64,000 nucleotides of DNA, from positions 10,576-74,575 of the forward strand of contig NZ_VJXQ01000001.1 in the NCBI RefSeq assembly GCF_007655485.1, written 5' to 3'. Position numbers and translations under genes: made by a program. The stretch is from Halobellus captivus (GTDB lineage Archaea; Halobacteriota; Halobacteria; Halobacteriales; Haloferacaceae). This document shows positions 1 through 64,000 of the stretch, piece by piece (position 1 is the stretch's first letter; every line of letters begins with the position of its first letter). The notes under the pieces were generated by a model, which saw nothing but the letters and a program-made list of their open reading frames with translations, made no database searches and had not been told where the DNA came from.

Positions 1-2
1 GG

Positions 3-350
3 CTCGACATCGTCTTCATGGAATCCGGCGTCACCTACATCCCCGGGCTCGTCAGCCGACTCGACGAGGAATACCTCAAGCGACCCGAAGAAGCTCCCTT
101 ACTGGACACGCGCCCGAGCGAGTACATCACTGACTTTTATTTCGGGACCCAGCCGCTGGAAATCTCTGCGCGAAACGACCTGCTGGAACTCTGCTTCGAT
201 ATGATCGGCACGGACCGCCTGCTGTACGCGTCGGATTATCCCCACTGGGACTTCGACAGCCCCTCGACGATCAACGACCTCCCGATGCTCGACGACGACG
301 ACCGACGCGCGATTCTCGCTGGCAACGCCGAGGAGGTGTTCGGCCTATGA
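3..350 (+). CDS. Amidohydrolase-2 (ACMSD-like) family protein, C-terminal part
   Basis: The frame is open from the window edge, so the N-terminal part of the TIM barrel, with its HxH metal motif, lies outside. What is visible is the C-terminal third of a metal-dependent amidohydrolase. It contains FMESGVTYIP, the DEEY segment and LLYASDYPHWDFD, which carries the conserved Asp of the family followed by a His. These strings are typical of amidohydrolase-2 proteins related to aminocarboxymuconate-semialdehyde decarboxylase. The stop codon overlaps the start of the Rieske gene (ATGA), so the two are almost certainly co-translated. The substrate cannot be inferred, but pairing with a Rieske protein suggests catabolism of aromatic or cyclic compounds. 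Family call is firm; function is open. Confidence 0.85.
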   Translation, partial: LDIVFMESGVTYIPGLVSRLDEEYLKRPEEAPLLDTRPSEYITDFYFGTQPLEISARNDLLELCFDMIGTDRLLYASDYPHWDFDSPSTINDLPMLDDDDRRAILAGNAEEVFGL

Positions 351-724
351 GCGCCGACGGGCTAGTCGAGGTCGGCCCCGAATCGGAGTTCGAAGACGGC
401 GACCACGCGATCGTGGAGGTCGGGCGGGCGGAAGTCGGCGTGATCAAGGCGGAAGGCGAGTTCTACGCGCTGCGGAACCAGTGTCCGCACGACGGTGGTC
501 CGGTCTGTAAGGGCAACGTCCAGCGCGAACTCGTCGGCGAGTTCACCGGCACGGGCGAGCGTATCGACCAGCACTACAGCGACAACTGCATCGTCTCCTG
601 CCCGTGGCACGGGTGGTCCTTCGAGTTGGAGACGGGCAAGCACATCGGCGACGACCGGATCAGAGTCCCCACCTACGACGTCGTCGTCGAGGACGGCGTC
701 GTCTACGTCGACGGCGGCGACTGA
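347..724 (+). CDS. Rieske [2Fe-2S] domain protein
   Basis: A 125-residue single-domain protein. It has the two Rieske cluster motifs, CPH within NQCPHDGGPVC and CPWH within SCPWHGWSFE. They are separated by an unusually long insert of about 45 residues containing ELVGEFTGTGERIDQHY. The size and lack of a signal peptide or membrane segment point to a soluble ferredoxin-type electron carrier or an oxygenase accessory subunit rather than a bc1 Rieske protein. The start overlaps the amidohydrolase stop by 4 bp, so it probably serves the same pathway. Which oxygenase it would feed is not visible in this window. Confidence 0.9.
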   Translation: MSADGLVEVGPESEFEDGDHAIVEVGRAEVGVIKAEGEFYALRNQCPHDGGPVCKGNVQRELVGEFTGTGERIDQHYSDNCIVSCPWHGWSFELETGKHIGDDRIRVPTYDVVVEDGVVYVDGGD

Positions 725-880
725 GCGAATCGACGGCGGTCGAGCGAATCGACGCGGCTTCGAGAGATGAAGCCGGTGTCGACTGACCGAATCAACATCG
801 AGTTCTCGGCCGAATCGGTCGCGGGTGATCGTTCAGCCCGTTTGGACAATCTACTTGTATTCGAACGCCGACGTATCGCT

Positions 881-1888
881 ATGCACGTCGCTATTATCGG
901 CGGTGCAAGCACCATCGCAACAACCGTCGCGTACACGCTCGCGGGCGTTGAACCGACCGTCGACGTCTCGCTCGTCGACATCAACGAAGGCGCCGCGTGG
1001 GCGCACGCGAAGGATGTCACGCACGCGACCTACCACTTCTCGAACGCGCCGGGTTCGAAGATTTCCGGCGACGACGTCGGGACGATCCAGGCGGCGACGC
1101 CCGATGAATTGGAGGCGCTAAATCCCGATCTGCTCGTGTACAACGCGGCCGCCCCGCAGCCGGAGGATGCGACCGATCGCGGGGCGCGGGAGGCCGAACT
1201 CGATCGTAACCTCTCGATCGTGGAGTCGGTCGTCGAGGACCTCCGCCCGCTGGATCCCACGCCGATGCTCGTTATTACGAACCCGATCGACCGGCTGGTC
1301 TATCAGTTCTACTCGTTGTTGGAGTGGCCGCGGCGGTGCTTCCTCGGCTACTCGCTCTCGGAGTCGGCACGGATGGCCGACGCGCTCGGCTCGGAACTGG
1401 GCGTCGAACAGAACGACGTCTACTGTCCGATGATGGGCGAGCACGGCGAGAATCTCGTTCCGGTTCTCTCACGGGCGCGCGTCGGCGAGGATCCCGTCGA
1501 GACGACGGGCCTCGACCGCGAGGAACTCCTCGAGTACGTCCGCGACATCCCGTTTCAGATTGCCAAAGAGCGCGGTGTCCGAGAGACGTCCCGCTGGGTC
1601 ACGAGCGCGGGCGTCGCGCGCGTGATCCGCTCGATCATCGCCGGGAGCGAGCCCGGCGGCGACTCCCACGGCCGTCTCGGCGAACCGTTCTGTCTGTCGA
1701 CGCCGCTCGCGGGCGAGTACGGGTTCGAGAACCTCGCGCTCAGCGTCCCGGTCGACCTGAACGGCGGCGGCGTTTGCGAGATTCACGAGTGGGACCTCGA
1801 TCCCGTCGAGACCGACGAACTCGCGGCCGCGGCCGACGCGATCCGAGCGGATCTCGAACGGATCGGCGCAGCGGGATACGACGATTGA
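881..1888 (+). CDS. Lactate/malate dehydrogenase superfamily protein
   Basis: The protein is 335 residues from ATG 881; the open frame extends upstream to 767, but the Rossmann strand starts at MHVAIIGGAST. Visible LDH/MDH signatures are the nucleotide-binding loop GGASTIATTVAYTLAG, an Asp at the end of beta-2 (LVDINEG, suggesting NAD), NPIDRLVYQ, and the catalytic His in GEHGENLVPVLS. The nucleotide loop departs from the usual GxxGxxG form, and the protein is not an obvious canonical malate dehydrogenase. NAD(P)-dependent oxidation of a 2-hydroxyacid is the expected chemistry; the actual substrate (malate, lactate or another acid) is inferred only at family level. Confidence 0.85.
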   Translation: MHVAIIGGASTIATTVAYTLAGVEPTVDVSLVDINEGAAWAHAKDVTHATYHFSNAPGSKISGDDVGTIQAATPDELEALNPDLLVYNAAAPQPEDATDRGAREAELDRNLSIVESVVEDLRPLDPTPMLVITNPIDRLVYQFYSLLEWPRRCFLGYSLSESARMADALGSELGVEQNDVYCPMMGEHGENLVPVLSRARVGEDPVETTGLDREELLEYVRDIPFQIAKERGVRETSRWVTSAGVARVIRSIIAGSEPGGDSHGRLGEPFCLSTPLAGEYGFENLALSVPVDLNGGGVCEIHEWDLDPVETDELAAAADAIRADLERIGAAGYDD

Positions 1889-2002
1889 GTTCGGCCGCGA
1901 AAGTACGGTGCTCCAGCCCCGATGACACTTGATTCGGTCTCGAACGCGTTGCGTACGTGACCCACCGTTTGCTCGAAAACGTGAGGATGTCCGGCGGACC
2001 GA

Positions 2003-3037
2003 TCAGTTCGAGGGGAGGTAGTCGTTCGTCGCGTACTCGCCGACGTCGAAGCTCTCCTCGACGAAGCCGAGGTCGACGAGTTCGTCGATCGCGAACTGGA
2101 GTCGATCGATGTCGATCGTGATATCCTGGCGGTAGTAGTCGTCGTTCGTGAGGAAGAACCCGTCGACGACGGCCTCCGGAAGCTCGAAGTGTTCGGCGGC
2201 GAGCGAGACGACCTCCGAGCGGTTGTCGTAACAGTAGTCGACGAGTTCGTCGAGGTCTTCGCCCCACGCGGCGATCGCATCGCCCTTCTCGTCGAGGGCG
2301 TCGTTCGAGGCGACGGTGTAGGCGAAGGGATACGCTTCGTCCCAGAGGTCTTGACTCCGGTACACCTCGTTGAAGCCCTCCGAACGGGCCGCGACGGCGA
2401 ACAGCGCCGGAAAGATGCCCGCGTCGAGGCGGCCATCGTTTATCGCCTCGACGAACGTCGGGAACGGGAGTTCGACGAGTTCCGCGTCCTCGCCGAACTC
2501 GAGGTCCTCCTGGCGCATCCCCTTCTCTAAGACGGCGTGGGTACCCGTGCCCTGCGCGTTGACGCCGACGTTCGCCCCCTCCAGATCGGCGATTTCGGTG
2601 ATCCCCGAATCGGCACCGGAGAAGATCGTGAACCCGTACCATTCGGGATGGGCGTCCCAGAAGTCAGTCGAGATCATCGAGATGTTGCCAGGAACGGCCT
2701 CCTGACGGACCGCGGAGGCGTAACTCACCGTCGTCAGAAGCGCCATATCGACCTCCCCGGCGGCCATCGCGTTCAGCGAATCGGGCGTGCTCTCGTTACG
2801 GGTCACGCTGAGTTCGTACTCCGAGCCGAGGTTCGTGAGTTCGTCTTGGAGGTCTTCGATGGCGAACAGCGACCCGAGATTCTCGACTGGCACCGTGAAC
2901 GCCAAGCCGAGTTCCGGTGTGCCGCCGCCAGTGATTCCCGAGATGCTCGAACAACCCGCGAGCCCCGTCAGCCCGACTGTTCCCGCGGCCGCCCCACCCT
3001 TCAAAAACGATCGACGCCGTATGCTATCAAATACCAT
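2003..3037 (-). CDS. Tat-exported substrate-binding lipoprotein (NMT1/SsuA-like)
   Basis: A 344-residue protein from ATG 3037; an in-frame TTG lies one codon upstream. The N-terminus has a twin-arginine motif (RRRSFLKGG) and a lipobox ending LAGCSS, so it should be exported by Tat and lipid-anchored. The mature part resembles periplasmic binding proteins of the NMT1/SsuA/TAXI group: FTVPVENLGSLFAIEDL, AAGEVDMALLTTVSYASAV and GVNAQGTGTHAVLEKG. No permease or ATPase gene adjoins it, so it is an orphan here. A TATA box about 26 bp upstream fits a leaderless transcript. The ligand is unknown; the NMT1 versus TRAP-TAXI assignment needs a profile search. Confidence 0.8.
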   Translation of the reverse strand: MVFDSIRRRSFLKGGAAAGTVGLTGLAGCSSISGITGGGTPELGLAFTVPVENLGSLFAIEDLQDELTNLGSEYELSVTRNESTPDSLNAMAAGEVDMALLTTVSYASAVRQEAVPGNISMISTDFWDAHPEWYGFTIFSGADSGITEIADLEGANVGVNAQGTGTHAVLEKGMRQEDLEFGEDAELVELPFPTFVEAINDGRLDAGIFPALFAVAARSEGFNEVYRSQDLWDEAYPFAYTVASNDALDEKGDAIAAWGEDLDELVDYCYDNRSEVVSLAAEHFELPEAVVDGFFLTNDDYYRQDITIDIDRLQFAIDELVDLGFVEESFDVGEYATNDYLPSN

Positions 3038-3060
3038 CAATAAACAGGATATATTTGAGG

Positions 3061-3070
3061 GTATATAAAT
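3061..3070 (-). promoter_or_regulatory. TATA box of the orphan binding-protein gene
   Basis: Read on the minus strand this is ATTTATATAC, an archaeal TATA element centred about 28 bp before the ATG at 3037. That places the transcription start at or next to the start codon, as in the leaderless mRNAs common in haloarchaea. Confidence 0.55.
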
Positions 3071-3180
3071 TCACCTCCCGTTCGAGCGGTTGAATGTCGA
3101 TCCGCCGGAAAAACGATCGAATGATCGAGGCCTTGAAAAAAGGTACTGAGGGCGCTATCTCTGCGGACGGTATCGCTCGG

Positions 3181-3684
3181 CTACTCGTCGGACATCACGG
3201 TGACGACGGGAAGGTCGGATTCCAGAAGAATCGACTGCGTTCTGCTTCCGAACAGCGCCTTCCCGGCTGGCGAGCGCTTCCGTCCGCCGATGACGAGATA
3301 CCGTGCACCGCGACGCTCCGCCTCCGCGAGAATCTCCCCGACCGGTTCGCCCACGCGGCCTTTGATGACCGTGTTAGCGGGCTCATCGAGCGTCTCTCTC
3401 ACGACGTCGCGTGCGATGCCGGTCGCGTGTCGCTCGCCGTCTTCGACGGTGTAGTCGTCACCCCGGGCACTCTCCCGGGGAGTGCTATCGGCGTTCCCGT
3501 ACGACGCGGGCGTCGTCATCGAGCGACTCGATCCGCTCGCGGACGAGCGGAAGTCCTCGAAAATCTTCTGTGGCATCACGTGCAGCACGACGTGATCGAC
3601 GCCCAAGGCCGTCGCCAGTTCTTCGCCCCGCCGGACCGCCTCACTCGGAATCGTTTCGCCGTCGACCGCGGTCAGTATCGTCAT
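3181..3684 (-). CDS. UspA-family universal stress protein
   Basis: A 167-residue single Usp domain. It begins MTILTAVDGETIPSEAVRRG, the family's first strand and helix, contains DHVVLHVM, and ends with the ATP-binding-type glycine motif in VIGGRKRSPAGKALFGSRTQSIL followed by a final strand PVVTVM. It is cytosolic by appearance. Usp proteins bind nucleotides and modulate stress responses, and are often encoded beside transporters in haloarchaea. A serine-rich insert lies around residues 45-75 (SSASGSSRSM). It stands alone between the orphan lipoprotein and the MBL hydrolase genes. Confidence 0.88.
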   Translation of the reverse strand: MTILTAVDGETIPSEAVRRGEELATALGVDHVVLHVMPQKIFEDFRSSASGSSRSMTTPASYGNADSTPRESARGDDYTVEDGERHATGIARDVVRETLDEPANTVIKGRVGEPVGEILAEAERRGARYLVIGGRKRSPAGKALFGSRTQSILLESDLPVVTVMSDE

Positions 3685-3760
3685 ACCCGGTAATCCAAGC
3701 GGGAACTAATAAATCGTGGTGGCGATTGTCGGATTTGCAGTAGGGGTAGCTGCTGGTGTG

Positions 3761-4621
3761 TCAGTTGTTCTTATCCAACGAAATACACATTCCATCGGCT
3801 GCGACTTCGATCTCTCCGTCAAAGACCGTGCGGGCTTTTTTCCGCATCGCGTCGTGATCCCGGTTAGGGAGAAGGTGGGTCAGCACGAGTCTATCGACAC
3901 CTGCCTCTGCCGCGATCGATCCGGCATCTTCTGGATCGCAGTGATTTTGCTTGTGCTTCCGACGCATTTCATCGCTAATCGGGCCAGCGAGTCGGTTCGG
4001 GATATGATCTGCGAACGTCGAATCCGTCGACGTCGGAGCGAGACAGCAGTCCTGCACCAACAGATCAGCATCCGAGGCAAATTCGGATAACTCGTCTATT
4101 CGGCGAGTATCACCGGAAATGACGCATGTTTGCCCGGTCGACGTTTCGGTGAATCGATATGCGTACGTTTCGATGGAGTGCTCAACAGGAAGCGCCGACA
4201 CGGACCACCGTTCTGTCGACATTGAAAATTCAGAGTCAACCGGAACGACGTCGATATCTCTGATTCCTTTGGCTCCGTGACCGAACCACTCTCTGTACTG
4301 GATGTCGTCCTCAAACAGATCGTATATCGCATTCACGAACCGTTCTGTCCCTTTGGGACCATACACAGTGAGCGATTCACGTCCGAGTGACCAACTCGAG
4401 ATGACGAACTGGAAGAAATCGGCTGTGTGATCGATGTGATGGTGCGTGAAAAATAACGTTTCCACCTCTGTGGGGTTCACACCGTGTTCGAGCATTCGGT
4501 GAACTGCGAGCGAACCGCAGTCGACGAGTATCTGCTCTCCACCGATGGAGAGTGACACACTGGTTCCACCGCGATTCGTCATTGGGATTGGACTCCCCGT
4601 TCCAAGAAGACGGACATCCAT
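3761..4621 (-). CDS. RNase Z-like metallo-beta-lactamase-fold hydrolase
   Basis: The 286-residue protein starts at ATG 4621 (MDVRLLGTGSP); an in-frame GTG at 4633 would add four residues. The metal-binding motif FTHHHIDHTADFFQF has the HxHxDH pattern of the MBL fold. Further His/Asp ligands appear in VEHSIETYAYRF, ISGDTRRIDEL and VLTHLLPNRD, as in the RNase Z/ElaC/arylsulfatase branch. The pattern fits a tRNA 3'-processing-like or phosphodiesterase/lactonase hydrolase. Because it lies immediately downstream of the Tct operon it may instead act on the imported compound. Fold is certain; substrate is not. Confidence 0.85.
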   Translation of the reverse strand: MDVRLLGTGSPIPMTNRGGTSVSLSIGGEQILVDCGSLAVHRMLEHGVNPTEVETLFFTHHHIDHTADFFQFVISSWSLGRESLTVYGPKGTERFVNAIYDLFEDDIQYREWFGHGAKGIRDIDVVPVDSEFSMSTERWSVSALPVEHSIETYAYRFTETSTGQTCVISGDTRRIDELSEFASDADLLVQDCCLAPTSTDSTFADHIPNRLAGPISDEMRRKHKQNHCDPEDAGSIAAEAGVDRLVLTHLLPNRDHDAMRKKARTVFDGEIEVAADGMCISLDKNN

Positions 4622-4742
4622 ACTGACCTTCACTCTGAATCACAAAATAAGGATAACGGTACTTGACCCCGGTGAAGGGCGATCTCGTACCCGAGAGGCT
4701 ACTTCCCTGAGAACTGTTTCGAAAAAATGAGACCGACGGGCG

Positions 4743-6233
4743 CTAGTCGGTCGCGTCGCCTCGTGACTGCTGGAAGGCTGGCGAGAGAATTGACGCAACC
4801 GTGAGGAGAATCAGCAGAATCGACAGGGGACTGGACCAGAATATATCCAGCGACCCGCCTGAGATCTGCAGTGAACGGACGAGATTCTCTTCGGCGATTG
4901 GTCCAAGCACGACGCCCAACACGAATGCAATGATGGGAAAGTCGAACTCGCGCATATAGAACCCCACTATCCCGAAGACGATTACCGTGAGGACGTCGAT
5001 CCAGTTGTTCCGAAGGCCGATCGCACCGACGATCGAGAGAGTCAGCACGATTGGAATGAGATAGTTGGTATCGATCTTCGTGAAGTACACGAGTCGGGGG
5101 AGAAATGCGAGGCCGACAAGTAGGATAAATACCGACGCCACCAGCAGTCCAATGAAGATGCTGTGGGTGATATAAAGGTTCTCGGCGAACAGGGCCGGAC
5201 CTGGTCTGATGCCGTGCATCAACAGGCCGCCGAGGAGGATCGCCGTCGAACCACTGCCCGGAATTCCGAAGGAGAGCGTCGGAATCAACGCGCCGAATAC
5301 CGTTGCATTGTTCGCGCCCTCAGATGCCATCACACCCCGTGGATTCCCCTCACCGTACGATTCCGAATCCTCGTCGCTACGGAGCGCCTCAACGTACGCA
5401 ACGAAGTTCGATATTGACGCCCCCGATCCCGGGATCGCTCCGACGATCCCACCGATGAACGAGGATTTGAGCAGTGTTCGGGTGTTCGAGAGCACGATCC
5501 GGAACCCCGGCATAATCGGACCGCCGAGATCGAAGTTTTCTCGGGCAATACTGCCTTCTTCCGCGGAAAGCTTGATCATCTCGCCGACCGCGAATACGCC
5601 GATGAGGACGGCAACGAATGAGATCCCATCGTACAGTTCGATGATCCCGAGGGTGTACCGCGGTGAACCGGTTGCGATGGGGTACCCGACCGTCGAGATG
5701 AGCAGTCCGAACGCACCGACGGTGAGGCCTTTCACCATCGACCCTTTCGAGACCACCGCAATCAGCGAGAGACCGAACAGGGCGACGAGGAAGTACTCGG
5801 GGGATCCGAACAGCAATACCACCGCGACTAAAAGCGGCGAAATCAGAATGATTGTGATTCCGGCGAGGATGCCGCCGATCGCCGAGGAGGTCGCGGAGAC
5901 GACGAGTGCCTCTTTCGCCCTGCCCAACCGAGCCATCGGATAGCCATCCAGCGTCGTCGCCGCGGCACCGGCTGTCCCCGGCGTGTTGACAAGAATCGCG
6001 GGAACGCTTCCTCCATACACCGATCCAAGGTAGATGCAGATCAGGAAGATGATCGCGTCGATGCCGTTCAGCCGGAAGGTAAGCGGCAGCAGGACCGCCA
6101 TCCCGAGATTTGGGCCGAGACCCGGAATAGCTCCGATAACGATGCCGATGATCGTCCCGATCAGTAACCAGCCGAGTGTCGGCCACGAAAAGACGACCTC
6201 GAGCGCTTGGAACAGCGAACCAAACGTTACCAT
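4743..6233 (-). CDS. tctA: Tripartite tricarboxylate transporter, large permease TctA
   Basis: A 496-residue polytopic membrane protein with about a dozen hydrophobic segments. The family signatures are plain: GAIPGLGPNLGMAVLLPLTF near the N-terminus, YGGSVPAILVNTPGTAGAAATTLDGYPM, and the second conserved glycine-rich loop GAIPGSGASISNFVAY with the partner motif FGIPGSGSTAILLGG. It overlaps the end of tctB by 7 bp, giving the order tctC-tctB-tctA. TTT systems use a high-affinity binding protein and a cation gradient to import carboxylates such as citrate. The sugar-acid-type enzyme upstream suggests a different organic acid here. Confidence 0.95.
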   Translation of the reverse strand: MVTFGSLFQALEVVFSWPTLGWLLIGTIIGIVIGAIPGLGPNLGMAVLLPLTFRLNGIDAIIFLICIYLGSVYGGSVPAILVNTPGTAGAAATTLDGYPMARLGRAKEALVVSATSSAIGGILAGITIILISPLLVAVVLLFGSPEYFLVALFGLSLIAVVSKGSMVKGLTVGAFGLLISTVGYPIATGSPRYTLGIIELYDGISFVAVLIGVFAVGEMIKLSAEEGSIARENFDLGGPIMPGFRIVLSNTRTLLKSSFIGGIVGAIPGSGASISNFVAYVEALRSDEDSESYGEGNPRGVMASEGANNATVFGALIPTLSFGIPGSGSTAILLGGLLMHGIRPGPALFAENLYITHSIFIGLLVASVFILLVGLAFLPRLVYFTKIDTNYLIPIVLTLSIVGAIGLRNNWIDVLTVIVFGIVGFYMREFDFPIIAFVLGVVLGPIAEENLVRSLQISGGSLDIFWSSPLSILLILLTVASILSPAFQQSRGDATD

Positions 6234-6799
6234 CTGCTGGTCACCATCTCGAAGATGAGGCCGGTGTCAATCGGAATGTCGAGCACGAGTTGGAACGCAA
6301 GTCCGATGCCGAAACCGACGAGCGCTAACAGAGCGGTCCGCTTTCGGGTGATGTCGAATCGCCACGCGTACGTCGCAATGAAGATGGGGATCGTCCAGAG
6401 CATGCCAACGAGATACGAGCACAGCGCGAAGCCCAACAGCAGAAGCGTCATAAACTGAGTTGGTGCGGTCTGACCGGTGTCGGAGGACGCTTCGTCTGCG
6501 GATTCCTCCCGGTCTGACCCAACGCTTTCGCTCAGTTCTTTTTCCGTTTCGCCGAACACGTCAACTGAACTGGAAATCGCTCGATTGAGACGCTCGGGGA
6601 GGTAGTTTTGCACGAGCAGGAGGACCGATCCGATGATCGTAACGATCGCAGCGAAGCGCGGGAACAGGTACGCCTCCCGCACAAAGGAGAACGATCCGAC
6701 TAACATCAACCCGCCGACGACAATCATCGAACCCACGAGCACGTGTCTCAGCGTGAACCGCGTCCGTACTTCATTTGGAACGAAATCAGTGACAGCCAT
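6227..6799 (-). CDS. tctB: Tripartite tricarboxylate transporter, small permease TctB
   Basis: A 190-residue membrane protein with four hydrophobic segments (LVGSMIVVGGLMLVGS, FAAIVTIIGSVLLL, FMTLLLLGFALCSYL and the last segment ALLALVGFGIGLAFQ). A charged cytoplasmic loop rich in Ser and Glu (residues about 85-110) separates the two halves. Architecture and gene order match the poorly conserved TctB family. It begins 15 bp after tctC and overlaps tctA by 7 bp, so the three are one transcription unit. Confidence 0.88.
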   Translation of the reverse strand: MAVTDFVPNEVRTRFTLRHVLVGSMIVVGGLMLVGSFSFVREAYLFPRFAAIVTIIGSVLLLVQNYLPERLNRAISSSVDVFGETEKELSESVGSDREESADEASSDTGQTAPTQFMTLLLLGFALCSYLVGMLWTIPIFIATYAWRFDITRKRTALLALVGFGIGLAFQLVLDIPIDTGLIFEMVTSRW

Positions 6800-6814
6800 A
6801 GAAATCTGTGTGGC

Positions 6815-7834
6815 CTATTGGAGCGCTTCGATATCGATCGCGTTCGGGATTTCTTCGTAGGATTGTTCGACTCGGCTCAGCGTCTCCTCGGGTCCAGCCA
6901 TGTAGCTCAGGGGGTTGCCCGTCTCCTCGGACCACGATTCGAGGCTCTCAATCGCGTCCTGCAGCGCCTCGTTGTGGGTCTCGATCCGGTCAGAGGGTGT
7001 CTCTGGCGGGGCGATGAACGCGCGGAAGAACTCGCCAATGAAGTCGATGTTGGGGTACCCAAGGTCGGTGATTGGCTGGAGGTCCGGGAACACGCTGCTA
7101 CCGGAACTGGAGAGCGACGCGATCACTTCAGCGTTCCCCGAGTCAACGATACTCTGGGCGGCCGTCTCAGTTACGATCCCAACAGGGACTTCGTCCGCTG
7201 CGATGGCCTGTGAAATCGGGCCAGATCCGTCGTATGCGACGTAATCCTCCCAAGAAATGTCAAAGTCCGAGTTGTTCTTTAGAACGTTCCACAGCACGTG
7301 CTGGGGGCTCCCCGGCTGTTGTCCCGCGACCGAAGTCAGATCTCCGTTCTGATACCGTTCCACCAGATCGTCAAACGACTCGATTCCGAGGTCGGGGTTT
7401 GCGATGGTGACCCAAGAGCTGGCGGTGAACGTTCCGATGTACTCGAACTCGGTGAGCTCGAAGTCTGGCTCTTGGATGAGCATCTTGACAACGAACGGCG
7501 AGTTGTAGATTCCGACCGTGTATCCGTCGGGTTCAGCGTCGTAAATCGATCGGATACCGCGCATTCCGCCAGCACCGGTGATGTTTTCGAAGGCAACCGA
7601 GACGTCGTAGGACTCGGCGATCTCTGACCATACCTGTCGCGTGTAAATGTCGCTCCCGCCGCCTTGTCCCCAGGAGATGATCCCGCGGAGTTGATCGCTT
7701 GGGAACTCCTCGCCGCCACCAGTGAGGCTCCCGATACAGCCACTCAAGGAGATCCCGACACCCGTTGCGGCTGCACCTTTGAGATACGATCGGCGAGACA
7801 ACCCACTCTCGAAGCTATCGGCATTGCTTCTCAT
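6815..7834 (-). CDS. tctC: Tripartite tricarboxylate transporter, substrate-binding lipoprotein TctC
   Basis: The 339-residue protein has a Tat motif (LSRRSYLKGAAATG) and a lipobox SLSGCIG, so it is an exported, membrane-tethered receptor. The mature domain has Bug/TctC hallmarks: IISWGQGGGSDIYTRQVW, FENITGAGGMRGI near the start, and the DLGYPNIDFIGEFFRAFIAPPETP segment toward the end. It captures the ligand for TctA/TctB. The GGGSDIY loop is where TctC proteins bind carboxylates. A TATA box about 30 bp upstream marks its own promoter, separate from the enolase-superfamily gene that precedes it. Confidence 0.92.
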   Translation of the reverse strand: MRSNADSFESGLSRRSYLKGAAATGVGISLSGCIGSLTGGGEEFPSDQLRGIISWGQGGGSDIYTRQVWSEIAESYDVSVAFENITGAGGMRGIRSIYDAEPDGYTVGIYNSPFVVKMLIQEPDFELTEFEYIGTFTASSWVTIANPDLGIESFDDLVERYQNGDLTSVAGQQPGSPQHVLWNVLKNNSDFDISWEDYVAYDGSGPISQAIAADEVPVGIVTETAAQSIVDSGNAEVIASLSSSGSSVFPDLQPITDLGYPNIDFIGEFFRAFIAPPETPSDRIETHNEALQDAIESLESWSEETGNPLSYMAGPEETLSRVEQSYEEIPNAIDIEALQ

Positions 7835-7861
7835 ACTGTACTAATCCCAGAAGGATTTCCA

Positions 7862-7870
7862 TTATATATA
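7862..7870 (-). promoter_or_regulatory. TATA box of the tctCBA operon
   Basis: The minus strand reads TATATATAA, centred about 32 bp upstream of the tctC start codon at 7834. It sits inside an AT-rich patch that stands out from the surrounding GC-rich DNA, consistent with a promoter giving a very short leader. Confidence 0.5.
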
Positions 7871-7927
7871 CCTATTGCTACTAATTTTCGATTCTGGCGG
7901 CCACAAATGAAAGCACCAGAACGTCTG

Positions 7928-9016
7928 TTACTGTTCGACGGCCGAGAGCGCGTCCCAGTCCGGTTCTAGACCGAGGCCGGGATCCTCGGACAACGAAATC
8001 GTCCCATTCTCCGGTTCCGGAACGGTCTCATACATCTCTTTGTTTGCCTCCCAAATCGAGAAGTGGAACTCGACTCGAGAACCGTTAGCAACACCCGCTT
8101 GGAGATGCATATTCTGGAACGGCCACCCGCCTCCGTTCGCGATTCGTAAGTGGTTCGCCTGCGCCATCGACGCGACACGCAGTCCTTCGGTAAATCCACC
8201 GACGAAGCAGACGTTCGGCTGGCTGATGTCGATCGCATCGTGCTGGATCAAGTCACGGTGTCTGAACGCGTGCCCCTCGTTCTGTCCGGCGGCAATCGGT
8301 ATTCTCGTGCGCTCCCGTAGCGACGATAGCAATTCAACGTCGTTTCCATACACTGGCTCTTCGAACCAAGAGATGTGCTGGTCTTCGACCCGGTTACAAA
8401 GTTCGATGGCCTCCTCAACCGAGTACTGGTAGTTGGCGTCTATCATCAACTCAACATCACTGCCAACCACTTCCCGGACTGCTCGAACGCGCTTGGCATC
8501 CACAACTGGCGTGGAATCCTCATTTCCACCGACAACCATCTTCAGACGCGTGTTTCCGTCGGCGACGAGATTCTCGGCGAGCGTTCGAAGTTGGTCGATA
8601 TCGTACTCGGGAAATCCGAACGTGATATACGCGGGGACCTCGGATCGCGCGCCGCCAAGCAGTCGCCACACGGGCTCGTCATACTGCTTTCCTTTGATGT
8701 CCCAGAGTGCGATGTCGATCGCGCTCACGCCGGTGCTCCAAACGCCGGTCTGGGCACGCGGGTTCAGATTTTGATATAGTTTCTCCCAGACCCGTTCCGT
8801 CTCCAAGGGATTCATCCCGATAATCTCCTCGGCGATTTCGCGCTCGATGAAGTCTGCAGTCGCTTGGGGGTTCAGGTATCCAGTTTCTCCGTACCCTGCG
8901 ATGCCTTCATCGGTCTCAACTACTGCGAGAACTACTGGGCGGTCGTGCGCGGTTTCTGCGAGTGGTAGAGTGACAGGAACGTTATACACGTTCGCGGATA
9001 TGTCTGTGATTTCCAT
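7928..9016 (-). CDS. Mandelate racemase/muconate-lactonizing (enolase superfamily) enzyme
   Basis: The 362-residue protein has the N-terminal capping domain (MEITDISANVYNVPV, then VVETDEGIAGYGETGY) and the TIM barrel. Visible active-site elements are RLKMVVGG with the second-strand Lys, the metal ligands in MIDANYQY (Asp), WFEEPV (Glu) and AAGQNEGH (Glu), and the late-barrel segment RIANGGGWPFQNMHLQ. The family abstracts an alpha proton from carboxylates (racemization, cycloisomerization or acid-sugar dehydration). It is transcribed toward tctCBA with a 93-bp gap, so it probably acts on the acid that TctABC imports. No sugar-acid aldolase or kinase is nearby to pin the substrate. Confidence 0.9.
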   Translation of the reverse strand: MEITDISANVYNVPVTLPLAETAHDRPVVLAVVETDEGIAGYGETGYLNPQATADFIEREIAEEIIGMNPLETERVWEKLYQNLNPRAQTGVWSTGVSAIDIALWDIKGKQYDEPVWRLLGGARSEVPAYITFGFPEYDIDQLRTLAENLVADGNTRLKMVVGGNEDSTPVVDAKRVRAVREVVGSDVELMIDANYQYSVEEAIELCNRVEDQHISWFEEPVYGNDVELLSSLRERTRIPIAAGQNEGHAFRHRDLIQHDAIDISQPNVCFVGGFTEGLRVASMAQANHLRIANGGGWPFQNMHLQAGVANGSRVEFHFSIWEANKEMYETVPEPENGTISLSEDPGLGLEPDWDALSAVEQ

Positions 9017-9154
9017 CGGTATCAGTACCTACCTCGAACTCGTCCAAACTCTTATACTTTCTTGCTTTAGCCCCGTCACCGGGACCGCTGAAAACCGACT
9101 ACGAAATCCTACCAACCAATTTATTACCGGGCCGGAACAAACCTGCGTCGTCGA

Positions 9155-10324
9155 ATGAGCGATAGAGCATCAGACATACGAGCACCTCCGGCTGTCGGCG
9201 ACGACGGCGGTGGCGAGGTGCGGTACCTTTCCCAGAGCGATCTGGAGGTCCCCACCCACCAGATCGTCTCGCCCGACGGATCGTACGACGACGAGGCGAT
9301 CCCGGACCTCGACGACGAGGAGCTCTTGGACCTGTATCGGTGGATGGTGACGGATCGGGTGTTCTCCCGGCGAATGGTGAACATCCAGCGGCGGGGCGAA
9401 CTCGGAACGTTCGGTTCCACCCGCGGTCAAGAAGCGAGTATCATCGGGAGCGCGTTCACGCTCTCTCCCGACGACTGGCTGTACGTCGGCCGCGCGTGGA
9501 CGCCGATGTTTATGCGCGGCGCGTCGATGAAGGATATGATCCTCTTTTGGCGCGGAATCGAGGAGGGCCAAGAGGCCTTCGCGAAGGTCAACGCCCAGAT
9601 CGCGATCTCGATCGGCTCGCACCTCCCGCTCGTCTCGGGCATCGCGTGGGGGATGCACCTCGACGACGCCGACGCGATCGCGACCGCCTACCTCGGCGAC
9701 GGCGCGACGAGCACCGGCGCGGCGCACGAGGGGATCAACCTCGCGAGCTCCGTCGGCCTCCCGGCGCTGTTTTACTGTCAGAACAACCAGTACGCGATCT
9801 CGATGCCGTATGAGAAGCAATCCGGCGCGAACACGATCGCCCAGAAGGCGCTGGCGTACGGTATCGACGCGATCCGCGTCGACGGACAGGACGTCCTCGC
9901 CGTCTACGACGCCGTTTCGAGCGCGCGAGAGAAAGTGTTGGAGGGCGAGCCCGTCTTCGTCGAATCGGTCACCTACCGGCTCGACGCGCACACGACGAGC
10001 GACGACCCGACCCGCTACCGCACCGACGAGGAAGTCGACCACTGGGAGGAACACGACCCGATCGAGCGCTACCGCGAGTTCCTGAAATCCGAAGGGCTGT
10101 GGTCCGAAATCGACCACGACGCGATCGTCGAGGAGATCGACGCCGAGTTCGACGAGGCGCTCGCGGCGGCGAACGCGATGGAAGAACGGGCCGTCGCGGA
10201 GATGTTCACGCACGTCTACGACGAGCTCCCACCGGAACTGGCGCGTCAACTGGACGAGTTCGAGGAGCTCCTCGAACGACGCCCCGAGATGTACGACTTC
10301 ATCGAACAGCGGCCCAAGGGATAA
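9155..10324 (+). CDS. pdhA: 2-oxoacid (pyruvate-type) dehydrogenase E1 component, alpha subunit
   Basis: The 389-residue protein has the thiamine diphosphate/Mg motif GDGATSTGAAHEGINLA...CQNNQYAIS (GDG followed about 30 residues later by NN), together with YLSQSDLEVP and RRMVNIQRRGELGTFGSTRGQEA near the N-terminus. It forms the alpha2beta2 E1 with the downstream beta subunit, decarboxylating a 2-oxoacid and reductively acylating the lipoyl group of E2. The beta gene starts 2 bp after this stop codon. In haloarchaea, which mainly use pyruvate:ferredoxin oxidoreductase, the true substrate of such complexes (pyruvate or branched-chain 2-oxoacids) is often uncertain, so the gene name is by similarity. 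Confidence 0.93.
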   Translation: MSDRASDIRAPPAVGDDGGGEVRYLSQSDLEVPTHQIVSPDGSYDDEAIPDLDDEELLDLYRWMVTDRVFSRRMVNIQRRGELGTFGSTRGQEASIIGSAFTLSPDDWLYVGRAWTPMFMRGASMKDMILFWRGIEEGQEAFAKVNAQIAISIGSHLPLVSGIAWGMHLDDADAIATAYLGDGATSTGAAHEGINLASSVGLPALFYCQNNQYAISMPYEKQSGANTIAQKALAYGIDAIRVDGQDVLAVYDAVSSAREKVLEGEPVFVESVTYRLDAHTTSDDPTRYRTDEEVDHWEEHDPIERYREFLKSEGLWSEIDHDAIVEEIDAEFDEALAAANAMEERAVAEMFTHVYDELPPELARQLDEFEELLERRPEMYDFIEQRPKG

Positions 10325-10326
10325 CA

Positions 10327-11292
10327 ATGCAGGCAACTATCGTAGAGGCGGTCAACGACGCACTGCACGAGGAGATGGATCGGGACGACCGCGTCGTCGT
10401 CTTCGGCGAGGACGTCGCCGAGAGCGGCGGGGTCTTCCGCGCGACCGACGAGCTCCTCGAGGAGTTCGGGAGCGAGCGCGTCGTCGATACCCCGCTCTCC
10501 GAAATCGCGATCGTCGGCGGCGCGACCGGAATGGCGATGTACGGCTACCGGCCGGTCGCGGAGATCCAGTTCTCGGGCTTTCTGCCCCCGGCGTTTGACC
10601 AGCTCGTCACGAACGCGAGTCGGATCCGCTGGCGCACTCGCGGCGAACTGACCGCGCCGATGGTCGTGCGGATGCCCTACGGGGCGGGCGTCCGGGCGCT
10701 GGAACATCACTCCGAGAGTTTGGAGGGGGCGTACGGCCACCTTCCCGGACTTCAGGTCGTCGTCCCGAGCACGCCTGCGGACACGAAGGGTCTGCTCACG
10801 GCGGCGATCCGCGACCCGGATCCGGTGCTGTTTATGGAGCCGAAGCGGATCTACCGCTCGATCAGAGAAGAAGTCCCCGAGGGCGAATACGAGGTCCCGA
10901 TCGGCGAGGCCGCCGTCCGCCGCGAGGGCGAGGACCTCACGGTCGTCGCCTGGGGCGCGATGATGCCGCCGACGCTCGATGCGGTCGACGACGGCGACGT
11001 CGACGCCGAGGTGATCGACCTGCGGACGATCTCGCCGCTCGACACCGAGACAGTCGTCGAGTCGGTGAAAAAGACCGGGCGCTGCGTCGTCGTCCACGAG
11101 GGGCCGCGAACCCTGGGTGTCGGCAGCGAGATCGTCGCCCGCATCAACGACGAGGCGCTGATGTATCTCGAATCACCGATCGAGCGCGTGACCGGGTTCG
11201 ACACGCCGGTCCCGCTGCTGTCGATGGAAGACTTCTACTTCCCCCACCCGCCGCGGATCCTCGACGGCATCGAAGCGGCGCTCGCGGACTGA
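10327..11292 (+). CDS. pdhB: 2-oxoacid dehydrogenase E1 component, beta subunit
   Basis: A 321-residue protein starting at ATG 10327 (MQATIVEAVNDALHEEM). The open frame continues upstream to 10099 inside the alpha gene, but homology begins here. Signatures are VFGEDVAESGGVFRATDEL, VDTPLSEIAIVGGATGMAMYG, the EIQFSGF segment and the C-terminal transketolase domain LRTISPLDTETVVESVKKTGR with VVHEGPRTLGVGSEI. It contributes half of the ThDP site at the E1 interface. The 2-bp gap to pdhA indicates tight coupling; the 229-bp gap to E2 is unusual for this cluster and holds a tandem repeat. Confidence 0.94.
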   Translation: MQATIVEAVNDALHEEMDRDDRVVVFGEDVAESGGVFRATDELLEEFGSERVVDTPLSEIAIVGGATGMAMYGYRPVAEIQFSGFLPPAFDQLVTNASRIRWRTRGELTAPMVVRMPYGAGVRALEHHSESLEGAYGHLPGLQVVVPSTPADTKGLLTAAIRDPDPVLFMEPKRIYRSIREEVPEGEYEVPIGEAAVRREGEDLTVVAWGAMMPPTLDAVDDGDVDAEVIDLRTISPLDTETVVESVKKTGRCVVVHEGPRTLGVGSEIVARINDEALMYLESPIERVTGFDTPVPLLSMEDFYFPHPPRILDGIEAALAD

Positions 11293-11320
11293 CTCGCTCT
11301 TCGTTTCCGTGACCCGTCGC

Positions 11321-11420
11321 CCCGTTTTGACGTCTGTCGCCCCGTTTTGACGTCATTCGCCCCGTTTTGACGTCTGTCGTCCCGTTCGGACGTCGGTCGA
11401 CCCGTTCCGATCGACTGCCG
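11321..11420 (+). repeat. Tandem repeat, 20-bp period, five copies
   Basis: Units begin at 11321, 11341, 11361, 11381 and 11401. The consensus starts CCCGTTTTGACGTC followed by tGTCGc. The first three units are nearly identical; the last two drift to CCCGTTCGGA and CCCGTTCCGA. The array lies between the E1beta and E2 genes, within what should be one operon, and has no open frame of interest. There are no spacers, so it is not a CRISPR. Confidence 0.9.
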
Positions 11421-11521
11421 GTCTGTGTTTTTCGACTTCCAACACGAACTGACTGCTGACTGATTGTTTCGCGCGAGACGCGCAGGGAAATACTGAAAGG
11501 GTTGTGCGTCGACCGACCGGT

Positions 11522-13141
11522 ATGGTAGAACGAACGTTCGAGTTGCCGGACCTCGGCGAGGGGATCGCGGAGGGCGAACTCGTCTCGTGGCTCGTCGAAG
11601 AGGGAGAGTCGGTCGTCGAAGATCAGGTCATCGCGGAAGTCGAGACCGACAAAGCGCTCGTAGAGATTCCCAGCCCCCAGGAGGGAACCATCGCGAAGCT
11701 TCACTACGACGAGGGCGCGATCGTCCCCGTCGACGAGGTCATCGTGACGTTCGACGTCGCCGACGACGGGGCGGCAGGCGAACCCGCCGCGTCGACTCCC
11801 GAAGACGAGTCAGCCGCCGCATCCGACACGGACGACGCGTCCACGGCGGCCGACCCCGGGGAGTCGGCTGCGGATTCGACGGCGGACGCCGATTCGGGCG
11901 CTGCGGCCGGAGAAGGCGAGGCGGCCGTCCCGTCGGGCCGCGTGTTCGCGCCGCCGAGCACTAGGAAGCTCGCGCGCGAACTGGGCGTCGACATCGGCGC
12001 AGTCGAGGGAACCGGCCCCGGTGGTCGCGTGACCGACGCCGACGTCGAGGCGCACGCGGGCGGGGTGACAGAAGGAGAGCCGGACGCGGCGGAGTCACCC
12101 GCAGGTGGATCGGATGCGACCGCCACCGCGGCGACGGCGACGACCGCAGTCGAGAACGGCACTGCCGCGCGCGATCGCACGCTCGCGATGCCCGCGACGC
12201 GGCGACTCGCCGAGGAACTCGGCGTCGACCTCGACGCGGTCCCCGCCAGCGAGGAGCGCGAGGGCGAACCGTTCGTGACGCCCGAGGACGTTCAGCGGTT
12301 CGCCGAGGGCGGCGCTGCCGCCGCGGAAACGGCCTCGGAAGTCGACGCGTCGGCCGAACCCGCCTCTACTTCTGCGTCTGCGGATTCGACTGGCGGCGAA
12401 GCCAGCGAGGCAACTGCTGCTGGCGAAGGCGACCTGGCGGATCGCCCCGGCGAGCGCGTCCCCTACCGGGGCGTCCGGCGGACGATCGGCGAGCAGATGG
12501 CGCAGTCGAAGTACACTGCGCCGCACGTCTCGCATCACGACGAGTTCGACGCGACCGAACTGGTGGAGTTGCGGAGAGAGCTCGCCGAAATTGCGGAGGA
12601 GGAGGGCGTGAAACTCACCTACCTCCCGCTCGTCGTGAAAGCTGTCACGACGGCGCTGGAGGAGTTCCCGTATCTCAACTCCAGTCTCGACGAGGAGAAC
12701 GAGGAGATCGTCCTCCACGACGAGTACAACATCGGTATCGCGGTCGCGACCGACGCGGGGCTGATGGTCCCGGTTGTGAAAAACGCCGATCAGAAGGGGC
12801 TCAAACAGCTCGCGGACGAGATTCAGGATCTCGCCGACCGCGCGCGAAATCGGAAAATCAAGCCCGAGGAGATGCAGGGCGGCACGTTCACGATCACGAA
12901 CATCGGCGTGATCGGCGGCGAGTTCTCCTCGCCGATCATCAACCACCCCGAGGCGGCCATCTTCGCGATGGGACCGATCAAGGAGCGCCCGTGGGTCGTC
13001 GACAGCGAGGTCCTGGCTCGAAAGACGATGCGCTTTTCGATGTCGGTGGATCACCGCCTCGTCGACGGTGCCGACGCCGCGCAGTTCTCCAACCGCGTGA
13101 AGGAGTTGCTCGTCGAGCCCTCGCGGCTGCTGCTGGAGTAA
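11522..13141 (+). CDS. pdhC: 2-oxoacid dehydrogenase E2 (dihydrolipoyl acyltransferase) with two subunit-binding domains
   Basis: The 539-residue protein starts at ATG 11522 (MVERTFELPDLGEGIAEGE). Order: lipoyl domain at about 1-80 with the lipoylated Lys in ETDKALVEIP; a long Ala/Asp/Ser linker; a first peripheral subunit-binding domain (APPSTRKLARELGVDIG, GTGPGGRVTDADV, about 143-180); a second linker; a second such domain (MPATRRLAEELGVDLDAV, VTPEDVQRF, about 222-262); then the catalytic domain from about 310 with VPYRGVRRTIGEQM and the active-site SVDHRLVDGADAAQF. Two binding domains are more than the usual single one. The protein forms the multimeric core to which E1 and E3 attach. Confidence 0.93.
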   Translation: MVERTFELPDLGEGIAEGELVSWLVEEGESVVEDQVIAEVETDKALVEIPSPQEGTIAKLHYDEGAIVPVDEVIVTFDVADDGAAGEPAASTPEDESAAASDTDDASTAADPGESAADSTADADSGAAAGEGEAAVPSGRVFAPPSTRKLARELGVDIGAVEGTGPGGRVTDADVEAHAGGVTEGEPDAAESPAGGSDATATAATATTAVENGTAARDRTLAMPATRRLAEELGVDLDAVPASEEREGEPFVTPEDVQRFAEGGAAAAETASEVDASAEPASTSASADSTGGEASEATAAGEGDLADRPGERVPYRGVRRTIGEQMAQSKYTAPHVSHHDEFDATELVELRRELAEIAEEEGVKLTYLPLVVKAVTTALEEFPYLNSSLDEENEEIVLHDEYNIGIAVATDAGLMVPVVKNADQKGLKQLADEIQDLADRARNRKIKPEEMQGGTFTITNIGVIGGEFSSPIINHPEAAIFAMGPIKERPWVVDSEVLARKTMRFSMSVDHRLVDGADAAQFSNRVKELLVEPSRLLLE

Positions 13142-13205
13142 GCGCAGAACAGTACCATCGACGCGGACGGATGACTTTTTGAACCGGGAGCGTGAGTGAC
13201 TCGGT

Positions 13206-14630
13206 ATGGTAATGGGCGACATCGCCACGGCGACCGATCTCTTGGTGATCGGTGCTGGGCCGGGCGGCTACGTGGCTGCGATTCGCGGGGCACAGCTTGG
13301 ACTGGACACGACGCTCGTCGAGAAGGACGCCTACGGGGGAGCCTGCCTCAACCGGGGTTGTATCCCCTCGAAGGCGTTCATCCACGGCGCGGACGTCGTT
13401 CACGACGCGAGCAACGCCGAGGAGTTGGGCATTCACGCCGATCCCGCAGTCGATATCAGTCAGATGCAGCAGTGGAAATCGGGCGTCGTCGATCAGTTGA
13501 CCGGCGGCGTCGAGAAGCTCTGTAAGGCCAACGGCGTCTCCCTCTTGGAGGGTACCGCGGCGTTCGAGGACGAGCACACCGCACGCATCGCCCACGGCGG
13601 CGAGGGGCAGGGAATGGAGACAGTCGAGTTCGAGCACGCGATCGTCGCGACGGGCTCGCGGCCGATCCAGATCCCCGGCTTCGAGTTCGCCGACGAACCG
13701 GTACTCTCCTCGCAGGATCTCCTGAATATGGAGTCGCTGCCGGACAGCCTCGTCGTCGTCGGCGCGGGCTACATCGGGATGGAGCTGTCCACGATGCTCG
13801 CGAAGCTCGGAACCGACGTGACCGTCGTCGAAATGCTCGACGACGTGCTGCCGAACTACGAGTCCGATATCCAACGGACTATCCGCTCGCGCGCGGAGGA
13901 TCTCGGAATCGAGTTCCACTTCGGCGAGGGCGCGACCGGCTGGGAGGAGTCCGGAGACGGCGTCGTCGTCGCGACCGAGACCGAAGACGGCGAAGAGTCC
14001 GAATACGAGGGCGAGGCGGTCCTCGTGGCGGTCGGCCGCCAGCCCGTCACGGACACGCTCGAAGTCGAATCTATCGGCCTCGAACCCGACGAGAACGGCT
14101 TCCTCGCCACCGACGACCGCGCGCGGACCGACATCGAGAACATCTTCGCAGTCGGGGACGTCGCGGGCGAGCCGATGCTGGCGCACAAGGCCAGCGCCGA
14201 GGGAATCGTCGCGGCCGAGGTCGCAGCGGGCGAACCCTCCGCGCTCGATCAGCAGGCGATTCCCGCGGCCGTGTTCACCGATCCTGAGGTCGCAACGGTC
14301 GGGCTGACGGAGCGCGAGGCCGACGAGTTCGGCTTCGAGCCGGTCGTCGGCGAGATGCCGCTGCGAGCCAGCGGGCGCGCGCTCTCGATGGGCGAGTCAG
14401 AGGGCTTCGTCCGAATCGTCGCCGACGAAGAGAGCGGAATCGTCCTCGGCGGTCAGCTCGTCGGACCGAACGCGTCGGAACTCGTCGCCGAAGTCGCGCT
14501 CGCGGTCGAGATGAGCGCGACGCTCGAAGACGTCGCTGGCACGATTCACACGCACCCCACGCTCGCGGAGGCCGTGATGGAGGCCGCCGAGAACGCGCAG
14601 GGGCAGGCCATCCACACACTCAACCGCTGA
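13206..14630 (+). CDS. lpdA: Dihydrolipoyl dehydrogenase (E3)
   Basis: A 474-residue flavoprotein. It has the FAD-binding GAGPGGYVAAIRGAQLG, the redox disulfide in GGACLNRGCIPSKAFIH, the NAD-binding GAGYIGMELSTMLAKLG, the second FAD contact NIFAVGDVAGEPMLAHKA, and the C-terminal His-Pro/Glu active-site strip GTIHTHPTLAEAVMEAA. It reoxidizes the dihydrolipoyl group of E2 with NAD. It lies 64 bp after E2 and completes the complex. The start chosen is ATG 13206; a second ATG two codons later is equally possible. Confidence 0.96.
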   Translation: MVMGDIATATDLLVIGAGPGGYVAAIRGAQLGLDTTLVEKDAYGGACLNRGCIPSKAFIHGADVVHDASNAEELGIHADPAVDISQMQQWKSGVVDQLTGGVEKLCKANGVSLLEGTAAFEDEHTARIAHGGEGQGMETVEFEHAIVATGSRPIQIPGFEFADEPVLSSQDLLNMESLPDSLVVVGAGYIGMELSTMLAKLGTDVTVVEMLDDVLPNYESDIQRTIRSRAEDLGIEFHFGEGATGWEESGDGVVVATETEDGEESEYEGEAVLVAVGRQPVTDTLEVESIGLEPDENGFLATDDRARTDIENIFAVGDVAGEPMLAHKASAEGIVAAEVAAGEPSALDQQAIPAAVFTDPEVATVGLTEREADEFGFEPVVGEMPLRASGRALSMGESEGFVRIVADEESGIVLGGQLVGPNASELVAEVALAVEMSATLEDVAGTIHTHPTLAEAVMEAAENAQGQAIHTLNR

Positions 14631-14763
14631 GCGGCCTCGATACCGAACTGGCGAAGCCGGTGGCGTACCGCTTGCGGGTCGGACCCGGCCCGTCGTGAAT
14701 CGGACTCGAACCGCTTACGAGTCGGACCCGAGGAACTATTTTCCCCCGCGCTGTGTGTCGGAT

Positions 14764-15711
14764 ATGGCACAGAATCGACCGATCGGACGCGTCGGGATTC
14801 ACGAGTGGGGCACGCATCCGGTTCCGCCGGAATACCTCCGAGAGCAACTCGACGGCTGGGACGGCCTCGACTGCGAGTTCGAGCTGTGTACGGTCGGGGA
14901 GGCGGCCGAGTACGACGGCATCGTGACGCTGTTTCACCACGACGAGTTCCTCGACGGCGTCGAGTGGGTGCACAACGTCCGCTCTGGCTACGAGGACTTC
15001 CCGCTGGACGCCTACCGCGACGCCGACGTCGTGATGACCAACAGCACCGGCGTCGCGGGTGATCTCGTCGCCGAGACGGTCACGGGGTTCGTTCTGACGC
15101 TCGCGAAGGGACTGCACCGGTTCCGCGATCAACAGCACGACCGCGAGTGGGAACGACTCCCCTGGCAGCGCCCCTTCGAGGTGGGGAAGTCCTCGGCGTG
15201 CGTCGTCGGTCTGGGCGAACTCGGCGGGAGCGCGGCCACCCGACTCGGTGTGCTTGGGATGGACGTCGACGGCGTCGACATCCGGCCGGTTTCGGGGCTG
15301 GGGCTCGGTCGCGTTTACGACCCCGCACAGATCGAAACCGCCGTCGCCGACGCGCGCTTCGTCGTGCTCACGACGCCACTGAACGAGGCCACCCGCGGAC
15401 TCGTCGATCGATCGGTCTTCGAGGCGATGCGGGACGACGCCTACCTCGTCAACGTCAGCCGCGGGGAGATCGTTGCCGAGGACGACCTCATCGAGGCGTT
15501 GGAAACGGACGAGATCGCCGGGGCCGCCTTGGACGTCTTCTACGACGAACCGCTCCCCGAGGACGCCCCCTTCTGGGAGATGGAGAACGTCGTCGTCACA
15601 CCCCACGCGGCGGCACAGGCGGACTCCTACGGTGATCGCATCGCGGAGCTCGTGGCGACGAACATCGATCGACTGACGAGCGGCGGAACCCCGTGGAACC
15701 GCGTGGTTTGA
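14764..15711 (+). CDS. D-2-hydroxyacid dehydrogenase (NAD-binding)
   Basis: The 315-residue protein starts at ATG 14764 (MAQNRPIGRVGIHEWG); the open frame runs further upstream without similarity. The N-terminal catalytic half includes FHHDEFLDGVEWVHN. The Rossmann half has VVGLGELGGSAATRLGVLGMDVDG, the catalytic Arg in LVNVSRGEIVAEDDL and the catalytic His in VVTPHAAAQADSYG. It probably interconverts a 2-oxoacid and a D-2-hydroxyacid, and its position after the 2-oxoacid dehydrogenase genes suggests related substrates. The gap to lpdA contains a 20-bp direct repeat. Confidence 0.88.
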   Translation: MAQNRPIGRVGIHEWGTHPVPPEYLREQLDGWDGLDCEFELCTVGEAAEYDGIVTLFHHDEFLDGVEWVHNVRSGYEDFPLDAYRDADVVMTNSTGVAGDLVAETVTGFVLTLAKGLHRFRDQQHDREWERLPWQRPFEVGKSSACVVGLGELGGSAATRLGVLGMDVDGVDIRPVSGLGLGRVYDPAQIETAVADARFVVLTTPLNEATRGLVDRSVFEAMRDDAYLVNVSRGEIVAEDDLIEALETDEIAGAALDVFYDEPLPEDAPFWEMENVVVTPHAAAQADSYGDRIAELVATNIDRLTSGGTPWNRVV

Positions 15712-15928
15712 TCCGGTTCGTGAGGTCGAGTCACGAAAGAAGCGGTGGATCCGGTGTTCTTCATTTACGAACGGACAAGTAGCCCTCGGGAATGGGACAG
15801 TTGTGATTCGGTGAAGCTGTTTCACTGTTCGTATTATCCGAACTAACTGTGTGGATTTTTCAGGAGGTACCGGCGTAACTGCACCCCGGTCAAAGTGGGA
15901 CTACGATACGCCCTCTGCATCGATATAG

Positions 15929-15947
15929 TATTCGAATATTACGAATA
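15929..15947. repeat. Small palindrome in a convergent intergenic gap
   Basis: TATTCG and CGAATA arms surround a 7-bp AT-rich centre. It lies between the ends of the hydroxyacid dehydrogenase (plus) and IclR (minus) genes, so a terminator or chance origin is more likely than an operator. The rest of the gap 15712-15980 shows no gene. Confidence 0.35.
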
Positions 15948-15980
15948 TCTGTTCCCGCACGGTGAATTCTGGACGAGGGA

Positions 15981-16751
15981 CTACGAATGCGTCTGATTAA
16001 GTTCGATGATGTTGGCCGCGCGACGGAGTTCAGGGAGAATCTCTTCGTCGATTCGCTCCTCGTCCATTCGGCTGACCGGACCCGAGACGCTCAACGCGCC
16101 GGTGATATCGTCACCGCTCAGGATCGGAACCGCGACGCAGTTGAGTCCCTTGATCCGCTCCTCTCTGTCGTAGGCCCGCTCGCGCTGTCGGATGTCCGCA
16201 AGTGCCTCGAACAGTTCGTCCCTGTCAGTGATCGTGTGCTCCGTTTTCGCCGGGAGGCCGTGACGGTCGATGATCGCCTCGACACGATCGCGAGGGAGGA
16301 ACGCGAGGACGGTCTTACCGAGGGCCGTGGTGTGGAGTCGGACGGACTGTCCGGTGTAGGAATCGAGGCTGACGGCGTGTTCGCCGCGCTCGCGCGCCAG
16401 AAACACGCCTCGACCGTGTTCTTCGACGAGGAGGTTGGCGTACTCGCCGGTCGTCTCCGCGAGACGCTTCATTTCCGGCGTCGCCACGGTGTAGAGACGG
16501 TCCCGCGACCGCGCGTATCCGCCGAGATCGAGGAACCGAAGGCCGACCTCGTACACCCCGTCAGATTCGATGACGTACCCCTCGTGTTCGAGCGTTCTGA
16601 GGTAGTTGTGTGCGCTGCTCTTCGGGATGGCGAGATGTCCCGAAAGTTCGGTGACCGTCGCTCCATCGAGCGATTTGAGCGTCTCGACGATCCGGAACGT
16701 CGTCTGTGCCGTTTTCACCGGTGTGTTCGGTTCCGTGCTGTTCCCGTCCAT
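15981..16751 (-). CDS. IclR-family transcriptional regulator
   Basis: The 256-residue protein starts at ATG 16751; a GTG seven codons upstream (16772) is the alternative. The N-terminal winged helix-turn-helix spans about residues 15-75 (TTFRIVETLKSLDGATVTELS, IPKSSAHNYLRTLEHEGYV). The C-terminal effector domain shows GEYANLLVEEHGRGVF, LHTTALGKTVLAFLP and GLNCVAVPILSGDDITGALSVSGP. IclR proteins bind small acids and control nearby catabolic operons. Candidates here are the convergent 2-oxoacid/D-hydroxyacid genes or the Tct/enolase-superfamily operon; neither is proven. Confidence 0.92.
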   Translation of the reverse strand: MDGNSTEPNTPVKTAQTTFRIVETLKSLDGATVTELSGHLAIPKSSAHNYLRTLEHEGYVIESDGVYEVGLRFLDLGGYARSRDRLYTVATPEMKRLAETTGEYANLLVEEHGRGVFLARERGEHAVSLDSYTGQSVRLHTTALGKTVLAFLPRDRVEAIIDRHGLPAKTEHTITDRDELFEALADIRQRERAYDREERIKGLNCVAVPILSGDDITGALSVSGPVSRMDEERIDEEILPELRRAANIIELNQTHS

Positions 16752-16891
16752 ACGGTACACACGTGAATTCACTATCTTAGTCTTTCTGTTCGCTTCTCTC
16801 GAACTTCCCTTCTCTGGAACTGTGCCGTCTGTCTCGGGTGTGTACTGATCGGGTGTGAAGCTCCGTGGTCGTGAATCGGTGCCCGCCGTGA

Positions 16892-17380
16892 TCAGGCCAC
16901 TCGATACACCGCCAACCGGACGCCGTTCGGTTGCCGGGTCCCCGACGCGACGAAGACGCTCTCAGTCAGCCACTGGAGGTCCGAGGCGGCAGTCTCGAAC
17001 TGTGGGACCGAGCAGAAGTAGACGTCTTCGGGATCGACGGGTTTGCCGTCTCGCAGTCGTTTGCTCGTCTCGAGGTCCGCCAGTCGCATTCCCTCATTTT
17101 CGACGTAGACGCGGTCGCCGTCGGTCGTCTCGAAGGCGTACTTGGCGACGAGCTCGGTCGGCCGTCGTTCACGGTAGAGTTGGTAGTCCGCACCCGCATC
17201 GAGGACGGTGCCCTCGACTCGTCCCGAAACGGTTCCCCCGAGAATCGGAATAATCCGACGCTGACCGTCGCCGGTCTCGCCGATTTCGATCGGCGATTCG
17301 ACCTCGATTTCCAGTTCCATCACGCGTTCGAGACCGAGTTCCAGGTTCGGATCGTCCGTCTGCCAGCTGTCATCTGCCAT
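16892..17380 (-). CDS. DUF3237 (UPF0311) family protein
   Basis: A 162-residue protein from ATG 17380 (MADDSWQTDDPNLELGLERV); the longer open frame reaches into the AT-rich tract upstream and is not supported. The family's beta-barrel signatures are visible: ILGGTVSGRVEGTVLDAGADYQ, ELVAKYAFETTDGDRVYVENEGMR and PEDVYFCSVPQFETA. DUF3237 proteins are small lipocalin-like barrels, sometimes found near catabolic genes; no activity is established that I can assign. A strongly AT-rich region lies immediately upstream. Confidence 0.82.
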   Translation of the reverse strand: MADDSWQTDDPNLELGLERVMELEIEVESPIEIGETGDGQRRIIPILGGTVSGRVEGTVLDAGADYQLYRERRPTELVAKYAFETTDGDRVYVENEGMRLADLETSKRLRDGKPVDPEDVYFCSVPQFETAASDLQWLTESVFVASGTRQPNGVRLAVYRVA

Positions 17381-17482
17381 ACGTCCCCTGGACAGGCGAC
17401 CCACATAATCGTTGTGCGAATCGACTCCGTCCCGAGCGGTGACGATTGCCTGACGGTGCGGGTTTGAGGGTGAAAATAACAT

Positions 17483-17718
17483 ATGTACTAATGTTATTAG
17501 TGATTCCTTGATGAATATTATATTGTATAAAAAATATAAATAAGAAATATATAGATGAAAATCATCATAAGAAATTATCTATAATTGATATCAGCCCAAA
17601 ACCGGATATATCGGCAATTAATCGGTGTCTAAGAGATCATCCATTACTTTGAAAATAGCAAAAATATGGATATTAGATAGATAGAAAATTTATCTTATAA
17701 AACAGGCCGCATCCTCTT
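17483..17718. other. AT-rich intergenic island
   Basis: About 235 bp of strongly AT-rich DNA (runs such as TATTATATTGTATAAAAAATA) in an otherwise GC-rich region. No open frame, tRNA or clear inverted repeat is evident. It sits upstream of the DUF3237 gene and downstream of the phosphomevalonate decarboxylase gene, both on the minus strand. It may hold promoter elements for the former, an unwinding element, or a scar of foreign DNA. Confidence 0.6.
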
Positions 17719-18693
17719 CTAGAACAGCGCTGCAGAATCCGGAAGGATCTCCGCGGGGCCACCGACCTCCCACACGTCAGTGTCGACGCCGACGTCCGCA
17801 ACGGCGGATTCGACGGTGTTGACATAGTCAGCGGTCGTGTTCACGTAGACGCTCGCGCCGGTGTCCGTCGAGAAGTACACCGGGACGTCGTCCTGCTCGC
17901 GAAGCTTCCGGACGGCGTTGAACACGGCGATCGTGTCCGGTTGCCAGTAGACCCACCCCGCGGGGCCGGTCATCGTCGTCGCCGTCAGCGACAGCGAGTC
18001 GTGCTCGGCCAACTCGAACGCTCGGCCGAAGTCGGCCTCGAAGAGGGCGTCGCGCATCTCGTCGATCTGGTGGTGGACGTGCGCCATCCGCGCTTGGAAC
18101 ATATGGCTCGCGGCCGCCTCCCGGTGCGCCTCCTCGGTCTCTTTGTAGGCGGGCACGTGCGCAGCCACGATTCGCAGGTCGTCTTCGAGGTCGGTTTCGA
18201 TGCGCTTCGATCGGCAGTCCTCGTCGTTCATCCCGGAGTAGAGGTGCGAGAAGGCCCCGGTCACCGCGCGTGCGGCAGACGAAGAGCCGCGTCGGGCGAT
18301 CGTCGAAACCTCCGGTCGGGTCATTCCGAGATCGGCGGCCGCCGCGAGCGCCATCGCCGCGGCGGCGAACCCGGAAGATGACGACCCGAAGCCGATGTTC
18401 GAGGGGAAGGAGTTCTCCGATTCGAGCCGAACGGCGTGATCGATACCCGCGAGTTCGCGGACGTAGTCGACGACGTCTGCGATGCGCTCTGCGCCGCGAC
18501 CCTCGACCGGATCGCCGCCGATCCGGTAGACGTCCTCCGCCCCGTCGGGTCGGAATTCGACGGTCGTCTTCGTGTGACTTGGTGCGGTGCAAACGCTGAT
18601 GCTGTCGTGGTACGGGAGGCGAAGGTCTTCGTCGCGCATCCCGTGGTACTTGATCAGTCCCTGAATCGGGTGCGCCTTCGCGGTCGCTTTCAT
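17719..18693 (-). CDS. Phosphomevalonate decarboxylase (diphosphomevalonate decarboxylase-like GHMP enzyme)
   Basis: The 324-residue protein starts at ATG 18693 (MKATAKAHPIQGLIKYHGM). GHMP features are the substrate loop HPIQGLIKYHG, the serine-rich phosphate-binding loop GFGSSSSGFAAAAMALA and the C-terminal FSTDTGASVYVNT. In haloarchaea the homologous enzyme was characterized as a phosphomevalonate decarboxylase acting before isopentenyl phosphate kinase, so this, rather than the diphosphate-specific reaction, is the likely role. It makes the C5 units for archaeal lipids. It appears monocistronic. Confidence 0.88.
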   Translation of the reverse strand: MKATAKAHPIQGLIKYHGMRDEDLRLPYHDSISVCTAPSHTKTTVEFRPDGAEDVYRIGGDPVEGRGAERIADVVDYVRELAGIDHAVRLESENSFPSNIGFGSSSSGFAAAAMALAAAADLGMTRPEVSTIARRGSSSAARAVTGAFSHLYSGMNDEDCRSKRIETDLEDDLRIVAAHVPAYKETEEAHREAAASHMFQARMAHVHHQIDEMRDALFEADFGRAFELAEHDSLSLTATTMTGPAGWVYWQPDTIAVFNAVRKLREQDDVPVYFSTDTGASVYVNTTADYVNTVESAVADVGVDTDVWEVGGPAEILPDSAALF

Positions 18694-18784
18694 ATCCCTA
18701 CGGGGGAGAGACGCCGGGTTAAACGTCCCGATACTTACGGAAGACGTCACGAAAAAACCCGCTCGCAGTCGATTCGCTGCCCGC

Positions 18785-19228
18785 CTAGAGACCGATGCCG
18801 ATGGCGTAGGGCCACGCGGTCCCCGACAGCGCGAGGAACACCAGCGCGCCGCCCAGCAGCGCGACGTTCTTCAGGAAGTTCGTCATCTCCGCCTGCTGCT
18901 GATCCTCGGGGACCGCCCAGAAATCGTGCATCGTCGGCGTCGAGGCGACGAGGAACAGCGCGATCGCTCCGGCCGCGAGCGCGGGATAGACGCCGAGCGC
19001 GATTCCGAGTCCGCCGAACAGCAGCATTCCGCCGCTGAACAGGACCGAGAACCGACCGGCGGGGATCCCCTTCGCCTCGGCGTAGCCCGCCATTCCGTCG
19101 ACGTTCATAAAGTGGTTCAGTCCCATAAACGCCAGGACGACGCCGAAGAGCACGCGTCCGAGGAGGAACGCGATTCCGGCGGATCCGGCGTCCAGTTGCA
19201 GTACCGTCGTGGAGATATCTGGTATCAT
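18785..19228 (-). CDS. DoxX-family membrane protein
   Basis: A 147-residue protein with four hydrophobic helices. It has the DoxX signature FLLGRVLFGVVLAFMGLNHFMNVDGMAGYAEAKGIP and a second conserved patch LFGGLGIALGVYPALAAGAI. The family includes a subunit of a thiosulfate:quinone oxidoreductase, but most members are uncharacterized, and no thiosulfate or sulfur genes lie nearby. A TATA-like ATATATC lies about 25-30 bp upstream of the start. Confidence 0.9.
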   Translation of the reverse strand: MIPDISTTVLQLDAGSAGIAFLLGRVLFGVVLAFMGLNHFMNVDGMAGYAEAKGIPAGRFSVLFSGGMLLFGGLGIALGVYPALAAGAIALFLVASTPTMHDFWAVPEDQQQAEMTNFLKNVALLGGALVFLALSGTAWPYAIGIGL

Positions 19229-19471
19229 CTCGTTAGTTGATTACGGAACGAACTGATATATCGTTTTCCGGACATCGGTGATACCGGGTTACGGGTATGT
19301 AACGTAGATCTCCCGTCAGCCTTCCGCCTTGCAAACCGGGCGGGAACGTCGATTCTGTTTGTAGAAATTTACAATACCTTATATACTACGGGTCCGATTT
19401 CCGAGTAACGACCGCAGTTTAGCTCGCCGACCGAGCGCTCTCGGCTCTGGTCGACGGGCGGGCCCCTCCCA

Positions 19472-21013
19472 ATGAAACGTGAATTCATCGTCGGATTTTT
19501 CGTGGCATCGCTACTCTTGAGTGCAATTCCGGTGGCTGGATACACGACCTCGAATCCGGACATTCGCACGGTCACGCCCAACGCCACCCTCCAACCGGGT
19601 GGCGTCAACGGTCTCGACTTTCAGATCGTGAACGACCCAGACGGTCCCGACGACGAGGTACGGACCGCGACGAACGTGCGTGTTCGGCCACGTGACAGTG
19701 GACCGATCGACGTCGAAACCGACGAACTGTACGTACAGTCACTGGCCGACGGCGTTCCGGCAGACCTCTCGCTTCAGTTGGACGTCCCCGCCGACGTCAG
19801 CCCCGGCACGTATCGCATCCCGCTCAGATTGACCTACGAGTACGATAACGGCGCGGGCAACGCCGTCGAGCGACAGCGGACGATCCATCTCCCGGTTCGG
19901 ATCGAATCCGGTCCCAGGTTTTCCGTCGTCGACACCGAGTCGACGGCCACCGTGAACGGGCAGGGAACGCTCGAAGTGACGATGCGGAACGTCGGCGACT
20001 CTCTCGCCCGCGATTCGACCCTCACGCTCTCGTCGTCGAACCCCGACGTGACCCTGGGATCGAGTGAGTCGAGCACGCGCTTCGTCGACGCGTGGGAGTC
20101 GGGTGAGAACCGGACCTTCGAGTTCGAGACCGGGATCGGTGACGCCGCTCGGGCGGGTAACTACTCGCTGGACGCACAGGTCGACTACGAGAAACCCGAC
20201 GGCACGTCCGGATCGACGCCCTCGCTCACCGTCCCCCTTCGGGCCCACCCCGAGATGACCTTCTCGGTGACGAACGTCGAAAGCTCGCTTCGAGTCGGTG
20301 AAACGCGGACGCTTAGCGGCACGATCACCAACACGGGCCCGAACGCGGCCGACGCCGCTGTCGTCAATTTCGAGGATCCCGGGCCGACCGTGACGCCCAT
20401 CGAGACGTCGGCCGCCGTGGGCTCGCTCGCACCCGGTGAATCGGCGGACTTCGCCTTCGACGTGGAAGTGACGACCGCGGGGAGCGCGGGTCCGAGACAG
20501 TTCGATCTCGGCGTCACCTACCGCGACGGGGACAACAGACAGCGGGAATCCGACTCGATCCCCACGCGCGTCGACGTCGCCCCCGAGACGCCCGAGTTCG
20601 ACGTGGATCCCGTGAACGCGACGTTCGCGGCCGGGTCCGGCGACGAGTTCAGCGTGACCGTCACGAACACGCGCGAGTACGCCGTCTCAGATATCTCGGC
20701 GAAGATCTACACGGACTCACCGCTTTCGACGTCCGACGACGAGGCGTACATCGAGCGCTTAGAACCGGGCGAGTCCAGAGAGGTCGTCTTCCAGGTCAGT
20801 GCAGGCGGTAGCGCGACGGCGAAGACGTACCCGGTGAAGATGGACTTCCAGTACGACGATGATGGCGGCGACACCATCATCTCCAACACGTATCAGGTTC
20901 CCGTCGAGGTGACACAGACCACCTCGGAGGGGCTTCCGATCGTCCCCATCGCCGTCGTCGGCCTCCTCGTCGTCGGTATCGGCGGATTCCTCTTGTATCG
21001 ACGACGGGACTGA
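19472..21013 (+). CDS. COG1361-type S-layer-like secreted membrane protein
   Basis: The 513-residue protein has an N-terminal signal peptide (FFVASLLLSAIPVAGY). Several Ig-like/CARDB beta domains follow (about 30-140, 145-250, 255-355 and 365-470), with repeats of the type GTLEVTMRNVGDSLARDSTLTL and GETRTLSGTITNTGPNAADAAVV. A C-terminal membrane anchor IVPIAVVGLLVVGIGGFLLY is followed by RRRD. The bulk should face outside. It begins an operon with the MMPL transporter (3-bp gap), and such COG1361 proteins commonly accompany RND/MMPL exporters in archaea, perhaps as an extracellular partner. Confidence 0.88.
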   Translation: MKREFIVGFFVASLLLSAIPVAGYTTSNPDIRTVTPNATLQPGGVNGLDFQIVNDPDGPDDEVRTATNVRVRPRDSGPIDVETDELYVQSLADGVPADLSLQLDVPADVSPGTYRIPLRLTYEYDNGAGNAVERQRTIHLPVRIESGPRFSVVDTESTATVNGQGTLEVTMRNVGDSLARDSTLTLSSSNPDVTLGSSESSTRFVDAWESGENRTFEFETGIGDAARAGNYSLDAQVDYEKPDGTSGSTPSLTVPLRAHPEMTFSVTNVESSLRVGETRTLSGTITNTGPNAADAAVVNFEDPGPTVTPIETSAAVGSLAPGESADFAFDVEVTTAGSAGPRQFDLGVTYRDGDNRQRESDSIPTRVDVAPETPEFDVDPVNATFAAGSGDEFSVTVTNTREYAVSDISAKIYTDSPLSTSDDEAYIERLEPGESREVVFQVSAGGSATAKTYPVKMDFQYDDDGGDTIISNTYQVPVEVTQTTSEGLPIVPIAVVGLLVVGIGGFLLYRRRD

Positions 21014-21016
21014 CCG

Positions 21017-23587
21017 ATGCGTCTGGACTTCCAGCGGTTCGTCGACTGGGCGGACGACAACATCGTCAACCGCCCGCAGAAAGTGATGCTGGCGTTCCTG
21101 CTCGTTACTGTCGTGTTCGGCGCTGGCCTCGGCAACGTCTCGACGGAGGCGGGGACCCAACAGTTCGCCGAGGACATCCCGGCGGCGAACGCGCTCGACC
21201 GGATCGAAAACGAGTTCGACGCCCCGTTCACGGAGAGTCCCGGGAGCACCCAACTCGTCCAGCGGGACCGCAACGTCCTCTCGAAGCAGTCGATGCTCTC
21301 GATGCTCAGAGCCCAACGGACGTTACAGGAGCGCGACGATATGTACGTTTCCGGCACGTCCTCCTCAGCGGCGATCATCGCCCAGAGCATCGATCCGGGA
21401 GCGACCACGCTCGAACGGCAGATCACCGCTCTCGAACGTGCCCCGCAGACCGAAATTAGCCGCGCGGTCCGACAGAACGCCGACAATCCCGGTTTCACGG
21501 GCACATTGAGCAACGACTTTAACCGCCGGTCGGCGTCGGCGTCGGCGACGATCGGCGTCGTCCGGCACGACCTCCCCGGCGGGTCGGGCGGCGGGTCGGT
21601 CGGCCAGTCCGGCGAGAGTCCACTCACGTCGATACAGAACGACGCCCAGCGCATCATCGACGCGGAACTCGACACCGACATCACCGTCTTCGGGAGCGGG
21701 ATCATCGCCGACGAGTTCGGGACCGTGATAACGGACTCGCTGCTCATCGTGACGCCCGCCGCCGTCCTGCTCATCGTCGGTTTCCTCGTTATCGCCTACC
21801 GCGATCTGCTGGATCTGTTGTTGGGCGTCACCTCGCTCGGGATGGCCGTCATCTGGACGTTCGGTTTCCTCGGCCTCGCCGGAATCCCGTTCAACCAAAT
21901 TATGATCTCGGTGCCGCCGCTTCTCCTGGCGGTCGGGATCGACTTCGGCATCCACGCGATCAACCGCTACCGCGAGGACAGGGCGACCGGTCTCGACGTC
22001 GAAGCGGCGATGCAGGCCACGACCGATCAGCTCCTCGTGGCGTTCTTCATCGTCACGGGAACGACGGTGATCGGTTTCCTCTCGAACCTCGCCTCCGACC
22101 TCCCGCCGATCCGCGATTTCGGTATCGTCGCGGGCGTGGGAATCATCTTCACGTTCTTCATCTTCGGTATCTTCCTCCCCGCGGCGAAGGTGTGGCTCGA
22201 CCGTCGCCGAGAGGACTGGCCGATCCCGACCTTCAGCCAGCGCCCGCTCGGCGAGGAGGGCTCCGTACTCGGTGAGGTGCTCTCAGTCGGGGTCACGCTC
22301 TCGCGGCACCTTCCGGTCGTGGTCCTCGTCGTCGCGCTGTTGTTCAGCGTGGGCGCGGCGGGCTACGCCACCGGAGTCGACACCTCGTTCACGCAGGAGG
22401 ACTTCCTCCCGCCGGAGGAGGTCTCGCCGCTCCTGAAGACGCTGCCGGAACCGTTCGCGCCGAGCGACTACGGCGTCGTCGGGACGCTGAACTTCCTCGA
22501 AGACCGGTTCACCAGCACACAGGGAGGGTCAGTCACCATATACGTCGAGGGGCGGATGGGAGAGGACGACGCCCTCGAACGGATCCATCGCGCGGGCGAG
22601 GACCCGCCCTCGGAGTTCGTCACCGACGGGAACCGTCGCGCGGAGTCGACGAGTATCGTGACGATCATCCAGGATCACGCCGAGCAGGATCCGGAGTTCG
22701 CCGCGCTCGTCGATCGGAACGACAGAAACGACAACGGCGTGCCCGACGACAATCTCGGGACGATCTACAGCGAACTGGCGGCGTCGTCCTCGGGCGACCG
22801 CGCGTCGCAGTACCTCGCGGACGACCGCCGGAGCGCACGCGTGGTCTACACGGTGTCCGCGGACGCCTCCGACAGCGAAGCCACGGCGGCGGCGAACGAG
22901 GTCGCCGACAGGTTCCGCTACGAGGCGACGCCGACGGGCAACACGGTCGTCTTCCAGGAGGTGTCGGATCTCATTTTCGACTCCGCGATAACGAGCCTCG
23001 CGCTCGCGCTGAGTGTGACCGTCGTGTTCCTCGTCGCGATCTATTGGATCCTCGAGGGGCTCCCGTCGCTCGGTATCGCGAACCTCGCGCCGATCGTCGT
23101 CGCCGTCGCCGCCGTCGCCGGGACGATGCGCGTGCTCGGCATCTCGTTCAACGCGTTCACGGCGACGATCCTCTCGCTGACGATCGGCCTCGGGATCGAC
23201 TACTCGGTCCACGTCGTCCACCGCTTCGTCGACGAGCGTCGACAGCGCGCCCTGCTGCCCGCGCTGCAGCGGACCGTCGTCGGCACCGGCGGGGCGCTCC
23301 TCGGGAGTATGGCGACGACGTCGTTCGGAATCGGCGTTCTCGTCCTCGCGGTCCTCTCGGTACTCGGCCAGTTCGGCGTGTTGACGGCGGTCTCGATCAC
23401 CTACTCGTTCCTCGCCTCGCTGCTCGTGCTCCCCTCCGCGCTCGTCGTCTGGGACCGCTTCGCCAACGACGATCCGATGGTGCCGATGGGGCCCCGAGCG
23501 GAGTCGAAACCGCCGGTCGAAAGCGGCGAGAGCGCTGGCCCGAACCCCCGACCGGGACGCACGTCGGGGGACGGAGGAGAACTGTGA
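21017..23587 (+). CDS. MMPL/RND-superfamily transporter
   Basis: The 856-residue protein has two RND halves. Each has one N-terminal helix, a large external domain and a bundle of about five helices with sterol-sensing-like character (first bundle about 235-395: LIVTPAAVLLIVGFLVIAY, GIDFGIHAINRYRED; second about 650-815: TIGLGIDYSVHVVHRFVDE). The Asp residues of GIDFGIHAINR and GIDYSVHVVHR match the proton-relay position of MMPL proteins. The substrate is unknown (lipid or hydrophobic efflux is typical). It is co-transcribed with the COG1361 gene upstream and overlaps the TrmB regulator gene downstream by 4 bp. Confidence 0.92.
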   Translation: MRLDFQRFVDWADDNIVNRPQKVMLAFLLVTVVFGAGLGNVSTEAGTQQFAEDIPAANALDRIENEFDAPFTESPGSTQLVQRDRNVLSKQSMLSMLRAQRTLQERDDMYVSGTSSSAAIIAQSIDPGATTLERQITALERAPQTEISRAVRQNADNPGFTGTLSNDFNRRSASASATIGVVRHDLPGGSGGGSVGQSGESPLTSIQNDAQRIIDAELDTDITVFGSGIIADEFGTVITDSLLIVTPAAVLLIVGFLVIAYRDLLDLLLGVTSLGMAVIWTFGFLGLAGIPFNQIMISVPPLLLAVGIDFGIHAINRYREDRATGLDVEAAMQATTDQLLVAFFIVTGTTVIGFLSNLASDLPPIRDFGIVAGVGIIFTFFIFGIFLPAAKVWLDRRREDWPIPTFSQRPLGEEGSVLGEVLSVGVTLSRHLPVVVLVVALLFSVGAAGYATGVDTSFTQEDFLPPEEVSPLLKTLPEPFAPSDYGVVGTLNFLEDRFTSTQGGSVTIYVEGRMGEDDALERIHRAGEDPPSEFVTDGNRRAESTSIVTIIQDHAEQDPEFAALVDRNDRNDNGVPDDNLGTIYSELAASSSGDRASQYLADDRRSARVVYTVSADASDSEATAAANEVADRFRYEATPTGNTVVFQEVSDLIFDSAITSLALALSVTVVFLVAIYWILEGLPSLGIANLAPIVVAVAAVAGTMRVLGISFNAFTATILSLTIGLGIDYSVHVVHRFVDERRQRALLPALQRTVVGTGGALLGSMATTSFGIGVLVLAVLSVLGQFGVLTAVSITYSFLASLLVLPSALVVWDRFANDDPMVPMGPRAESKPPVESGESAGPNPRPGRTSGDGGEL

Positions 23588-24372
23588 GCCTCGATCGCGA
23601 CGACCCATCGGAACACGACGCGGTCGAGTCGCTGGAGCGTCTGGGTCTCTCGAACTACGCCGCGCGGGTGTTCGTCGCGCTGCACCGACTCGGGGTCGGG
23701 ACTGCAAAGCAGATCCACGAGGAGACGGACGTCCCCCGCTCGCAGGTGTACGGGGCGGCCGAGGAACTCCTCGACCGGGGGCTCGTCGAACTCCAGCAAT
23801 CGACGCCCAAGCGGTACCGACCGACGGGTCTCGACACCGCCCGCCGCCGACTCGCCGAGGATCTCCAAGCCGATGCCGACCGGGCATTCTCGTACCTCAA
23901 AGCGCAGCGACGCGCTCGTACCGAGCGGGAGACGCGAGACGACGTGTGGACGGTCCGCGGGCGCGAACCGGTCCACGGCCGCGTCGTCGAACTGGTCCGA
24001 CAAGCCACAGAAACGCTATTGTTCGCGGCGTCCGCTCCCGAGTTCGTCTCCGACGAGATCGCGGCGGCGATCGCGGAGCGGCGGGACGCCGGCGTCGACG
24101 TCAACGTCATCAGCGAGGACCGAACGGTCAGAGAGCGGTTCGAGTCGATCGGGGGAATTGCCGTGGAAGCCCCTCGCGGATCGCAGACGATGGATTACAC
24201 GGGGCGCGTGCTGCTCGTCGACGACCGGGCCGTCTTGCTTTCGACTGTCGCCTCAGGCAAGACCGGCGAAGAGACGGCGATCTGGTCGTCCGACACCGCG
24301 ATGGCTCGAATCCTCGCGCAGGCGATCGCGGGCAGTATCGACTCGCTCGTCCGCGACCCGGACGACCAGTGA
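23584..24372 (+). CDS. TrmB-family transcriptional regulator
   Basis: The 262-residue protein starts at GTG 23584, which overlaps the transporter stop (GTGA); the open frame upstream is only a shadow inside the transporter gene. The N-terminal winged helix is about residues 15-90 (LERLGLSNYAARVFVALHRLG, VPRSQVYGAAEELLDRGLVELQ). A C-terminal TrmB/phospholipase-D-like regulatory domain follows (about 115-255, VWTVRGREPVHGRVVELVRQA, VDVNVISEDRTVRERFESIGG, VLLVDDRAVLLS). It probably controls its own COG1361-MMPL operon. Confidence 0.9.
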   Translation: MSLDRDDPSEHDAVESLERLGLSNYAARVFVALHRLGVGTAKQIHEETDVPRSQVYGAAEELLDRGLVELQQSTPKRYRPTGLDTARRRLAEDLQADADRAFSYLKAQRRARTERETRDDVWTVRGREPVHGRVVELVRQATETLLFAASAPEFVSDEIAAAIAERRDAGVDVNVISEDRTVRERFESIGGIAVEAPRGSQTMDYTGRVLLVDDRAVLLSTVASGKTGEETAIWSSDTAMARILAQAIAGSIDSLVRDPDDQ

Positions 24373-24418
24373 GGCGGTGGCTCGCTGACGGCCCTCGGAG
24401 CGACGTCCGCCGATCGCC

Positions 24419-24703
24419 TCACCACCGAACGTTGAAGCCGGACTCTCCCTCCGGTTCGTCGTACGTCACCTCGACGTCGTCGACCGAGGCGGCCGGACTG
24501 CCCGACTGACACCACTCGATTAGCTCCTGGACGGCCGGTTCGGGGCCCTCGAACACCGCCTCGACGCGCCCGTCGTCGAGGTTTCGGACCCATCCGTCGA
24601 GGTCGCGGTCGCGGGCCGCATCGCGGGTGGACGCCCGGTAGTAAACGCCTTGAACGGTTCCGCTGACGTACACGTGTGCTCGAACTCGCTCGTCGGTCAT
24701 CAC
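24419..24703 (-). CDS. acyP: Acylphosphatase
   Basis: A 94-residue protein matching the whole family. It has RAHVYVSGTVQGVYYRASTRDAA, with the phosphate-binding GxVQGVxxR loop and its catalytic Arg, and GWVRNLDDGRVEAVFEG, with the catalytic Asn. It hydrolyses carboxyl-phosphate bonds in acyl phosphates. It faces the TrmB gene tail-to-tail and has its own short promoter region in the 240-bp gap 24704-24945, where I see no other gene. Confidence 0.95.
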   Translation of the reverse strand: MMTDERVRAHVYVSGTVQGVYYRASTRDAARDRDLDGWVRNLDDGRVEAVFEGPEPAVQELIEWCQSGSPAASVDDVEVTYDEPEGESGFNVRW

Positions 24704-24945
24704 GCGACGCTACGCGCGTTGGTCGAAAGAGGATGTCGACTCCCGCTCTCGGATTCCGGGCACCGGCCGCTGAGATTCGAGCTAATGGTCTATTTGGATC
24801 ACTGCGGCGACCCTCGAGGTCAACTTAACCACTCCATAGACCCCGAACACCGGCGATATAGATTGTATCCGATTGGTCTATGCTTGTATTCACTTACGTA
24901 GATCAGACCTTACAATGTGGACAGAATCCGTGTATTTGCGCTGAG

Positions 24946-25473
24946 ATGGTCACCGGTGAGTTCAGAGAGCCGAGTCGTCAGGGGCGCGCGCAGGTCGCGG
25001 ATGCGGACGTGATTTTCACTGCGCTGAGCAACCGCCGTCGTCGACTCGTCGTTCGCGTGCTGCGGGAAGCGGGTGAACCGCTCGACATCGGAGAACTGGC
25101 GACCCGTATCGCCGCGCACGAAAACGGTATCGACCCGGACGCCGTCACCCATCGCCAGCGGAAGAGCGCCTATACGTCGTTACACCAGAACCACCTCCCG
25201 AGACTCACCGACGCGGGGTTCCTCACCGTCGATCGGCGGTGGTTCGACATCCGGCTCACTAACCGTGCGACGGTGTTGGAGTCCTATCTCGGTGGTGACG
25301 ACTCACAGTCCCAACCGCAGGTCTGGTCGGCCGCTCTGGCGTCTGGATTCTGTACGACGGCCGCGATCTCGCTCTATCCGGGATCGAACTTCCCGAGCGT
25401 CGTGCTGGCGACCGGCGGTGCGGTCTGCGCGACGCTCCTGTGCTACTGGATCGTCTCGGATTTCTCGATCTGA
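24946..25473 (+). CDS. Small winged-helix (DUF7344-type) membrane-associated regulator
   Basis: The 175-residue protein starts at ATG 24946; an upstream in-frame ATG at 24880 is less likely. Residues about 20-110 form a haloarchaeal winged-helix domain: DVIFTALSNRRRRLVVRVLR, IGELATRIAAHENG, and a recognition segment SAYTSLHQNHLPRLTDAG. The C-terminus has two hydrophobic stretches (SAALASGFCTTAAISLY and VVLATGGAVCATLLCYWIV), so the regulator may be membrane-tethered. It lies just upstream of the giant malectin protein gene in the same orientation and may regulate the surface cluster; that link is inferred from position only. Confidence 0.75.
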   Translation: MVTGEFREPSRQGRAQVADADVIFTALSNRRRRLVVRVLREAGEPLDIGELATRIAAHENGIDPDAVTHRQRKSAYTSLHQNHLPRLTDAGFLTVDRRWFDIRLTNRATVLESYLGGDDSQSQPQVWSAALASGFCTTAAISLYPGSNFPSVVLATGGAVCATLLCYWIVSDFSI

Positions 25474-25664
25474 TCGACGAGACTTCGCTCTGTAGACCCG
25501 TTATCCGACGCCTACACGCCTTGAATGGCCGGTTTTCTGGACGTATCGGACTAATACTCACGGTCGATATCGGGGTAGGTCTGAGTGACCCGGCCGTCCG
25601 AAACTGTCGCCGGGATGATACGTATGGACGACCCAGAGAGACCCAATTTCGAGATCGAACCGAT

Positions 25665-28600
25665 ATGACGAACAACACAACAAGACGCGTGTTGGCCGTA
25701 GCCGCGGCCATTTTTATGATCACCTCGCCGATGGCGGGACTCGCCGGTGCATCAGTCGTCACTGATGCGCCCGGCGGAACGCATCCGACGGCCCAGGTGG
25801 ACGACAGTCCGACTGCGGCCGAGACGGTGATCACGCGCGTCAACGCGGGCGGCGGCACGGTGACAGCGCCGGACGGTCCCGACTGGTCGGGCGATTACGG
25901 CCAGTACGTGTCCGGAACCTCCTCAACGTACAACACCGGTGACTCGGTCACACTGGACTCGTCCGTCCCCTCAGGGACGCCGAGCAGCGTGTTCCAGTCG
26001 GAACTGTACGGCGGTCAGCAGTGGGAGTTCTCTGACGGCATCCAGAGCGGACAGACGTACGAGGTCCGCCTCTATTTCGCGGAGATCTTCCATACTGAAG
26101 ACGGTCTCCGCACCTTCGACGTCGCCGTTGAGGGCAGTCAGGTCCTCGACGACTACGATATTCACGCCGAGGTCGGCCACGACGTCGGCGTGATGGAGTC
26201 GTTCACGGTGACGCCCGATGACGGCCAGATCGACGTCGATCTGTCGACCGTGGAGGACAACGCGAAGATCTCCGCGATCGAGATCGTCGACTCCGAACCC
26301 GAGCCCGACACGCTCGGCGGACCCTCCGACGTCGACTTCGGTAGCGTCGTCGTCGGCGACTCAGAAACCGAGACAGTCACGCTGACGAACCTCGGCGGCG
26401 ACGGCGACGCCGACATCACGATCACCGACGTCTCGGTCTCCGGCGACAGCGCGTTCTCCGCGGGATCGGCCTCACAGACGACGCTCGCCCCCGGGGAGTC
26501 CGCCGACGTTCCGGTGACGTTTACTCCCGATGACGCGCAGGCGAACTCCGGTACGCTGGAAGTCGATCACTCCGGCAGCAATTCGCCGCTGTCGGTGGCG
26601 CTGTCCGGCGAGGGAACGAGCACGGCCGAAGTCGGATTCGGCAAGAGCGACCTCCAGGGGTTCAACCAGGGGCAGCTCACGGCGCTCGAATTCGGTCCCG
26701 ACGGTCGGCTGTACGTCGCCCAGCAGAGCGGGATCGTGTACGCGCTGAATATCACTCGCGACGGCGAGAACTCCTACAGCGTCGAATCCCAGGAGTCGAT
26801 CGACGTCATTCAGGACATTCCCAACCACGACGACTTCGGGACTTACACCCCCGGTGAGACCAACCGCCAGATCACGGGTCTGACAGTCGGTGGCACCGCG
26901 TCGGAACCGGTCGTGTACGTCTCCTCAAGTGATCCGGAGATCGACGTCGGAGAGGACGACGACGACACCGATACCAACTCGGGCTCGATTTCGCGCCTCA
27001 CGTTCGACTGGGGGAGCGGAGACGCCCTGAACGGTGTCGACCACGACGTGATGGTGCTCGGGCTTCCGCGCTCCGAGGAGAACCACGCGACGAACGGACT
27101 CGATCTGAGCGACGACGGCGAGACGCTGTACGTCGCCCAGGGCGGCCACACGAACCAGGGTGCGCCCAGCAACAACTTCGGTCACACCTCGGAGTACGCG
27201 CTCTCCGCGGCGGTGCTCGAAATCGACTTGGCGCAGATCGAACAGAACTACCAGTCGAAAGCCCTCCAGAGCTACGACGGAAGCTATCCGAACCTCGACT
27301 TCTGGTACGCGATTCCGACGATCCAGAACGACGACGCCACGGACGGTGACGACCTTCCGTTCGGTGGCAACGACGGCATCAACCAGGCCAAGTGGGTCGA
27401 GGACGGACCGGTGCAGGTCTACTCGCCGGGGTACCGGAACCCCTACGACCTCGTACTCTCGGCTGACGACCAACTCTACGTCATCGATAACGGCCCGAAC
27501 GGCGGCTGGGGCGATCAACCCGTCGACGAGGGGCCGAGCGGGATCTGTACGAACGAGCCGAACGACACCGGTGGCGGCTCCGGTGACCAGCTACACCTCG
27601 CGACCCAGGGATCGTACGGCGGTCACCCCGCGCCGATCCGAGCGAACCCCACGGGCGCTGACATCTACGACGCCGACGGGAACGTCGCCTTCGACATCAA
27701 CGACTCGAACAGCCCCGTTCCGGCGTCTCTCGTGAATCCGATCGAGTGCGACTACCAGAGCCCCGCCGAGGACAACTCGATCGGCGACGAGTTCGGTTGG
27801 ACCGGCGGTATGGACGAGTACACCGCCTCGAACTTCGGCGGCTCGATGGAGGGTGACCTGCTCGTCGTCGTCGGCTCCAGTTCGGTCGAGCGCGTCCAAC
27901 TCGACGCCAGCGGGACGGCCGTCACCGATCAGGAGAGCAACTTCTTCAGCGACATCAGTGCGCTGGGCATCGCCGCACAGGGCGATGAGGGTCCCTTCCC
28001 GGGGACCGTCTGGACCGCCCGCGGCGACCTCACGGTGTTCGAGCCGAACGACTACGACGGTAGCGACACCGGCGGCGAACAGTGCACGGGTGCGGACGAC
28101 GCGTCGCTCGACGAGGACGGCGACGGCTACGACAACGCCGACGAGATCGACGCGGGATCGGATCCGTGTTCGGCGGCCTCGACGCCCGCCGACTTCGATG
28201 ACGACGGCACGTCGAACCTGAACGATCCGGACGACGACAACGACGGACAGCCCGACACCAGCGATCCGTTCGCCGTGGACCCCGACGACGGAACCACGAC
28301 GATGCTGCCGATCCAGATGGATCTCTCCGAGACGCAACTCTTCGGTGAGAACGGCCAGGGCTGGACCGGCCTGATGACGAACGGCCAGACCGACTATCAG
28401 GGCCTCTACGACCCCGACGAGATGACCGTCGGCGGCGCGGCGCAGGTCCTCACCGTCGAGAACGTCCCGACCGGTGACGCGACGCAGGACGACCAGCAGT
28501 TCGCGTTCCAGCGCGGGTTCGACGCGCCCGACGAACCGTTCACGGTCTCGACGACGGTGAACGGACTGCCCGAGAACCCCTCGGACTTCCAGGGAGTCGG

Positions 28601-31600
28601 GATCTACATCGGAAACGGCGATCAGGACAACTACCTGAAGCTCATCACGGCTGCCAACGGCGGTTCCGGTGGCATCCAGTTCGGCGGCGAAACCGACGGC
28701 GGCTTCCAGACCGTCGAACAGCCCGACGATTCAGCCGTTGCGGGCCCCGGAAGTGACACCGACCTCGAAATGACGGTGTACCCGAGCAACAACACCGTCG
28801 AGGCGTACTACACGCCCGAGAACGGTGAGGAGACGTTCGTCGGCTCGACGACGATCCCCGAATCGTGGCTCGACAGTTCGGACGGATCCGGCACCGCGGT
28901 GGGCGTCATCTCGACGTCCTACAACGCCGGTTCGACGTTCGACGCCACGTGGACGAACCTCGACGTCGAGTACGTGAACCCGCCCGCGAACCAGCCCCCG
29001 GTGGCTGACGCGGGCGCGGACGCCACCGTCGACGCGGGACAACAGGTCACGCTCGACGCCTCGGGATCGACCGACCCCGACGGCGACGACGGGGCGCTCG
29101 GCTACACGTGGACGCAGACCGCCGGAACCCCCGACGGACTGCTGGACATGAGCGACGGCGAGCAGGTGCCGTTCACCGCGCCCGACGTCGACTCGGAAAC
29201 GACGTTCACCTTCGAGGTGAGCGTCTCGGACGGTCAGGACAGCGACACCGACGCGGTGAACGTGACGGTGCAGCCGACCGACGATGGACCGACCGACGGC
29301 GAGGTCGTCCACCGGCTGAACACCGGCGGAGACGAGGTCGCCGCGACCGATGACGGCCCCGTCTGGGCGGCCACCGACGACACGAGCGAGTATCTCGCTG
29401 CGGGCGGCGACGTGGCCGGTCCGCAGCCGTACACGGTCGGCGACGTGGACGACTCCGTGCCGTCGAACACCCCGACAGCGGTGTTCGAGACGGAGATGTA
29501 CGATCCCGTCGAGTCACCGGAGATGCTGTGGACCCTCCCGGCGCAGTCGGGGGAAACCTACGAGGTCCGGCTGTACTTCCACGACGGCTACACCGGCACC
29601 AGCGAACCCGGCGACCGCGTGTTCGACGTCGCGATCGAGGACGAGCAGGTTCTCACCGACTTCGACATCATCGCCGAGTACGGCGACAACACCGCGGCGA
29701 TGGAGTCCTTCGAGGTGACGCCCTCGGACGACACCATCGACATCGAGTTCCTGCACGGCCAAGCGGAGAACCCGCAGATCAACGCGATCGAAATCGTCGC
29801 CGTCGGCGACGGCACCGGCGGGGAGATGACCGTCGCCGAAGCGGTGGCGGTGGGCGGCGAGAACGACTCGCAGATCGAAGACGCGGAGATTCAGCAGGCG
29901 ATCAACTGGTGGTCGACCGACGCCGAGGTTCCGAACACCGGCGGACAGACCATCGGCGATTCCGAGATTCAAAGCCTCATCAACCTCTGGGCGACCGACG
30001 CCTCGGTCGGTGACGGTGGCGACGACGGGGACGGCGGCGACACCATCGCCTCCTCGCTCGTCGAGATCACGCCCGACAGCGGTAACGTCGACGCGTCCAC
30101 CTACGGCGGCGGCACCTACCAGGTCACGAACACCGGCGAAGAGAACATCTCGTCGGTCTCGTTCGACCTGAGCACGGCGACGCTGCCGGATATGGTGTTC
30201 GATCCGCAGGGGACTGCGGGCGACCCGACCGGTGAAGGCCTCAATATCGCGAGCGACGGCGGCACCGGAATCACGACCGCCGAAGGCGGTTCGGAGGCGT
30301 TCTCACAGCCGCACAACGGACAGAACGCCGACGACGGCTACGACGTGATGACCGTCGAATTCGCCGACTTCGAGAACGGCGAGACGGCGACGTTCTGGGC
30401 CGACAACGACCCGACCAGCATCAAGGGTGCGACGGTCGGCTCCCAGGAGGCCGGACCGGTCTCCGGACTCGAACTCGCCCGTTCGACGGTGACTGTCACC
30501 TACGAGGACGGCACCACCCAGACGACGCAGTTGATGGGTGACGGCAGCGACGGCGGTGCGACGGCAGTCGTGACCGACGACGAGGCGACCGCGCCGACCG
30601 TCGACGCCGAGGGCGTCGCTCTCGACGCCGGAATCCTCGACGGCTACCACAGCGGTGCGACCGTCTCCGACGCGGGTCAGACCGTCTCGGTCACCGGCGA
30701 ACCCGGAGAGACGGTCACGCTCGTGCGCGTCGAGGCCGAACTCGCGCTGAGTAACGTCCCCGACGGTGGCTACGACATCGAGGAGTTGGAGGCGAACAAC
30801 GCCCTCGACGTCGAGTACGACACCGTCACGCTCGATTCGAACGGCGAGGCGTCGGTTCCCGTCACGCTGACCGACGCGCCCGACGATGACGACGAAGCGG
30901 GCTTCAACTACTTCGTGGCCGCGCAGGGCGACCCCTCCGGGGATATGGGACTCGCCTCGAACGTGATCGTCCTGCACTACGACGAGAGCGCCGGTGACGG
31001 CGACCCCGATCAGCCGGGTGACGTCGCCTTCGCCGTGAACGCGGGCGGCGACGAGTACACGGCTTCGGACGGTACCGTCTACCAAGCTGACACCAACTTC
31101 GACGGCGGGAGCACCTACAGCACGACGGAAGCGATCGACGGGACGCAGGACGACGAACTCTACCAGACGGAGCGGTACGGCGGCGCGCCCGGTTCGGCCC
31201 CGCTGAGCTACGACGTCCCCGTCGATAACGGCGAGTACGAGGTCACGCTCCACTTCGCCGAGATCTTCCAGGGCGTCGCCGACAGTGACTCACCCGACTC
31301 CACCGGTCCGGAGGACGGCACGAACGAGAACGATCGCCTCTTCAACGTCAGCATCGAGGGCGAGCAGGTCCTCACGGACTACGACATCTTCGCCGAGGTC
31401 GGTCCGCTGACGGCCACCCAGGAGTCGTTCACGACCGAAGTGACCGACGGCGAGTTGAACCTCGACTTCGCGGCGACCTACGACAACGCGAAGGTCAGCG
31501 CGATCGAGGTCACGGCGGTCGACAGCGGTGACGACAACGCCGCGCCGACGATCGACGCCATCGCCGACCAAACAGTCACCGAGGGCGAATCCGTGACCGT

Positions 31601-32336
31601 CCCGATCAGCGCCGACGATCCTGACGGCGACTCCCTCCTGCTCGCGGTGAACGGATCCGACTTCGTCAACCTCTCGAACGGAGAGCTGACGATCGCTCCG
31701 GAGTCCGGTGACGCTGGAACCTACACGGTCGACGTCACTGCCGACGACGGCACCGGCGGTACCGCGACCGAGTCGTTCCAAGTGACGGTCGAGGAGGCGG
31801 ACGACCCGCCGAGTGCTCAGACTCTCCACCGCGTGAACGCCGGTGAGGGAACGACCGTCTCCGCGACCGACGACGGTCCCGATTGGACCGGCGTGGCGGA
31901 CACCAGTTCGCCGTACCTCGCGTCTGTCGCGACTACCAGCGCCGACAACTACTGCGGCGGCGACGAGGTCACCCCCGGCGGTGACGTCCCCTCGTCCACG
32001 CCCGACGGCATCTGGGACTGCGAGCGATACGGGAACTCCACGTGGGAGTTCTCGGTCGACGCCGGAGCCGACGTCGACGTTCGGCTCTACTTCGCCAACT
32101 CGTTCCCCGGAGCGAGCGATCCCGGCGACCGGCAGTTCAACGTCTCCATCGAGGACGAGCAGGTTCTGATGCAGTACGACCCGGTAGCCGAGGCTGGTCA
32201 CGCGACGGGGACGATGGAAGAGTTCACCGCGACTGACGACGGCGACGGGACGCTCACCATCGAATTCGAGAACGGCGCAGCCGAGAACGCGGAGATCAGA
32301 GCCATCGAAATCATCGAATCGGGAGGGAGCTCCTAG
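25665..32336 (+). CDS. Giant secreted multidomain protein: four malectin-like domains, sugar-dehydrogenase-like propeller, dockerin-like repeat
   Basis: The 2,223-residue protein starts at ATG 25665 with a Sec-type signal peptide (VLAVAAAIFMITSPMAGLAG). Approximate order: malectin-like 56-209; HYDIN/Ig-like 216-318; glucose/sorbosone dehydrogenase-like beta-propeller 319-800 (LTALEFGPDGRLYVAQQSG, YSPGYRNPYDLVLS); Asp-rich thrombospondin-3-type calcium repeats 809-876; LamG-like 879-1106; PKD/REJ 1107-1204; malectin-like 1211-1382; a double dockerin-like helix repeat 1387-1447 (SQIEDAEIQQAINWW, QTIGDSEIQSLINLW); an unassigned beta-rich region 1462-1779; malectin-like 1784-1951; cadherin-like 1958-2046; malectin-like 2051-2219. 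There is no membrane anchor. The malectin domains share YEVRLYFAE and FDVxxExxQVLxDYDI patterns. The protein likely binds, and possibly oxidizes, carbohydrate at the cell surface. Confidence 0.88.
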   Translation: MTNNTTRRVLAVAAAIFMITSPMAGLAGASVVTDAPGGTHPTAQVDDSPTAAETVITRVNAGGGTVTAPDGPDWSGDYGQYVSGTSSTYNTGDSVTLDSSVPSGTPSSVFQSELYGGQQWEFSDGIQSGQTYEVRLYFAEIFHTEDGLRTFDVAVEGSQVLDDYDIHAEVGHDVGVMESFTVTPDDGQIDVDLSTVEDNAKISAIEIVDSEPEPDTLGGPSDVDFGSVVVGDSETETVTLTNLGGDGDADITITDVSVSGDSAFSAGSASQTTLAPGESADVPVTFTPDDAQANSGTLEVDHSGSNSPLSVALSGEGTSTAEVGFGKSDLQGFNQGQLTALEFGPDGRLYVAQQSGIVYALNITRDGENSYSVESQESIDVIQDIPNHDDFGTYTPGETNRQITGLTVGGTASEPVVYVSSSDPEIDVGEDDDDTDTNSGSISRLTFDWGSGDALNGVDHDVMVLGLPRSEENHATNGLDLSDDGETLYVAQGGHTNQGAPSNNFGHTSEYALSAAVLEIDLAQIEQNYQSKALQSYDGSYPNLDFWYAIPTIQNDDATDGDDLPFGGNDGINQAKWVEDGPVQVYSPGYRNPYDLVLSADDQLYVIDNGPNGGWGDQPVDEGPSGICTNEPNDTGGGSGDQLHLATQGSYGGHPAPIRANPTGADIYDADGNVAFDINDSNSPVPASLVNPIECDYQSPAEDNSIGDEFGWTGGMDEYTASNFGGSMEGDLLVVVGSSSVERVQLDASGTAVTDQESNFFSDISALGIAAQGDEGPFPGTVWTARGDLTVFEPNDYDGSDTGGEQCTGADDASLDEDGDGYDNADEIDAGSDPCSAASTPADFDDDGTSNLNDPDDDNDGQPDTSDPFAVDPDDGTTTMLPIQMDLSETQLFGENGQGWTGLMTNGQTDYQGLYDPDEMTVGGAAQVLTVENVPTGDATQDDQQFAFQRGFDAPDEPFTVSTTVNGLPENPSDFQGVGIYIGNGDQDNYLKLITAANGGSGGIQFGGETDGGFQTVEQPDDSAVAGPGSDTDLEMTVYPSNNTVEAYYTPENGEETFVGSTTIPESWLDSSDGSGTAVGVISTSYNAGSTFDATWTNLDVEYVNPPANQPPVADAGADATVDAGQQVTLDASGSTDPDGDDGALGYTWTQTAGTPDGLLDMSDGEQVPFTAPDVDSETTFTFEVSVSDGQDSDTDAVNVTVQPTDDGPTDGEVVHRLNTGGDEVAATDDGPVWAATDDTSEYLAAGGDVAGPQPYTVGDVDDSVPSNTPTAVFETEMYDPVESPEMLWTLPAQSGETYEVRLYFHDGYTGTSEPGDRVFDVAIEDEQVLTDFDIIAEYGDNTAAMESFEVTPSDDTIDIEFLHGQAENPQINAIEIVAVGDGTGGEMTVAEAVAVGGENDSQIEDAEIQQAINWWSTDAEVPNTGGQTIGDSEIQSLINLWATDASVGDGGDDGDGGDTIASSLVEITPDSGNVDASTYGGGTYQVTNTGEENISSVSFDLSTATLPDMVFDPQGTAGDPTGEGLNIASDGGTGITTAEGGSEAFSQPHNGQNADDGYDVMTVEFADFENGETATFWADNDPTSIKGATVGSQEAGPVSGLELARSTVTVTYEDGTTQTTQLMGDGSDGGATAVVTDDEATAPTVDAEGVALDAGILDGYHSGATVSDAGQTVSVTGEPGETVTLVRVEAELALSNVPDGGYDIEELEANNALDVEYDTVTLDSNGEASVPVTLTDAPDDDDEAGFNYFVAAQGDPSGDMGLASNVIVLHYDESAGDGDPDQPGDVAFAVNAGGDEYTASDGTVYQADTNFDGGSTYSTTEAIDGTQDDELYQTERYGGAPGSAPLSYDVPVDNGEYEVTLHFAEIFQGVADSDSPDSTGPEDGTNENDRLFNVSIEGEQVLTDYDIFAEVGPLTATQESFTTEVTDGELNLDFAATYDNAKVSAIEVTAVDSGDDNAAPTIDAIADQTVTEGESVTVPISADDPDGDSLLLAVNGSDFVNLSNGELTIAPESGDAGTYTVDVTADDGTGGTATESFQVTVEEADDPPSAQTLHRVNAGEGTTVSATDDGPDWTGVADTSSPYLASVATTSADNYCGGDEVTPGGDVPSSTPDGIWDCERYGNSTWEFSVDAGADVDVRLYFANSFPGASDPGDRQFNVSIEDEQVLMQYDPVAEAGHATGTMEEFTATDDGDGTLTIEFENGAAENAEIRAIEIIESGGSS

Positions 32337-32656
32337 CGAGGCCCGCCGATGACTGAGAGCTCCGCACCCGCCGTCGCTGCGTGCCCGCACCCGACCTCGG
32401 TGGTCGGCCCCGCGAGCACCGGCGACGCGACACTGGGAACGACAGCCGACCCACGTACGGACGATACGGATGGCCTGCGACGGTCATCGGCACTGCTCGG
32501 GGGTAACCACGAGAACCGACACGTGCCGAGCGCGCGAAAGCGTGCTCAGCGATCGCCGCTCCGGCCGGTCGAACGGCCCGAGAGACGCCGTGGACAGCGA
32601 ACCGAGCGACGACCGACCTCACGACACCAGCGAACTCAAGGAAATTCCAACGACAG
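32337..32656. other. Gene-free interval within the surface-protein cluster
   Basis: Several overlapping frames are open here, but all are Arg/Pro-rich, lack the acidic composition of the real genes and show no motif. I take it as untranslated DNA holding the promoter of the PKD/cohesin/dockerin gene. No clear TATA box or palindrome stands out. Confidence 0.5.
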
Positions 32657-34630
32657 ATGAACGATACAGTACACAGACACCTCAGACAGACAATCGCGGC
32701 GTTCGTCGCGCTATCTCTCGTCCTCTCGGTCTTCGGACCGATCGGCACGGTGGCGGCGCAGCCGAGCGTATCGGTCGAGCAGTCGGCCGATAGCACGACG
32801 GTTTCGCCCGGTGACACGGTCTCCTTCACGACCGGTTTCACCGTCACCGAACTCAACGCCCCGCAGTTGCAGTCGACGATGCCGGACGGCTGGGAGATCG
32901 AATCGCAGTCGGCCGACGGTCCGGTGGCGTTCAGCGACGGCACGTGGACGTGGCTCGCCGGTGACAACGACGGCGTCAACGTGAGCTACACAGTCGAGTA
33001 CACCGTGAGCGTCCCCGAAGACGCCGACCCCGGTGACTACGTCGTCGGCGTTGACGGGTCGGCGCTAAGTCCGAGCGATTCGAGCTCGACGGCCGACAGC
33101 GATTCGACGACGATCACCGTCGCGGAACCGGTCGAGAACGAACCGCCGACGGCGTCGTTCACCGCGAGCCCCGAATCGCCCGACGTGGGTGAGTCGGTGA
33201 GCTTCGACGCCTCCGGGTCCAGCGACGCGGACGGCTCGATTGCCTCCTACCAGTGGGACTTCGGCGACGGGGAGACCGACTCGGGAGCGTCGACCGCGCA
33301 CGCGTACGACTCGGCCGGTGACTATACGGTCGAGCTGACGGTCACCGACGACGAGGGTGCCGCTGACACGACGACGGAGACGGTCTCTGTCAGCGAAGCG
33401 CCGCAACCCGATCCGGCGAGCTTCCAGCTCTCGGGACTGACCGTCGAATCGCCGGTCGAACAGGGTGACGACGCGTCGGTGACGGCGACCGTCGAGAACA
33501 CCGGCGACGAGTCCGGAACGCAGACTGTCGCGCTCGACGTTGACGGGAGCGAAGTCGACGACCAGTCGATCACGCTCGACGGCGACGCGAGCCAGCAGGT
33601 GAGCTTCGACGTCGACACCACGGGCCTCTCCGAGGGCGACCACGACGTGACGGTCTCGACCGACGACGACAGCGTGACCGACACGTTCACCGTGACGGTC
33701 CAACCGCCAGCGAACGAGGATCCCACCGCGTCGTTCGGGTTCTCACCCGCCGATCCGGAAACGGGTGAGACGGTGACCTTCGACGCGTCTGGATCCAGCG
33801 ACGCGGACGGATCGATCGTCTCCTACGAGTGGGACCTCGACGGTGACGGAACGGTCGACGCGGCCGGTTCCTCGCCGACGACCACGAACACCTACGCCGC
33901 CGCGGGCGACTACGACGTTGAACTGACGGTCACCGACGACGACGGCGCGACCGACACGGCGACGGAGACCGTCACGGTCGGCGAACCGGCCGAGCCGGAA
34001 CCAGAGCTGTCGACGGCGGTGTCGCTGTCGCCCGCCGACGAACTCGTCGCGGTGAACGGCTCGACCACGTTCGACGTGGTCGTCGAGAACGTCGACGGCG
34101 GCGTCGGCGCGTACAGTCTGAACGTCGCTGTCGACGATGAAACGACGGCGACGATCACGGACGTCTCAGTCGACGAGAGCACGCTCTCGGACGTCCAAAT
34201 AGCGGCCGATGGGAGTTCGGTGAGCGCCGACGTGGCGCTGCTAGACACCGACGACACCGGTGCGGTCACCATCGCGACTGTGACCGTCGACGGCGAGTCC
34301 GACGGAACGACCGCTCTCGCGCTGGACGTCTCCAGCCTCGGCACGGAGGCCGGACAGGCCTACGACGTCACGGAGACCAACGGCGCGTCGCTCACCGTCT
34401 CCGAACTCGTCGTCGGCGGATCCGAACAACCCGCACAGGACCTCGACGGCGACGGCGTCTACGAGGACGTGAACGGAGACGGCACCGTCGACGAACTCGA
34501 CGTCCAACTCCTGTTCGCCGAGCGCAACAGCGGCGTCGTCCAAGGCTCGCCCGACGCGTTCGACTTCAACGACGACGGCGAGTTCGATATCCTCGACGTC
34601 CAGAGTCTCTACTACGAGGAGGTGGCCTGA
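32657..34630 (+). CDS. Secreted PKD/CARDB protein with C-terminal cohesin and dockerin modules
   Basis: The 657-residue protein has a signal peptide (FVALSLVLSVFGPIGTVAAQ). Order: N-terminal beta domain about 36-150; PKD 160-247 (ASYQWDFGDGETDSGAS); CARDB 255-350; PKD 352-445; cohesin-like 452-590 (TFDVVVENVDGGVGAYSLNV, TGAVTIATVTVDGE); and type I dockerin 594-657 with two calcium-loop repeats (DVNGDGTVDELDVQLLF and DFNDDGEFDILDVQSLYY). Each dockerin loop has the DxNxDGxxxxxD spacing. It lies 320 bp after the giant protein gene and only 6 bp before the anchored cohesin gene. Carrying both a cohesin and a dockerin, it could serve as an adaptor between two partners. Confidence 0.88.
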   Translation: MNDTVHRHLRQTIAAFVALSLVLSVFGPIGTVAAQPSVSVEQSADSTTVSPGDTVSFTTGFTVTELNAPQLQSTMPDGWEIESQSADGPVAFSDGTWTWLAGDNDGVNVSYTVEYTVSVPEDADPGDYVVGVDGSALSPSDSSSTADSDSTTITVAEPVENEPPTASFTASPESPDVGESVSFDASGSSDADGSIASYQWDFGDGETDSGASTAHAYDSAGDYTVELTVTDDEGAADTTTETVSVSEAPQPDPASFQLSGLTVESPVEQGDDASVTATVENTGDESGTQTVALDVDGSEVDDQSITLDGDASQQVSFDVDTTGLSEGDHDVTVSTDDDSVTDTFTVTVQPPANEDPTASFGFSPADPETGETVTFDASGSSDADGSIVSYEWDLDGDGTVDAAGSSPTTTNTYAAAGDYDVELTVTDDDGATDTATETVTVGEPAEPEPELSTAVSLSPADELVAVNGSTTFDVVVENVDGGVGAYSLNVAVDDETTATITDVSVDESTLSDVQIAADGSSVSADVALLDTDDTGAVTIATVTVDGESDGTTALALDVSSLGTEAGQAYDVTETNGASLTVSELVVGGSEQPAQDLDGDGVYEDVNGDGTVDELDVQLLFAERNSGVVQGSPDAFDFNDDGEFDILDVQSLYYEEVA

Positions 34631-34636
34631 TCGACG

Positions 34637-35491
34637 ATGGCCGCGACCACGACCCGACGTCGCAGTCACTTCGCGGCGTGCGCACTCGCGCTCGTCGTGC
34701 TGCTCGCCGCCGCGGTCAGCGTCGCGGCCGCAGCCGACACCACGGATATCGCGGTAGCGCCAGCCGCCGACGGCATCCAGTCGGGCGAAACCACGACGGT
34801 CGACGTGATCGTCGAGAACGCCGACGGGGGCGTCGGCGCGCTCAACGCGAGCATCACGCTCTCGAACCCGGACGCGGCTACCATCGAGGAGGTGACCATC
34901 CACGGTGATCCGAGCCTCGAAAACGTGAGCGAGCGACCTGACGGCGTCGACGTGAGCGCCGCGCTCGCCGACACTGCCGACACCGGCGAGGTCACGATCG
35001 TGACGGTCGTCCTTCGCGGCGGCTCGCCCGGAGAAACGGCAATCGACGTGAACACGCGTGTCTTGGGTGACGAGGACGGATCCGCCTACACCGTGGCGGA
35101 CACCGAACGTCCCACGCTCAGCGTTATCGCGGCCGACGGATCGGGTTCGGGTGTCGATGGCGAATCGGTATCCGGTTCGGGCGATTCAGCAGGATCCGGT
35201 TCGAATGACTCGTCTGCGCCGGAGTCAGGCGGACCCTCGGATGCCATCGGCGCTGACGGTGAGACGACCGCCGACGGAAACGGCGGCGCATCGAGCGGCG
35301 AGGGTGCTGAACCGAGCGGCGACAGTGACGGCAGTGCCGGTGACAGCGATGGATCGAACGGCGGAGCGTCCGCCGGATCCGACGGCGGGGACGACGATTC
35401 CTCACCGGAGCGGCCGTTCACTCTGTACGGACCGGCCGGTGCCCTCGGTGTGCTCGTCATCGGTGCTCTCGTGCTCTCCCGATTGCGGTAG
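34637..35491 (+). CDS. Membrane-anchored cohesin-domain protein
   Basis: The 284-residue protein has a signal peptide (ACALALVVLLAAAVSVAAA). A single cohesin-like domain follows at about 35-165 (TTTVDVIVENADGGVGALNA, TGEVTIVTVVLRGGSPGETA), then a long low-complexity Gly/Ser/Asp stalk (about 170-255), and a C-terminal hydrophobic anchor (GPAGALGVLVIGALVLSRLR). The cohesin aligns with that of the preceding protein over VENxDGGVGA, DTGxVTIxTV and LGxExGxAYxV, so they are paralogs. The arrangement looks like a cell-wall cohesin anchor. A 6-bp gap to the PKD/cohesin/dockerin gene indicates one operon. Confidence 0.85.
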   Translation: MAATTTRRRSHFAACALALVVLLAAAVSVAAAADTTDIAVAPAADGIQSGETTTVDVIVENADGGVGALNASITLSNPDAATIEEVTIHGDPSLENVSERPDGVDVSAALADTADTGEVTIVTVVLRGGSPGETAIDVNTRVLGDEDGSAYTVADTERPTLSVIAADGSGSGVDGESVSGSGDSAGSGSNDSSAPESGGPSDAIGADGETTADGNGGASSGEGAEPSGDSDGSAGDSDGSNGGASAGSDGGDDDSSPERPFTLYGPAGALGVLVIGALVLSRLR

Positions 35492-35674
35492 CGCCTTTCC
35501 TCTCTTCTCTCCGTCTTTCGGCTCTGCCCTTTTCTTCGCGCGTTTTCCGATAGCAGTGATCCTGTTGAACTCTTCGTCCGTGGACAATTTTCAACACCTC
35601 CAATCGCTCAGTACAGGGAATGGACAATTCAGTTGATCAAAAAGATATTTGTAATCGTCCCATCCAGTTCTGCT

Positions 35675-36070
35675 ATGAGAAGGCGGGCCTTCGTATTTGG
35701 AACGGTCCCTCTCTGCACGGGGATTTCCGGGTGTTTAGGGCTTTTCTCCGATCCCTCGATGCTCTCTTTGACCGTCTTTAACCATACCGAGAGTCAATAC
35801 ACGATCGAGGTGACGTTTTTAGCGAGTGATGAGAACTCCTCCAGACGTGAAGCTCGAGTGTTTTCAGAACGTATTGATGTTGAACCGGACGATCAAACAG
35901 TACGAGAAGACGTAGCTGAAGTGCAGCCGTACATCATAGAGTATGGCCTCTACAAGAACAATAGTACTCTGACGGACCAAGACCACGTTCACTATTATCC
36001 CGGTGAAGAAGATGAAAGTGGGAGCCTAGCATTTAATATAAACTCCTCAGGGGACCTAACTCGGAGGTGA
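35675..36070 (+). CDS. Small lipoprotein of unknown function
   Basis: The 131-residue protein starts at ATG 35675; a TTG further upstream at 35633 is unlikely. The N-terminus MRRRAFVFGTVPLCTGISGCLG has Arg residues, a hydrophobic stretch and a lipobox-like ISGC. The mature part (SLTVFNHTESQYTIEVTF, VFSERIDVEPDDQTVREDV) resembles the short beta-sandwich lipoproteins common in haloarchaea. Base composition is more AT-rich than the neighbours. Function not recognised. Confidence 0.65.
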   Translation: MRRRAFVFGTVPLCTGISGCLGLFSDPSMLSLTVFNHTESQYTIEVTFLASDENSSRREARVFSERIDVEPDDQTVREDVAEVQPYIIEYGLYKNNSTLTDQDHVHYYPGEEDESGSLAFNINSSGDLTRR

Positions 36071-36228
36071 GCTATTTGTCCGTCTACCGCACGGTTGTTT
36101 CACCACCAATGAGGTCTACATAAGAGGATTTCAACGGAGTCATAGTAGCGGTTGTTCACGTCTCCGCTCTTCGATCACCGGTTTCGGGTATGTCTCGGTT
36201 TTATCATCCGTAACGCCGAACACAGCCT

Positions 36229-37146
36229 ATGGTTCTCGCCGATCGACCCTCTGAGTCTGGGATCTTGTCGGCACTCGGAATCACGCTAATCTACGCCGTC
36301 GTGAGCGGCGGTTGGATCGCCTTTTCGGACCGGCTGTTAGCCGCTCTAGTGGCTGACCGAGCGCTCTATACGCAGTTGCAGACCGGAAAGGGTTGGGCGT
36401 TCGTCGCCGCCTCATCGGTGCTGATGTATCTCCTCATCTCCCGTCGCGAGGCCGAGTTGGCCGAACAGAACAGCCAGTTAGAGCGCGCGCTACAACAGAT
36501 CTCTATTCTTCATCGGATCCTTCGACACAACCTGCGAAACTCGTGTAACGTCGTCACGGGCTACGTCGACCTCCTCAAGGAGGGAAACGACGTCGAAGTG
36601 GACACGGCGACTGAAGTCATCGAATCGCACGTCGAAGAACTCGTCCGACTGAGCGAGAAGTCACACCTCCTCCGCAATATCGTTCTCGACGGCCCCGGCT
36701 CCGTCAGAACCGTCGACCTGACGTCACTTCTCGAAGAACGCATCGCCGCCTTCCAGGCGGAACACCCGGACGTCGCCGTCGAGACCGAGGTGCCGAAAGA
36801 GCAGTTCGTCAGCGCCCATAGTCGACTCGCCGACGGCATCGACGAACTGTTCGAGAACGCCGTCAAGCACAACGACGCGAACCCGCCGAGGCTGTGGGTG
36901 TCGATCCGATCGGAGGTCGATGACACCGTCGATCTCGACGTCGCCGACAACGGCCCCGGCGTCCCCGAGATCGAGCGCGAGGTGGTCGAAAAGGGCGAGG
37001 AGAAACCGCTCTTTCACTCGCAGGGGCTCGGACTGTGGATCGCGCGGGCGTCCGTCGTCGAGTCCGGCGGCGAGATACGCTTCGTCGACAACGACCCCCG
37101 AGGATCGATCGCGCGGATCACGCTCCCGAAGGCGGGCTCGGTGTAG
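36229..37146 (+). CDS. Membrane sensor histidine kinase
   Basis: The 305-residue protein has two N-terminal membrane helices (about 10-35 and 58-75), a short coiled coil (REAELAEQNSQLERALQQ) and the phosphoacceptor region LHRILRHNLRNSCNVVTGYVDLL with the His in RHNLRN. The ATPase domain has the N box DELFENAVKHND, the G1 box VADNGPGVPE and the G2 box SQGLGLWIARASVVESGG. There is no PAS or large extracellular sensor domain, so it probably senses within the membrane. No response regulator adjoins it, as is common in haloarchaea. Confidence 0.92.
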   Translation: MVLADRPSESGILSALGITLIYAVVSGGWIAFSDRLLAALVADRALYTQLQTGKGWAFVAASSVLMYLLISRREAELAEQNSQLERALQQISILHRILRHNLRNSCNVVTGYVDLLKEGNDVEVDTATEVIESHVEELVRLSEKSHLLRNIVLDGPGSVRTVDLTSLLEERIAAFQAEHPDVAVETEVPKEQFVSAHSRLADGIDELFENAVKHNDANPPRLWVSIRSEVDDTVDLDVADNGPGVPEIEREVVEKGEEKPLFHSQGLGLWIARASVVESGGEIRFVDNDPRGSIARITLPKAGSV

Positions 37147-37263
37147 GTCTCGAAGGCGGCCTCGACGTGGGTCTCGAACGGGCCGCCGAGTAACCGTCCG
37201 TCGGCGTCACGGTCGCTGTCGCGTAAGCGTGAGTTTATAGGCGTTCGCGGGGCCACAAACGGT

Positions 37264-38664
37264 ATGGAACTCTTCGGAACCGCCGGGATTCGCGGACCCG
37301 CGCGCGAGCGAGTGACGCCCGAACTCGCCCTCGCAGTCGGGCGCGCGGTCGGCGTTGATGCGGTCGAATCGATCGAGACGGAGGCCGCGACGGGACGGAA
37401 CACCGCCGAGAACCCGGACGTCGTCGTGGGTCGAGACGGCCGAACGACGGGACCGGCGCTCGCGGCGGCGGTCGAGGCGGGGATCGAGTCCGCGGGCGCG
37501 GACGTCCGGCGCGTGGGCGTCGTCCCGACACCGACGCTCGCGTTCGCCTCGCGGGGACGACACGGCGTGATGCTCACCGCCTCGCACAACCCGCCGACCG
37601 ACAACGGGATCAAGGTGTTCGTCGACGGCGAGGAGTACGGCCGGGAGCGGGAGGAGCGGATCGAGGCCCGCGTGGAAGCCGGGCGCGGGCCGACCGAGTG
37701 GGACGCCTGGGGCGGTTCGGAATCGCTCGACGTCCTCTCGTCGTACCGCTCGGCCGTCGTCAAGTACGCAGAGTCGTTCGGAGAAGATGCCGCGGGAATC
37801 GACGTCGCGGTCGACCTGGGAAACGGGATGGGCGCGCTCGGAACGCCGCAGGTCCTCCGCGAACTCGGCGCGCGCGTGGTCACGCTCAACGGGCAGGTCG
37901 ACGGCCACTTCCCCGGCCGGGAGTCGAAGCCGACGCCCGAGACGCTCGCGGACCTGCGGGAGTTCGTCGCCGACGGCGCGTTCGACTTCGGCATCGGTCA
38001 CGACGGCGACGCCGACCGGATCGTGATCGTCGACGCCGACGGCGACGTCGTTCACGAGGACACCGTCGTCGCCATTCTGGCGTCTCACTTCGTGAGCGCG
38101 TCCGGCGTCTCGGATCCGGTCGTCGTCACGACGCCCAACGCCTCGGGACGGATCGACGAGCGCGTTCGCGACGCTGGCGGACGGATCGAACGCATCCGTC
38201 TCGGTGCCCTCCACGAGGGAATCGCGTCGGCACGCGCAGACGGCGGCGACGTCGTCTTCGCCGCCGAGCCCTGGAAGCACATCCACCCCGAACACGGCGG
38301 TTGGATCGACGGCATCGCCTCCGCGGCCGTGCTGACGCGGCTCGTCGCCGCCGAGGGGCTCGACGGGCTCAGAGCGCCGGTCACGGAGCGCCCATACCGG
38401 AAGGTGAGCGTCGACTGCCCCGACGAACGGAAGACCGAGGCGATGGCGGAACTGGAGATGACGCTTCCCGAGTCGTTCCCGGAGGCCAGCGTGGACACGG
38501 AATACGGCGTTCGGCTCGAATTCGACGACGGGTCGTGGACGTTGGTGCGCCCGTCCGGGACGGAGCCGTACGTTCGCGTCTACGCCGAGGCCGACGAGGT
38601 CGACGCGTTCGTCGCCGCGGTCTCCGACGTCGTCGCGGCCGCCGTCGCCGCTGCAGATTCCTAA
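37264..38664 (+). CDS. glmM: Phosphohexomutase (GlmM/phosphomannomutase family)
   Basis: The 466-residue protein starts at ATG 37264 (MELFGTAGIRGPARERVTPE). Family motifs: the phosphoserine loop MLTASHNPPTDNGIKVF, the metal loop GIGHDGDADRIVIVDADG, the sugar-specificity region VVFAAEPWKHIHPEHGGWIDGI, and the phosphate-binding RPSGTEPYVRVYAEA. It interconverts hexose or hexosamine 1- and 6-phosphates for glycan and nucleotide-sugar synthesis. The presence of W rather than the usual E/S-N-S-G-H specificity string makes glucosamine, glucose and mannose all possible. Confidence 0.88.
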   Translation: MELFGTAGIRGPARERVTPELALAVGRAVGVDAVESIETEAATGRNTAENPDVVVGRDGRTTGPALAAAVEAGIESAGADVRRVGVVPTPTLAFASRGRHGVMLTASHNPPTDNGIKVFVDGEEYGREREERIEARVEAGRGPTEWDAWGGSESLDVLSSYRSAVVKYAESFGEDAAGIDVAVDLGNGMGALGTPQVLRELGARVVTLNGQVDGHFPGRESKPTPETLADLREFVADGAFDFGIGHDGDADRIVIVDADGDVVHEDTVVAILASHFVSASGVSDPVVVTTPNASGRIDERVRDAGGRIERIRLGALHEGIASARADGGDVVFAAEPWKHIHPEHGGWIDGIASAAVLTRLVAAEGLDGLRAPVTERPYRKVSVDCPDERKTEAMAELEMTLPESFPEASVDTEYGVRLEFDDGSWTLVRPSGTEPYVRVYAEADEVDAFVAAVSDVVAAAVAAADS

Positions 38665-38673
38665 TCGACCGCC

Positions 38674-38732
38674 GGATCTCTGATCGTTGGGCTGTCGTCG
38701 GATCTCGAATCGCTAGGTTGTCGTCGGATCTC
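38674..38732 (+). repeat. 26-bp tandem repeat, 2.3 copies
   Basis: GGATCTC recurs at 38674, 38700 and 38726, with ATCG and TGTCGTC at matching positions within each 26-bp unit. It lies in the 3' gap after the phosphohexomutase gene. Confidence 0.75.
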
Positions 38733-38865
38733 ACACCCTCGAAGGAGTTTGTGATACGCTATCGGATAGCTGTCCACTTTTTCCCCGAAGGAATGCGGGT
38801 GCAGAGATAGAAGCGACGAATTTATGCACATCTCTCTACCCACTGTTGTATAGGTGTCCACAGCT

Positions 38866-40017
38866 ATGGATAGACGTACATTCGTGAAGGCGACTGGGGT
38901 GGCGGGAATCGCGGGACTGGCTGGCTGTACTGGCGGCGGCCCGTCCGATGGTGACGGCGGCGACAATTCCGGCGACAGCTCCGGAGACTCCGGCGGCGAC
39001 AGCTCTGGCGACTCCGGGTCCGACGAAACGACGACCGAGTCGGGCAGCGGCGACCCGGCGGCGAACATCGGAATGGTCTACGCGACGGGCGGTCTCGGAG
39101 ACGGGTCGTTCAACGACCAGGCCCAGCAGGGCGCCCTGCAGGCCGAAGAGGAACTCGGGATCTCGTTCAACGAGGCCCAGCCCGACGAGGTCGCGGAGTT
39201 CAGCACGTTCCAGCAGCAGTTCGCGCAGTCGACGGACCCGAACTACGACCTGGTTTGTACGATCGGATTCCTTCAGGCCGACGCGCTCACGGAGAACGCC
39301 GAGGAGTACCCCGATCAGAACTTCATGCTCGTCGACTCCGTCGTCGACGCGCCGAACGTCGACAACTACGTGTTCGCGGAGCACGAGGGCTCGTACCTCG
39401 GGGGGCTGATGGCCAGCCTGCTCACGACGCAGGACTTCTCGGCCGGGGCCGGGTCGACCGATACCGAATCGACGAGCCTCGGGTTCGTCGGCGGCGTCGA
39501 GTCCGACCTGATCCGGAAGTTCGAGGCAGGGTTCGTCGCTGGCGCGGAGGCTGGCAACAGCGACGTCGAGGTCAGCACCAACTACGTCGGTGACTTCAAC
39601 GACCCCGCTGGCGGGCGAGAGGCGGCCACGGCGATGTACAACGACGGAGCCGATATCGTCTACCACGCCGCAGGAAATACGGGCGCTGGCGTCTTCCAGG
39701 CCGCACAGGAGGAAGGGCGGTTCGCGATCGGCGTCGACCGCGATCAGTCCCTGACCCAGGAATCCTACGCGGACGTCATCCTCGCGAGTATGGTCAAGCG
39801 CGTCGACACGGCCGTCTACGGCGCGATCGAATCGGTCGTCGAGGACGACTTCGAGGGCGGCGACACGATCGAACTCGGCCTCGATCAGGACGGCGTCGCG
39901 CTCGTGTACGGCGACCAGATCGGTTCGGAGGTCCCCGACGACGTCGCGGACGAGGTCGCGACCGCTCGTGAGGACATCATCGCGGGCGACATCGACGTCC
40001 CGACCTCGCCGCAGTAA
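38866..40017 (+). CDS. BMP-family nucleoside-binding lipoprotein
   Basis: The 383-residue protein starts at ATG 38866; GTG 38854 is an alternative. Tat motif MDRRTFVKATG and lipobox LAGCTG are followed by a Gly/Asp/Ser-rich spacer to about residue 60. The BMP/PnrA fold shows GMVYATGGLGDGSFNDQAQQG, LVCTIGFLQADAL, NYVFAEHEGSYLGGLMASLL, VDRDQSLT and VLASMVKRVD. It is the receptor of the ABC importer encoded next (168-bp gap) and should bind purine or pyrimidine nucleosides. Confidence 0.94.
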   Translation: MDRRTFVKATGVAGIAGLAGCTGGGPSDGDGGDNSGDSSGDSGGDSSGDSGSDETTTESGSGDPAANIGMVYATGGLGDGSFNDQAQQGALQAEEELGISFNEAQPDEVAEFSTFQQQFAQSTDPNYDLVCTIGFLQADALTENAEEYPDQNFMLVDSVVDAPNVDNYVFAEHEGSYLGGLMASLLTTQDFSAGAGSTDTESTSLGFVGGVESDLIRKFEAGFVAGAEAGNSDVEVSTNYVGDFNDPAGGREAATAMYNDGADIVYHAAGNTGAGVFQAAQEEGRFAIGVDRDQSLTQESYADVILASMVKRVDTAVYGAIESVVEDDFEGGDTIELGLDQDGVALVYGDQIGSEVPDDVADEVATAREDIIAGDIDVPTSPQ

Positions 40018-40185
40018 GGGATTCCGCGACAGTCCGAGCTGAGACTGTTTCGGAGAGCGATACCCGCCACACGTTTTTTCGACGCACACCTCTCAATCAG
40101 TCGTTACATCCGGTAATCCGACTGAACCGGCCGCTCAATATCCAAACCTATTCGTTCATCCCCCTTCCAAGGGAGAGACAGATCT

Positions 40186-41772
40186 ATGGATACAGCCGTC
40201 CACCTCGACGGGATCACCAAACGGTTCCCGGGTGTCGTCGCCAACGACAACGTGGACTTCGCCGTCGAGCGCGGGACTGTACACGCACTCCTCGGTGAGA
40301 ACGGTGCGGGAAAGACAACGCTGATGAACGTCCTCTACGGCCTCTACGATCCGACGTCGGGTCGCGTTCTCGTCGACGGGGCGGAACGCTCGTTTGAATC
40401 GCCGCGGGACGCGATCGACGCCGGAATCGGGATGATCCACCAGCACTTCATGTTGGTGGATCCGATGACGGTCACCGAGAACATCACGCTCGGGAACGAG
40501 CCCGAAAAGTGGGGCGGGCTCGCGGTCGACCGGGCGGCGGCCCGAGATACCGTCGTCGACCTCTCGGAGCGCTACGGGTTCGACGTCGATCCCGACGCGC
40601 GGATCGAGGACGTCTCCGTCGGCGAACAACAGCGCGTCGAGATTCTGAAAGCGCTCTATCGCGGGGCCGACATTCTGATTCTGGACGAACCGACGGCGGT
40701 GCTGACCCCCCAGGAGGTCGAAGAGCTGTTCGAGGTGCTCGAAGAACTGACCGCCCAGGGGAAGACGATCATCTTCATCACGCACAAACTGGGGGAGGCG
40801 ATGCGGGCGGCCGACGACATCACCGTCCTGCGGGACGGCCGCAACGTGGGGACGGTCGACGCCGCGGAGACGACCCGCGAGGATCTCGCGGAGCTGATGG
40901 TCGGCCGGGAGGTGATCTTGGACGTCGAGAAGTCGCCCGCCGAGACGGGCGACGTCGTCGCGTCCGCCTCCGAGATCGTCGTCGAGGACGAGCGCGGCGT
41001 TCGCGCCGTCGACGGGGTCTCCTTCGAGGTCCGGGCGGGCGAGGTGTTCGGCATCGCGGGCGTCGACGGCAACGGCCAGTCGGAACTCACCGAAGCGGTG
41101 ACGGGCCTCGAACTCCCGGACAGCGGACGGATCGAGTTCCTCGGCGACGACGTCACCGAAACGTCGCGGCGAAGCCGCATCGACGCCGGGATGTCTTACA
41201 TCCCGGAAGACAGACAGGACCGGGGGCTCGTGATGGACTTCGACCTCGTCGAGAACGGCCTCCTCGGGAGCCAGCACACGCCAGAATTCGGTCCGAACGG
41301 CCGTATCGACTGGAACCACAGCCGCGAACACGCCGAAGCGATCATCGACGAGTACGACGTGCGCCCGCCGAACGCCGACGCGACCTCGGAGTCGCTCTCC
41401 GGCGGCAACCAGCAGAAGTTCATCGTCGGCCGCGAGTTCGACCGCGATCCCGAACTCGTCGTCGCGGCGCACCCGACGCGCGGCGTCGACGTCGGCTCGA
41501 TCGAATTCATCCACGAGCGCCTCTTGGAACTCCGAGCACAGGGCGTGGCGGTGCTTCTGATCTCCTCGAAACTCGAGGAGGTGCAAGGTCTCTCCGATCG
41601 GTTAGCCGTGATGTACGAGGGCGAGTTCATGGACGTGGTCGATCCCGCGACGACGACCGAAGAGCAACTCGGCCTGCTGATGGCGGGCGAACATCCGGAC
41701 GAGCGGGCGACCGGGAGCGAGGAGTCGCCACAGCCCGAACGGAACGCTGCCTCCGGCGGTGAGCACGCGTGA
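40186..41772 (+). CDS. Nucleoside ABC transporter ATP-binding protein (two ABC domains)
   Basis: The 528-residue protein has tandem nucleotide-binding domains. The first has Walker A LLGENGAGKTTLMNVLYG, the signature DVSVGEQQRVEILKALY and Walker B ILILDEPTAVLTPQEVE. The second has a degenerate Walker A (AGVDGNGQSELTEAVTG), the signature ESLSGGNQQKFIVGREF and the Walker B-like ELVVAAHPTRGVDVG. This matches the RbsA/YufO-type ATPases of carbohydrate-uptake-2/nucleoside importers. The stop overlaps the next gene's GTG by 4 bp. Confidence 0.95.
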   Translation: MDTAVHLDGITKRFPGVVANDNVDFAVERGTVHALLGENGAGKTTLMNVLYGLYDPTSGRVLVDGAERSFESPRDAIDAGIGMIHQHFMLVDPMTVTENITLGNEPEKWGGLAVDRAAARDTVVDLSERYGFDVDPDARIEDVSVGEQQRVEILKALYRGADILILDEPTAVLTPQEVEELFEVLEELTAQGKTIIFITHKLGEAMRAADDITVLRDGRNVGTVDAAETTREDLAELMVGREVILDVEKSPAETGDVVASASEIVVEDERGVRAVDGVSFEVRAGEVFGIAGVDGNGQSELTEAVTGLELPDSGRIEFLGDDVTETSRRSRIDAGMSYIPEDRQDRGLVMDFDLVENGLLGSQHTPEFGPNGRIDWNHSREHAEAIIDEYDVRPPNADATSESLSGGNQQKFIVGREFDRDPELVVAAHPTRGVDVGSIEFIHERLLELRAQGVAVLLISSKLEEVQGLSDRLAVMYEGEFMDVVDPATTTEEQLGLLMAGEHPDERATGSEESPQPERNAASGGEHA

Positions 41773-43001
41773 GTGTGAGAGACCGCGGCCGCGCGGTCCT
41801 CGAACGGCTCGTCGGCGCGTCGGCGACCGAACGAATTCTGATTAGCACGGCCGCGCTCGTGCTCTCGATTCTCGTCGGGGCCGTGCTCGTCCTCATCGCC
41901 GGACGGATGACGACGTGTACAGCGAACGAGGCGGTGTACTACTTCGGGACCGGGTTCTGTTACGACCCCATCGTCGTCTTCGATCGGCTGTTCTTGGGCG
42001 CGCTCGGCGATCCCTTCAGCGGTGGGTGGTCGCCCGATGGACAGTTCTCGGTGACGCTGCGGGAGACGACGCTGTTGCTCTTCACCGGGCTCTCGGTCGC
42101 GCTGGCGTTCCGCGCGGGCATCTTCAACATCGGAACGCAGGGACAGATGGTCGTCGGCGCGCTGGCGACCGCGCTCGGCGTTCTCTGGGTCTCGCCGCTT
42201 GTCTCCGGCGTCGTCGGCACGGTCCTTCTGGTCCCGTTCGGAATCGTCGTCGGCGCGGTCTTCGGCGGGCTCTACGGGGCGATACCCGGTCTCCTGAAGG
42301 CGTACGCCGACGCCAACGAGGTCATCACGACCATTATGCTCAACTTCATCGCCACCGGGGTCGCGCTGTATCTCGTCAGCGGCGCGTTCAAAGATCCGGA
42401 GAGCGCCGCCAATCAGACGGTGCCGCTGCCGGAGTACGCGCAGTTCCCCACGGTGCTCTTCGGCGGACGCCAGGACTTCTCGCTTATCGCGCTCGCCTTC
42501 GGCATCCTCGCGATCGGCGGCCTGTACTACCTGCTCGAACACACGGCGTTCGGCTACGACGTCCGGACGAGTGGGATCCAGCCTGACGCCGCCGAGTACG
42601 GGGGCGTCGACGCCGCGCGGACGATCGTCGCGAGCCTCACGCTCTCGGGGGCGCTCGGCGGAATCGCGGGCGCGATGTACGTGATGATGGTCCTCGGCAC
42701 GTTCCAGACGGGCTTCCCCGACTACGGGTTCGACGGGATCACCGTCTCGATCCTCGCCGGGAACAACCCGCTCGGCGTCGGTATCGCGGCCCTGTTGTTC
42801 GGCGTGCTCAAGAGCGGGACGACGGTCGTCCAGTTCGCGACCGACGTCCCGCCGCAGTTGGTTGGCGTCCTCCGCGGCCTCATTATCCTCTTCGTCGCGA
42901 TGCCGGAGTTCTTCCGATTGATCGGCAAGCGCGTCACCGACGCGGGATCGAAGCCCGTCGCCACCGACGGCGGCCGTCCCGGAGGTGAAGACGATGAGTG
43001 A
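41769..43001 (+). CDS. Nucleoside ABC transporter permease 1
   Basis: The 410-residue polytopic membrane protein starts at GTG 41769, overlapping the ATPase gene. BPD-transp-2 features include LSVALAFRAGIFNIGTQGQMVVGALA, PGLLKAYADANEVITTIMLNFIA and the coupling-helix region GYDVRTSGIQPDAAEYGGVD. It pairs with the next gene product to form the heterodimeric translocation pore. Its end overlaps the second permease by 8 bp. Confidence 0.94.
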   Translation: MSVRDRGRAVLERLVGASATERILISTAALVLSILVGAVLVLIAGRMTTCTANEAVYYFGTGFCYDPIVVFDRLFLGALGDPFSGGWSPDGQFSVTLRETTLLLFTGLSVALAFRAGIFNIGTQGQMVVGALATALGVLWVSPLVSGVVGTVLLVPFGIVVGAVFGGLYGAIPGLLKAYADANEVITTIMLNFIATGVALYLVSGAFKDPESAANQTVPLPEYAQFPTVLFGGRQDFSLIALAFGILAIGGLYYLLEHTAFGYDVRTSGIQPDAAEYGGVDAARTIVASLTLSGALGGIAGAMYVMMVLGTFQTGFPDYGFDGITVSILAGNNPLGVGIAALLFGVLKSGTTVVQFATDVPPQLVGVLRGLIILFVAMPEFFRLIGKRVTDAGSKPVATDGGRPGGEDDE

Positions 43002-44076
43002 GACGTCGATCGACTCCGCGTCCCGCTCCGATGACGGGTTCTTCGAGCGGTACTCTTCGCGAGCACTCATCGCCGCGGTGACGGTGTCTGCGATCGCGGC
43101 GTTGCTCGTCGGCGGCTGGCTCTTCCCGGACTCGATCGTCGGCACCTTCGCCGACGTCGTCACCAGCCGGAACACCCTCTCGTCGGCGCTCCGACTCTCC
43201 GTTCCCATCGCGTTCGCGGCACTCGGCGGGATCTTCTCGGAGAAATCCGGCGTGATCAACATCGGCCTCGAAGGCCTGCTCATCATCTCGGCGTTCACCG
43301 CGATTTACGTCACGGACGTCACCGGCGGCGTCTGGGTCGGATTCGGCGGCGGCGTCCTCGCGAGCGTGCTCTTGGCGCTGCTCTTCGCGGTCGTCACGAT
43401 CGAGTTCCGCGCCGATCAGATCATCGCCGGACTCGCCGTCTGGCTCATCGCGCTCGGTCTCGCGCCGTTCGCCTCGCAGGTCATCTACGGCGGTCCGAAC
43501 ACGCCGACGGTGCCGACGCCGGGTTCGATCACCGTGCCGGTGCTGGCGGACATCCCGTTCTTCGGCGCGCTGTTCTCGGCGTCGCCGTCCGTCTACCTGC
43601 TGTTCCTCGCGGTCGGGCTCTCGTGGTACGTCTTCGAGCGAACGACGTTCGGCCGCTGGATCCGTGCGAGCGGTGAAAACCCGAAAGCGCTGGACACGGC
43701 GGGCGTGAGCGTCACGCGAGTCAGATACGCGGCGGTGTTGCTCTCGGGCGTCCTCTCCGGGATGGGCGGCGCGGCGCTCTCGTTGGACCTCGGTCAGTTC
43801 ACCGGGAACGGCCCGACGATGGTCAACGGCAAGGGGTTCATCGCCATCGTGGCGTACCTCTTCGGCAACTACAACCCGATCGGCGCGTTCCTCTCGACGC
43901 TTTTGTTCGCGGGGCTCGACGCGATGCAGACCGTCCTCCAGTTACAGGGGATCGGCGTCCCCCGACAGCTCATCCGCATCACGCCGTTCGTCGTCGTGAT
44001 CGTCGTCCTCGCCCTCGTCGGCCGCACTCGGATCCCCGAAGCCGCTGGTGAGCACTACGAATCCGGCGAGGAGTGA
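42994..44076 (+). CDS. Nucleoside ABC transporter permease 2
   Basis: The 360-residue protein starts at ATG 42994, inside the end of permease 1; a GTG at 42985 is the alternative. BPD-transp-2 motifs: VPIAFAALGGIFSEKSGVINIGLEGLL, FRADQIIAGLAVWLIALG and the coupling region FGRWIRASGENPKALDTAGV. It completes the BMP-ATPase-permease-permease operon. A 21-22-bp tandem repeat begins at its stop codon. Confidence 0.94.
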   Translation: MSETSIDSASRSDDGFFERYSSRALIAAVTVSAIAALLVGGWLFPDSIVGTFADVVTSRNTLSSALRLSVPIAFAALGGIFSEKSGVINIGLEGLLIISAFTAIYVTDVTGGVWVGFGGGVLASVLLALLFAVVTIEFRADQIIAGLAVWLIALGLAPFASQVIYGGPNTPTVPTPGSITVPVLADIPFFGALFSASPSVYLLFLAVGLSWYVFERTTFGRWIRASGENPKALDTAGVSVTRVRYAAVLLSGVLSGMGGAALSLDLGQFTGNGPTMVNGKGFIAIVAYLFGNYNPIGAFLSTLLFAGLDAMQTVLQLQGIGVPRQLIRITPFVVVIVVLALVGRTRIPEAAGEHYESGEE

Positions 44077-44157
44077 CTGGCTGACTTCCGGGGGTGACTG
44101 GCCTGACTTCCGGAGGTGACTGGCTGATTCCCGGAGGTGACTGGCTGGCTCCCGGAA
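44074..44157 (+). repeat. Tandem repeat, 21-22-bp period, four copies
   Basis: Units start at 44074, 44095, 44117 and 44138, each beginning TGACTGG and followed by C(T)GA/GCTTCCCGGAGG-like sequence. The first unit includes the stop codon of permease 2. There are no spacers or conserved protein. Confidence 0.85.
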
Positions 44158-44229
44158 TCGTTCGCGGTGAATCCGCCTTCTCCGATCGAGGGATAAAGAG
44201 TTTTCCGCTCGCACGCGAGAGACGGAACG

Positions 44230-45603
44230 ATGAGTACCTCCCACGAGTACGACGTCGTCGTCGTCGGTGCGGGGACGGCGGGCTGCTACGCCGCGGCCAC
44301 CGTCGCCCGCGAAGGCCTCGACGTCGCCATTGTCGAGCGGAAAACCGCCGAAGAGGCCGGGCATATCGCCTGCGGCGACGCGCTGAAGGGCGCGGACGCG
44401 TTCCCCGAAGCGATCCCGAAGTCGCAGATCGAGGACGCGTTCACGAACACGGGCGTCGATCACGGTCGCTTCGAGATTCCTCAAGAGGACACGGTCCTCG
44501 ACATCCCCGTGCCGGGCGAACTGGCGGTCATCGACCGCTGGAAATACGGGCAGCTGATAATCGAGGGCGCGGAGAACGCGGGGACCGAGTTCCACTACGA
44601 TACGGTCGTCCAGGACGTCGTTCAGGACGACGACGGGACGGTCACCGGCGTCCGTGCGAAACGCAAGGGCGAGGTCGTCGAGTTCGCTGCCGACGTCGTC
44701 GTCGACGGCGCGGGCTCGCTGTCGATTCTGCAGGACAAGACGGACTTCTCGAACGCCACCTTCGATACGAACGTCTCCTACTCGCAGTTCTGCTCGGCGT
44801 ACCGCGAGATCGTCGAGGTGCCCGAGCCGGTCGAATGGGACGACGCGCTCGTGTTCAAGCCCACCGAACGCGCGGCGGGGTACCTCTGGTACTTCCCGCG
44901 GACGGAGACGACGATCAACGCGGGGCTGGGGTTCCAGATGAACGAGGAACCGATGAAGCTTGTCGAGGACCTGAAGCACGACCTGCGGAACCGCCCGGAG
45001 TTCGAGGGCGGGGAGGTTACGGATAAACTCGGCGCGGCGCTGCCGACGCGACGCCCCTACGACTCCGCCGTCGCGGACGGTTTCGTCGCCGTTGGCGACG
45101 CCGCCGGACACGTCAATCCCACGACCGGCGGCGGGATCGCCGGGGCCGCGTACGCGGGCACGTACGCGGGACAGCAGATCGTTCGCGCGATCGGACAGGG
45201 CGACGTGAGCGAGGGCGCGCTGTGGCACTACAACGAGCGCGTGATGGACCACTTCGGCGGACGCTACGCCGGGCTCGACGTCTACAACATCCTCTCGACC
45301 GCGGTCGACGTCGACGACTTGATGGGGCTGCTGGCGTCGCTGCCGGGCGAGAAGCTCGCGGAGGCGCTGTACTCCGGGACGACCTCCTTCGGCCCGGCGC
45401 TCGTCGCGAAGACCGCGAAGGACTCCTTCGGCTACTGGGGTCAGATCCTGAACTTCTACAAGACCAAGAACCTCGCGGACGAACTGATGGAGCACTACTC
45501 GCGGTACCCGCGTCGCCCCGAGGCGCTCGAAGTCTGGAAACACCAGCGCGACGTACTGATGGACGACATCTACGACGTCACCGGCGCGGATCCGAAGTAC
45601 TGA
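44230..45603 (+). CDS. Geranylgeranyl reductase family flavoprotein
   Basis: The 457-residue protein has N-terminal FAD binding VVVVGAGTAGCYAAATVAREG with acidic strand end AIVERK. The conserved FAD loop VAVGDAAGHVNPTTGGGIAGAAYAG is followed by a C-terminal helical domain. In archaea this family saturates the isoprenoid chains of membrane lipids (digeranylgeranylglycerophospholipid reductase) or of menaquinone; haloarchaea have several paralogs, so the precise lipid substrate is not assigned. It appears monocistronic. Confidence 0.88.
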   Translation: MSTSHEYDVVVVGAGTAGCYAAATVAREGLDVAIVERKTAEEAGHIACGDALKGADAFPEAIPKSQIEDAFTNTGVDHGRFEIPQEDTVLDIPVPGELAVIDRWKYGQLIIEGAENAGTEFHYDTVVQDVVQDDDGTVTGVRAKRKGEVVEFAADVVVDGAGSLSILQDKTDFSNATFDTNVSYSQFCSAYREIVEVPEPVEWDDALVFKPTERAAGYLWYFPRTETTINAGLGFQMNEEPMKLVEDLKHDLRNRPEFEGGEVTDKLGAALPTRRPYDSAVADGFVAVGDAAGHVNPTTGGGIAGAAYAGTYAGQQIVRAIGQGDVSEGALWHYNERVMDHFGGRYAGLDVYNILSTAVDVDDLMGLLASLPGEKLAEALYSGTTSFGPALVAKTAKDSFGYWGQILNFYKTKNLADELMEHYSRYPRRPEALEVWKHQRDVLMDDIYDVTGADPKY

Positions 45604-45639
45604 ACCCCGCACTCGTTTCGCCGGGATCCGCTGTTCTTC

Positions 45640-46668
45640 TCACCGTGCGTCGAGGCCGACGGCATCGGCGAGCAGTTCGTGCGATCGGAGGCCGTCGTCG
45701 TGGTCGGCAACGACGTGCTGGATCATCACCTCGTCGACGCCGATCCGATCGCCGAGTTGATCGAGGAGTCCCGAGACTGTCTCCGGGCTTCCAGAGATCG
45801 CTCGCGGCCACTCGTCCGCGTCCAGCGTCGACGGCGTCGGGTCGGGGACGCCGCCCAACTCGTCGATCGCCTCCTCGACAGAGGGCCGCGTTCCGACCTC
45901 GCCGCGCCGCAAGCGCGCGTACGACGCCTCCGCGACGGCTCGCAGTCGGGCCGCCTCCTCGTCGCTGTCGGCGCAGATCACGTTTGCCGCGACGATTCCC
46001 TCCGGTTCATCGGGCCCGCCAGGCAGCGCCGATTCCTCGAAGGATCGGCGGTACTCCTCGAAGGCGGGGACGGCGAACTGCGGGCGGATGAACGCCGCGA
46101 AGCAGTAGCGCAGTCCCAGTTCGCCCGCGATCGACGCGCTCGACGGACTGGAACCCAGCACCCACGGAACCGGCGGTTCCGCGTCGGACCGCGGCACCGA
46201 CAGGTCGGCGTAGGCGTGCCCGTCCGGGAAGTCCTCGTAGAGGTGCGAAACCACGGATTCGATCTTTTCGCTGTGATCGCCGTCTGGATCCTGTACCTGC
46301 CGCGACGTGCCGAGCGCCCGATCCGCGGCTGGCGAGCCGTTCGCGCGGCCCAGTCCGGCGTCGATCCGCCCCGGCGCCAGCGCGTCCAGCGCACCGAACT
46401 GCTCTGCGACCTTGAACGGGCTGTAGTGGTTGAGGAGCACCGCACCGGAGCCGAGCCTGATCGCGTCGGTCTCGGCCGCGAGGTGGCCGAGCAGCACCTC
46501 GGGCGTCGTCCCCGCGAGGACGTTCCCCATTCCGTGGTGTTCCGCCACCCAAAACCGTGAGTACCCCAGCGCTTCGGCCTGTCTGGCGGCCTCGACGGTG
46601 TTCCCGTACGCCTCGGTCGCGGTGCCGCCCTCGGGGACCGGCGAGAGGTCGACGACGGAGAGCTTCAT
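45640..46668 (-). CDS. LLM-class flavin-dependent oxidoreductase
   Basis: A 342-residue luciferase-like monooxygenase fold. It begins MKLSVVDLSPVPEGGTATEA, with the family's YSRFWVAEHHG, LGSGAVLLNHYSPFKVAEQFGALDALAPGRIDAGLGR, and a C-terminal half with GSPETVSGLLDQLGDRIGVDEVMIQ. The pattern fits the bacterial luciferase-like subgroup using FMN or F420; haloarchaea make F420, so either is possible. Convergent with the geranylgeranyl reductase gene; substrate unknown. Confidence 0.9.
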   Translation of the reverse strand: MKLSVVDLSPVPEGGTATEAYGNTVEAARQAEALGYSRFWVAEHHGMGNVLAGTTPEVLLGHLAAETDAIRLGSGAVLLNHYSPFKVAEQFGALDALAPGRIDAGLGRANGSPAADRALGTSRQVQDPDGDHSEKIESVVSHLYEDFPDGHAYADLSVPRSDAEPPVPWVLGSSPSSASIAGELGLRYCFAAFIRPQFAVPAFEEYRRSFEESALPGGPDEPEGIVAANVICADSDEEAARLRAVAEASYARLRRGEVGTRPSVEEAIDELGGVPDPTPSTLDADEWPRAISGSPETVSGLLDQLGDRIGVDEVMIQHVVADHDDGLRSHELLADAVGLDAR

Positions 46669-46831
46669 AGCGTCTCTCCGAGCGTGCGCTGTATAACGAT
46701 TGGGCCCGACGAACGGTCGTGGACAGGTCGCGGTCCGGAACCAACCAGCAGACGGATGGACCCGATTTCCCCGCGGCTACCCGACTGTCGGGCCGTTTTT
46801 AACTTGTAGCCGAACGAATGGTAGGGATGCT

Positions 46832-47665
46832 ATGGTCACGGGAGCCGATTCAGAGCCGACCGGTGCCTCGCTCTCCTATCGGAATATTCTGGAACGGGAG
46901 ATGGAAAGCGCCCTCAAAGAGATCAATCGCCCCCCGAAAGGCGTGTTCCTTTCTGGCTTATCCGCCGGACTCAATCTGAGCTTCGGGGCGCTGCTGATGG
47001 GAATGGCGTTGACGTTTTCGGGAGGGTTCGAATCGAAATTCGTTCAACAAATCACTCTCGGTGGCGTCTCTTCGATCGCGTTCTTGTTCGTCGTTCTCGG
47101 TCAAACGGAGCTCTTTACTGCGCATTCGACGATGGCCGTCTTGCCGGTACTCGACGGACGCGCCACATTGCGAGGGCTCGGCCGAGTCTGGAGCGTGACA
47201 TACGTCTCGAACCTCGTTGGATGTGCACTATTCGCGGGCCTCGTCAGTGTCATCGGACCGGCTCTCGGAATTATCGACCCAACGGTGTTTGGAACGTTAG
47301 CGTCCGCGCTGCTCCCGTACCCGTGGTGGGTGATCTTTTTGAGTGGGGTTATCGCTGGCTGGCTGATGGGACTGGTGACGTGGCTCTCAGCGGCCAGTCG
47401 AGACACTGTCAGCCGGATTCTGTTCGTGATTATCGTGACAACCGTGATCGGGTTCGGCCCCTTTCACCACAGCATTCTCGGGACGACCGAGGTCCTCTCT
47501 GCGATGTTCCTGGGTCAAGGTGTGGCCGTTGGCGAGTTCGGTCACTTCCTTCTCTGGACGACCTCCGGCAACATCGTCGGTGGGAGCGTGTTCGTCGGCT
47601 TACTCAATTACGGACACATCGCGCTCGCTGGCGAGAAACAGGATGTCGAACTTGACCAGGGTTGA
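46832..47665 (+). CDS. Formate/nitrite transporter (FNT) family channel
   Basis: A 277-residue protein from ATG 46832 with six hydrophobic segments. FNT traits are the amphipathic N-terminal helix, PPKGVFLSGLSAGLNLSFGALLMGMAL, the FTAHSTMAV loop after helix 2-3 and FGPFHHSILGTTEVLSAMF with the central-pore His region, and TSGNIVGGSVFVGLLNYGH near the end. FNT channels conduct monovalent anions such as formate, nitrite or hydrosulfide; this sequence is closer to the YfdC-like branch, so the ion is uncertain. Confidence 0.88.
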   Translation: MVTGADSEPTGASLSYRNILEREMESALKEINRPPKGVFLSGLSAGLNLSFGALLMGMALTFSGGFESKFVQQITLGGVSSIAFLFVVLGQTELFTAHSTMAVLPVLDGRATLRGLGRVWSVTYVSNLVGCALFAGLVSVIGPALGIIDPTVFGTLASALLPYPWWVIFLSGVIAGWLMGLVTWLSAASRDTVSRILFVIIVTTVIGFGPFHHSILGTTEVLSAMFLGQGVAVGEFGHFLLWTTSGNIVGGSVFVGLLNYGHIALAGEKQDVELDQG

Positions 47666-47693
47666 CAGAGCAGGTACGGAGAACGAAGTGATC

Positions 47694-48635
47694 TCATCGC
47701 AGAAGGCGAGTACTGGTCCGGTCTCCCGTCTCATCCACTTCGACTAACCCGTCTCCAGCCAAGTCTGAAAGCAGTTCGCGCAGCCACTCCCGCCCGTACT
47801 CTCCGTCGGGAGTGTAGTCCACACGGATTCGGTGGCCGAGCGCATCCAAATCCATCTCGTCGTGCTCGCCGAGGAGTCGAATCACGCGTCCGCGGAACTG
47901 TCGCCGACTCCCCTCAAAGCTCGGCTGCGTCGGCACGTCGGGCGCGGTGAAGTCGCCGGTCTGGTAGGCGTGACACCATTGACGCCACGGGCAACCCGCC
48001 TCGTCGCACCGAGGGGTCTTCCCGCAGGCGACGCCACCGAGTTCCATGATCGCGTTGTTCCAGACGCGCGACCGGTCGGCTGGCATCAACGACTGCGCCA
48101 CGCGCTCGAACTCTGCGTCGTCGTCTTCGACGTCGAACGCGCGGTAGAGGACCCGCTTCACGTTCGTGTCGACGACGGCGTCGCCGTTGTTGAACGCGAA
48201 CGAGGCCACGGCGTTGGCGGTGTAGGGGCCGACTCCCATCAGCTCGGAGAGCTCGTCGGGCGTTCGCGGGAACTCGCCGTCGAACTCCCCGAGCACCTGT
48301 CGCGCGGCCTCGTGGAGGTACTTCGCGCGGTTGTTGTAGCCGAGGGAGTGGTCGCTCCAGAACGCGACGACGTCGCCCCTGTCGGCGGCCGCGAGGTCCT
48401 CGACGGTGGGCCACTCGTCGAGGAAATCGCGCCAGGCGGCCACGACGCGGTCGAGTTGGGTCTGCTGGCTCATCACCTCCGAGACGAGAATCTCGTAGGC
48501 GTCGTCGGTCTCGCGCCACGGGAACGCGCGGTGGTCCGCTTCGTACCACGAGATCAGCGCGTCCCGGACGGCTCCGACGTCGTCGGCGAGCGCTGTCTCC
48601 CCCTCATCGAGTGCCGATCCCTCGCCGTCAGTCAT
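47694..48635 (-). CDS. mutY: A/G-specific adenine glycosylase MutY
   Basis: The 313-residue protein starts at ATG 48635 (MTDGEGSALDEGE); the open frame further upstream is spurious. It has HRAFPWRETDDAYEILVSEVMSQQTQLDRVV with the catalytic Glu, the helix-hairpin-helix LMGVGPYTANAVASFAF, the catalytic Asp in NGDAVVDTNVKRVL, and the FeS loop CGKTPRCDEAGCPWRQWC, whose cysteine spacing (5-4-5) is a slight variant of the usual 6-2-5. It removes adenine paired with 8-oxoguanine. Its start is 139 bp from the divergent gene that carries the integrated element. Confidence 0.93.
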   Translation of the reverse strand: MTDGEGSALDEGETALADDVGAVRDALISWYEADHRAFPWRETDDAYEILVSEVMSQQTQLDRVVAAWRDFLDEWPTVEDLAAADRGDVVAFWSDHSLGYNNRAKYLHEAARQVLGEFDGEFPRTPDELSELMGVGPYTANAVASFAFNNGDAVVDTNVKRVLYRAFDVEDDDAEFERVAQSLMPADRSRVWNNAIMELGGVACGKTPRCDEAGCPWRQWCHAYQTGDFTAPDVPTQPSFEGSRRQFRGRVIRLLGEHDEMDLDALGHRIRVDYTPDGEYGREWLRELLSDLAGDGLVEVDETGDRTSTRLLR

Positions 48636-48774
48636 TACCGACACGTGGGACTGCCGGGATTTGTGGATTCTGGTCGGCCTCGGCGACCGGCCGCCCTCAG
48701 CGTCCGAGTCGCCGCCGTCGCCGCGCGCCGCCGAGACGAAAGTCGTTTGCACGCCCCTCCCGAGTCACCGACGT

Positions 48775-49104
48775 ATGAGTCTCGACGACCTCTCTGACGA
48801 CGTGGAGTCCGCCTACAGCGACTTCAACGACGAACAGTCCGTCTCGCTCGACCGCGAGACTCGACACGAACTCGCGATGCTCTCGGCGGCGTTCGGCACC
48901 GACGACACCGACGAACTGCTTCGACGCGCCGTGCACCTGCTGTTTCAGACGACCGTCGACCGCGGCACGCTGGACTTCCACCTCCGACAGGGCTACGACG
49001 TCACCTACGACGAGTACCTTTACGCCACGTCGAATAATACTTACAACGATCAAAACGCTGGGAACCTACCGGGCGACGACGGACCACGTCGGTATCAATT
49101 CTAA
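48775..49104 (+). CDS. Conserved haloarchaeal small protein whose 3' end is supplied by an integrated element
   Basis: The present 109-residue protein starts at ATG 48775. Residues 1-82 are host sequence (SLDRETRHELAMLSAAFGTDDTDELLRRAVHLLFQ, then DEYL). From the 13-bp repeat at 49007 onward the sequence belongs to the element and gives a new tail ending GDDGPRRYQF. The displaced native tail, ending QRDDERRYQM, lies at 56631-56722 in the same frame; rejoining it would give 107 residues. The two tails share the DDxxRRYQ ending, so the element seems to preserve function. The helical part resembles small DNA-binding or regulatory proteins, but I do not recognise the family. Divergent from mutY. 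Confidence 0.8.
   Translation: MSLDDLSDDVESAYSDFNDEQSVSLDRETRHELAMLSAAFGTDDTDELLRRAVHLLFQTTVDRGTLDFHLRQGYDVTYDEYLYATSNNTYNDQNAGNLPGDDGPRRYQF
49007..49019 (+). repeat. attL core, 13-bp direct repeat
   Basis: ACGACGAGTACCT, identical to 56631-56643. It encodes the last shared residues DEYL of the target gene. Confidence 0.88.
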
Positions 49105-49114
49105 CTCCTCAAGC

Positions 49115-49221
49115 GTAACAGGAGTAACGGGTCTTTGCCTTCCATCAATTGAGTGTATATCGTGATTAGTATTTTCTAAAACTTAGCTGATGTACGTGAA
49201 AAACCTGTTACACCCGTTACT
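49115..49221. repeat. Scrambled inverted repeats next to attL
   Basis: The left side has GTAACAGG (49115-49122) followed by AGTAACGGGT (49123-49132). The right side has CCTGTTAC (49204-49211) followed by ACCCGTTACT (49212-49221). Each module pairs with its reverse complement, but the pairs are crossed rather than nested. Such repeats could be arm-type binding sites for the integrase. The gap 49105-49336 holds no gene. Confidence 0.6.
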
Positions 49222-49261
49222 CACGCAAATATTGAGTGATAACCGTCCTGCAGTCACACCT

Positions 49262-49304
49262 CTTAACCAACATTGAAAGAACAGACGCATTATCGTTGGT
49301 TAAG
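49262..49304. repeat. Palindrome copy 1 (CTTAACCAAC / GTTGGTTAAG)
   Basis: Perfect 10-bp arms flank a 23-bp centre that includes ATTG and CAGACG. The palindrome lies about 30 bp downstream of the lipoprotein gene's stop. A second, slightly longer copy occurs at 50171-50215 on the gene's other side. Confidence 0.85.
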
Positions 49305-49336
49305 GTAGGAGCTAGTGGATTGAATCGGTCTATCTT

Positions 49337-50095
49337 TTAGAAACTGGTATGGCTAATTTGAGCAACTCCATACTCAGCAGAGGTACTAGTTTCTTCGACC
49401 ACTTCCCCGTTTTCGAGGATTTGGATAATCAATGTATCCGAACTAGCATCCTGCTTCTGAGCATTTGCTGAAATAATGTCCGGGCTTCCATCGATCTCTA
49501 TCGTTTGGGATCCAGAACCGTCTACAGATCGGGATGAGCCACCAGTTGATATACTACCTTGCCATTCTCCGCTGTATTCAATTCTCACAGAGAACGAAGA
49601 ACTAGAACCACCGCTATCTCCGCCACTACTAACATCATCTTCAGATGTTACCTGAGCCAGTCCGTATTCTGAGGACGTACTTTCCTCAGCAATCACTTCA
49701 CCGCCTTGGAGTATCTGGACCATTAGCTCCCTACTGCTATCGTCCTGCTTTTGCGCGTTCGCCGAGACAATAAACGGATCACCGTCTATATCAAAAGTCC
49801 TCGTTCCAGAGCCATCGACAGACCGTGTTGATCCCTCACTTCCAATAGCACCGGACCATTCCCCCTGATAGGTTATTCGAACTTGGTAGCTGGAGCCACT
49901 AGCTTCTGTGGGCTCTTGCGTGGCCGTCTCTGTTGGTGTTTCCGTTGATGTCTTCGTCGGGGTAGATGTATCAGTTGGTTCTTCAGTCTGTGCGTTGGTT
50001 TGTGAATCGCCTGTATCCGTTTCTGTATCCCCACTACAGCCAGCCAAGGCGAAACTGGTACCAATTCCAAGGAGTACCTTACGGCGTTTGACCAT
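49337..50095 (-). CDS. Lipoprotein with duplicated MmpS-like beta domain
   Basis: The 252-residue protein has N-terminus MVKRRKVLLGIGTSFALAGCSG with a lipobox, then a Thr/Glu/Pro-rich spacer (about 25-68). Two copies of an 80-residue domain follow (about 70-150 and 168-248). They share VRIxYxGEWxGxI, RSVDGSG, IDGxPxIxSANAQKQD and STSxEYGxAQ. The repeats have diverged only moderately, suggesting internal duplication. The fold pattern recalls MmpS-type accessory domains, but that is a resemblance only. The gene is bracketed by two palindromes and may be an independent cargo cassette of the element. Confidence 0.82.
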   Translation of the reverse strand: MVKRRKVLLGIGTSFALAGCSGDTETDTGDSQTNAQTEEPTDTSTPTKTSTETPTETATQEPTEASGSSYQVRITYQGEWSGAIGSEGSTRSVDGSGTRTFDIDGDPFIVSANAQKQDDSSRELMVQILQGGEVIAEESTSSEYGLAQVTSEDDVSSGGDSGGSSSSFSVRIEYSGEWQGSISTGGSSRSVDGSGSQTIEIDGSPDIISANAQKQDASSDTLIIQILENGEVVEETSTSAEYGVAQISHTSF

Positions 50096-50170
50096 AATTG
50101 AAAATATAGGTCCACTTACAAAAATGGTTGTGACCTATAGCGTGAATTACAACTTTTCTCAGCCTCAAAT

Positions 50171-50215
50171 CTTAACCAACATTGGGGGGTCCAGACGGCG
50201 TCGATGTTGGTTAAG
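50171..50215. repeat. Palindrome copy 2 (CTTAACCAACAT / ATGTTGGTTAAG)
   Basis: Perfect 12-bp arms with a centre that shares CTTAACCAACATTG and CAGACG with copy 1. It contains the TAA stop of the 69-residue gene at 50211 and lies upstream of the lipoprotein gene. Confidence 0.88.
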
Positions 50216-50420
50216 GTTCCTCCGGTTCCTCAAGATCGAGCGGCGGACAGTAATATATCTCCCCGGTATCTTGCCGTCGCTTGAGGTGTCGCTCTTTGTC
50301 GACTATTTCCCACTCATACGATAAGAGCAAAACCAAATGCGCTCTTGGGTACTCTTCGACTGTTTTTCCCTCTAAATCTTCGAGTTGCTGTTCTATCTCG
50401 CGTTTACTCTTCCGTGGCAT
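50211..50420 (-). CDS. RKSKREIE-tag small protein D
   Basis: A 69-residue protein starting ATG 50420, MPRKSKREIEQQLEDLEGK, then a tail (AHLVLLLSYEWEIVDKERHLKRRQ) unrelated to the tails of its neighbours. The start lies 17 bp inside the preceding gene. Its stop is embedded in palindrome copy 2. No function is recognised; the tag is predicted to be a basic-then-amphipathic helix. Confidence 0.72.
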   Translation of the reverse strand: MPRKSKREIEQQLEDLEGKTVEEYPRAHLVLLLSYEWEIVDKERHLKRRQDTGEIYYCPPLDLEEPEEP

Positions 50421-50586
50421 TATCGGGCCTCAGTCCTTCGACCCACGCTTGTTTGAGAGCTTCCTCCGGTGGGTCCGGATAGTCGTCTAAAATAAACTGT
50501 TCAATGATCCCCACGTCGTCGGCTATCTCGCCGTCGTCCAACTCTTCAATTGTCGATTCAATCTCCCGCTTTGATTTGCGTGGCAT
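50404..50586 (-). CDS. RKSKREIE-tag small protein C
   Basis: A 60-residue protein starting ATG 50586, MPRKSKREIESTIEELDDG, followed by an acidic tail (IIEQFILDDYPDPPEEALKQAW). It begins 2 bp after the stop of protein B. Its TAA stop is formed by the nucleotides encoding the Ser-Lys of the next protein's tag. Function not recognised. Confidence 0.72.
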   Translation of the reverse strand: MPRKSKREIESTIEELDDGEIADDVGIIEQFILDDYPDPPEEALKQAWVEGLRPDNATEE

Positions 50587-50588
50587 AA

Positions 50589-50786
50589 TTATAGGTCCAG
50601 CTTCGCCCGCGCCTCAGCCGACAAGTACCGTTCCGGGTCGGACAATACGGCCTGCTCACCGGGCGTTAACGGTCCACCATACACATTTTTCAAATCAGCC
50701 CATAGGAAAGCCCGAACGGACCGCTTGTCGTCTGTATCCAGATTGTCTAAGGCTGTTTCGATCTCCCGTCTACTCTTACGGGTCAA
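50589..50786 (-). CDS. RKSKREIE-tag small protein B
   Basis: A 65-residue protein starting at TTG 50786 (MTRKSRREIETALDNLD). The tail LWADLKNVYGGPLTPGEQAVL SDPERYLSAEARAKLDL-like region is predicted helical. An upstream ATG gives a longer frame, but the TTG start is chosen because it places the tag at the N-terminus as in the neighbours and overlaps the previous stop by 11 bp. Function not recognised. Confidence 0.65.
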   Translation of the reverse strand: MTRKSRREIETALDNLDTDDKRSVRAFLWADLKNVYGGPLTPGEQAVLSDPERYLSAEARAKLDL

Positions 50787-50925
50787 TCTCAACCACCTCC
50801 CGCTTGTGGGTATTGCCGTCAGGATCTCGCCGTACAATCGCCACCTGTGTTGATGGTTCATCGGCCGGGTTCGGTTCTATCTCTTCAAGCTCTTGCTTGA
50901 TCTCACGCTTGCTCTTACGAGTCAA
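50776..50925 (-). CDS. RKSKREIE-tag small protein A
   Basis: A 49-residue protein starting at TTG 50925 (MTRKSKREIKQELEEIEPN), tail STQVAIVRRDPDGNTHKREV with a beta-hairpin look. It overlaps the 86-residue gene upstream by 11 bp: the same GACTCGTAAGAG stretch encodes the upstream Asp-Ser-stop and this protein's Thr-Arg-Lys. Too short to be found by a 60-residue cutoff, but the shared tag and overlap support it. Function not recognised. Confidence 0.65.
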   Translation of the reverse strand: MTRKSKREIKQELEEIEPNPADEPSTQVAIVRRDPDGNTHKREVVEIDP

Positions 50926-51175
50926 TGTCTCTGTGCTCCTCAAGCCGATCTAATCGTTCGGACAACTCTTCGAGGTCTTTGTCGGCCAGATACTTTCGTC
51001 GGGTCGACAACGCGGAGATAATCACACGCAAGTATTTCAGTCGGATTCGTTCCTTCTCCGGCGAGCGGATTCGACCCTCGCCAAGTGATTTGTACCTCGC
51101 CTGTTCGATTACGTCGCTTAACTCCGCTAAGGCGTCGTCGCGTTGAGATTGTATTTTATCGGATTCGTCTGTCAT
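50915..51175 (-). CDS. Helical 86-residue element protein
   Basis: The protein starts MTDESDKIQSQRDDALAEL and is nearly all predicted helix, with a basic middle (YKSLGEGRIRSPEKERIRLKYLRVI) and a C-terminal coiled-coil-like segment (LADKDLEELSERLDRLEEH). It heads the overlapping chain that leads into the RKSKREIE genes. The composition suits a small nucleic-acid-binding or packaging accessory protein; the family is not recognised. The 188-bp gap upstream (51176-51363) shows no convincing gene and should hold its promoter. Confidence 0.75.
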   Translation of the reverse strand: MTDESDKIQSQRDDALAELSDVIEQARYKSLGEGRIRSPEKERIRLKYLRVIISALSTRRKYLADKDLEELSERLDRLEEHRDIDS

Positions 51176-51363
51176 AGGTATTTACTCGGCTGATTTTTGC
51201 TGATTGCCGTCTTACAACGTGTTGCTTAGATCCCGTTTACACTCTGCAGTTGATTCCCGGTCAAAACCGCCACCGGGGTACTGAAAAAATAGGAATCTGC
51301 GGCTGGAAAAGGACCGATACAATGCCTGATTCCCTCGCCTTTCGGGTCATCGGCCGCTACAAA

Positions 51364-51543
51364 TCAGGTACAGCCTTCGCGCGCTTCTTGTCCGATCACT
51401 CGGATCAACGCCGGAACGTCGATCATATGAATCCCACCAATAACGACAGCCGCCACGGTGCCATTTGCGGATCCAGTAAAGGCCATCAACGCCACCAGAA
51501 CGGTCGCTATGGTGTTTTCATTGATTAGTTGAGAGACGTTCAT
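51364..51543 (-). CDS. 59-residue small membrane protein
   Basis: The start ATG at 51543 overlaps the primase-helicase stop as ATGA. The sequence begins MNVSQLINENTIATVLVAL, with one hydrophobic segment of about 28 residues (TIATVLVALMAFTG to VVIGGIHM), then a short polar tail ending EAREGCT. The overlap implies translation coupled to the primase-helicase. Function unknown; small membrane proteins of plasmids and viruses often act in host interaction, but nothing here shows that. Confidence 0.65.
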   Translation of the reverse strand: MNVSQLINENTIATVLVALMAFTGSANGTVAAVVIGGIHMIDVPALIRVIGQEAREGCT

Positions 51544-54071
51544 TGATACGCTCCTAAGCCGCTCTCACGGGATTCACTCTCTTCGTCGCTCGAACCCGAC
51601 TGTGGCTCTGGTGCGTCGTCGGTAAGGGTAATTCCAACGTAGCACCGCGTTCGGGGGATTCCGTCAACTGTCCTTTGCCGTTGAACCACGTCGCCGCGCT
51701 TCGTTACTTCTTGGGTGAATTTAGACTTGGATTCACATTCAACGCCGGTTTGACGGGCGAAGGCCACGTATGAATCATACGCGCCAAGTGTGTTGTCTGT
51801 CGACCGTTCCGGGATGGAAGCTCCCTCTTCGCTTTCAGTATAGCGTTCAATGAATTGCTCAATTGAGTTGCCATACCGCTCCCACTTCCGGCGATTGTCA
51901 AAGGGTAGTGGTTCGTTGGTAAATTCACCCTGAGCCATCAAGCGCCTGTAGCCTTCGATTGCCCAGTTGAGGATCCCGGCCGACTCTTCGAGGAGTGTTT
52001 GATCCAAGTCGTTGATTTGCTCATTCTTTGGAACCGCCTCGGGGAAAATCACCGTGAGCCATCGGTTCCAAAACGCCTCGTCGTCTACGTCGCGGTTCGG
52101 AACCCGATTTGCCGCGAAGATATGCTTTGCCGACGGGGTAAATTGGAATACCGGCTTTCGCTTTCGTTCGGCGTCCATACTATCCCCAGCGATTAGCTCT
52201 TTCACCTTCCCCGTGTTTTCGATCAATTCACTTCCCAAGTCGCTCCGGGTATTGATGGCCGTATTCACCAGTCGCGCCGGTCCCCAGCGTTGGTTTGCAA
52301 GATACTGAATTGACGTCGACGCCGTACTTGGGGAATCTTCGCCACCGAACAAGCCTTCAACCACGTCGATAAAGACGGATTTACCGGCGTCTGTCGGTCC
52401 TAACAGCATTAACGCCTTCTTATGCGGGAGACTCCAATGGTGTAAGCAATACCCGACAAACTCCTGCAGGAGCGGAATATCCGCGGCTTCAACTACGTCG
52501 CCAAGAAATTCCTTCCACCGCGGACACTCGGCTTCAGGGTCATACTCGGCTTCGATCCGCCACCGGACTTTGTCGGCCGGTTCAATCTCTCTGCAGTCGC
52601 CCGTCTGTAGGTTTACAAGCCCGCTTTTCGTGGCGACGGTTCCAATGGGTCCGCCACCGAACGCCTCCTCTTCGGCGCGTGTGCGGGCCTTGAGTTGGTC
52701 TACAACCTCATTCCGGAGCTGTTTACGATAGTGCTCTTGGAATTCGGAATCAAGCCATTGTCGGATATACTCCTCGCCGTGGCTATGCCATAATCCGTCG
52801 TCGTCGCACCAGAACCATTCTTGTCGTTTGGGGAGCCACGCAACCCGTTCTATTGGAATCTCACGTAAGGCCACGTTCTTCAACTCCTGTAGGCTAAGAT
52901 CCGCGTATGGATCGGCCGGTGTTCTGGTTTCAATCTCCCACCCGTCAGGATTCTCCAAAAACGCCGCGCCACCTGCAGTTTCGTTAATTGCTAAGGTTGC
53001 CTTCGTTGGGAGTTGGTCCGGATCCTTGAAGAGGTCGACAAGTTCGGTGCTCTCGTACTCTTTGGTATCTTGCACCCGAACGATTTGGTTTTGCGTATCG
53101 AACCAATTTGGAGCTAAGGCGTTTTGTAGGGGTGTTTTCGCCGTGCTACTGTGGGGGTTAGTGCGCGAAGATTCACCTTTAGACGGCGTTGGTACGGTCC
53201 AGCCGCCTTCTTTCGCTTTGTGGATTAGGGTGCCAAGAGTAACGCCCGAACCGTCGGACGCTTCGGACCATATCCAGTCTATGCTTTGGGAAGCCTGTTT
53301 GTCGTATTTACTCCCTCGCCGGGACCACTCCTCGAAGAGCTTTCGCCCGGCCGACCCACTATCAAAGTCGTGGATAGCGAAACCGATCTTAATCCATTCC
53401 GTGTGTGAGACGTCCGGATCAACATAACTTAGAGCCTCTTCAATATCCGACTCAGTTAGATACTCTTCGTGCTCCTCGCCCGCGCGTCGTTGGGATTGAC
53501 TCTCGCCAAGATCCGGCGTCCGGCCGTGGATCGCTTTGTATGCTTTGAAGAGCCACGGTGCGGGATTAACGTCCGTAATTGAATTGCCGCTTAGGTCGTG
53601 GGTTTGGCCGGTAAACGCACAAAATTTGTTCTGCAGTACATCAACGCCTTCGTGCTCTCCAAGTTGGCCATCGGTCCACCAGTCGGGAATCTTCGCGTTT
53701 TCAACGAAGATATGCAATCCCGTACCTGAGGCGGAATGTTCGATATACGTTCCCTCAAAGTGGTTTAGGTCCGGCACCCAGTCTTTGGGGGTTCTATCAT
53801 CGGTAATCCCACCGTCAACGTCAATACAAGCGTATTCACCGGCTTCATAGTCGTCGTTTTCACCAGCCATTACGCGGCCGATCCCCCAACTCTCGCGGGG
53901 TTGTGCGGCGTCTCTCGCCTCCTCGAAGGTATGCCAGTCGTTCGGGTCGGACCAACTGATTCCGTAAAATTCGCCGTCCCAATGCGGTCGTCTTGGTGTG
54001 TCTGCAGAGTTATCCCACAAGAGCCATTGGTCACCCTGAAGCTCAGTCGGGATCGCGTCGTAGTTGGTCAT
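51540..54071 (-). CDS. Primase-helicase (P4/D5-like) replication protein
   Basis: The 843-residue protein has an N-terminal primase-polymerase-like region about 1-170 (CIDVDGGITDDRTPKDWVPD, IEHSASGTGLHIFVE), a PriCT-type helical domain about 205-290 (VSHTEWIKIGFAIHDFDSG), a D5-N-like domain about 380-560, and an SF3 helicase about 560-760 with Walker A LLGPTDAGKSVFIDVVEG and the following ASTSIQYLANQRWGPARLVN. The C-terminus looks like a winged DNA-binding region (YDSYVAFARQTGVECESKSKF). It should unwind and prime element DNA and is the likely replication initiator. It overlaps its neighbours on both sides by ATGA. Confidence 0.92.
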   Translation of the reverse strand: MTNYDAIPTELQGDQWLLWDNSADTPRRPHWDGEFYGISWSDPNDWHTFEEARDAAQPRESWGIGRVMAGENDDYEAGEYACIDVDGGITDDRTPKDWVPDLNHFEGTYIEHSASGTGLHIFVENAKIPDWWTDGQLGEHEGVDVLQNKFCAFTGQTHDLSGNSITDVNPAPWLFKAYKAIHGRTPDLGESQSQRRAGEEHEEYLTESDIEEALSYVDPDVSHTEWIKIGFAIHDFDSGSAGRKLFEEWSRRGSKYDKQASQSIDWIWSEASDGSGVTLGTLIHKAKEGGWTVPTPSKGESSRTNPHSSTAKTPLQNALAPNWFDTQNQIVRVQDTKEYESTELVDLFKDPDQLPTKATLAINETAGGAAFLENPDGWEIETRTPADPYADLSLQELKNVALREIPIERVAWLPKRQEWFWCDDDGLWHSHGEEYIRQWLDSEFQEHYRKQLRNEVVDQLKARTRAEEEAFGGGPIGTVATKSGLVNLQTGDCREIEPADKVRWRIEAEYDPEAECPRWKEFLGDVVEAADIPLLQEFVGYCLHHWSLPHKKALMLLGPTDAGKSVFIDVVEGLFGGEDSPSTASTSIQYLANQRWGPARLVNTAINTRSDLGSELIENTGKVKELIAGDSMDAERKRKPVFQFTPSAKHIFAANRVPNRDVDDEAFWNRWLTVIFPEAVPKNEQINDLDQTLLEESAGILNWAIEGYRRLMAQGEFTNEPLPFDNRRKWERYGNSIEQFIERYTESEEGASIPERSTDNTLGAYDSYVAFARQTGVECESKSKFTQEVTKRGDVVQRQRTVDGIPRTRCYVGITLTDDAPEPQSGSSDEESESRESGLGAYQ

Positions 54072-54220
54072 TCACACCACCCTGCGGCCTTCGCGTGGAC
54101 CTTACACACGGCCGTTCCGTTGACGTCGGTAAACGCCGGATCGTAGCACTTACCGCAAAATCTTTGAGACTCCCTGACGTAGTCTGTTCTGACGGAAGCC
54201 CCATTCCCGTCACTTCTCAC
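54068..54220 (-). CDS. Small zinc-finger protein
   Basis: A 50-residue protein from GTG 54220; a TTG at 54310 in the same frame would make 80 residues but would run over the preceding gene. It has FCGKC, then CKVH and a final Cys (AGWCE), a plausible single zinc site. Its stop overlaps the primase-helicase start (ATGA) and its start overlaps the 45-residue gene upstream by 11 bp, so it fits the chain of coupled replication genes. Confidence 0.6.
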   Translation of the reverse strand: MRSDGNGASVRTDYVRESQRFCGKCYDPAFTDVNGTAVCKVHAKAAGWCE

Positions 54221-54347
54221 CTTCCGCCACCTCCAAGAGAGCTTTAGCCAACTCACCCGCTGGAAGGTCCGTTTCGGTAAGGGCTTCGAGGTCGTCGCGT
54301 TTGTTTGCAATCTTTTCAGTCGCCGTTTTTGCTTTCTGAATACTCAT
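54210..54347 (-). CDS. 45-residue helical protein
   Basis: From ATG 54347, it begins MSIQKAKTATEKIANKRDD and ends LAKALLEVAEGEK; almost wholly helical and charged. It is too short for the usual ORF cutoff, but both ends overlap adjacent coding frames in the same way as the rest of this operon. Function unknown. Confidence 0.55.
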   Translation of the reverse strand: MSIQKAKTATEKIANKRDDLEALTETDLPAGELAKALLEVAEGEK

Positions 54348-54424
54348 TTATAGCAAGAGTTAGAATCACCGCCTGCAGAGGGTCGGTCCTCTGCATAGTT
54401 TGCAACGCCCGGAATCGGTGGCAT
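54344..54424 (-). CDS. Possible 26-residue leader peptide
   Basis: ATG 54424 follows AGGA by about 5 bp, a plausible Shine-Dalgarno. The frame (MPPIPGVANYAEDRPSAGG, ending SCYK) stops in an ATGA overlap with the next gene. Such coupling is the main evidence, so this remains tentative. Confidence 0.35.
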   Translation of the reverse strand: MPPIPGVANYAEDRPSAGGDSNSCYK

Positions 54425-54474
54425 ACGGTTCCTAAGGCCATTCCCACCGACGGGCGTTCTGTTCAATACAACCG

Positions 54475-54606
54475 TTAGGGTTCATCCAAAACGTCGTCTG
54501 GAATGTGCTCCTCAAGCGCCTCTTGATACGTCTTTTCTGGACCGGCAAGCTGCCAGAGTTTGTTTCGGAAGTCTTTGCTAACTGTTATCGTAGTGTTATC
54601 ACTCAT
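54475..54606 (-). CDS. Ribbon-helix-helix (CopG-like) protein
   Basis: The 43-residue protein begins MSDNTTITVSKDFRNKLWQL, the strand-helix of an RHH fold, and continues GPEKTYQEALEEHI for the second helix. RHH proteins dimerize to bind operators, so this is a candidate copy-number or operon repressor for the replication genes downstream, or the antitoxin-like part of a module without visible toxin. Not reached by a 60-residue cutoff. The gene-free region upstream contains repeats that could be its operators. Confidence 0.65.
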   Translation of the reverse strand: MSDNTTITVSKDFRNKLWQLAGPEKTYQEALEEHIPDDVLDEP

Positions 54607-54676
54607 AGTGTGGTGTTAGGGTCAATTAGTACGTGGTTCCGGTATTTCGGTTCCCAGCGATCACTATAGGAACGAA

Positions 54677-54698
54677 GAGAAACTGTCGCCAGTTTCTC
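54677..54698. repeat. Perfect hairpin GAGAAACTG-TCGC-CAGTTTCTC
   Basis: Nine-bp arms and a four-base loop, about 70 bp upstream of the ribbon-helix-helix gene; operator or structured RNA element. Confidence 0.7.
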
Positions 54699-54714
54699 AC
54701 CCGACGCTGTCACC

Positions 54715-54736
54715 GATACCACTACGATACCACTAC
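54715..54736 (+). repeat. 11-bp direct tandem repeat, two copies
   Basis: GATACCACTAC occurs perfectly twice in tandem. The spacing of one helical turn resembles protein-binding iterons. Confidence 0.7.
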
Positions 54737-54853
54737 CTTGTCGGCTTATCACACGGTCCGGGAACCAATCCCGTTACCTATAACCGATATTGGGGAGGTG
54801 GCCCAGCGCCCGGCCGTTTGACGAAGGGGCGGACCTCATCCCGCCACCACGAA

Positions 54854-54952
54854 CACAAGTTGAGATTTGCCTGAATTTCAAATGACAGCAACCGAGGCTG
54901 TCATATCTTAAAAAGGGGCTTCCGATTGGGTCAAATCTCAATTTGCCTTGTG
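54854..54952. repeat. Nested inverted repeats
   Basis: The outer arms are CACAAG plus TTGAGATTTG (54854-54869) and CAAATCTCAA plus CTTGTG (54932-54952). Inside lies GACAGC...GCTGTC (54884-54902). It could fold into a cruciform or form part of a replication origin. Confidence 0.65.
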
Positions 54953-55164
54953 TATAGACCTAACAGCCGGGTCAGTCCTCACATAGCAGACTTTCCCCCC
55001 GACCGCCTCTATTGGTGTATTATTCTGTGGTAATATAAATATACCGAACGATTCGGTTTTTCTAACCCTTGTATCACAATATTATCCCACAAAAATGCGG
55101 TTTAGAAACGAATACCTCAACCTATTCGGCGTCGGGTTCTCAATTCGGTAGTTCGGAAAAATAG

Positions 55165-55199
55165 GCGCTAATCTTCAAGCGATTTTTCTCAAGTAGCGC
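55165..55199 (-). terminator. Possible integrase terminator
   Basis: On the minus strand GCGCTA and TAGCGC form a stem just past the integrase stop and are followed by CTATTTTTCC. The T-run supports termination; the 23-base loop is long. Confidence 0.45.
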
Positions 55200-55202
55200 G
55201 AC

Positions 55203-56570
55203 TTAACTCAACTCTTCAAGAATCTCGCGTTTCAAATCGCCCTTTAGTTCGTCTATCAGCTCACCTTTCAATTCAGGGTCGTCTCTCACCGCCTCAAGCA
55301 CCTCATCAACGGTTTGGACCTGTTCGACTTGTTCCATATCCTCGGCTTCTTGGTACGACTGTCGCACCGCTTCGTCGGCTTGTTCCATCGCTTCTTTCGC
55401 GTCGGGCGTAAATTCAAGCCCGCACCACGGACAGAGCTTCGCCGTCGCCGGGGGATTGTCACCGCACCGGGGGCATACCTGCGGCGTTAGTTCGCTCTCC
55501 GGTTCTTCAACTTCCAAATCGAACGCTTTTCGAGCTTCGCGGATATGGTCGCTATCTTTCAAGTGAGCATAGGTCGATTCCATAACCCGACTCTCTGGTG
55601 CGTGGCCGAGTTGGTGCTTGATAGCGCTCTCCGGAACGCCGCGCCGGAGCGAAATAGTCACAAAGTTATGCCGAAGCGCGTGAGGATTCAGGGGCTTGTC
55701 AATATCCGTCCGCTCTTTCATACGTCTGAGTGTTTCGTAAACGCTTGATTCACCCATTTGCGTCCGCGCCGTCTCTTCGTCGCTAAGGTTTCGGTCCTCT
55801 TTGAACGGTCCACCGTTGGCAAACTGCGGGAGCGGACAAAACACGTACGCCTCAGGATCGTCCGCGTTCGGATGGCCGGTTTGGAGCCATTGACGGATTG
55901 AAGCCGCAGAAAGGAGTAGATCCCGCCACTTTCCGTTTTCGTCGGCACCCTTCAAGCCCTCCTCTTCGTCGTTCAGCCGGAATTTCTCTTCCTCAAGCTT
56001 GAGATGTTTGATTTTGAGGGTCCGCGTAGCGCTCGCCCGTTGGCCGGTATAGATTAGAAAGTCGAAGAGCGCTAAATCCCGGTTGTTTCGCGCCACGGAC
56101 CGAAGCTCTTGGACCTCCTCGCGGGTGAGCATATCATCGGGATCGACGCCCGTATTTTCTTGTGTTGGAACCGGAATCTCCTCTTCGTCAATCCCCGCGT
56201 CGGTGTGGACCCTGTAGAATTTTCGTAAGGCCAGAGAATACAACCGGAGGGTTCCGTTCGTAAGCCCGTCGTCTTTGACGCTGTCGTGCTCGCCGTCTTT
56301 GTATTGCTGTAGTAGTTCCTTCAATTCCAATTCGGAGGTATTCAGTAGATCAACATCTTTAGCGAAGCGTCGACACTTTTTAACGTAATTCTCAAGCGTA
56401 CTGGGAGCATTTGTCTGTTCCCCCTCCGGCACACTCACCAGCATTTGATCTTCGTCGTACGCCTTTGCCATATGTAGAATCGCCTCGGCGTTCGACGGAT
56501 TCACAAACCCGTCTTTCTCCTCTTCGACTCTCTTCAATTCACGGTCGAATTGTTCCGTCTGTTTTCCCAT
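55203..56570 (-). CDS. Tyrosine recombinase (integrase) with C-terminal zinc ribbon
   Basis: The 455-residue protein starts at ATG 56570 (MGKQTEQFDREL). A SAM-like N-terminal DNA-binding domain (about 20-140) is followed by the catalytic domain with the first Arg in TGQRASATRTLKI, the HxxR box HALRHNF, the LGHA box and the nucleophile Tyr in VMESTYAHL. A zinc ribbon follows at about 368-395 (CPRCGD and CPWCGLEF), then an acidic coiled tail. It sits 60 bp from the right att repeat, the usual arrangement for the enzyme that catalysed the element's insertion. Confidence 0.95.
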   Translation of the reverse strand: MGKQTEQFDRELKRVEEEKDGFVNPSNAEAILHMAKAYDEDQMLVSVPEGEQTNAPSTLENYVKKCRRFAKDVDLLNTSELELKELLQQYKDGEHDSVKDDGLTNGTLRLYSLALRKFYRVHTDAGIDEEEIPVPTQENTGVDPDDMLTREEVQELRSVARNNRDLALFDFLIYTGQRASATRTLKIKHLKLEEEKFRLNDEEEGLKGADENGKWRDLLLSAASIRQWLQTGHPNADDPEAYVFCPLPQFANGGPFKEDRNLSDEETARTQMGESSVYETLRRMKERTDIDKPLNPHALRHNFVTISLRRGVPESAIKHQLGHAPESRVMESTYAHLKDSDHIREARKAFDLEVEEPESELTPQVCPRCGDNPPATAKLCPWCGLEFTPDAKEAMEQADEAVRQSYQEAEDMEQVEQVQTVDEVLEAVRDDPELKGELIDELKGDLKREILEELS

Positions 56571-56630
56571 ACAACACCCAACAAACCGCACCCACAAAAT
56601 AGTAAGTATTCTTCGTATCTACAGGAGACA

Positions 56631-56643
56631 ACGACGAGTACCT
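56631..56643 (+). repeat. attR core, 13-bp direct repeat
   Basis: ACGACGAGTACCT, identical to 49007-49019. On the host side the sequence continues in frame into the displaced gene end. Confidence 0.88.
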
Positions 56644-56722
56644 CTCGGGGATGACGTTCGAGGAGATGACCGGCCAGAATCAGTACCCGCAGCGCGACGA
56701 CGAGCGCCGGTACCAGATGTGA
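56631..56722 (+). pseudogene. Displaced native 3' end of the target gene
   Basis: The frame reads DEYLSGMTFEEMTGQ to QRDDERRYQM and a stop at 56720. It has no start of its own. Joined to 48775-49019 it restores a 107-residue frame exactly (245 + 79 nt = 324). The ending matches the element-provided ending in DDxxRRYQ. Confidence 0.85.
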
Positions 56723-56938
56723 CCTCACGCTGACGAGCGTTTATATAGGAGGAGGCGGCCACCCCCGCTGTGATCTGATGGTCGCCCCTCGTCGGGTTGC
56801 GGTTGTTCGGCACGCCGACGTGGGGGACGATAGCGACGACGGCGGGGGTGTCGTCGCGAGTCGCCAGCGCTGTGCCGACTGTTCGCCCCTCATCGCTAGA
56901 GCGGTGCGTTTTATTCCTCGGAGCCACCGATACCACGT

Positions 56939-57199
56939 ATGGACACCGACGAGGTCGAACGACGCATCGAAGCCGCGATTTCGGACGCCGAGGCGACGGT
57001 CACGCTCCCGCGCGTCCCCGACGAGGACCACGAGGACGCCCACTACGCGGCCGTGGTCGTCTCGCCCGCGTTCGAGGGAAAGACGCTCGTACAGCAGCAC
57101 CAGATGGTGTACGACGCCCTCGGCGACGCGATGACCACTGAGATCCACGCCCTGGAGATGAAGACCTTCACGCCCGAGGAGTACCGGGACCGAAGCTGA
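56939..57199 (+). CDS. BolA-family protein
   Basis: The 86-residue protein begins MDTDEVERRIEAAISDAEATVTL and continues with HYAAVVVSPAFEGKTLVQQHQMVYDAL, the BolA helix-turn and its conserved FEGKxxVxQHxxVY string, ending TEIHALEMKTFTPEEY. BolA proteins pair with monothiol glutaredoxins in iron-sulfur handling or bind DNA. A TATA-like TTTTATT lies about 30 bp upstream. The 215-bp gap from 56723 shows a TATA-like TTTATATAGG but no convincing gene. Confidence 0.9.
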   Translation: MDTDEVERRIEAAISDAEATVTLPRVPDEDHEDAHYAAVVVSPAFEGKTLVQQHQMVYDALGDAMTTEIHALEMKTFTPEEYRDRS

Positions 57200-57208
57200 T
57201 CGGACCGT

Positions 57209-57379
57209 CTACCGTGTCTGAGCGGCCCGTGGGCCACACGACTGTTCGAATTCCCGGATGCTCTCGTCGGTTCCGACGACGAGTCTGTCGTCCGACTCGA
57301 TGCGAATTTCGGGGCCGACGTCGGTGACGACGCCACCGTTTCGTTCGACGGCGAGGACAGTCGCGCCGTTTCCACGCGT
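57209..57379 (-). pseudogene. TrkA-C domain remnant
   Basis: The minus-strand frame reads GATVLAVERNGGVVTDVG and IESDDRLVVGTDESIREFEQ, the end of a TrkA-C (RCK-C) ligand-binding domain as found in potassium channel regulators. Upstream the frame is closed by a TGA at 57380-57382 and there is no start or N-terminal domain. It is therefore a truncated remnant. It occupies most of the gap before fumarase. Confidence 0.7.
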
Positions 57380-57510
57380 TCACGTGTGAAACGCAGACAG
57401 ACGGATGTGTTAAACAGACGAAAGACGCCGGGACTGACTCTCCCGGGCGTGCTCTCGGCACCGGAACCGAACCGACGGGTTTTACGCGACGCCCGGCCGT
57501 CGATTCGGAT

Positions 57511-58920
57511 ATGTCCGACGACGAGTACCGCATCGAGCGGGACAGCCTCGGAGAGATGCAGGTGCCGAAAGACGCCTACTGGGGCGCACAGACCCAGCGT
57601 GCGGTCGAGAACTTCCCGATCTCGGGGATCGCCTTCGGCCGCCGGTTCGTCCGGGCGCTCGGGATCGTCAAGAAGGCGGCCGCGCAGGCGAACCGGGATC
57701 TGGGCCTCGTAGACGACGAGGTCGCGGACGCCATCGTCGAGGCCGCGGACGAGGTCATCGCGGGCGAGCACGACGAACAGTTCCCCGTCGACGTCTTCCA
57801 GACCGGATCGGGGACGTCGTCGAATATGAACGCCAACGAGGTGATCGCTAACCGCGCCGCCGAGAGTATGGGCGAGTCGATCGGCGACCGCGTCGTCCAC
57901 CCGAACGACCACGTCAACTTCGGGCAGTCCTCGAACGACGTGATCCCGACGGCGATGCACGTCTCGGCGCTCGAAGCCGTCCAGAAGGATCTGGTTCCCG
58001 CGCTCGAAACCCTCGCCGACGCGCTCGAAGCGAAGGAAGCGGAGTTCGACGGCGTCGTCAAGACCGGTCGGACCCACCTGCAGGACGCGACGCCGATCCG
58101 ACTCGGCCAGGAGTTCGCGGGTTACCGCACGCAGGTCGAGAAGGGAATCACTCGGGCGGAGCACGTCACCGACCACCTCGGCGAACTCGCGCTCGGCGGG
58201 ACGGCGGTCGGAACCGGCCTCAACACCCACCCGGAGTTTCCCGAGCGCGCCGCCGCGTACATATCCGAGGAGACCGGCCTCGACTTCCGCCCGGCCGACA
58301 GCCACTTCGAGGCGCAGGCCGCCCACGACGCGATGAGCGAGGGCCACGGCGCGCTCCGGACGGTCGCGGGGTCGCTCAACAAGATCGCAAACGACCTCCG
58401 ACTCCTCGCGTCGGGACCGCGGAACGGCCTCGGGGAGATCGAACAGCCCGAGAATCAGCCCGGCAGTTCGATTATGCCCGGCAAGATCAACCCGGTCGTC
58501 GCCGAGGCGGTGAACCAGGTGCACAAGCAGGTCGTCGGCAACGACGCCGCCGTCGCCGCCGGCGCGGCCGAGGGCCAGATCGATCTCAACCTCTACAAGC
58601 CGGTTCTCGCGCACAACTTCCTGCAGTCGGCCGAACTCCTGTCGAACGCCAGCGAGGTGTTCGCCGAGCGCTTCGTCGCGAAACTCGAAGCCAACGAGGC
58701 GGTCTGTGCGGAGCAGGTCGAGCGTTCGATGGCGCTCGCGACGGCGCTGAACCCGACAATCGGCTACGATAAGGCCAGCGAGGTCGCGAAGGCGGCGCTC
58801 AAGGAGGGCAAGACGGTCAAGGAAGTCGTCATCGAGAAGGGCTACCTCACCGAGGCGGAGGCCGACGAGGTACTCGACCCCGAGTCGATGACCCACCGCG
58901 GCATCCTCGGCGACGACTGA
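57511..58920 (+). CDS. fumC: Class II fumarate hydratase
   Basis: A 469-residue protein of the fumarase/aspartase superfamily. It has DSLGEMQVPKDAYWGAQTQRAVENFPISG, TGSGTSSNMNANEVIANRA, KTGRTHLQDATPIRLGQEF with the catalytic His, and the signature loop GSSIMPGKINPVVAEAVNQV with the catalytic Ser. These favour fumarase over aspartase. It interconverts fumarate and malate in the citric acid cycle. It is monocistronic, following the TrkA-C remnant. Confidence 0.95.
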   Translation: MSDDEYRIERDSLGEMQVPKDAYWGAQTQRAVENFPISGIAFGRRFVRALGIVKKAAAQANRDLGLVDDEVADAIVEAADEVIAGEHDEQFPVDVFQTGSGTSSNMNANEVIANRAAESMGESIGDRVVHPNDHVNFGQSSNDVIPTAMHVSALEAVQKDLVPALETLADALEAKEAEFDGVVKTGRTHLQDATPIRLGQEFAGYRTQVEKGITRAEHVTDHLGELALGGTAVGTGLNTHPEFPERAAAYISEETGLDFRPADSHFEAQAAHDAMSEGHGALRTVAGSLNKIANDLRLLASGPRNGLGEIEQPENQPGSSIMPGKINPVVAEAVNQVHKQVVGNDAAVAAGAAEGQIDLNLYKPVLAHNFLQSAELLSNASEVFAERFVAKLEANEAVCAEQVERSMALATALNPTIGYDKASEVAKAALKEGKTVKEVVIEKGYLTEAEADEVLDPESMTHRGILGDD

Positions 58921-58997
58921 TACCGAGCCAACGACTACTATCGAACCGGCGACTAGTACGAACGTACGCTTTTGCCCGTGCGGTCGTATGCGGACGT

Positions 58998-59765
58998 ATG
59001 GCGGGCCCGGATCCAGACGAACTGTTGGCCGTCGTCGATCGGTTCCCGAAACCGCCCGAGTCGGACCGGTTCGACCGCGCGGACGACCTGCTCGACGGCA
59101 CCTACAGCGCGATCGCGAACTCGTGGTACCCCGAGCTACAGCGCTACGCGGCGGCGTACGCCGATGGCGATATTCTTCGCGAGGCCGTGTTGGAGCACGT
59201 CGAATCGGTCCCGTCGTTCCGACTCGCCGAGGGAGCGACGCCGCTGACCAGACGGAGAGAGGCGCTGGTATCTGCTGCCGAAACCCTCGATTCGGTAGCC
59301 GCCGTCTCGACGTGGTACGAGGACCTGTGGTCGCTGCTCGCGGACACGCCGCGCTCTCTGGGCCGTCTCGAACGGTTGCTGCACGGTTTCGGATACGCGG
59401 CTGCGCACGTCCTGTTTCTCGGGGCGTCTTCCCCCGATGAAGTCGTGCGTCGGCTCCGCTGGGCATACCGCACCGTCGGCGTCCGCATCGACTCGACGGG
59501 TTCGCGCGCCGGGACCGAGCGAACGACGTTCACGTGTCCGTACCGGAACGTCGCGGCGGGGACGTGCGGGAACCGGTGGCTGTGTCACGAGAAACTGGAC
59601 CGCGTCGACGACGGCTACGTGACGTACCTCGGCGAGCGCGGAATCGATTACCAGCGGCCACGGGGATGTGCCGACTCCGAGCAGTGCTACTCGTCGGTCG
59701 CCCGGGACGGGCCTCGGCAGTGGTGGCCGAGGACGCCGCCCGGTGCGGTCGAGGGTGATCCGTGA
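58998..59765 (+). CDS. Conserved haloarchaeal protein with C-terminal cysteine cluster
   Basis: The 255-residue protein starts at ATG 58998. Residues 1-160 are helical and unassigned (ELLAVVDRFPKPPESDRF, GFGYAAAHVLFLGASS). The C-terminal part has a Cys/His-rich block: FTCPYRN, GTCGNRWLCHEKL, then GCADSEQCYSSVARD. This looks like a metal- or Fe-S-binding domain. It is followed 16 bp later by a methyltransferase gene and likely shares its transcript. Function not recognised. Confidence 0.72.
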   Translation: MAGPDPDELLAVVDRFPKPPESDRFDRADDLLDGTYSAIANSWYPELQRYAAAYADGDILREAVLEHVESVPSFRLAEGATPLTRRREALVSAAETLDSVAAVSTWYEDLWSLLADTPRSLGRLERLLHGFGYAAAHVLFLGASSPDEVVRRLRWAYRTVGVRIDSTGSRAGTERTTFTCPYRNVAAGTCGNRWLCHEKLDRVDDGYVTYLGERGIDYQRPRGCADSEQCYSSVARDGPRQWWPRTPPGAVEGDP

Positions 59766-59781
59766 TGTGGGGTGATCTGTG

Positions 59782-60477
59782 ATGCCGCATCATCGAGGGG
59801 ATGGACCTGCCCCGTTCGACATCGAGTCGGTTCGTCGAATCCGTCGCGAGTACGGCGCGTGGGCACCGGTCTACGACTGGTTCGCACGGGCGACGTCCTC
59901 GATCGGCGGCGTCCGCGACGGGTGCGTGGCCGCGCTCGACCTCGACCCCGGCGACACGGTCGTCGACTTCGGCTGCGGCCCGGGCGTCAACTTCCCCGCG
60001 CTCCGCGAGGCCGTCGGCCCCGAGGGTCGCGTCGTCGGCGTCGACGTCACCCGCCCGATGCTCGAACGGGCCCGCGGACTCGCGGAGCGACGCGGCTGGG
60101 AGAACGTCTCGCTCGTCCAGGGCGACGCCACGAATCCGCCGATCGAATCGGCCGACGCTGTGCTCGCGACGTTCGTCACGTCGCTGTTTCCGGACCCGTA
60201 CGCCGTCTGTGGCTGGTGCGAACTCGCCGACAGCGTGGTCGTGGCGAACTTCGCCCCCCACGGCGGGCGAGTTGCGAACGCCGCTCTGGGCGCGTTCGCC
60301 CGGTTGAACGCGCGCCTGTTCGACTTCGAGGCGGCAGACCCGCTCCGGCAACTCGACGCGCGAACGGCCGAATCCCGGCGCGCGCTCTCGGACTGTCTGG
60401 ACTCGGTCGACTACCGGGACTACGTGTTCGGCACGATCCGCGTCCACGCCGGACACCGGCGATCGGACGCGGAATGA
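59782..60477 (+). CDS. Class I SAM-dependent methyltransferase
   Basis: The 231-residue protein starts at ATG 59782; a GTG precedes it in frame. SAM-binding motifs are VVDFGCGPGVNFPALREAVGPEG (motif I), VVGVDVTRPMLERA with the ribose-binding Asp, and VQGDATNPPIESADAVLATF. This resembles the UbiE/Methyltransf_11 group, which acts on small molecules or quinones. The target is unknown; neighbours give no pathway. Confidence 0.88.
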   Translation: MPHHRGDGPAPFDIESVRRIRREYGAWAPVYDWFARATSSIGGVRDGCVAALDLDPGDTVVDFGCGPGVNFPALREAVGPEGRVVGVDVTRPMLERARGLAERRGWENVSLVQGDATNPPIESADAVLATFVTSLFPDPYAVCGWCELADSVVVANFAPHGGRVANAALGAFARLNARLFDFEAADPLRQLDARTAESRRALSDCLDSVDYRDYVFGTIRVHAGHRRSDAE

Positions 60478-60537
60478 ATAGACGAGTGGCGACTCGGAAA
60501 TCGATACGTTGATACTCGAAACCGTCGAAATCAGCGT

Positions 60538-60702
60538 ATGCAGGGACTCCAGTACAGTCGGGAGCGAGGTCGCGATCTCCTCGAATGCCGACACTGCGGG
60601 GCGACGTTCCCCGAGGGGAGCGCGACGACCGACGGTTGGCACTACGCTTGCCCCGAGTGCGAGGAGGCGAGCGGGATCGGTGACGGGTTGCGCCGTCTGT
60701 AG
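60538..60702 (+). CDS. Small zinc-ribbon protein
   Basis: The 54-residue protein starts at ATG 60538 (MQGLQYSRERGRDLLECRHCG). Two CxxC knuckles, CRHC and CPEC, separated by about 21 residues make a complete zinc ribbon. Haloarchaeal genomes encode many such single-ribbon miniproteins, few with known roles. Missed by a 60-residue cutoff, but the start, size and paired knuckles are convincing. Confidence 0.72.
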   Translation: MQGLQYSRERGRDLLECRHCGATFPEGSATTDGWHYACPECEEASGIGDGLRRL

Positions 60703-60719
60703 CTGGAATCGGAGTAACG

Positions 60720-60840
60720 TAGTCGGAATCGAGTTTGCATAGTCTAGATCACGGTTATGTAGTCTGGATTCACGGTTACGTAGTTCGGGTCGCGTTAACG
60801 TAATCGGAATCGCATTAACGTAGTCGGTGCCGTATTTGTT
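60720..60840 (+). repeat. Degenerate tandem repeat, 20-21-bp period, six copies
   Basis: Units begin at 60720, 60740, 60760, 60781, 60801 and 60821, each with TAGTCxGG at the start (one unit TAATCGG) and TTAACG/TTACG toward the end. They start just after the zinc-ribbon gene and end about 85 bp before gatE. Confidence 0.85.
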
Positions 60841-60926
60841 TCGTCGGAGTCGCCGTTCGTCTCCACGGTGGATTCGTCGGCACGGACTGAATCATTTTTT
60901 ACGCCGGGCGTGCGCACGTTCACGTA

Positions 60927-62795
60927 ATGACTGCGTACGACTACGACGACCTGGGCCTCGTCGCGGGGCTGGAAATCCACCAGCAGCTTGACACCGCGAC
61001 GAAGCTGTTCTGTCACTGTCCGACCGACGCCCGCGAGCCCGAGTCGGCGACGCGCTCGTTCACGCGCTATCTCCATCCGACGAAGAGCGAACTCGGCGAA
61101 CTCGACGACGCGGCGCTCGAAGAGAGTCGCGTCGACCGGGAGTTCGAGTACCTCGCCTACGACTCGACCTGCCTCGTCGAGGAGGACGAGGAGCCGCCGC
61201 ACCGACTCGACCAGGAGGCGCGCGCTGTCGCACTCCAGATCGCCGCGCTCCTCGATATGGAACCGGTCGATCAGGCCCACGTGATGCGAAAGCTCGTCAT
61301 CGACGGCTCCAACACGTCCGGCTTCCAGCGGACGTCGCTCATCGCGCAGGACGGAGCCATCGAAACGAGCGACGGCGGCGTCGGCGTCGAGGACCTGCTG
61401 CTCGAAGAGGAGTCCGCCCAGCGGGTCGAAGAGCGCGACGACGGTGTCACCTTCTCGCTCGATCGACTCGGCGTGCCGCTCGTCGAGATCGGTACGCGCC
61501 CCGACATCGACTCGCCGGAACAGGCGCGCGAGGCCGCGGAGACCATCGGGATGTTGCTTCGCTCTACCGGCGCGGTCAAGCGCGGGCTCGGGACGATCAG
61601 ACAGGACGTCAACGTCTCAATCGCGGAGGGCGCGCGCGTCGAGATCAAGGGCGTCCAGGCGCTCGATCAGATCGACGAGATCGTCCGTCAGGAGGTCGGC
61701 CGCCAGGTAGAGCTGCTCGACATCCGGACGGAGCTGCACGAGCGCGGCGCCAGCGTGGGCGACGTGCGCGACGTCTCTGACGTGTTCGAGGGGACCGACT
61801 CCGGCGTCATCGGCGGCGCGCTCTCGAGCGGGGGCAGCGTGATGGCCGCCCCGCTCTACGGCTTCGACGGACTCGTCGGCCGCGAGATCCAGCCGGACCG
61901 CCGCCTCGGGACCGAACTGTCAGATCACGCCAAGCGCCACGGTGCGGGCGGCATCTTCCACACGGACGAACTGCCCGCCTACGGCGTGACCGAGGCGGAG
62001 GTCGAGGCGCTGCGCGAGGCCGTCGAGGTCGGTGACGAGGACGCGGTCGCGATCGTCGCCGACGACGGAGAGACCGCTGAACTGGCGATCGAAGCGGCCG
62101 CGGGGCGCGCGGAAACCGCCCTCGAAGGGGTCCCCGAGGAGACGCGCGGTGCCAACGAGGACGGGACGACTCGGTACCTCCGCCCGCTCCCGGGCGCGGC
62201 GCGGATGTACCCCGAGACCGACGTGCCGCCGGTCGAACTCGACCCCTCCGACGTCGACACGCCGGAACTCCTGACCGAGAAGGTCGAGCGCTACCAGTCC
62301 GCGTTCGATCTAGACGCCGGGTTGGCCGAGCAGGTCGCCTACGGTCGCCGAATGCCGCTGTTCGAGCGCGCCGTCGACGAGGGGATCGACGCGACGTTCG
62401 CCGCCGGGACGTTGGAGTCGACGCTGACGGAACTCCGCCGCGACGACGTCGACGTCGCGAGCCTGACCGACGAGCACCTGCTCGCCGTGATGCGCCTCGT
62501 CGAGGACGGCGAGTTAGCGAAGGAGGGCGTCGGCGACGTGCTCGCGACGTTGGCGGACGACCCCGAACTGGACGCCGGGGCGGCGGTCGAGGAAGCGGGG
62601 CTCTCCGGTGTCTCCGAGGACGACGTCCGCGAGGCCGTTTCCGAAGTCGTCGAGCGCAACGCCGACCAGGTCGAATCCGAGGGGATGGCCGCGTTCTCGG
62701 GATTGATGGGCGAGGCGATGGGCGCGCTTCGTGGCAAGGCGGACGGCGAGATCGTCAGCGACGTCCTTCGTGAAGAGATTCAAAAGCGGGCGTGA
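60927..62795 (+). CDS. gatE: Glutamyl-tRNA(Gln) amidotransferase subunit E
   Basis: A 622-residue protein matching the archaeal GatE family. It has GLVAGLEIHQQLDTATKLFCHCPT, HVMRKLVIDGSNTSGFQRTSLIA, LGTIRQDVNVSIAEGARVEIKGVQ, the AspRS-like insertion (about 290-400), and the C-terminal YqeY-like tRNA-binding tail (VESEGMAAFSGLMGEAMGALRGKADGEIV). With GatD it converts Glu-tRNA(Gln) to Gln-tRNA(Gln), the only route to Gln-tRNA in archaea lacking GlnRS. GatD is not in this window. Confidence 0.96.
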   Translation: MTAYDYDDLGLVAGLEIHQQLDTATKLFCHCPTDAREPESATRSFTRYLHPTKSELGELDDAALEESRVDREFEYLAYDSTCLVEEDEEPPHRLDQEARAVALQIAALLDMEPVDQAHVMRKLVIDGSNTSGFQRTSLIAQDGAIETSDGGVGVEDLLLEEESAQRVEERDDGVTFSLDRLGVPLVEIGTRPDIDSPEQAREAAETIGMLLRSTGAVKRGLGTIRQDVNVSIAEGARVEIKGVQALDQIDEIVRQEVGRQVELLDIRTELHERGASVGDVRDVSDVFEGTDSGVIGGALSSGGSVMAAPLYGFDGLVGREIQPDRRLGTELSDHAKRHGAGGIFHTDELPAYGVTEAEVEALREAVEVGDEDAVAIVADDGETAELAIEAAAGRAETALEGVPEETRGANEDGTTRYLRPLPGAARMYPETDVPPVELDPSDVDTPELLTEKVERYQSAFDLDAGLAEQVAYGRRMPLFERAVDEGIDATFAAGTLESTLTELRRDDVDVASLTDEHLLAVMRLVEDGELAKEGVGDVLATLADDPELDAGAAVEEAGLSGVSEDDVREAVSEVVERNADQVESEGMAAFSGLMGEAMGALRGKADGEIVSDVLREEIQKRA

Positions 62796-62882
62796 GCTGA
62801 CGGGCACGGTTCGGATTGGGCTGATTTCCGAAACTGATAACTGGCACCAAACTGTTTTAGCCGCCGTTACCCCGGGAACGGT

Positions 62883-64000
62883 ATGGCTGGGGCTACGAGC
62901 GCGGACGGGGGAGTCTCGGGTATCGGTGACTCGATCCGGGAGACGGTTCGAAACGTCATCAGATACACGCCATCGGGGCATTCGATACCGGAGGAAACGT
63001 GGAGGCGGCGACATCGAAACATCGTCTTTCTGCTGGCGGCGCACATCCCGCTATTGTTCGCATTGGGGATGTACGAGGGGACGAACGCCTTCACCGGCGC
63101 GACGATTCCCGGACGCGAACTCTCACAGATCCTGCTTCGGACGGGCGTGCTCACGGCGCTCGCACTGCTCGCGAGTTGGCCGCGACTCGGCCGTCGAACG
63201 CGCGGGACGCTCGCGACGGTTGGATTGGCGACCGGCTCCGCGATTTTAGTGTACTTCTCGGGCGGCTACATCGAGGCTCACTTCCACTTCTTTGTCGTGA
63301 TGGGCGTCGTCGCCGTGTACGAGGACTGGCTGCCGTTCCTCGTCGGCATCGTCTACGTCGCGATCCAACACGGCGTGTTCGGGATGGTGAACCCCGCGGA
63401 GGTGTACAACCACGCCGCGGGCGCGAACAATCCGTTCGTTTGGGCGGGAATTCACGCGGCGTTCGTTCTCGCGCTCGCCGTCGCGCTGATGACGAACTGG
63501 TACTCGATCGAACGTTCCCGGGAGGAGACCCGACAACAGCTCGCAGAGACCGAGGCAGTCGAGGAGGCGAAGGCCGACGCCGAGCGGCAACGCCGCGAGG
63601 TCGCCCGGTTGAACGAGCACCTCGAATCGGAGGCGGACCGCTACAGCAACGCGATGGATCGAGCGGCCGACGGCCAACTGAGCGTCCGGTTGGACGCCGA
63701 CAGCGAGAGCGAGGCGATGACCCAGATCGCCGAAGCGTACAACGGGATGATGGACGAGTTGGAAACGGCGATGCGTGAGATCCAGGCGTTCGCACGCGAG
63801 GTGACGGACGCCAGCGAGGAGGCGAGCGCCGGTGCCGGAGAGGTCAAGCAGGCGAGCGCCGAGGTCAGCGAGGCGATCCAGGAGATCTCCGGGGGCACCG
63901 ACCAACAGCGAGAGATGCTCGAAGAGGTGTCCGGGAAGATGACCGACCTCTCGGCGGCCATCGAGGAAGTCGCCTCGTCGGCCGAGACGGTCGCCCAGAC
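62883..64000 (+). CDS. Chemotaxis transducer with histidine-rich six-helix membrane sensor, 5' part
   Basis: Starts at ATG 62883 (MAGATSADGGVSGIGD) and runs off the window after 372 codons. About six membrane helices span residues 45-215. They carry clustered histidines: IEAHFHFFVVMG, AIQHGVFGM, YNHAAGANN and AGIHAAF. A HAMP-like linker with coiled coil follows (SIERSREETRQQLAE to SVRLDADSE), then the start of a methyl-accepting signalling domain (ASAGAGEVKQASAEVSEAIQEIS). The intramembrane histidines suggest heme or metal binding, hence oxygen, redox or metal taxis; that is inference. There is no large extracellular domain. Confidence 0.88.
   Translation, partial: MAGATSADGGVSGIGDSIRETVRNVIRYTPSGHSIPEETWRRRHRNIVFLLAAHIPLLFALGMYEGTNAFTGATIPGRELSQILLRTGVLTALALLASWPRLGRRTRGTLATVGLATGSAILVYFSGGYIEAHFHFFVVMGVVAVYEDWLPFLVGIVYVAIQHGVFGMVNPAEVYNHAAGANNPFVWAGIHAAFVLALAVALMTNWYSIERSREETRQQLAETEAVEEAKADAERQRREVARLNEHLESEADRYSNAMDRAADGQLSVRLDADSESEAMTQIAEAYNGMMDELETAMREIQAFAREVTDASEEASAGAGEVKQASAEVSEAIQEISGGTDQQREMLEEVSGKMTDLSAAIEEVASSAETVAQ

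Follow-up and report, generated by a model that had tools for sequence, protein, structure and literature searches.

The window analysed here, a 64,000-nt stretch of Halobellus captivus DNA, contains four consecutive small genes that begin alike and end differently. We asked what a row of such miniproteins, each consisting of a common N-terminal tag and a tail of its own, might do for the DNA that carries it.

The tagged array and its element

All four minus-strand ORFs at 50211-50925 read [M/L]-[P/T]-RKS(K/R)REI at their start and then diverge, just as the preliminary description had it. The degenerate tag pattern matched four times in the window and not once in 100 shuffles. In pairwise comparison the four tags are identical at 13-17 of 21 nucleotides, against 6-7 of 7 residues, and the synonymous codons differ. 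Because the tag codons vary synonymously, the conservation lies at the protein level, and the tag is not a simple repeat; the array is neither a chance occurrence nor a DNA repeat. No Rfam RNA was found in the array region. The features of the locus are as follows.

49007..56643, no strand: integrated element of 7.6 kb, located within the 3' part of a conserved gene, with the 13-bp core ACGACGAGTACCT at both ends
49007..49019, plus strand: attL core, 13 bp, identical to the attR core
56631..56643, plus strand: attR core, 13 bp, identical to the attL core
55203..56597, minus strand: tyrosine integrase (Pfam Phage_integrase, E 9e-20)
51540..54071, minus strand: D5/P4-type primase-helicase (PriCT_2, D5_N; PHROG DNA primase, E 9e-72)
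50915..51175, minus strand: c2 family, TerS-like protein; homologues directly upstream of TerL in 10 loci; helical hairpin in the AF2 model; C-terminal helix DKDLEELSERLDRLEE
50776..50925, minus strand: tagged miniprotein 1, TTG start; its short tail shows a weak resemblance to TerS tail type HR (3.5 bits)
50589..50786, minus strand: tagged miniprotein 2, TTG start; tail family WADLKxxYGGxLTxxE, with tail homologues in L023, L027 and L092
50404..50586, minus strand: tagged miniprotein 3, ATG start; the tail has a homologue in L023 and a similar counterpart in L024
50211..50420, minus strand: tagged miniprotein 4, ATG start; tail family LLSYEWExVDxERxxxRxxxTGE, with tail homologues in L023, L024, L068, L079/L166 and L092

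The junctions within the array have gaps of -17, +2 and -17 nt. That the genes overlap or abut, and that tag codons also provide the stop of the preceding gene, can be seen directly. The example previously given for this, GACTCGTAAG, does hold a stop within the tag, but the gene that stops there is not itself tagged; it is the untagged gene at 50915-51175, and this gene emerges as the key partner. Most other arrays overlap by a simple 4 nt, so the stop-in-tag geometry of the window is a local variant of close coupling. Copies of CTTAACCAACATTG, in direct and inverted orientation (49251-49275, 50160-50184 and 50204-50218), flank a lipoprotein-like gene (49337-50095) at the array end; this is a possible cassette-exchange or terminator site.

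The array forms the distal part of the 7.6-kb element, whose remaining content is the integrase, the primase and small ORFs. Its insertion site is uninterrupted in seven congeners (L260-L266), and GC content drops across it from about 67% to 47-55%. We recognised no TerL, capsid, portal or other virion gene in the element, and the host genome (G000) gave no match to TerL. Head and terminase PHROGs were likewise absent among the matches listed (the first 25 of 30 families) for proteins of the window and of plasmids L079, L081 and L082. Several traits of PICI-like satellites are thus present: an integrase with an att site, a primase, and small size with no capsid, portal or TerL gene; a candidate for the TerS or packaging-redirection gene of such satellites is c2, which is TerS-like by synteny and not by fold. 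We therefore describe the element as satellite-like and apparently devoid of a packaging motor of its own, with putative packaging by, and dependence on, a helper.

Distribution of the arrays and their upstream genes

A search of other haloarchaea with a strict tag pattern, as the preliminary description had proposed, was positive in 10 of 392 genomes, whereas the reversed control pattern gave no hits; one of the 18 strict matches (L005) was a coincidence inside an unrelated membrane protein. The tag is thus not confined to one genome, and a profile search found many more tandem arrays, among them arrays on complete plasmids of Halomarina (L031), Halorientalis litorea (L082; 8.9 kb), Natronococcus occultus (L079), Haladaptatus salinisoli (L081) and Halalkalicoccus jeotgali (L078). 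The non-redundant set holds 101 tagged ORFs in 46 clusters, with tagged TerLs and proteins of about 220 residues counted in, and 24 of these clusters have 2-6 copies. Some two dozen haloarchaeal plasmids and integrated elements have multi-copy arrays, and these almost always come straight after a c2 or c7 gene. Neighbouring tagged genes abut or overlap in 47 of 55 pairs, and in 31 of them the overlap is exactly 4 nt. This recurrence in other haloarchaeal mobile elements bears out the earlier reading of a modular arrangement, with a fixed start and variable tails. The family also appears to be as undescribed as was thought: among 58 miniproteins there were no PHROG matches at E<=0.01 and only three single Pfam matches, all at chance level. 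Tag-only searches of viral contigs, and tblastn searches in phages, returned nothing, because the tag is too short for confirmation.

Two further observations concern the carriers. A contig of a metagenome-assembled genome titled Thermoplasmata (L094, PUNK01000029.1) encodes c2 and a four-gene tagged array of haloarchaeal type, and is possibly mis-binned. Tape-measure genes are present in elements with no recognised capsid genes (L027 10839-14186, L028 5020-7743, L065 5814-7604, L068 10280-13207 and L132 1208-3868), and their products might redirect helper tails.

The upstream gene of the window array belongs to the c2 family, found in 43 of the 392 genomes. In 10 loci TerL comes immediately after c2, and in L069 the two are separated by one tagged gene. 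A tag follows within 330 nt downstream of 46 of 64 c2/c7 genes, against 100 of 5566 control ORFs; the 64 were partly collected via the tag, and in the part collected via c2 alone (L132-L166) about half or more are also followed by a tag. The AF2 model of c2 is a two-helix hairpin of moderate confidence (pLDDT 77). It has no N-terminal HTH DNA-binding domain, the tested members have no Pfam or PHROG match, and Foldseek searches of PDB and BFVD returned nothing significant: the best PDB hit had E 0.4, and a T4-type TerS appeared no higher than rank 22.

The c7 family consists of HTH proteins (HTH_11, weak; phrog_15023, E 3e-35). A c7 gene stands directly before TerL in circularised HSTV-1, across the record ends, and 1.5-3 kb upstream of TerL in Hardycor1, HCTV-2, HHTV-2 and phiCh1. 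All five c7 proteins of array elements carry a c2-like C-terminal helix (5.9-16.3 bits), against none of nine virus c7 proteins and a maximum of 4.6 in 280 shuffles; apart from this helix, c7 is a different protein from c2. A scan for viral relatives with the c7 alignment confirmed none. We regard both families as small-terminase-like, an assignment that for c2 is made by synteny and not by fold.

Around c2 we also noted other arrangements. In most of L135-L140, L145 and L160, an Orc1/Cdc6-like ATPase gene is found close to c2 and a tagged TerL, and no portal or capsid gene was recognised in the vicinity; these loci are possibly another class of satellites or relics. A second tagged family of about 215-240 residues (KRRLExDLE...DLSPDERLxLxLEA) follows c2 in the position of TerL, beside Orc1/Cdc6, in L141-L144, L146 and L155-L158. 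Viral contig L101 encodes c2 with a weakly tagged gene (2493-3079) and an integrase, and farther along (10909-12536) it has a TerS-like gene together with a phiCh1-like TerL; it could be a satellite beside a provirus.

Matches of the tag and of the tails

The TerLs that follow c2 themselves start with the tag (for example, MTNPTKREIERLLEELK and MTDPTKREIERELEALK). An N-terminal HMM built only from miniproteins scored at least 8 bits in 8 of 12 c2-associated TerLs and in none of 56 virus TerLs with an ordinary TerS (Fisher 7e-8); two of the 12 scored under 3 bits. The TerLs in this comparison are 42-44% identical elsewhere, despite the contrast in the tag. It is thus well supported by comparison that the tag corresponds to the N-terminal segment of the TerL class paired with c2, and its AF2 model is a helix of moderate confidence (pLDDT 76). 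Two related elements, L132 and L027, illustrate the exchange. Common to both are a primase, a CxxC protein and c2, followed by a tape-measure gene (26%, E 2e-37) and a gene for 106-131 residues (42% identical). Between c2 and these last two genes, L132 has a TerL and L027 has six tagged miniproteins. The array here stands exactly in the place of TerL. Readings of the tag as a capsid-targeting signal, as part of a toxin-antitoxin system or as a simple repeat were rejected on account of its presence on TerL and its synonymous variation.

The suggestion that the tag targets a common partner is supported, but not that this is host polymerase, ribosome or DNA: the tag matches a TerL N-terminus and follows TerS-like genes. 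The TerS C-terminus is bound by the first residues of TerL in P22 and itself binds TerL in lambda (PMC9611059). From this contact geometry the counterpart of the tag is expected to be the C-terminal helix of c2, which we strongly infer to be its socket. The c2-like helix that closes the c7 proteins of array elements, but not those of viruses, speaks for this.

The tails find their resemblances on the other side of the same contact. The virus TerS proteins collected from upstream of TerL have a small number of C-terminal tail types, and some of these recur on unrelated TerS bodies (L190, L192-L194). In these four viral contigs the tail KREVEGSMEHTGEGGGPMEVTVRRERYDPDE is found on three different TerS bodies, before a near-identical TerL; the bodies apparently swap while the motor-binding tail stays. 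With HMMs of virus TerS C-terminal tails at a threshold of at least 4 bits, types VV (EVVETPW) and HR (VSITHHRV) were each found in 6 of 80 miniprotein tails, against 2 of 710 in the background (P=2e-5), a value to be read as a guide only, as these tests were chosen after the resemblance had been noticed and the sequences are interrelated. In the reverse search, 4 of 16 tail families (2, 3, 8 and 15) had TerS C-termini as their best viral matches. A third motif, VTA[DE]FVTY, was taken from tails in L025 and L026 in a search prompted by the TerS of L327. Among 2.9 million viral contigs it matched nine times; seven matches lie within 14-17 residues of the C-terminus of TerS-like proteins, with TerL beginning right after in five of the seven, and the remaining two of the nine are chance.

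Most tail families, including those of the window's miniproteins 2-4, had no match among the TerS tails compared. The tails of miniproteins 2-4 fall into families that are also conserved in other genera. Searched as HMMs, the window tail families gave no convincing viral match, the TerS tails of phiCh1-type and HHTV-2-type viruses did not resemble the window tails by eye, and tblastn with four consensus tails retrieved no more than two plasmids, both familiar as array carriers, and no phage. We conclude that some miniprotein tails, with support for 4 of 16 families, resemble the C-terminal tails through which halovirus TerS proteins are expected to bind TerL. The earlier proposal that the tails are inhibitors of host defence or DNA-binding factors is not borne out by the tails that can be identified, which resemble TerS C-terminal tails.

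A proposed adaptor between element and helper

To account for both ends of these proteins, we propose that the array encodes small bipartite adaptors of a satellite-like element that has no packaging motor of its own. Their shared N-terminal helix, the plug, would be the segment that opens TerLs paired with a c2-type TerS, as the comparison supports, and would bind the element's own TerS-like protein, the product of the gene just before the array, at its C-terminal helix. The tails, at least in the four families named, would imitate the C-terminal tails of various halovirus TerS proteins, with which these are expected to grip TerL. Each miniprotein might then link the element's TerS, bound to the DNA of the element, with the TerL of one particular helper, and an array with varied tails would widen the helper range. 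That the miniproteins are plug-and-tail adaptors from element TerS to helper TerL, with binding at both ends predicted from sequence, is a reading that we favour with modest confidence. Somewhat more tentatively, we put its chances at a little short of even that haloarchaeal satellites have a split, modular small terminase, in which a DNA-bound TerS body with a universal socket is served by a row of interchangeable plug-and-tail cassettes, each for a different helper motor.

Should the proteins instead be pure interference peptides, plug and tail would compete at the TerS-TerL interface of an infecting virus and block packaging, with no bridging. Tails that mimic TerS C-termini could indeed occupy TerL, and PICI Rpp proteins act in both ways, blocking the packaging of the helper and redirecting it (PMC6739421). 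The tag, however, matches c2-paired TerLs, and among the TerLs of the viruses with imitated TerS tails it matches none (0 of 56); it so points at the element's own TerS, and a pure decoy would need neither a plug nor a co-encoded TerS. We consider pure inhibition the main rival, but an unlikely one. An adaptor is likelier in that the plug resembles the protein with which the element's TerS is paired, not the motors with imitated TerS tails; one protein could do both, as PICI Rpp does.

A broader role for c2 and c7 would make the tag a general docking signal to a hub that acts outside packaging, for instance in replication or partition, with the tails as varied effectors, including anti-defence ones. 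The occurrence of c2 beside Orc1/Cdc6 genes and before the tagged proteins of about 220 residues would suit such a hub, as would the many tails with no TerS resemblance; set against these are the position of c2 directly upstream of TerL in 10 loci, that of c7 near TerL in halovirus genomes, and the fact that the only identifiable tails are TerS tails. On balance we think it improbable. Decay is a still poorer fit, and one to which we give very little credence: on this view a TerL gene was lost, its N-terminal part was left behind in several copies, and these became joined to random sequence downstream. A tag derived from TerL or common to it, and an array in the place of TerL in L027, are what decay would leave, but the tail families are conserved across genera, the genes overlap tightly and have no stops, the tag is kept despite synonymous codon change, and no TerL sequence follows it.

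The preferred adaptor reading has partial parallels in known systems. At the P22 and lambda interfaces the contact is between the TerL N-terminus and the TerS C-terminus (PMC9611059), and the tag corresponds to the former site and the imitated tails to the latter; the miniproteins differ in joining halves of two different interfaces in separate proteins of about 60 residues, several per element. Their proposed action resembles that of PICI Rpp and SaPI TerS, in which a small satellite-encoded protein redirects the helper terminase to satellite DNA (PMC6739421). Rpp, however, mimics the TerS DNA-binding domain and joins the helper TerS, whereas the miniproteins have no such domain, consist of plug and tail and come in arrays; no sequence relation to Rpp or SaPI TerS was found. 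The C-terminal tails VVETPW, VSITHHRV and VTADFVTY of the TerS of BJ1, Humcor1 and Hardycor1-like haloviruses are common to some miniproteins, but the viral tail is of one piece with a DNA-binding TerS body, and here it is on a separate protein.

Phage T4 internal proteins also place a single short N-terminal tag, in their case capsid-targeting, on varied small proteins. The miniprotein tag differs in that it also opens TerL, which is not virion cargo, and it is accompanied by neither a prohead protease site nor capsid genes.

We found no description of haloarchaeal satellites of this kind in the literature searched, whose coverage was partial, so that novelty is unproven; a multi-helper adaptor kit, if real, would have no described counterpart. 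If the proposal holds, tailed archaeal viruses would have PICI-like satellites, and the use of several helpers by one satellite would be explained. TerS would then be modular, its body, socket and motor-binding tail exchanging independently, and the poorly understood contact between TerS and TerL would become testable with peptides of about 20 residues.
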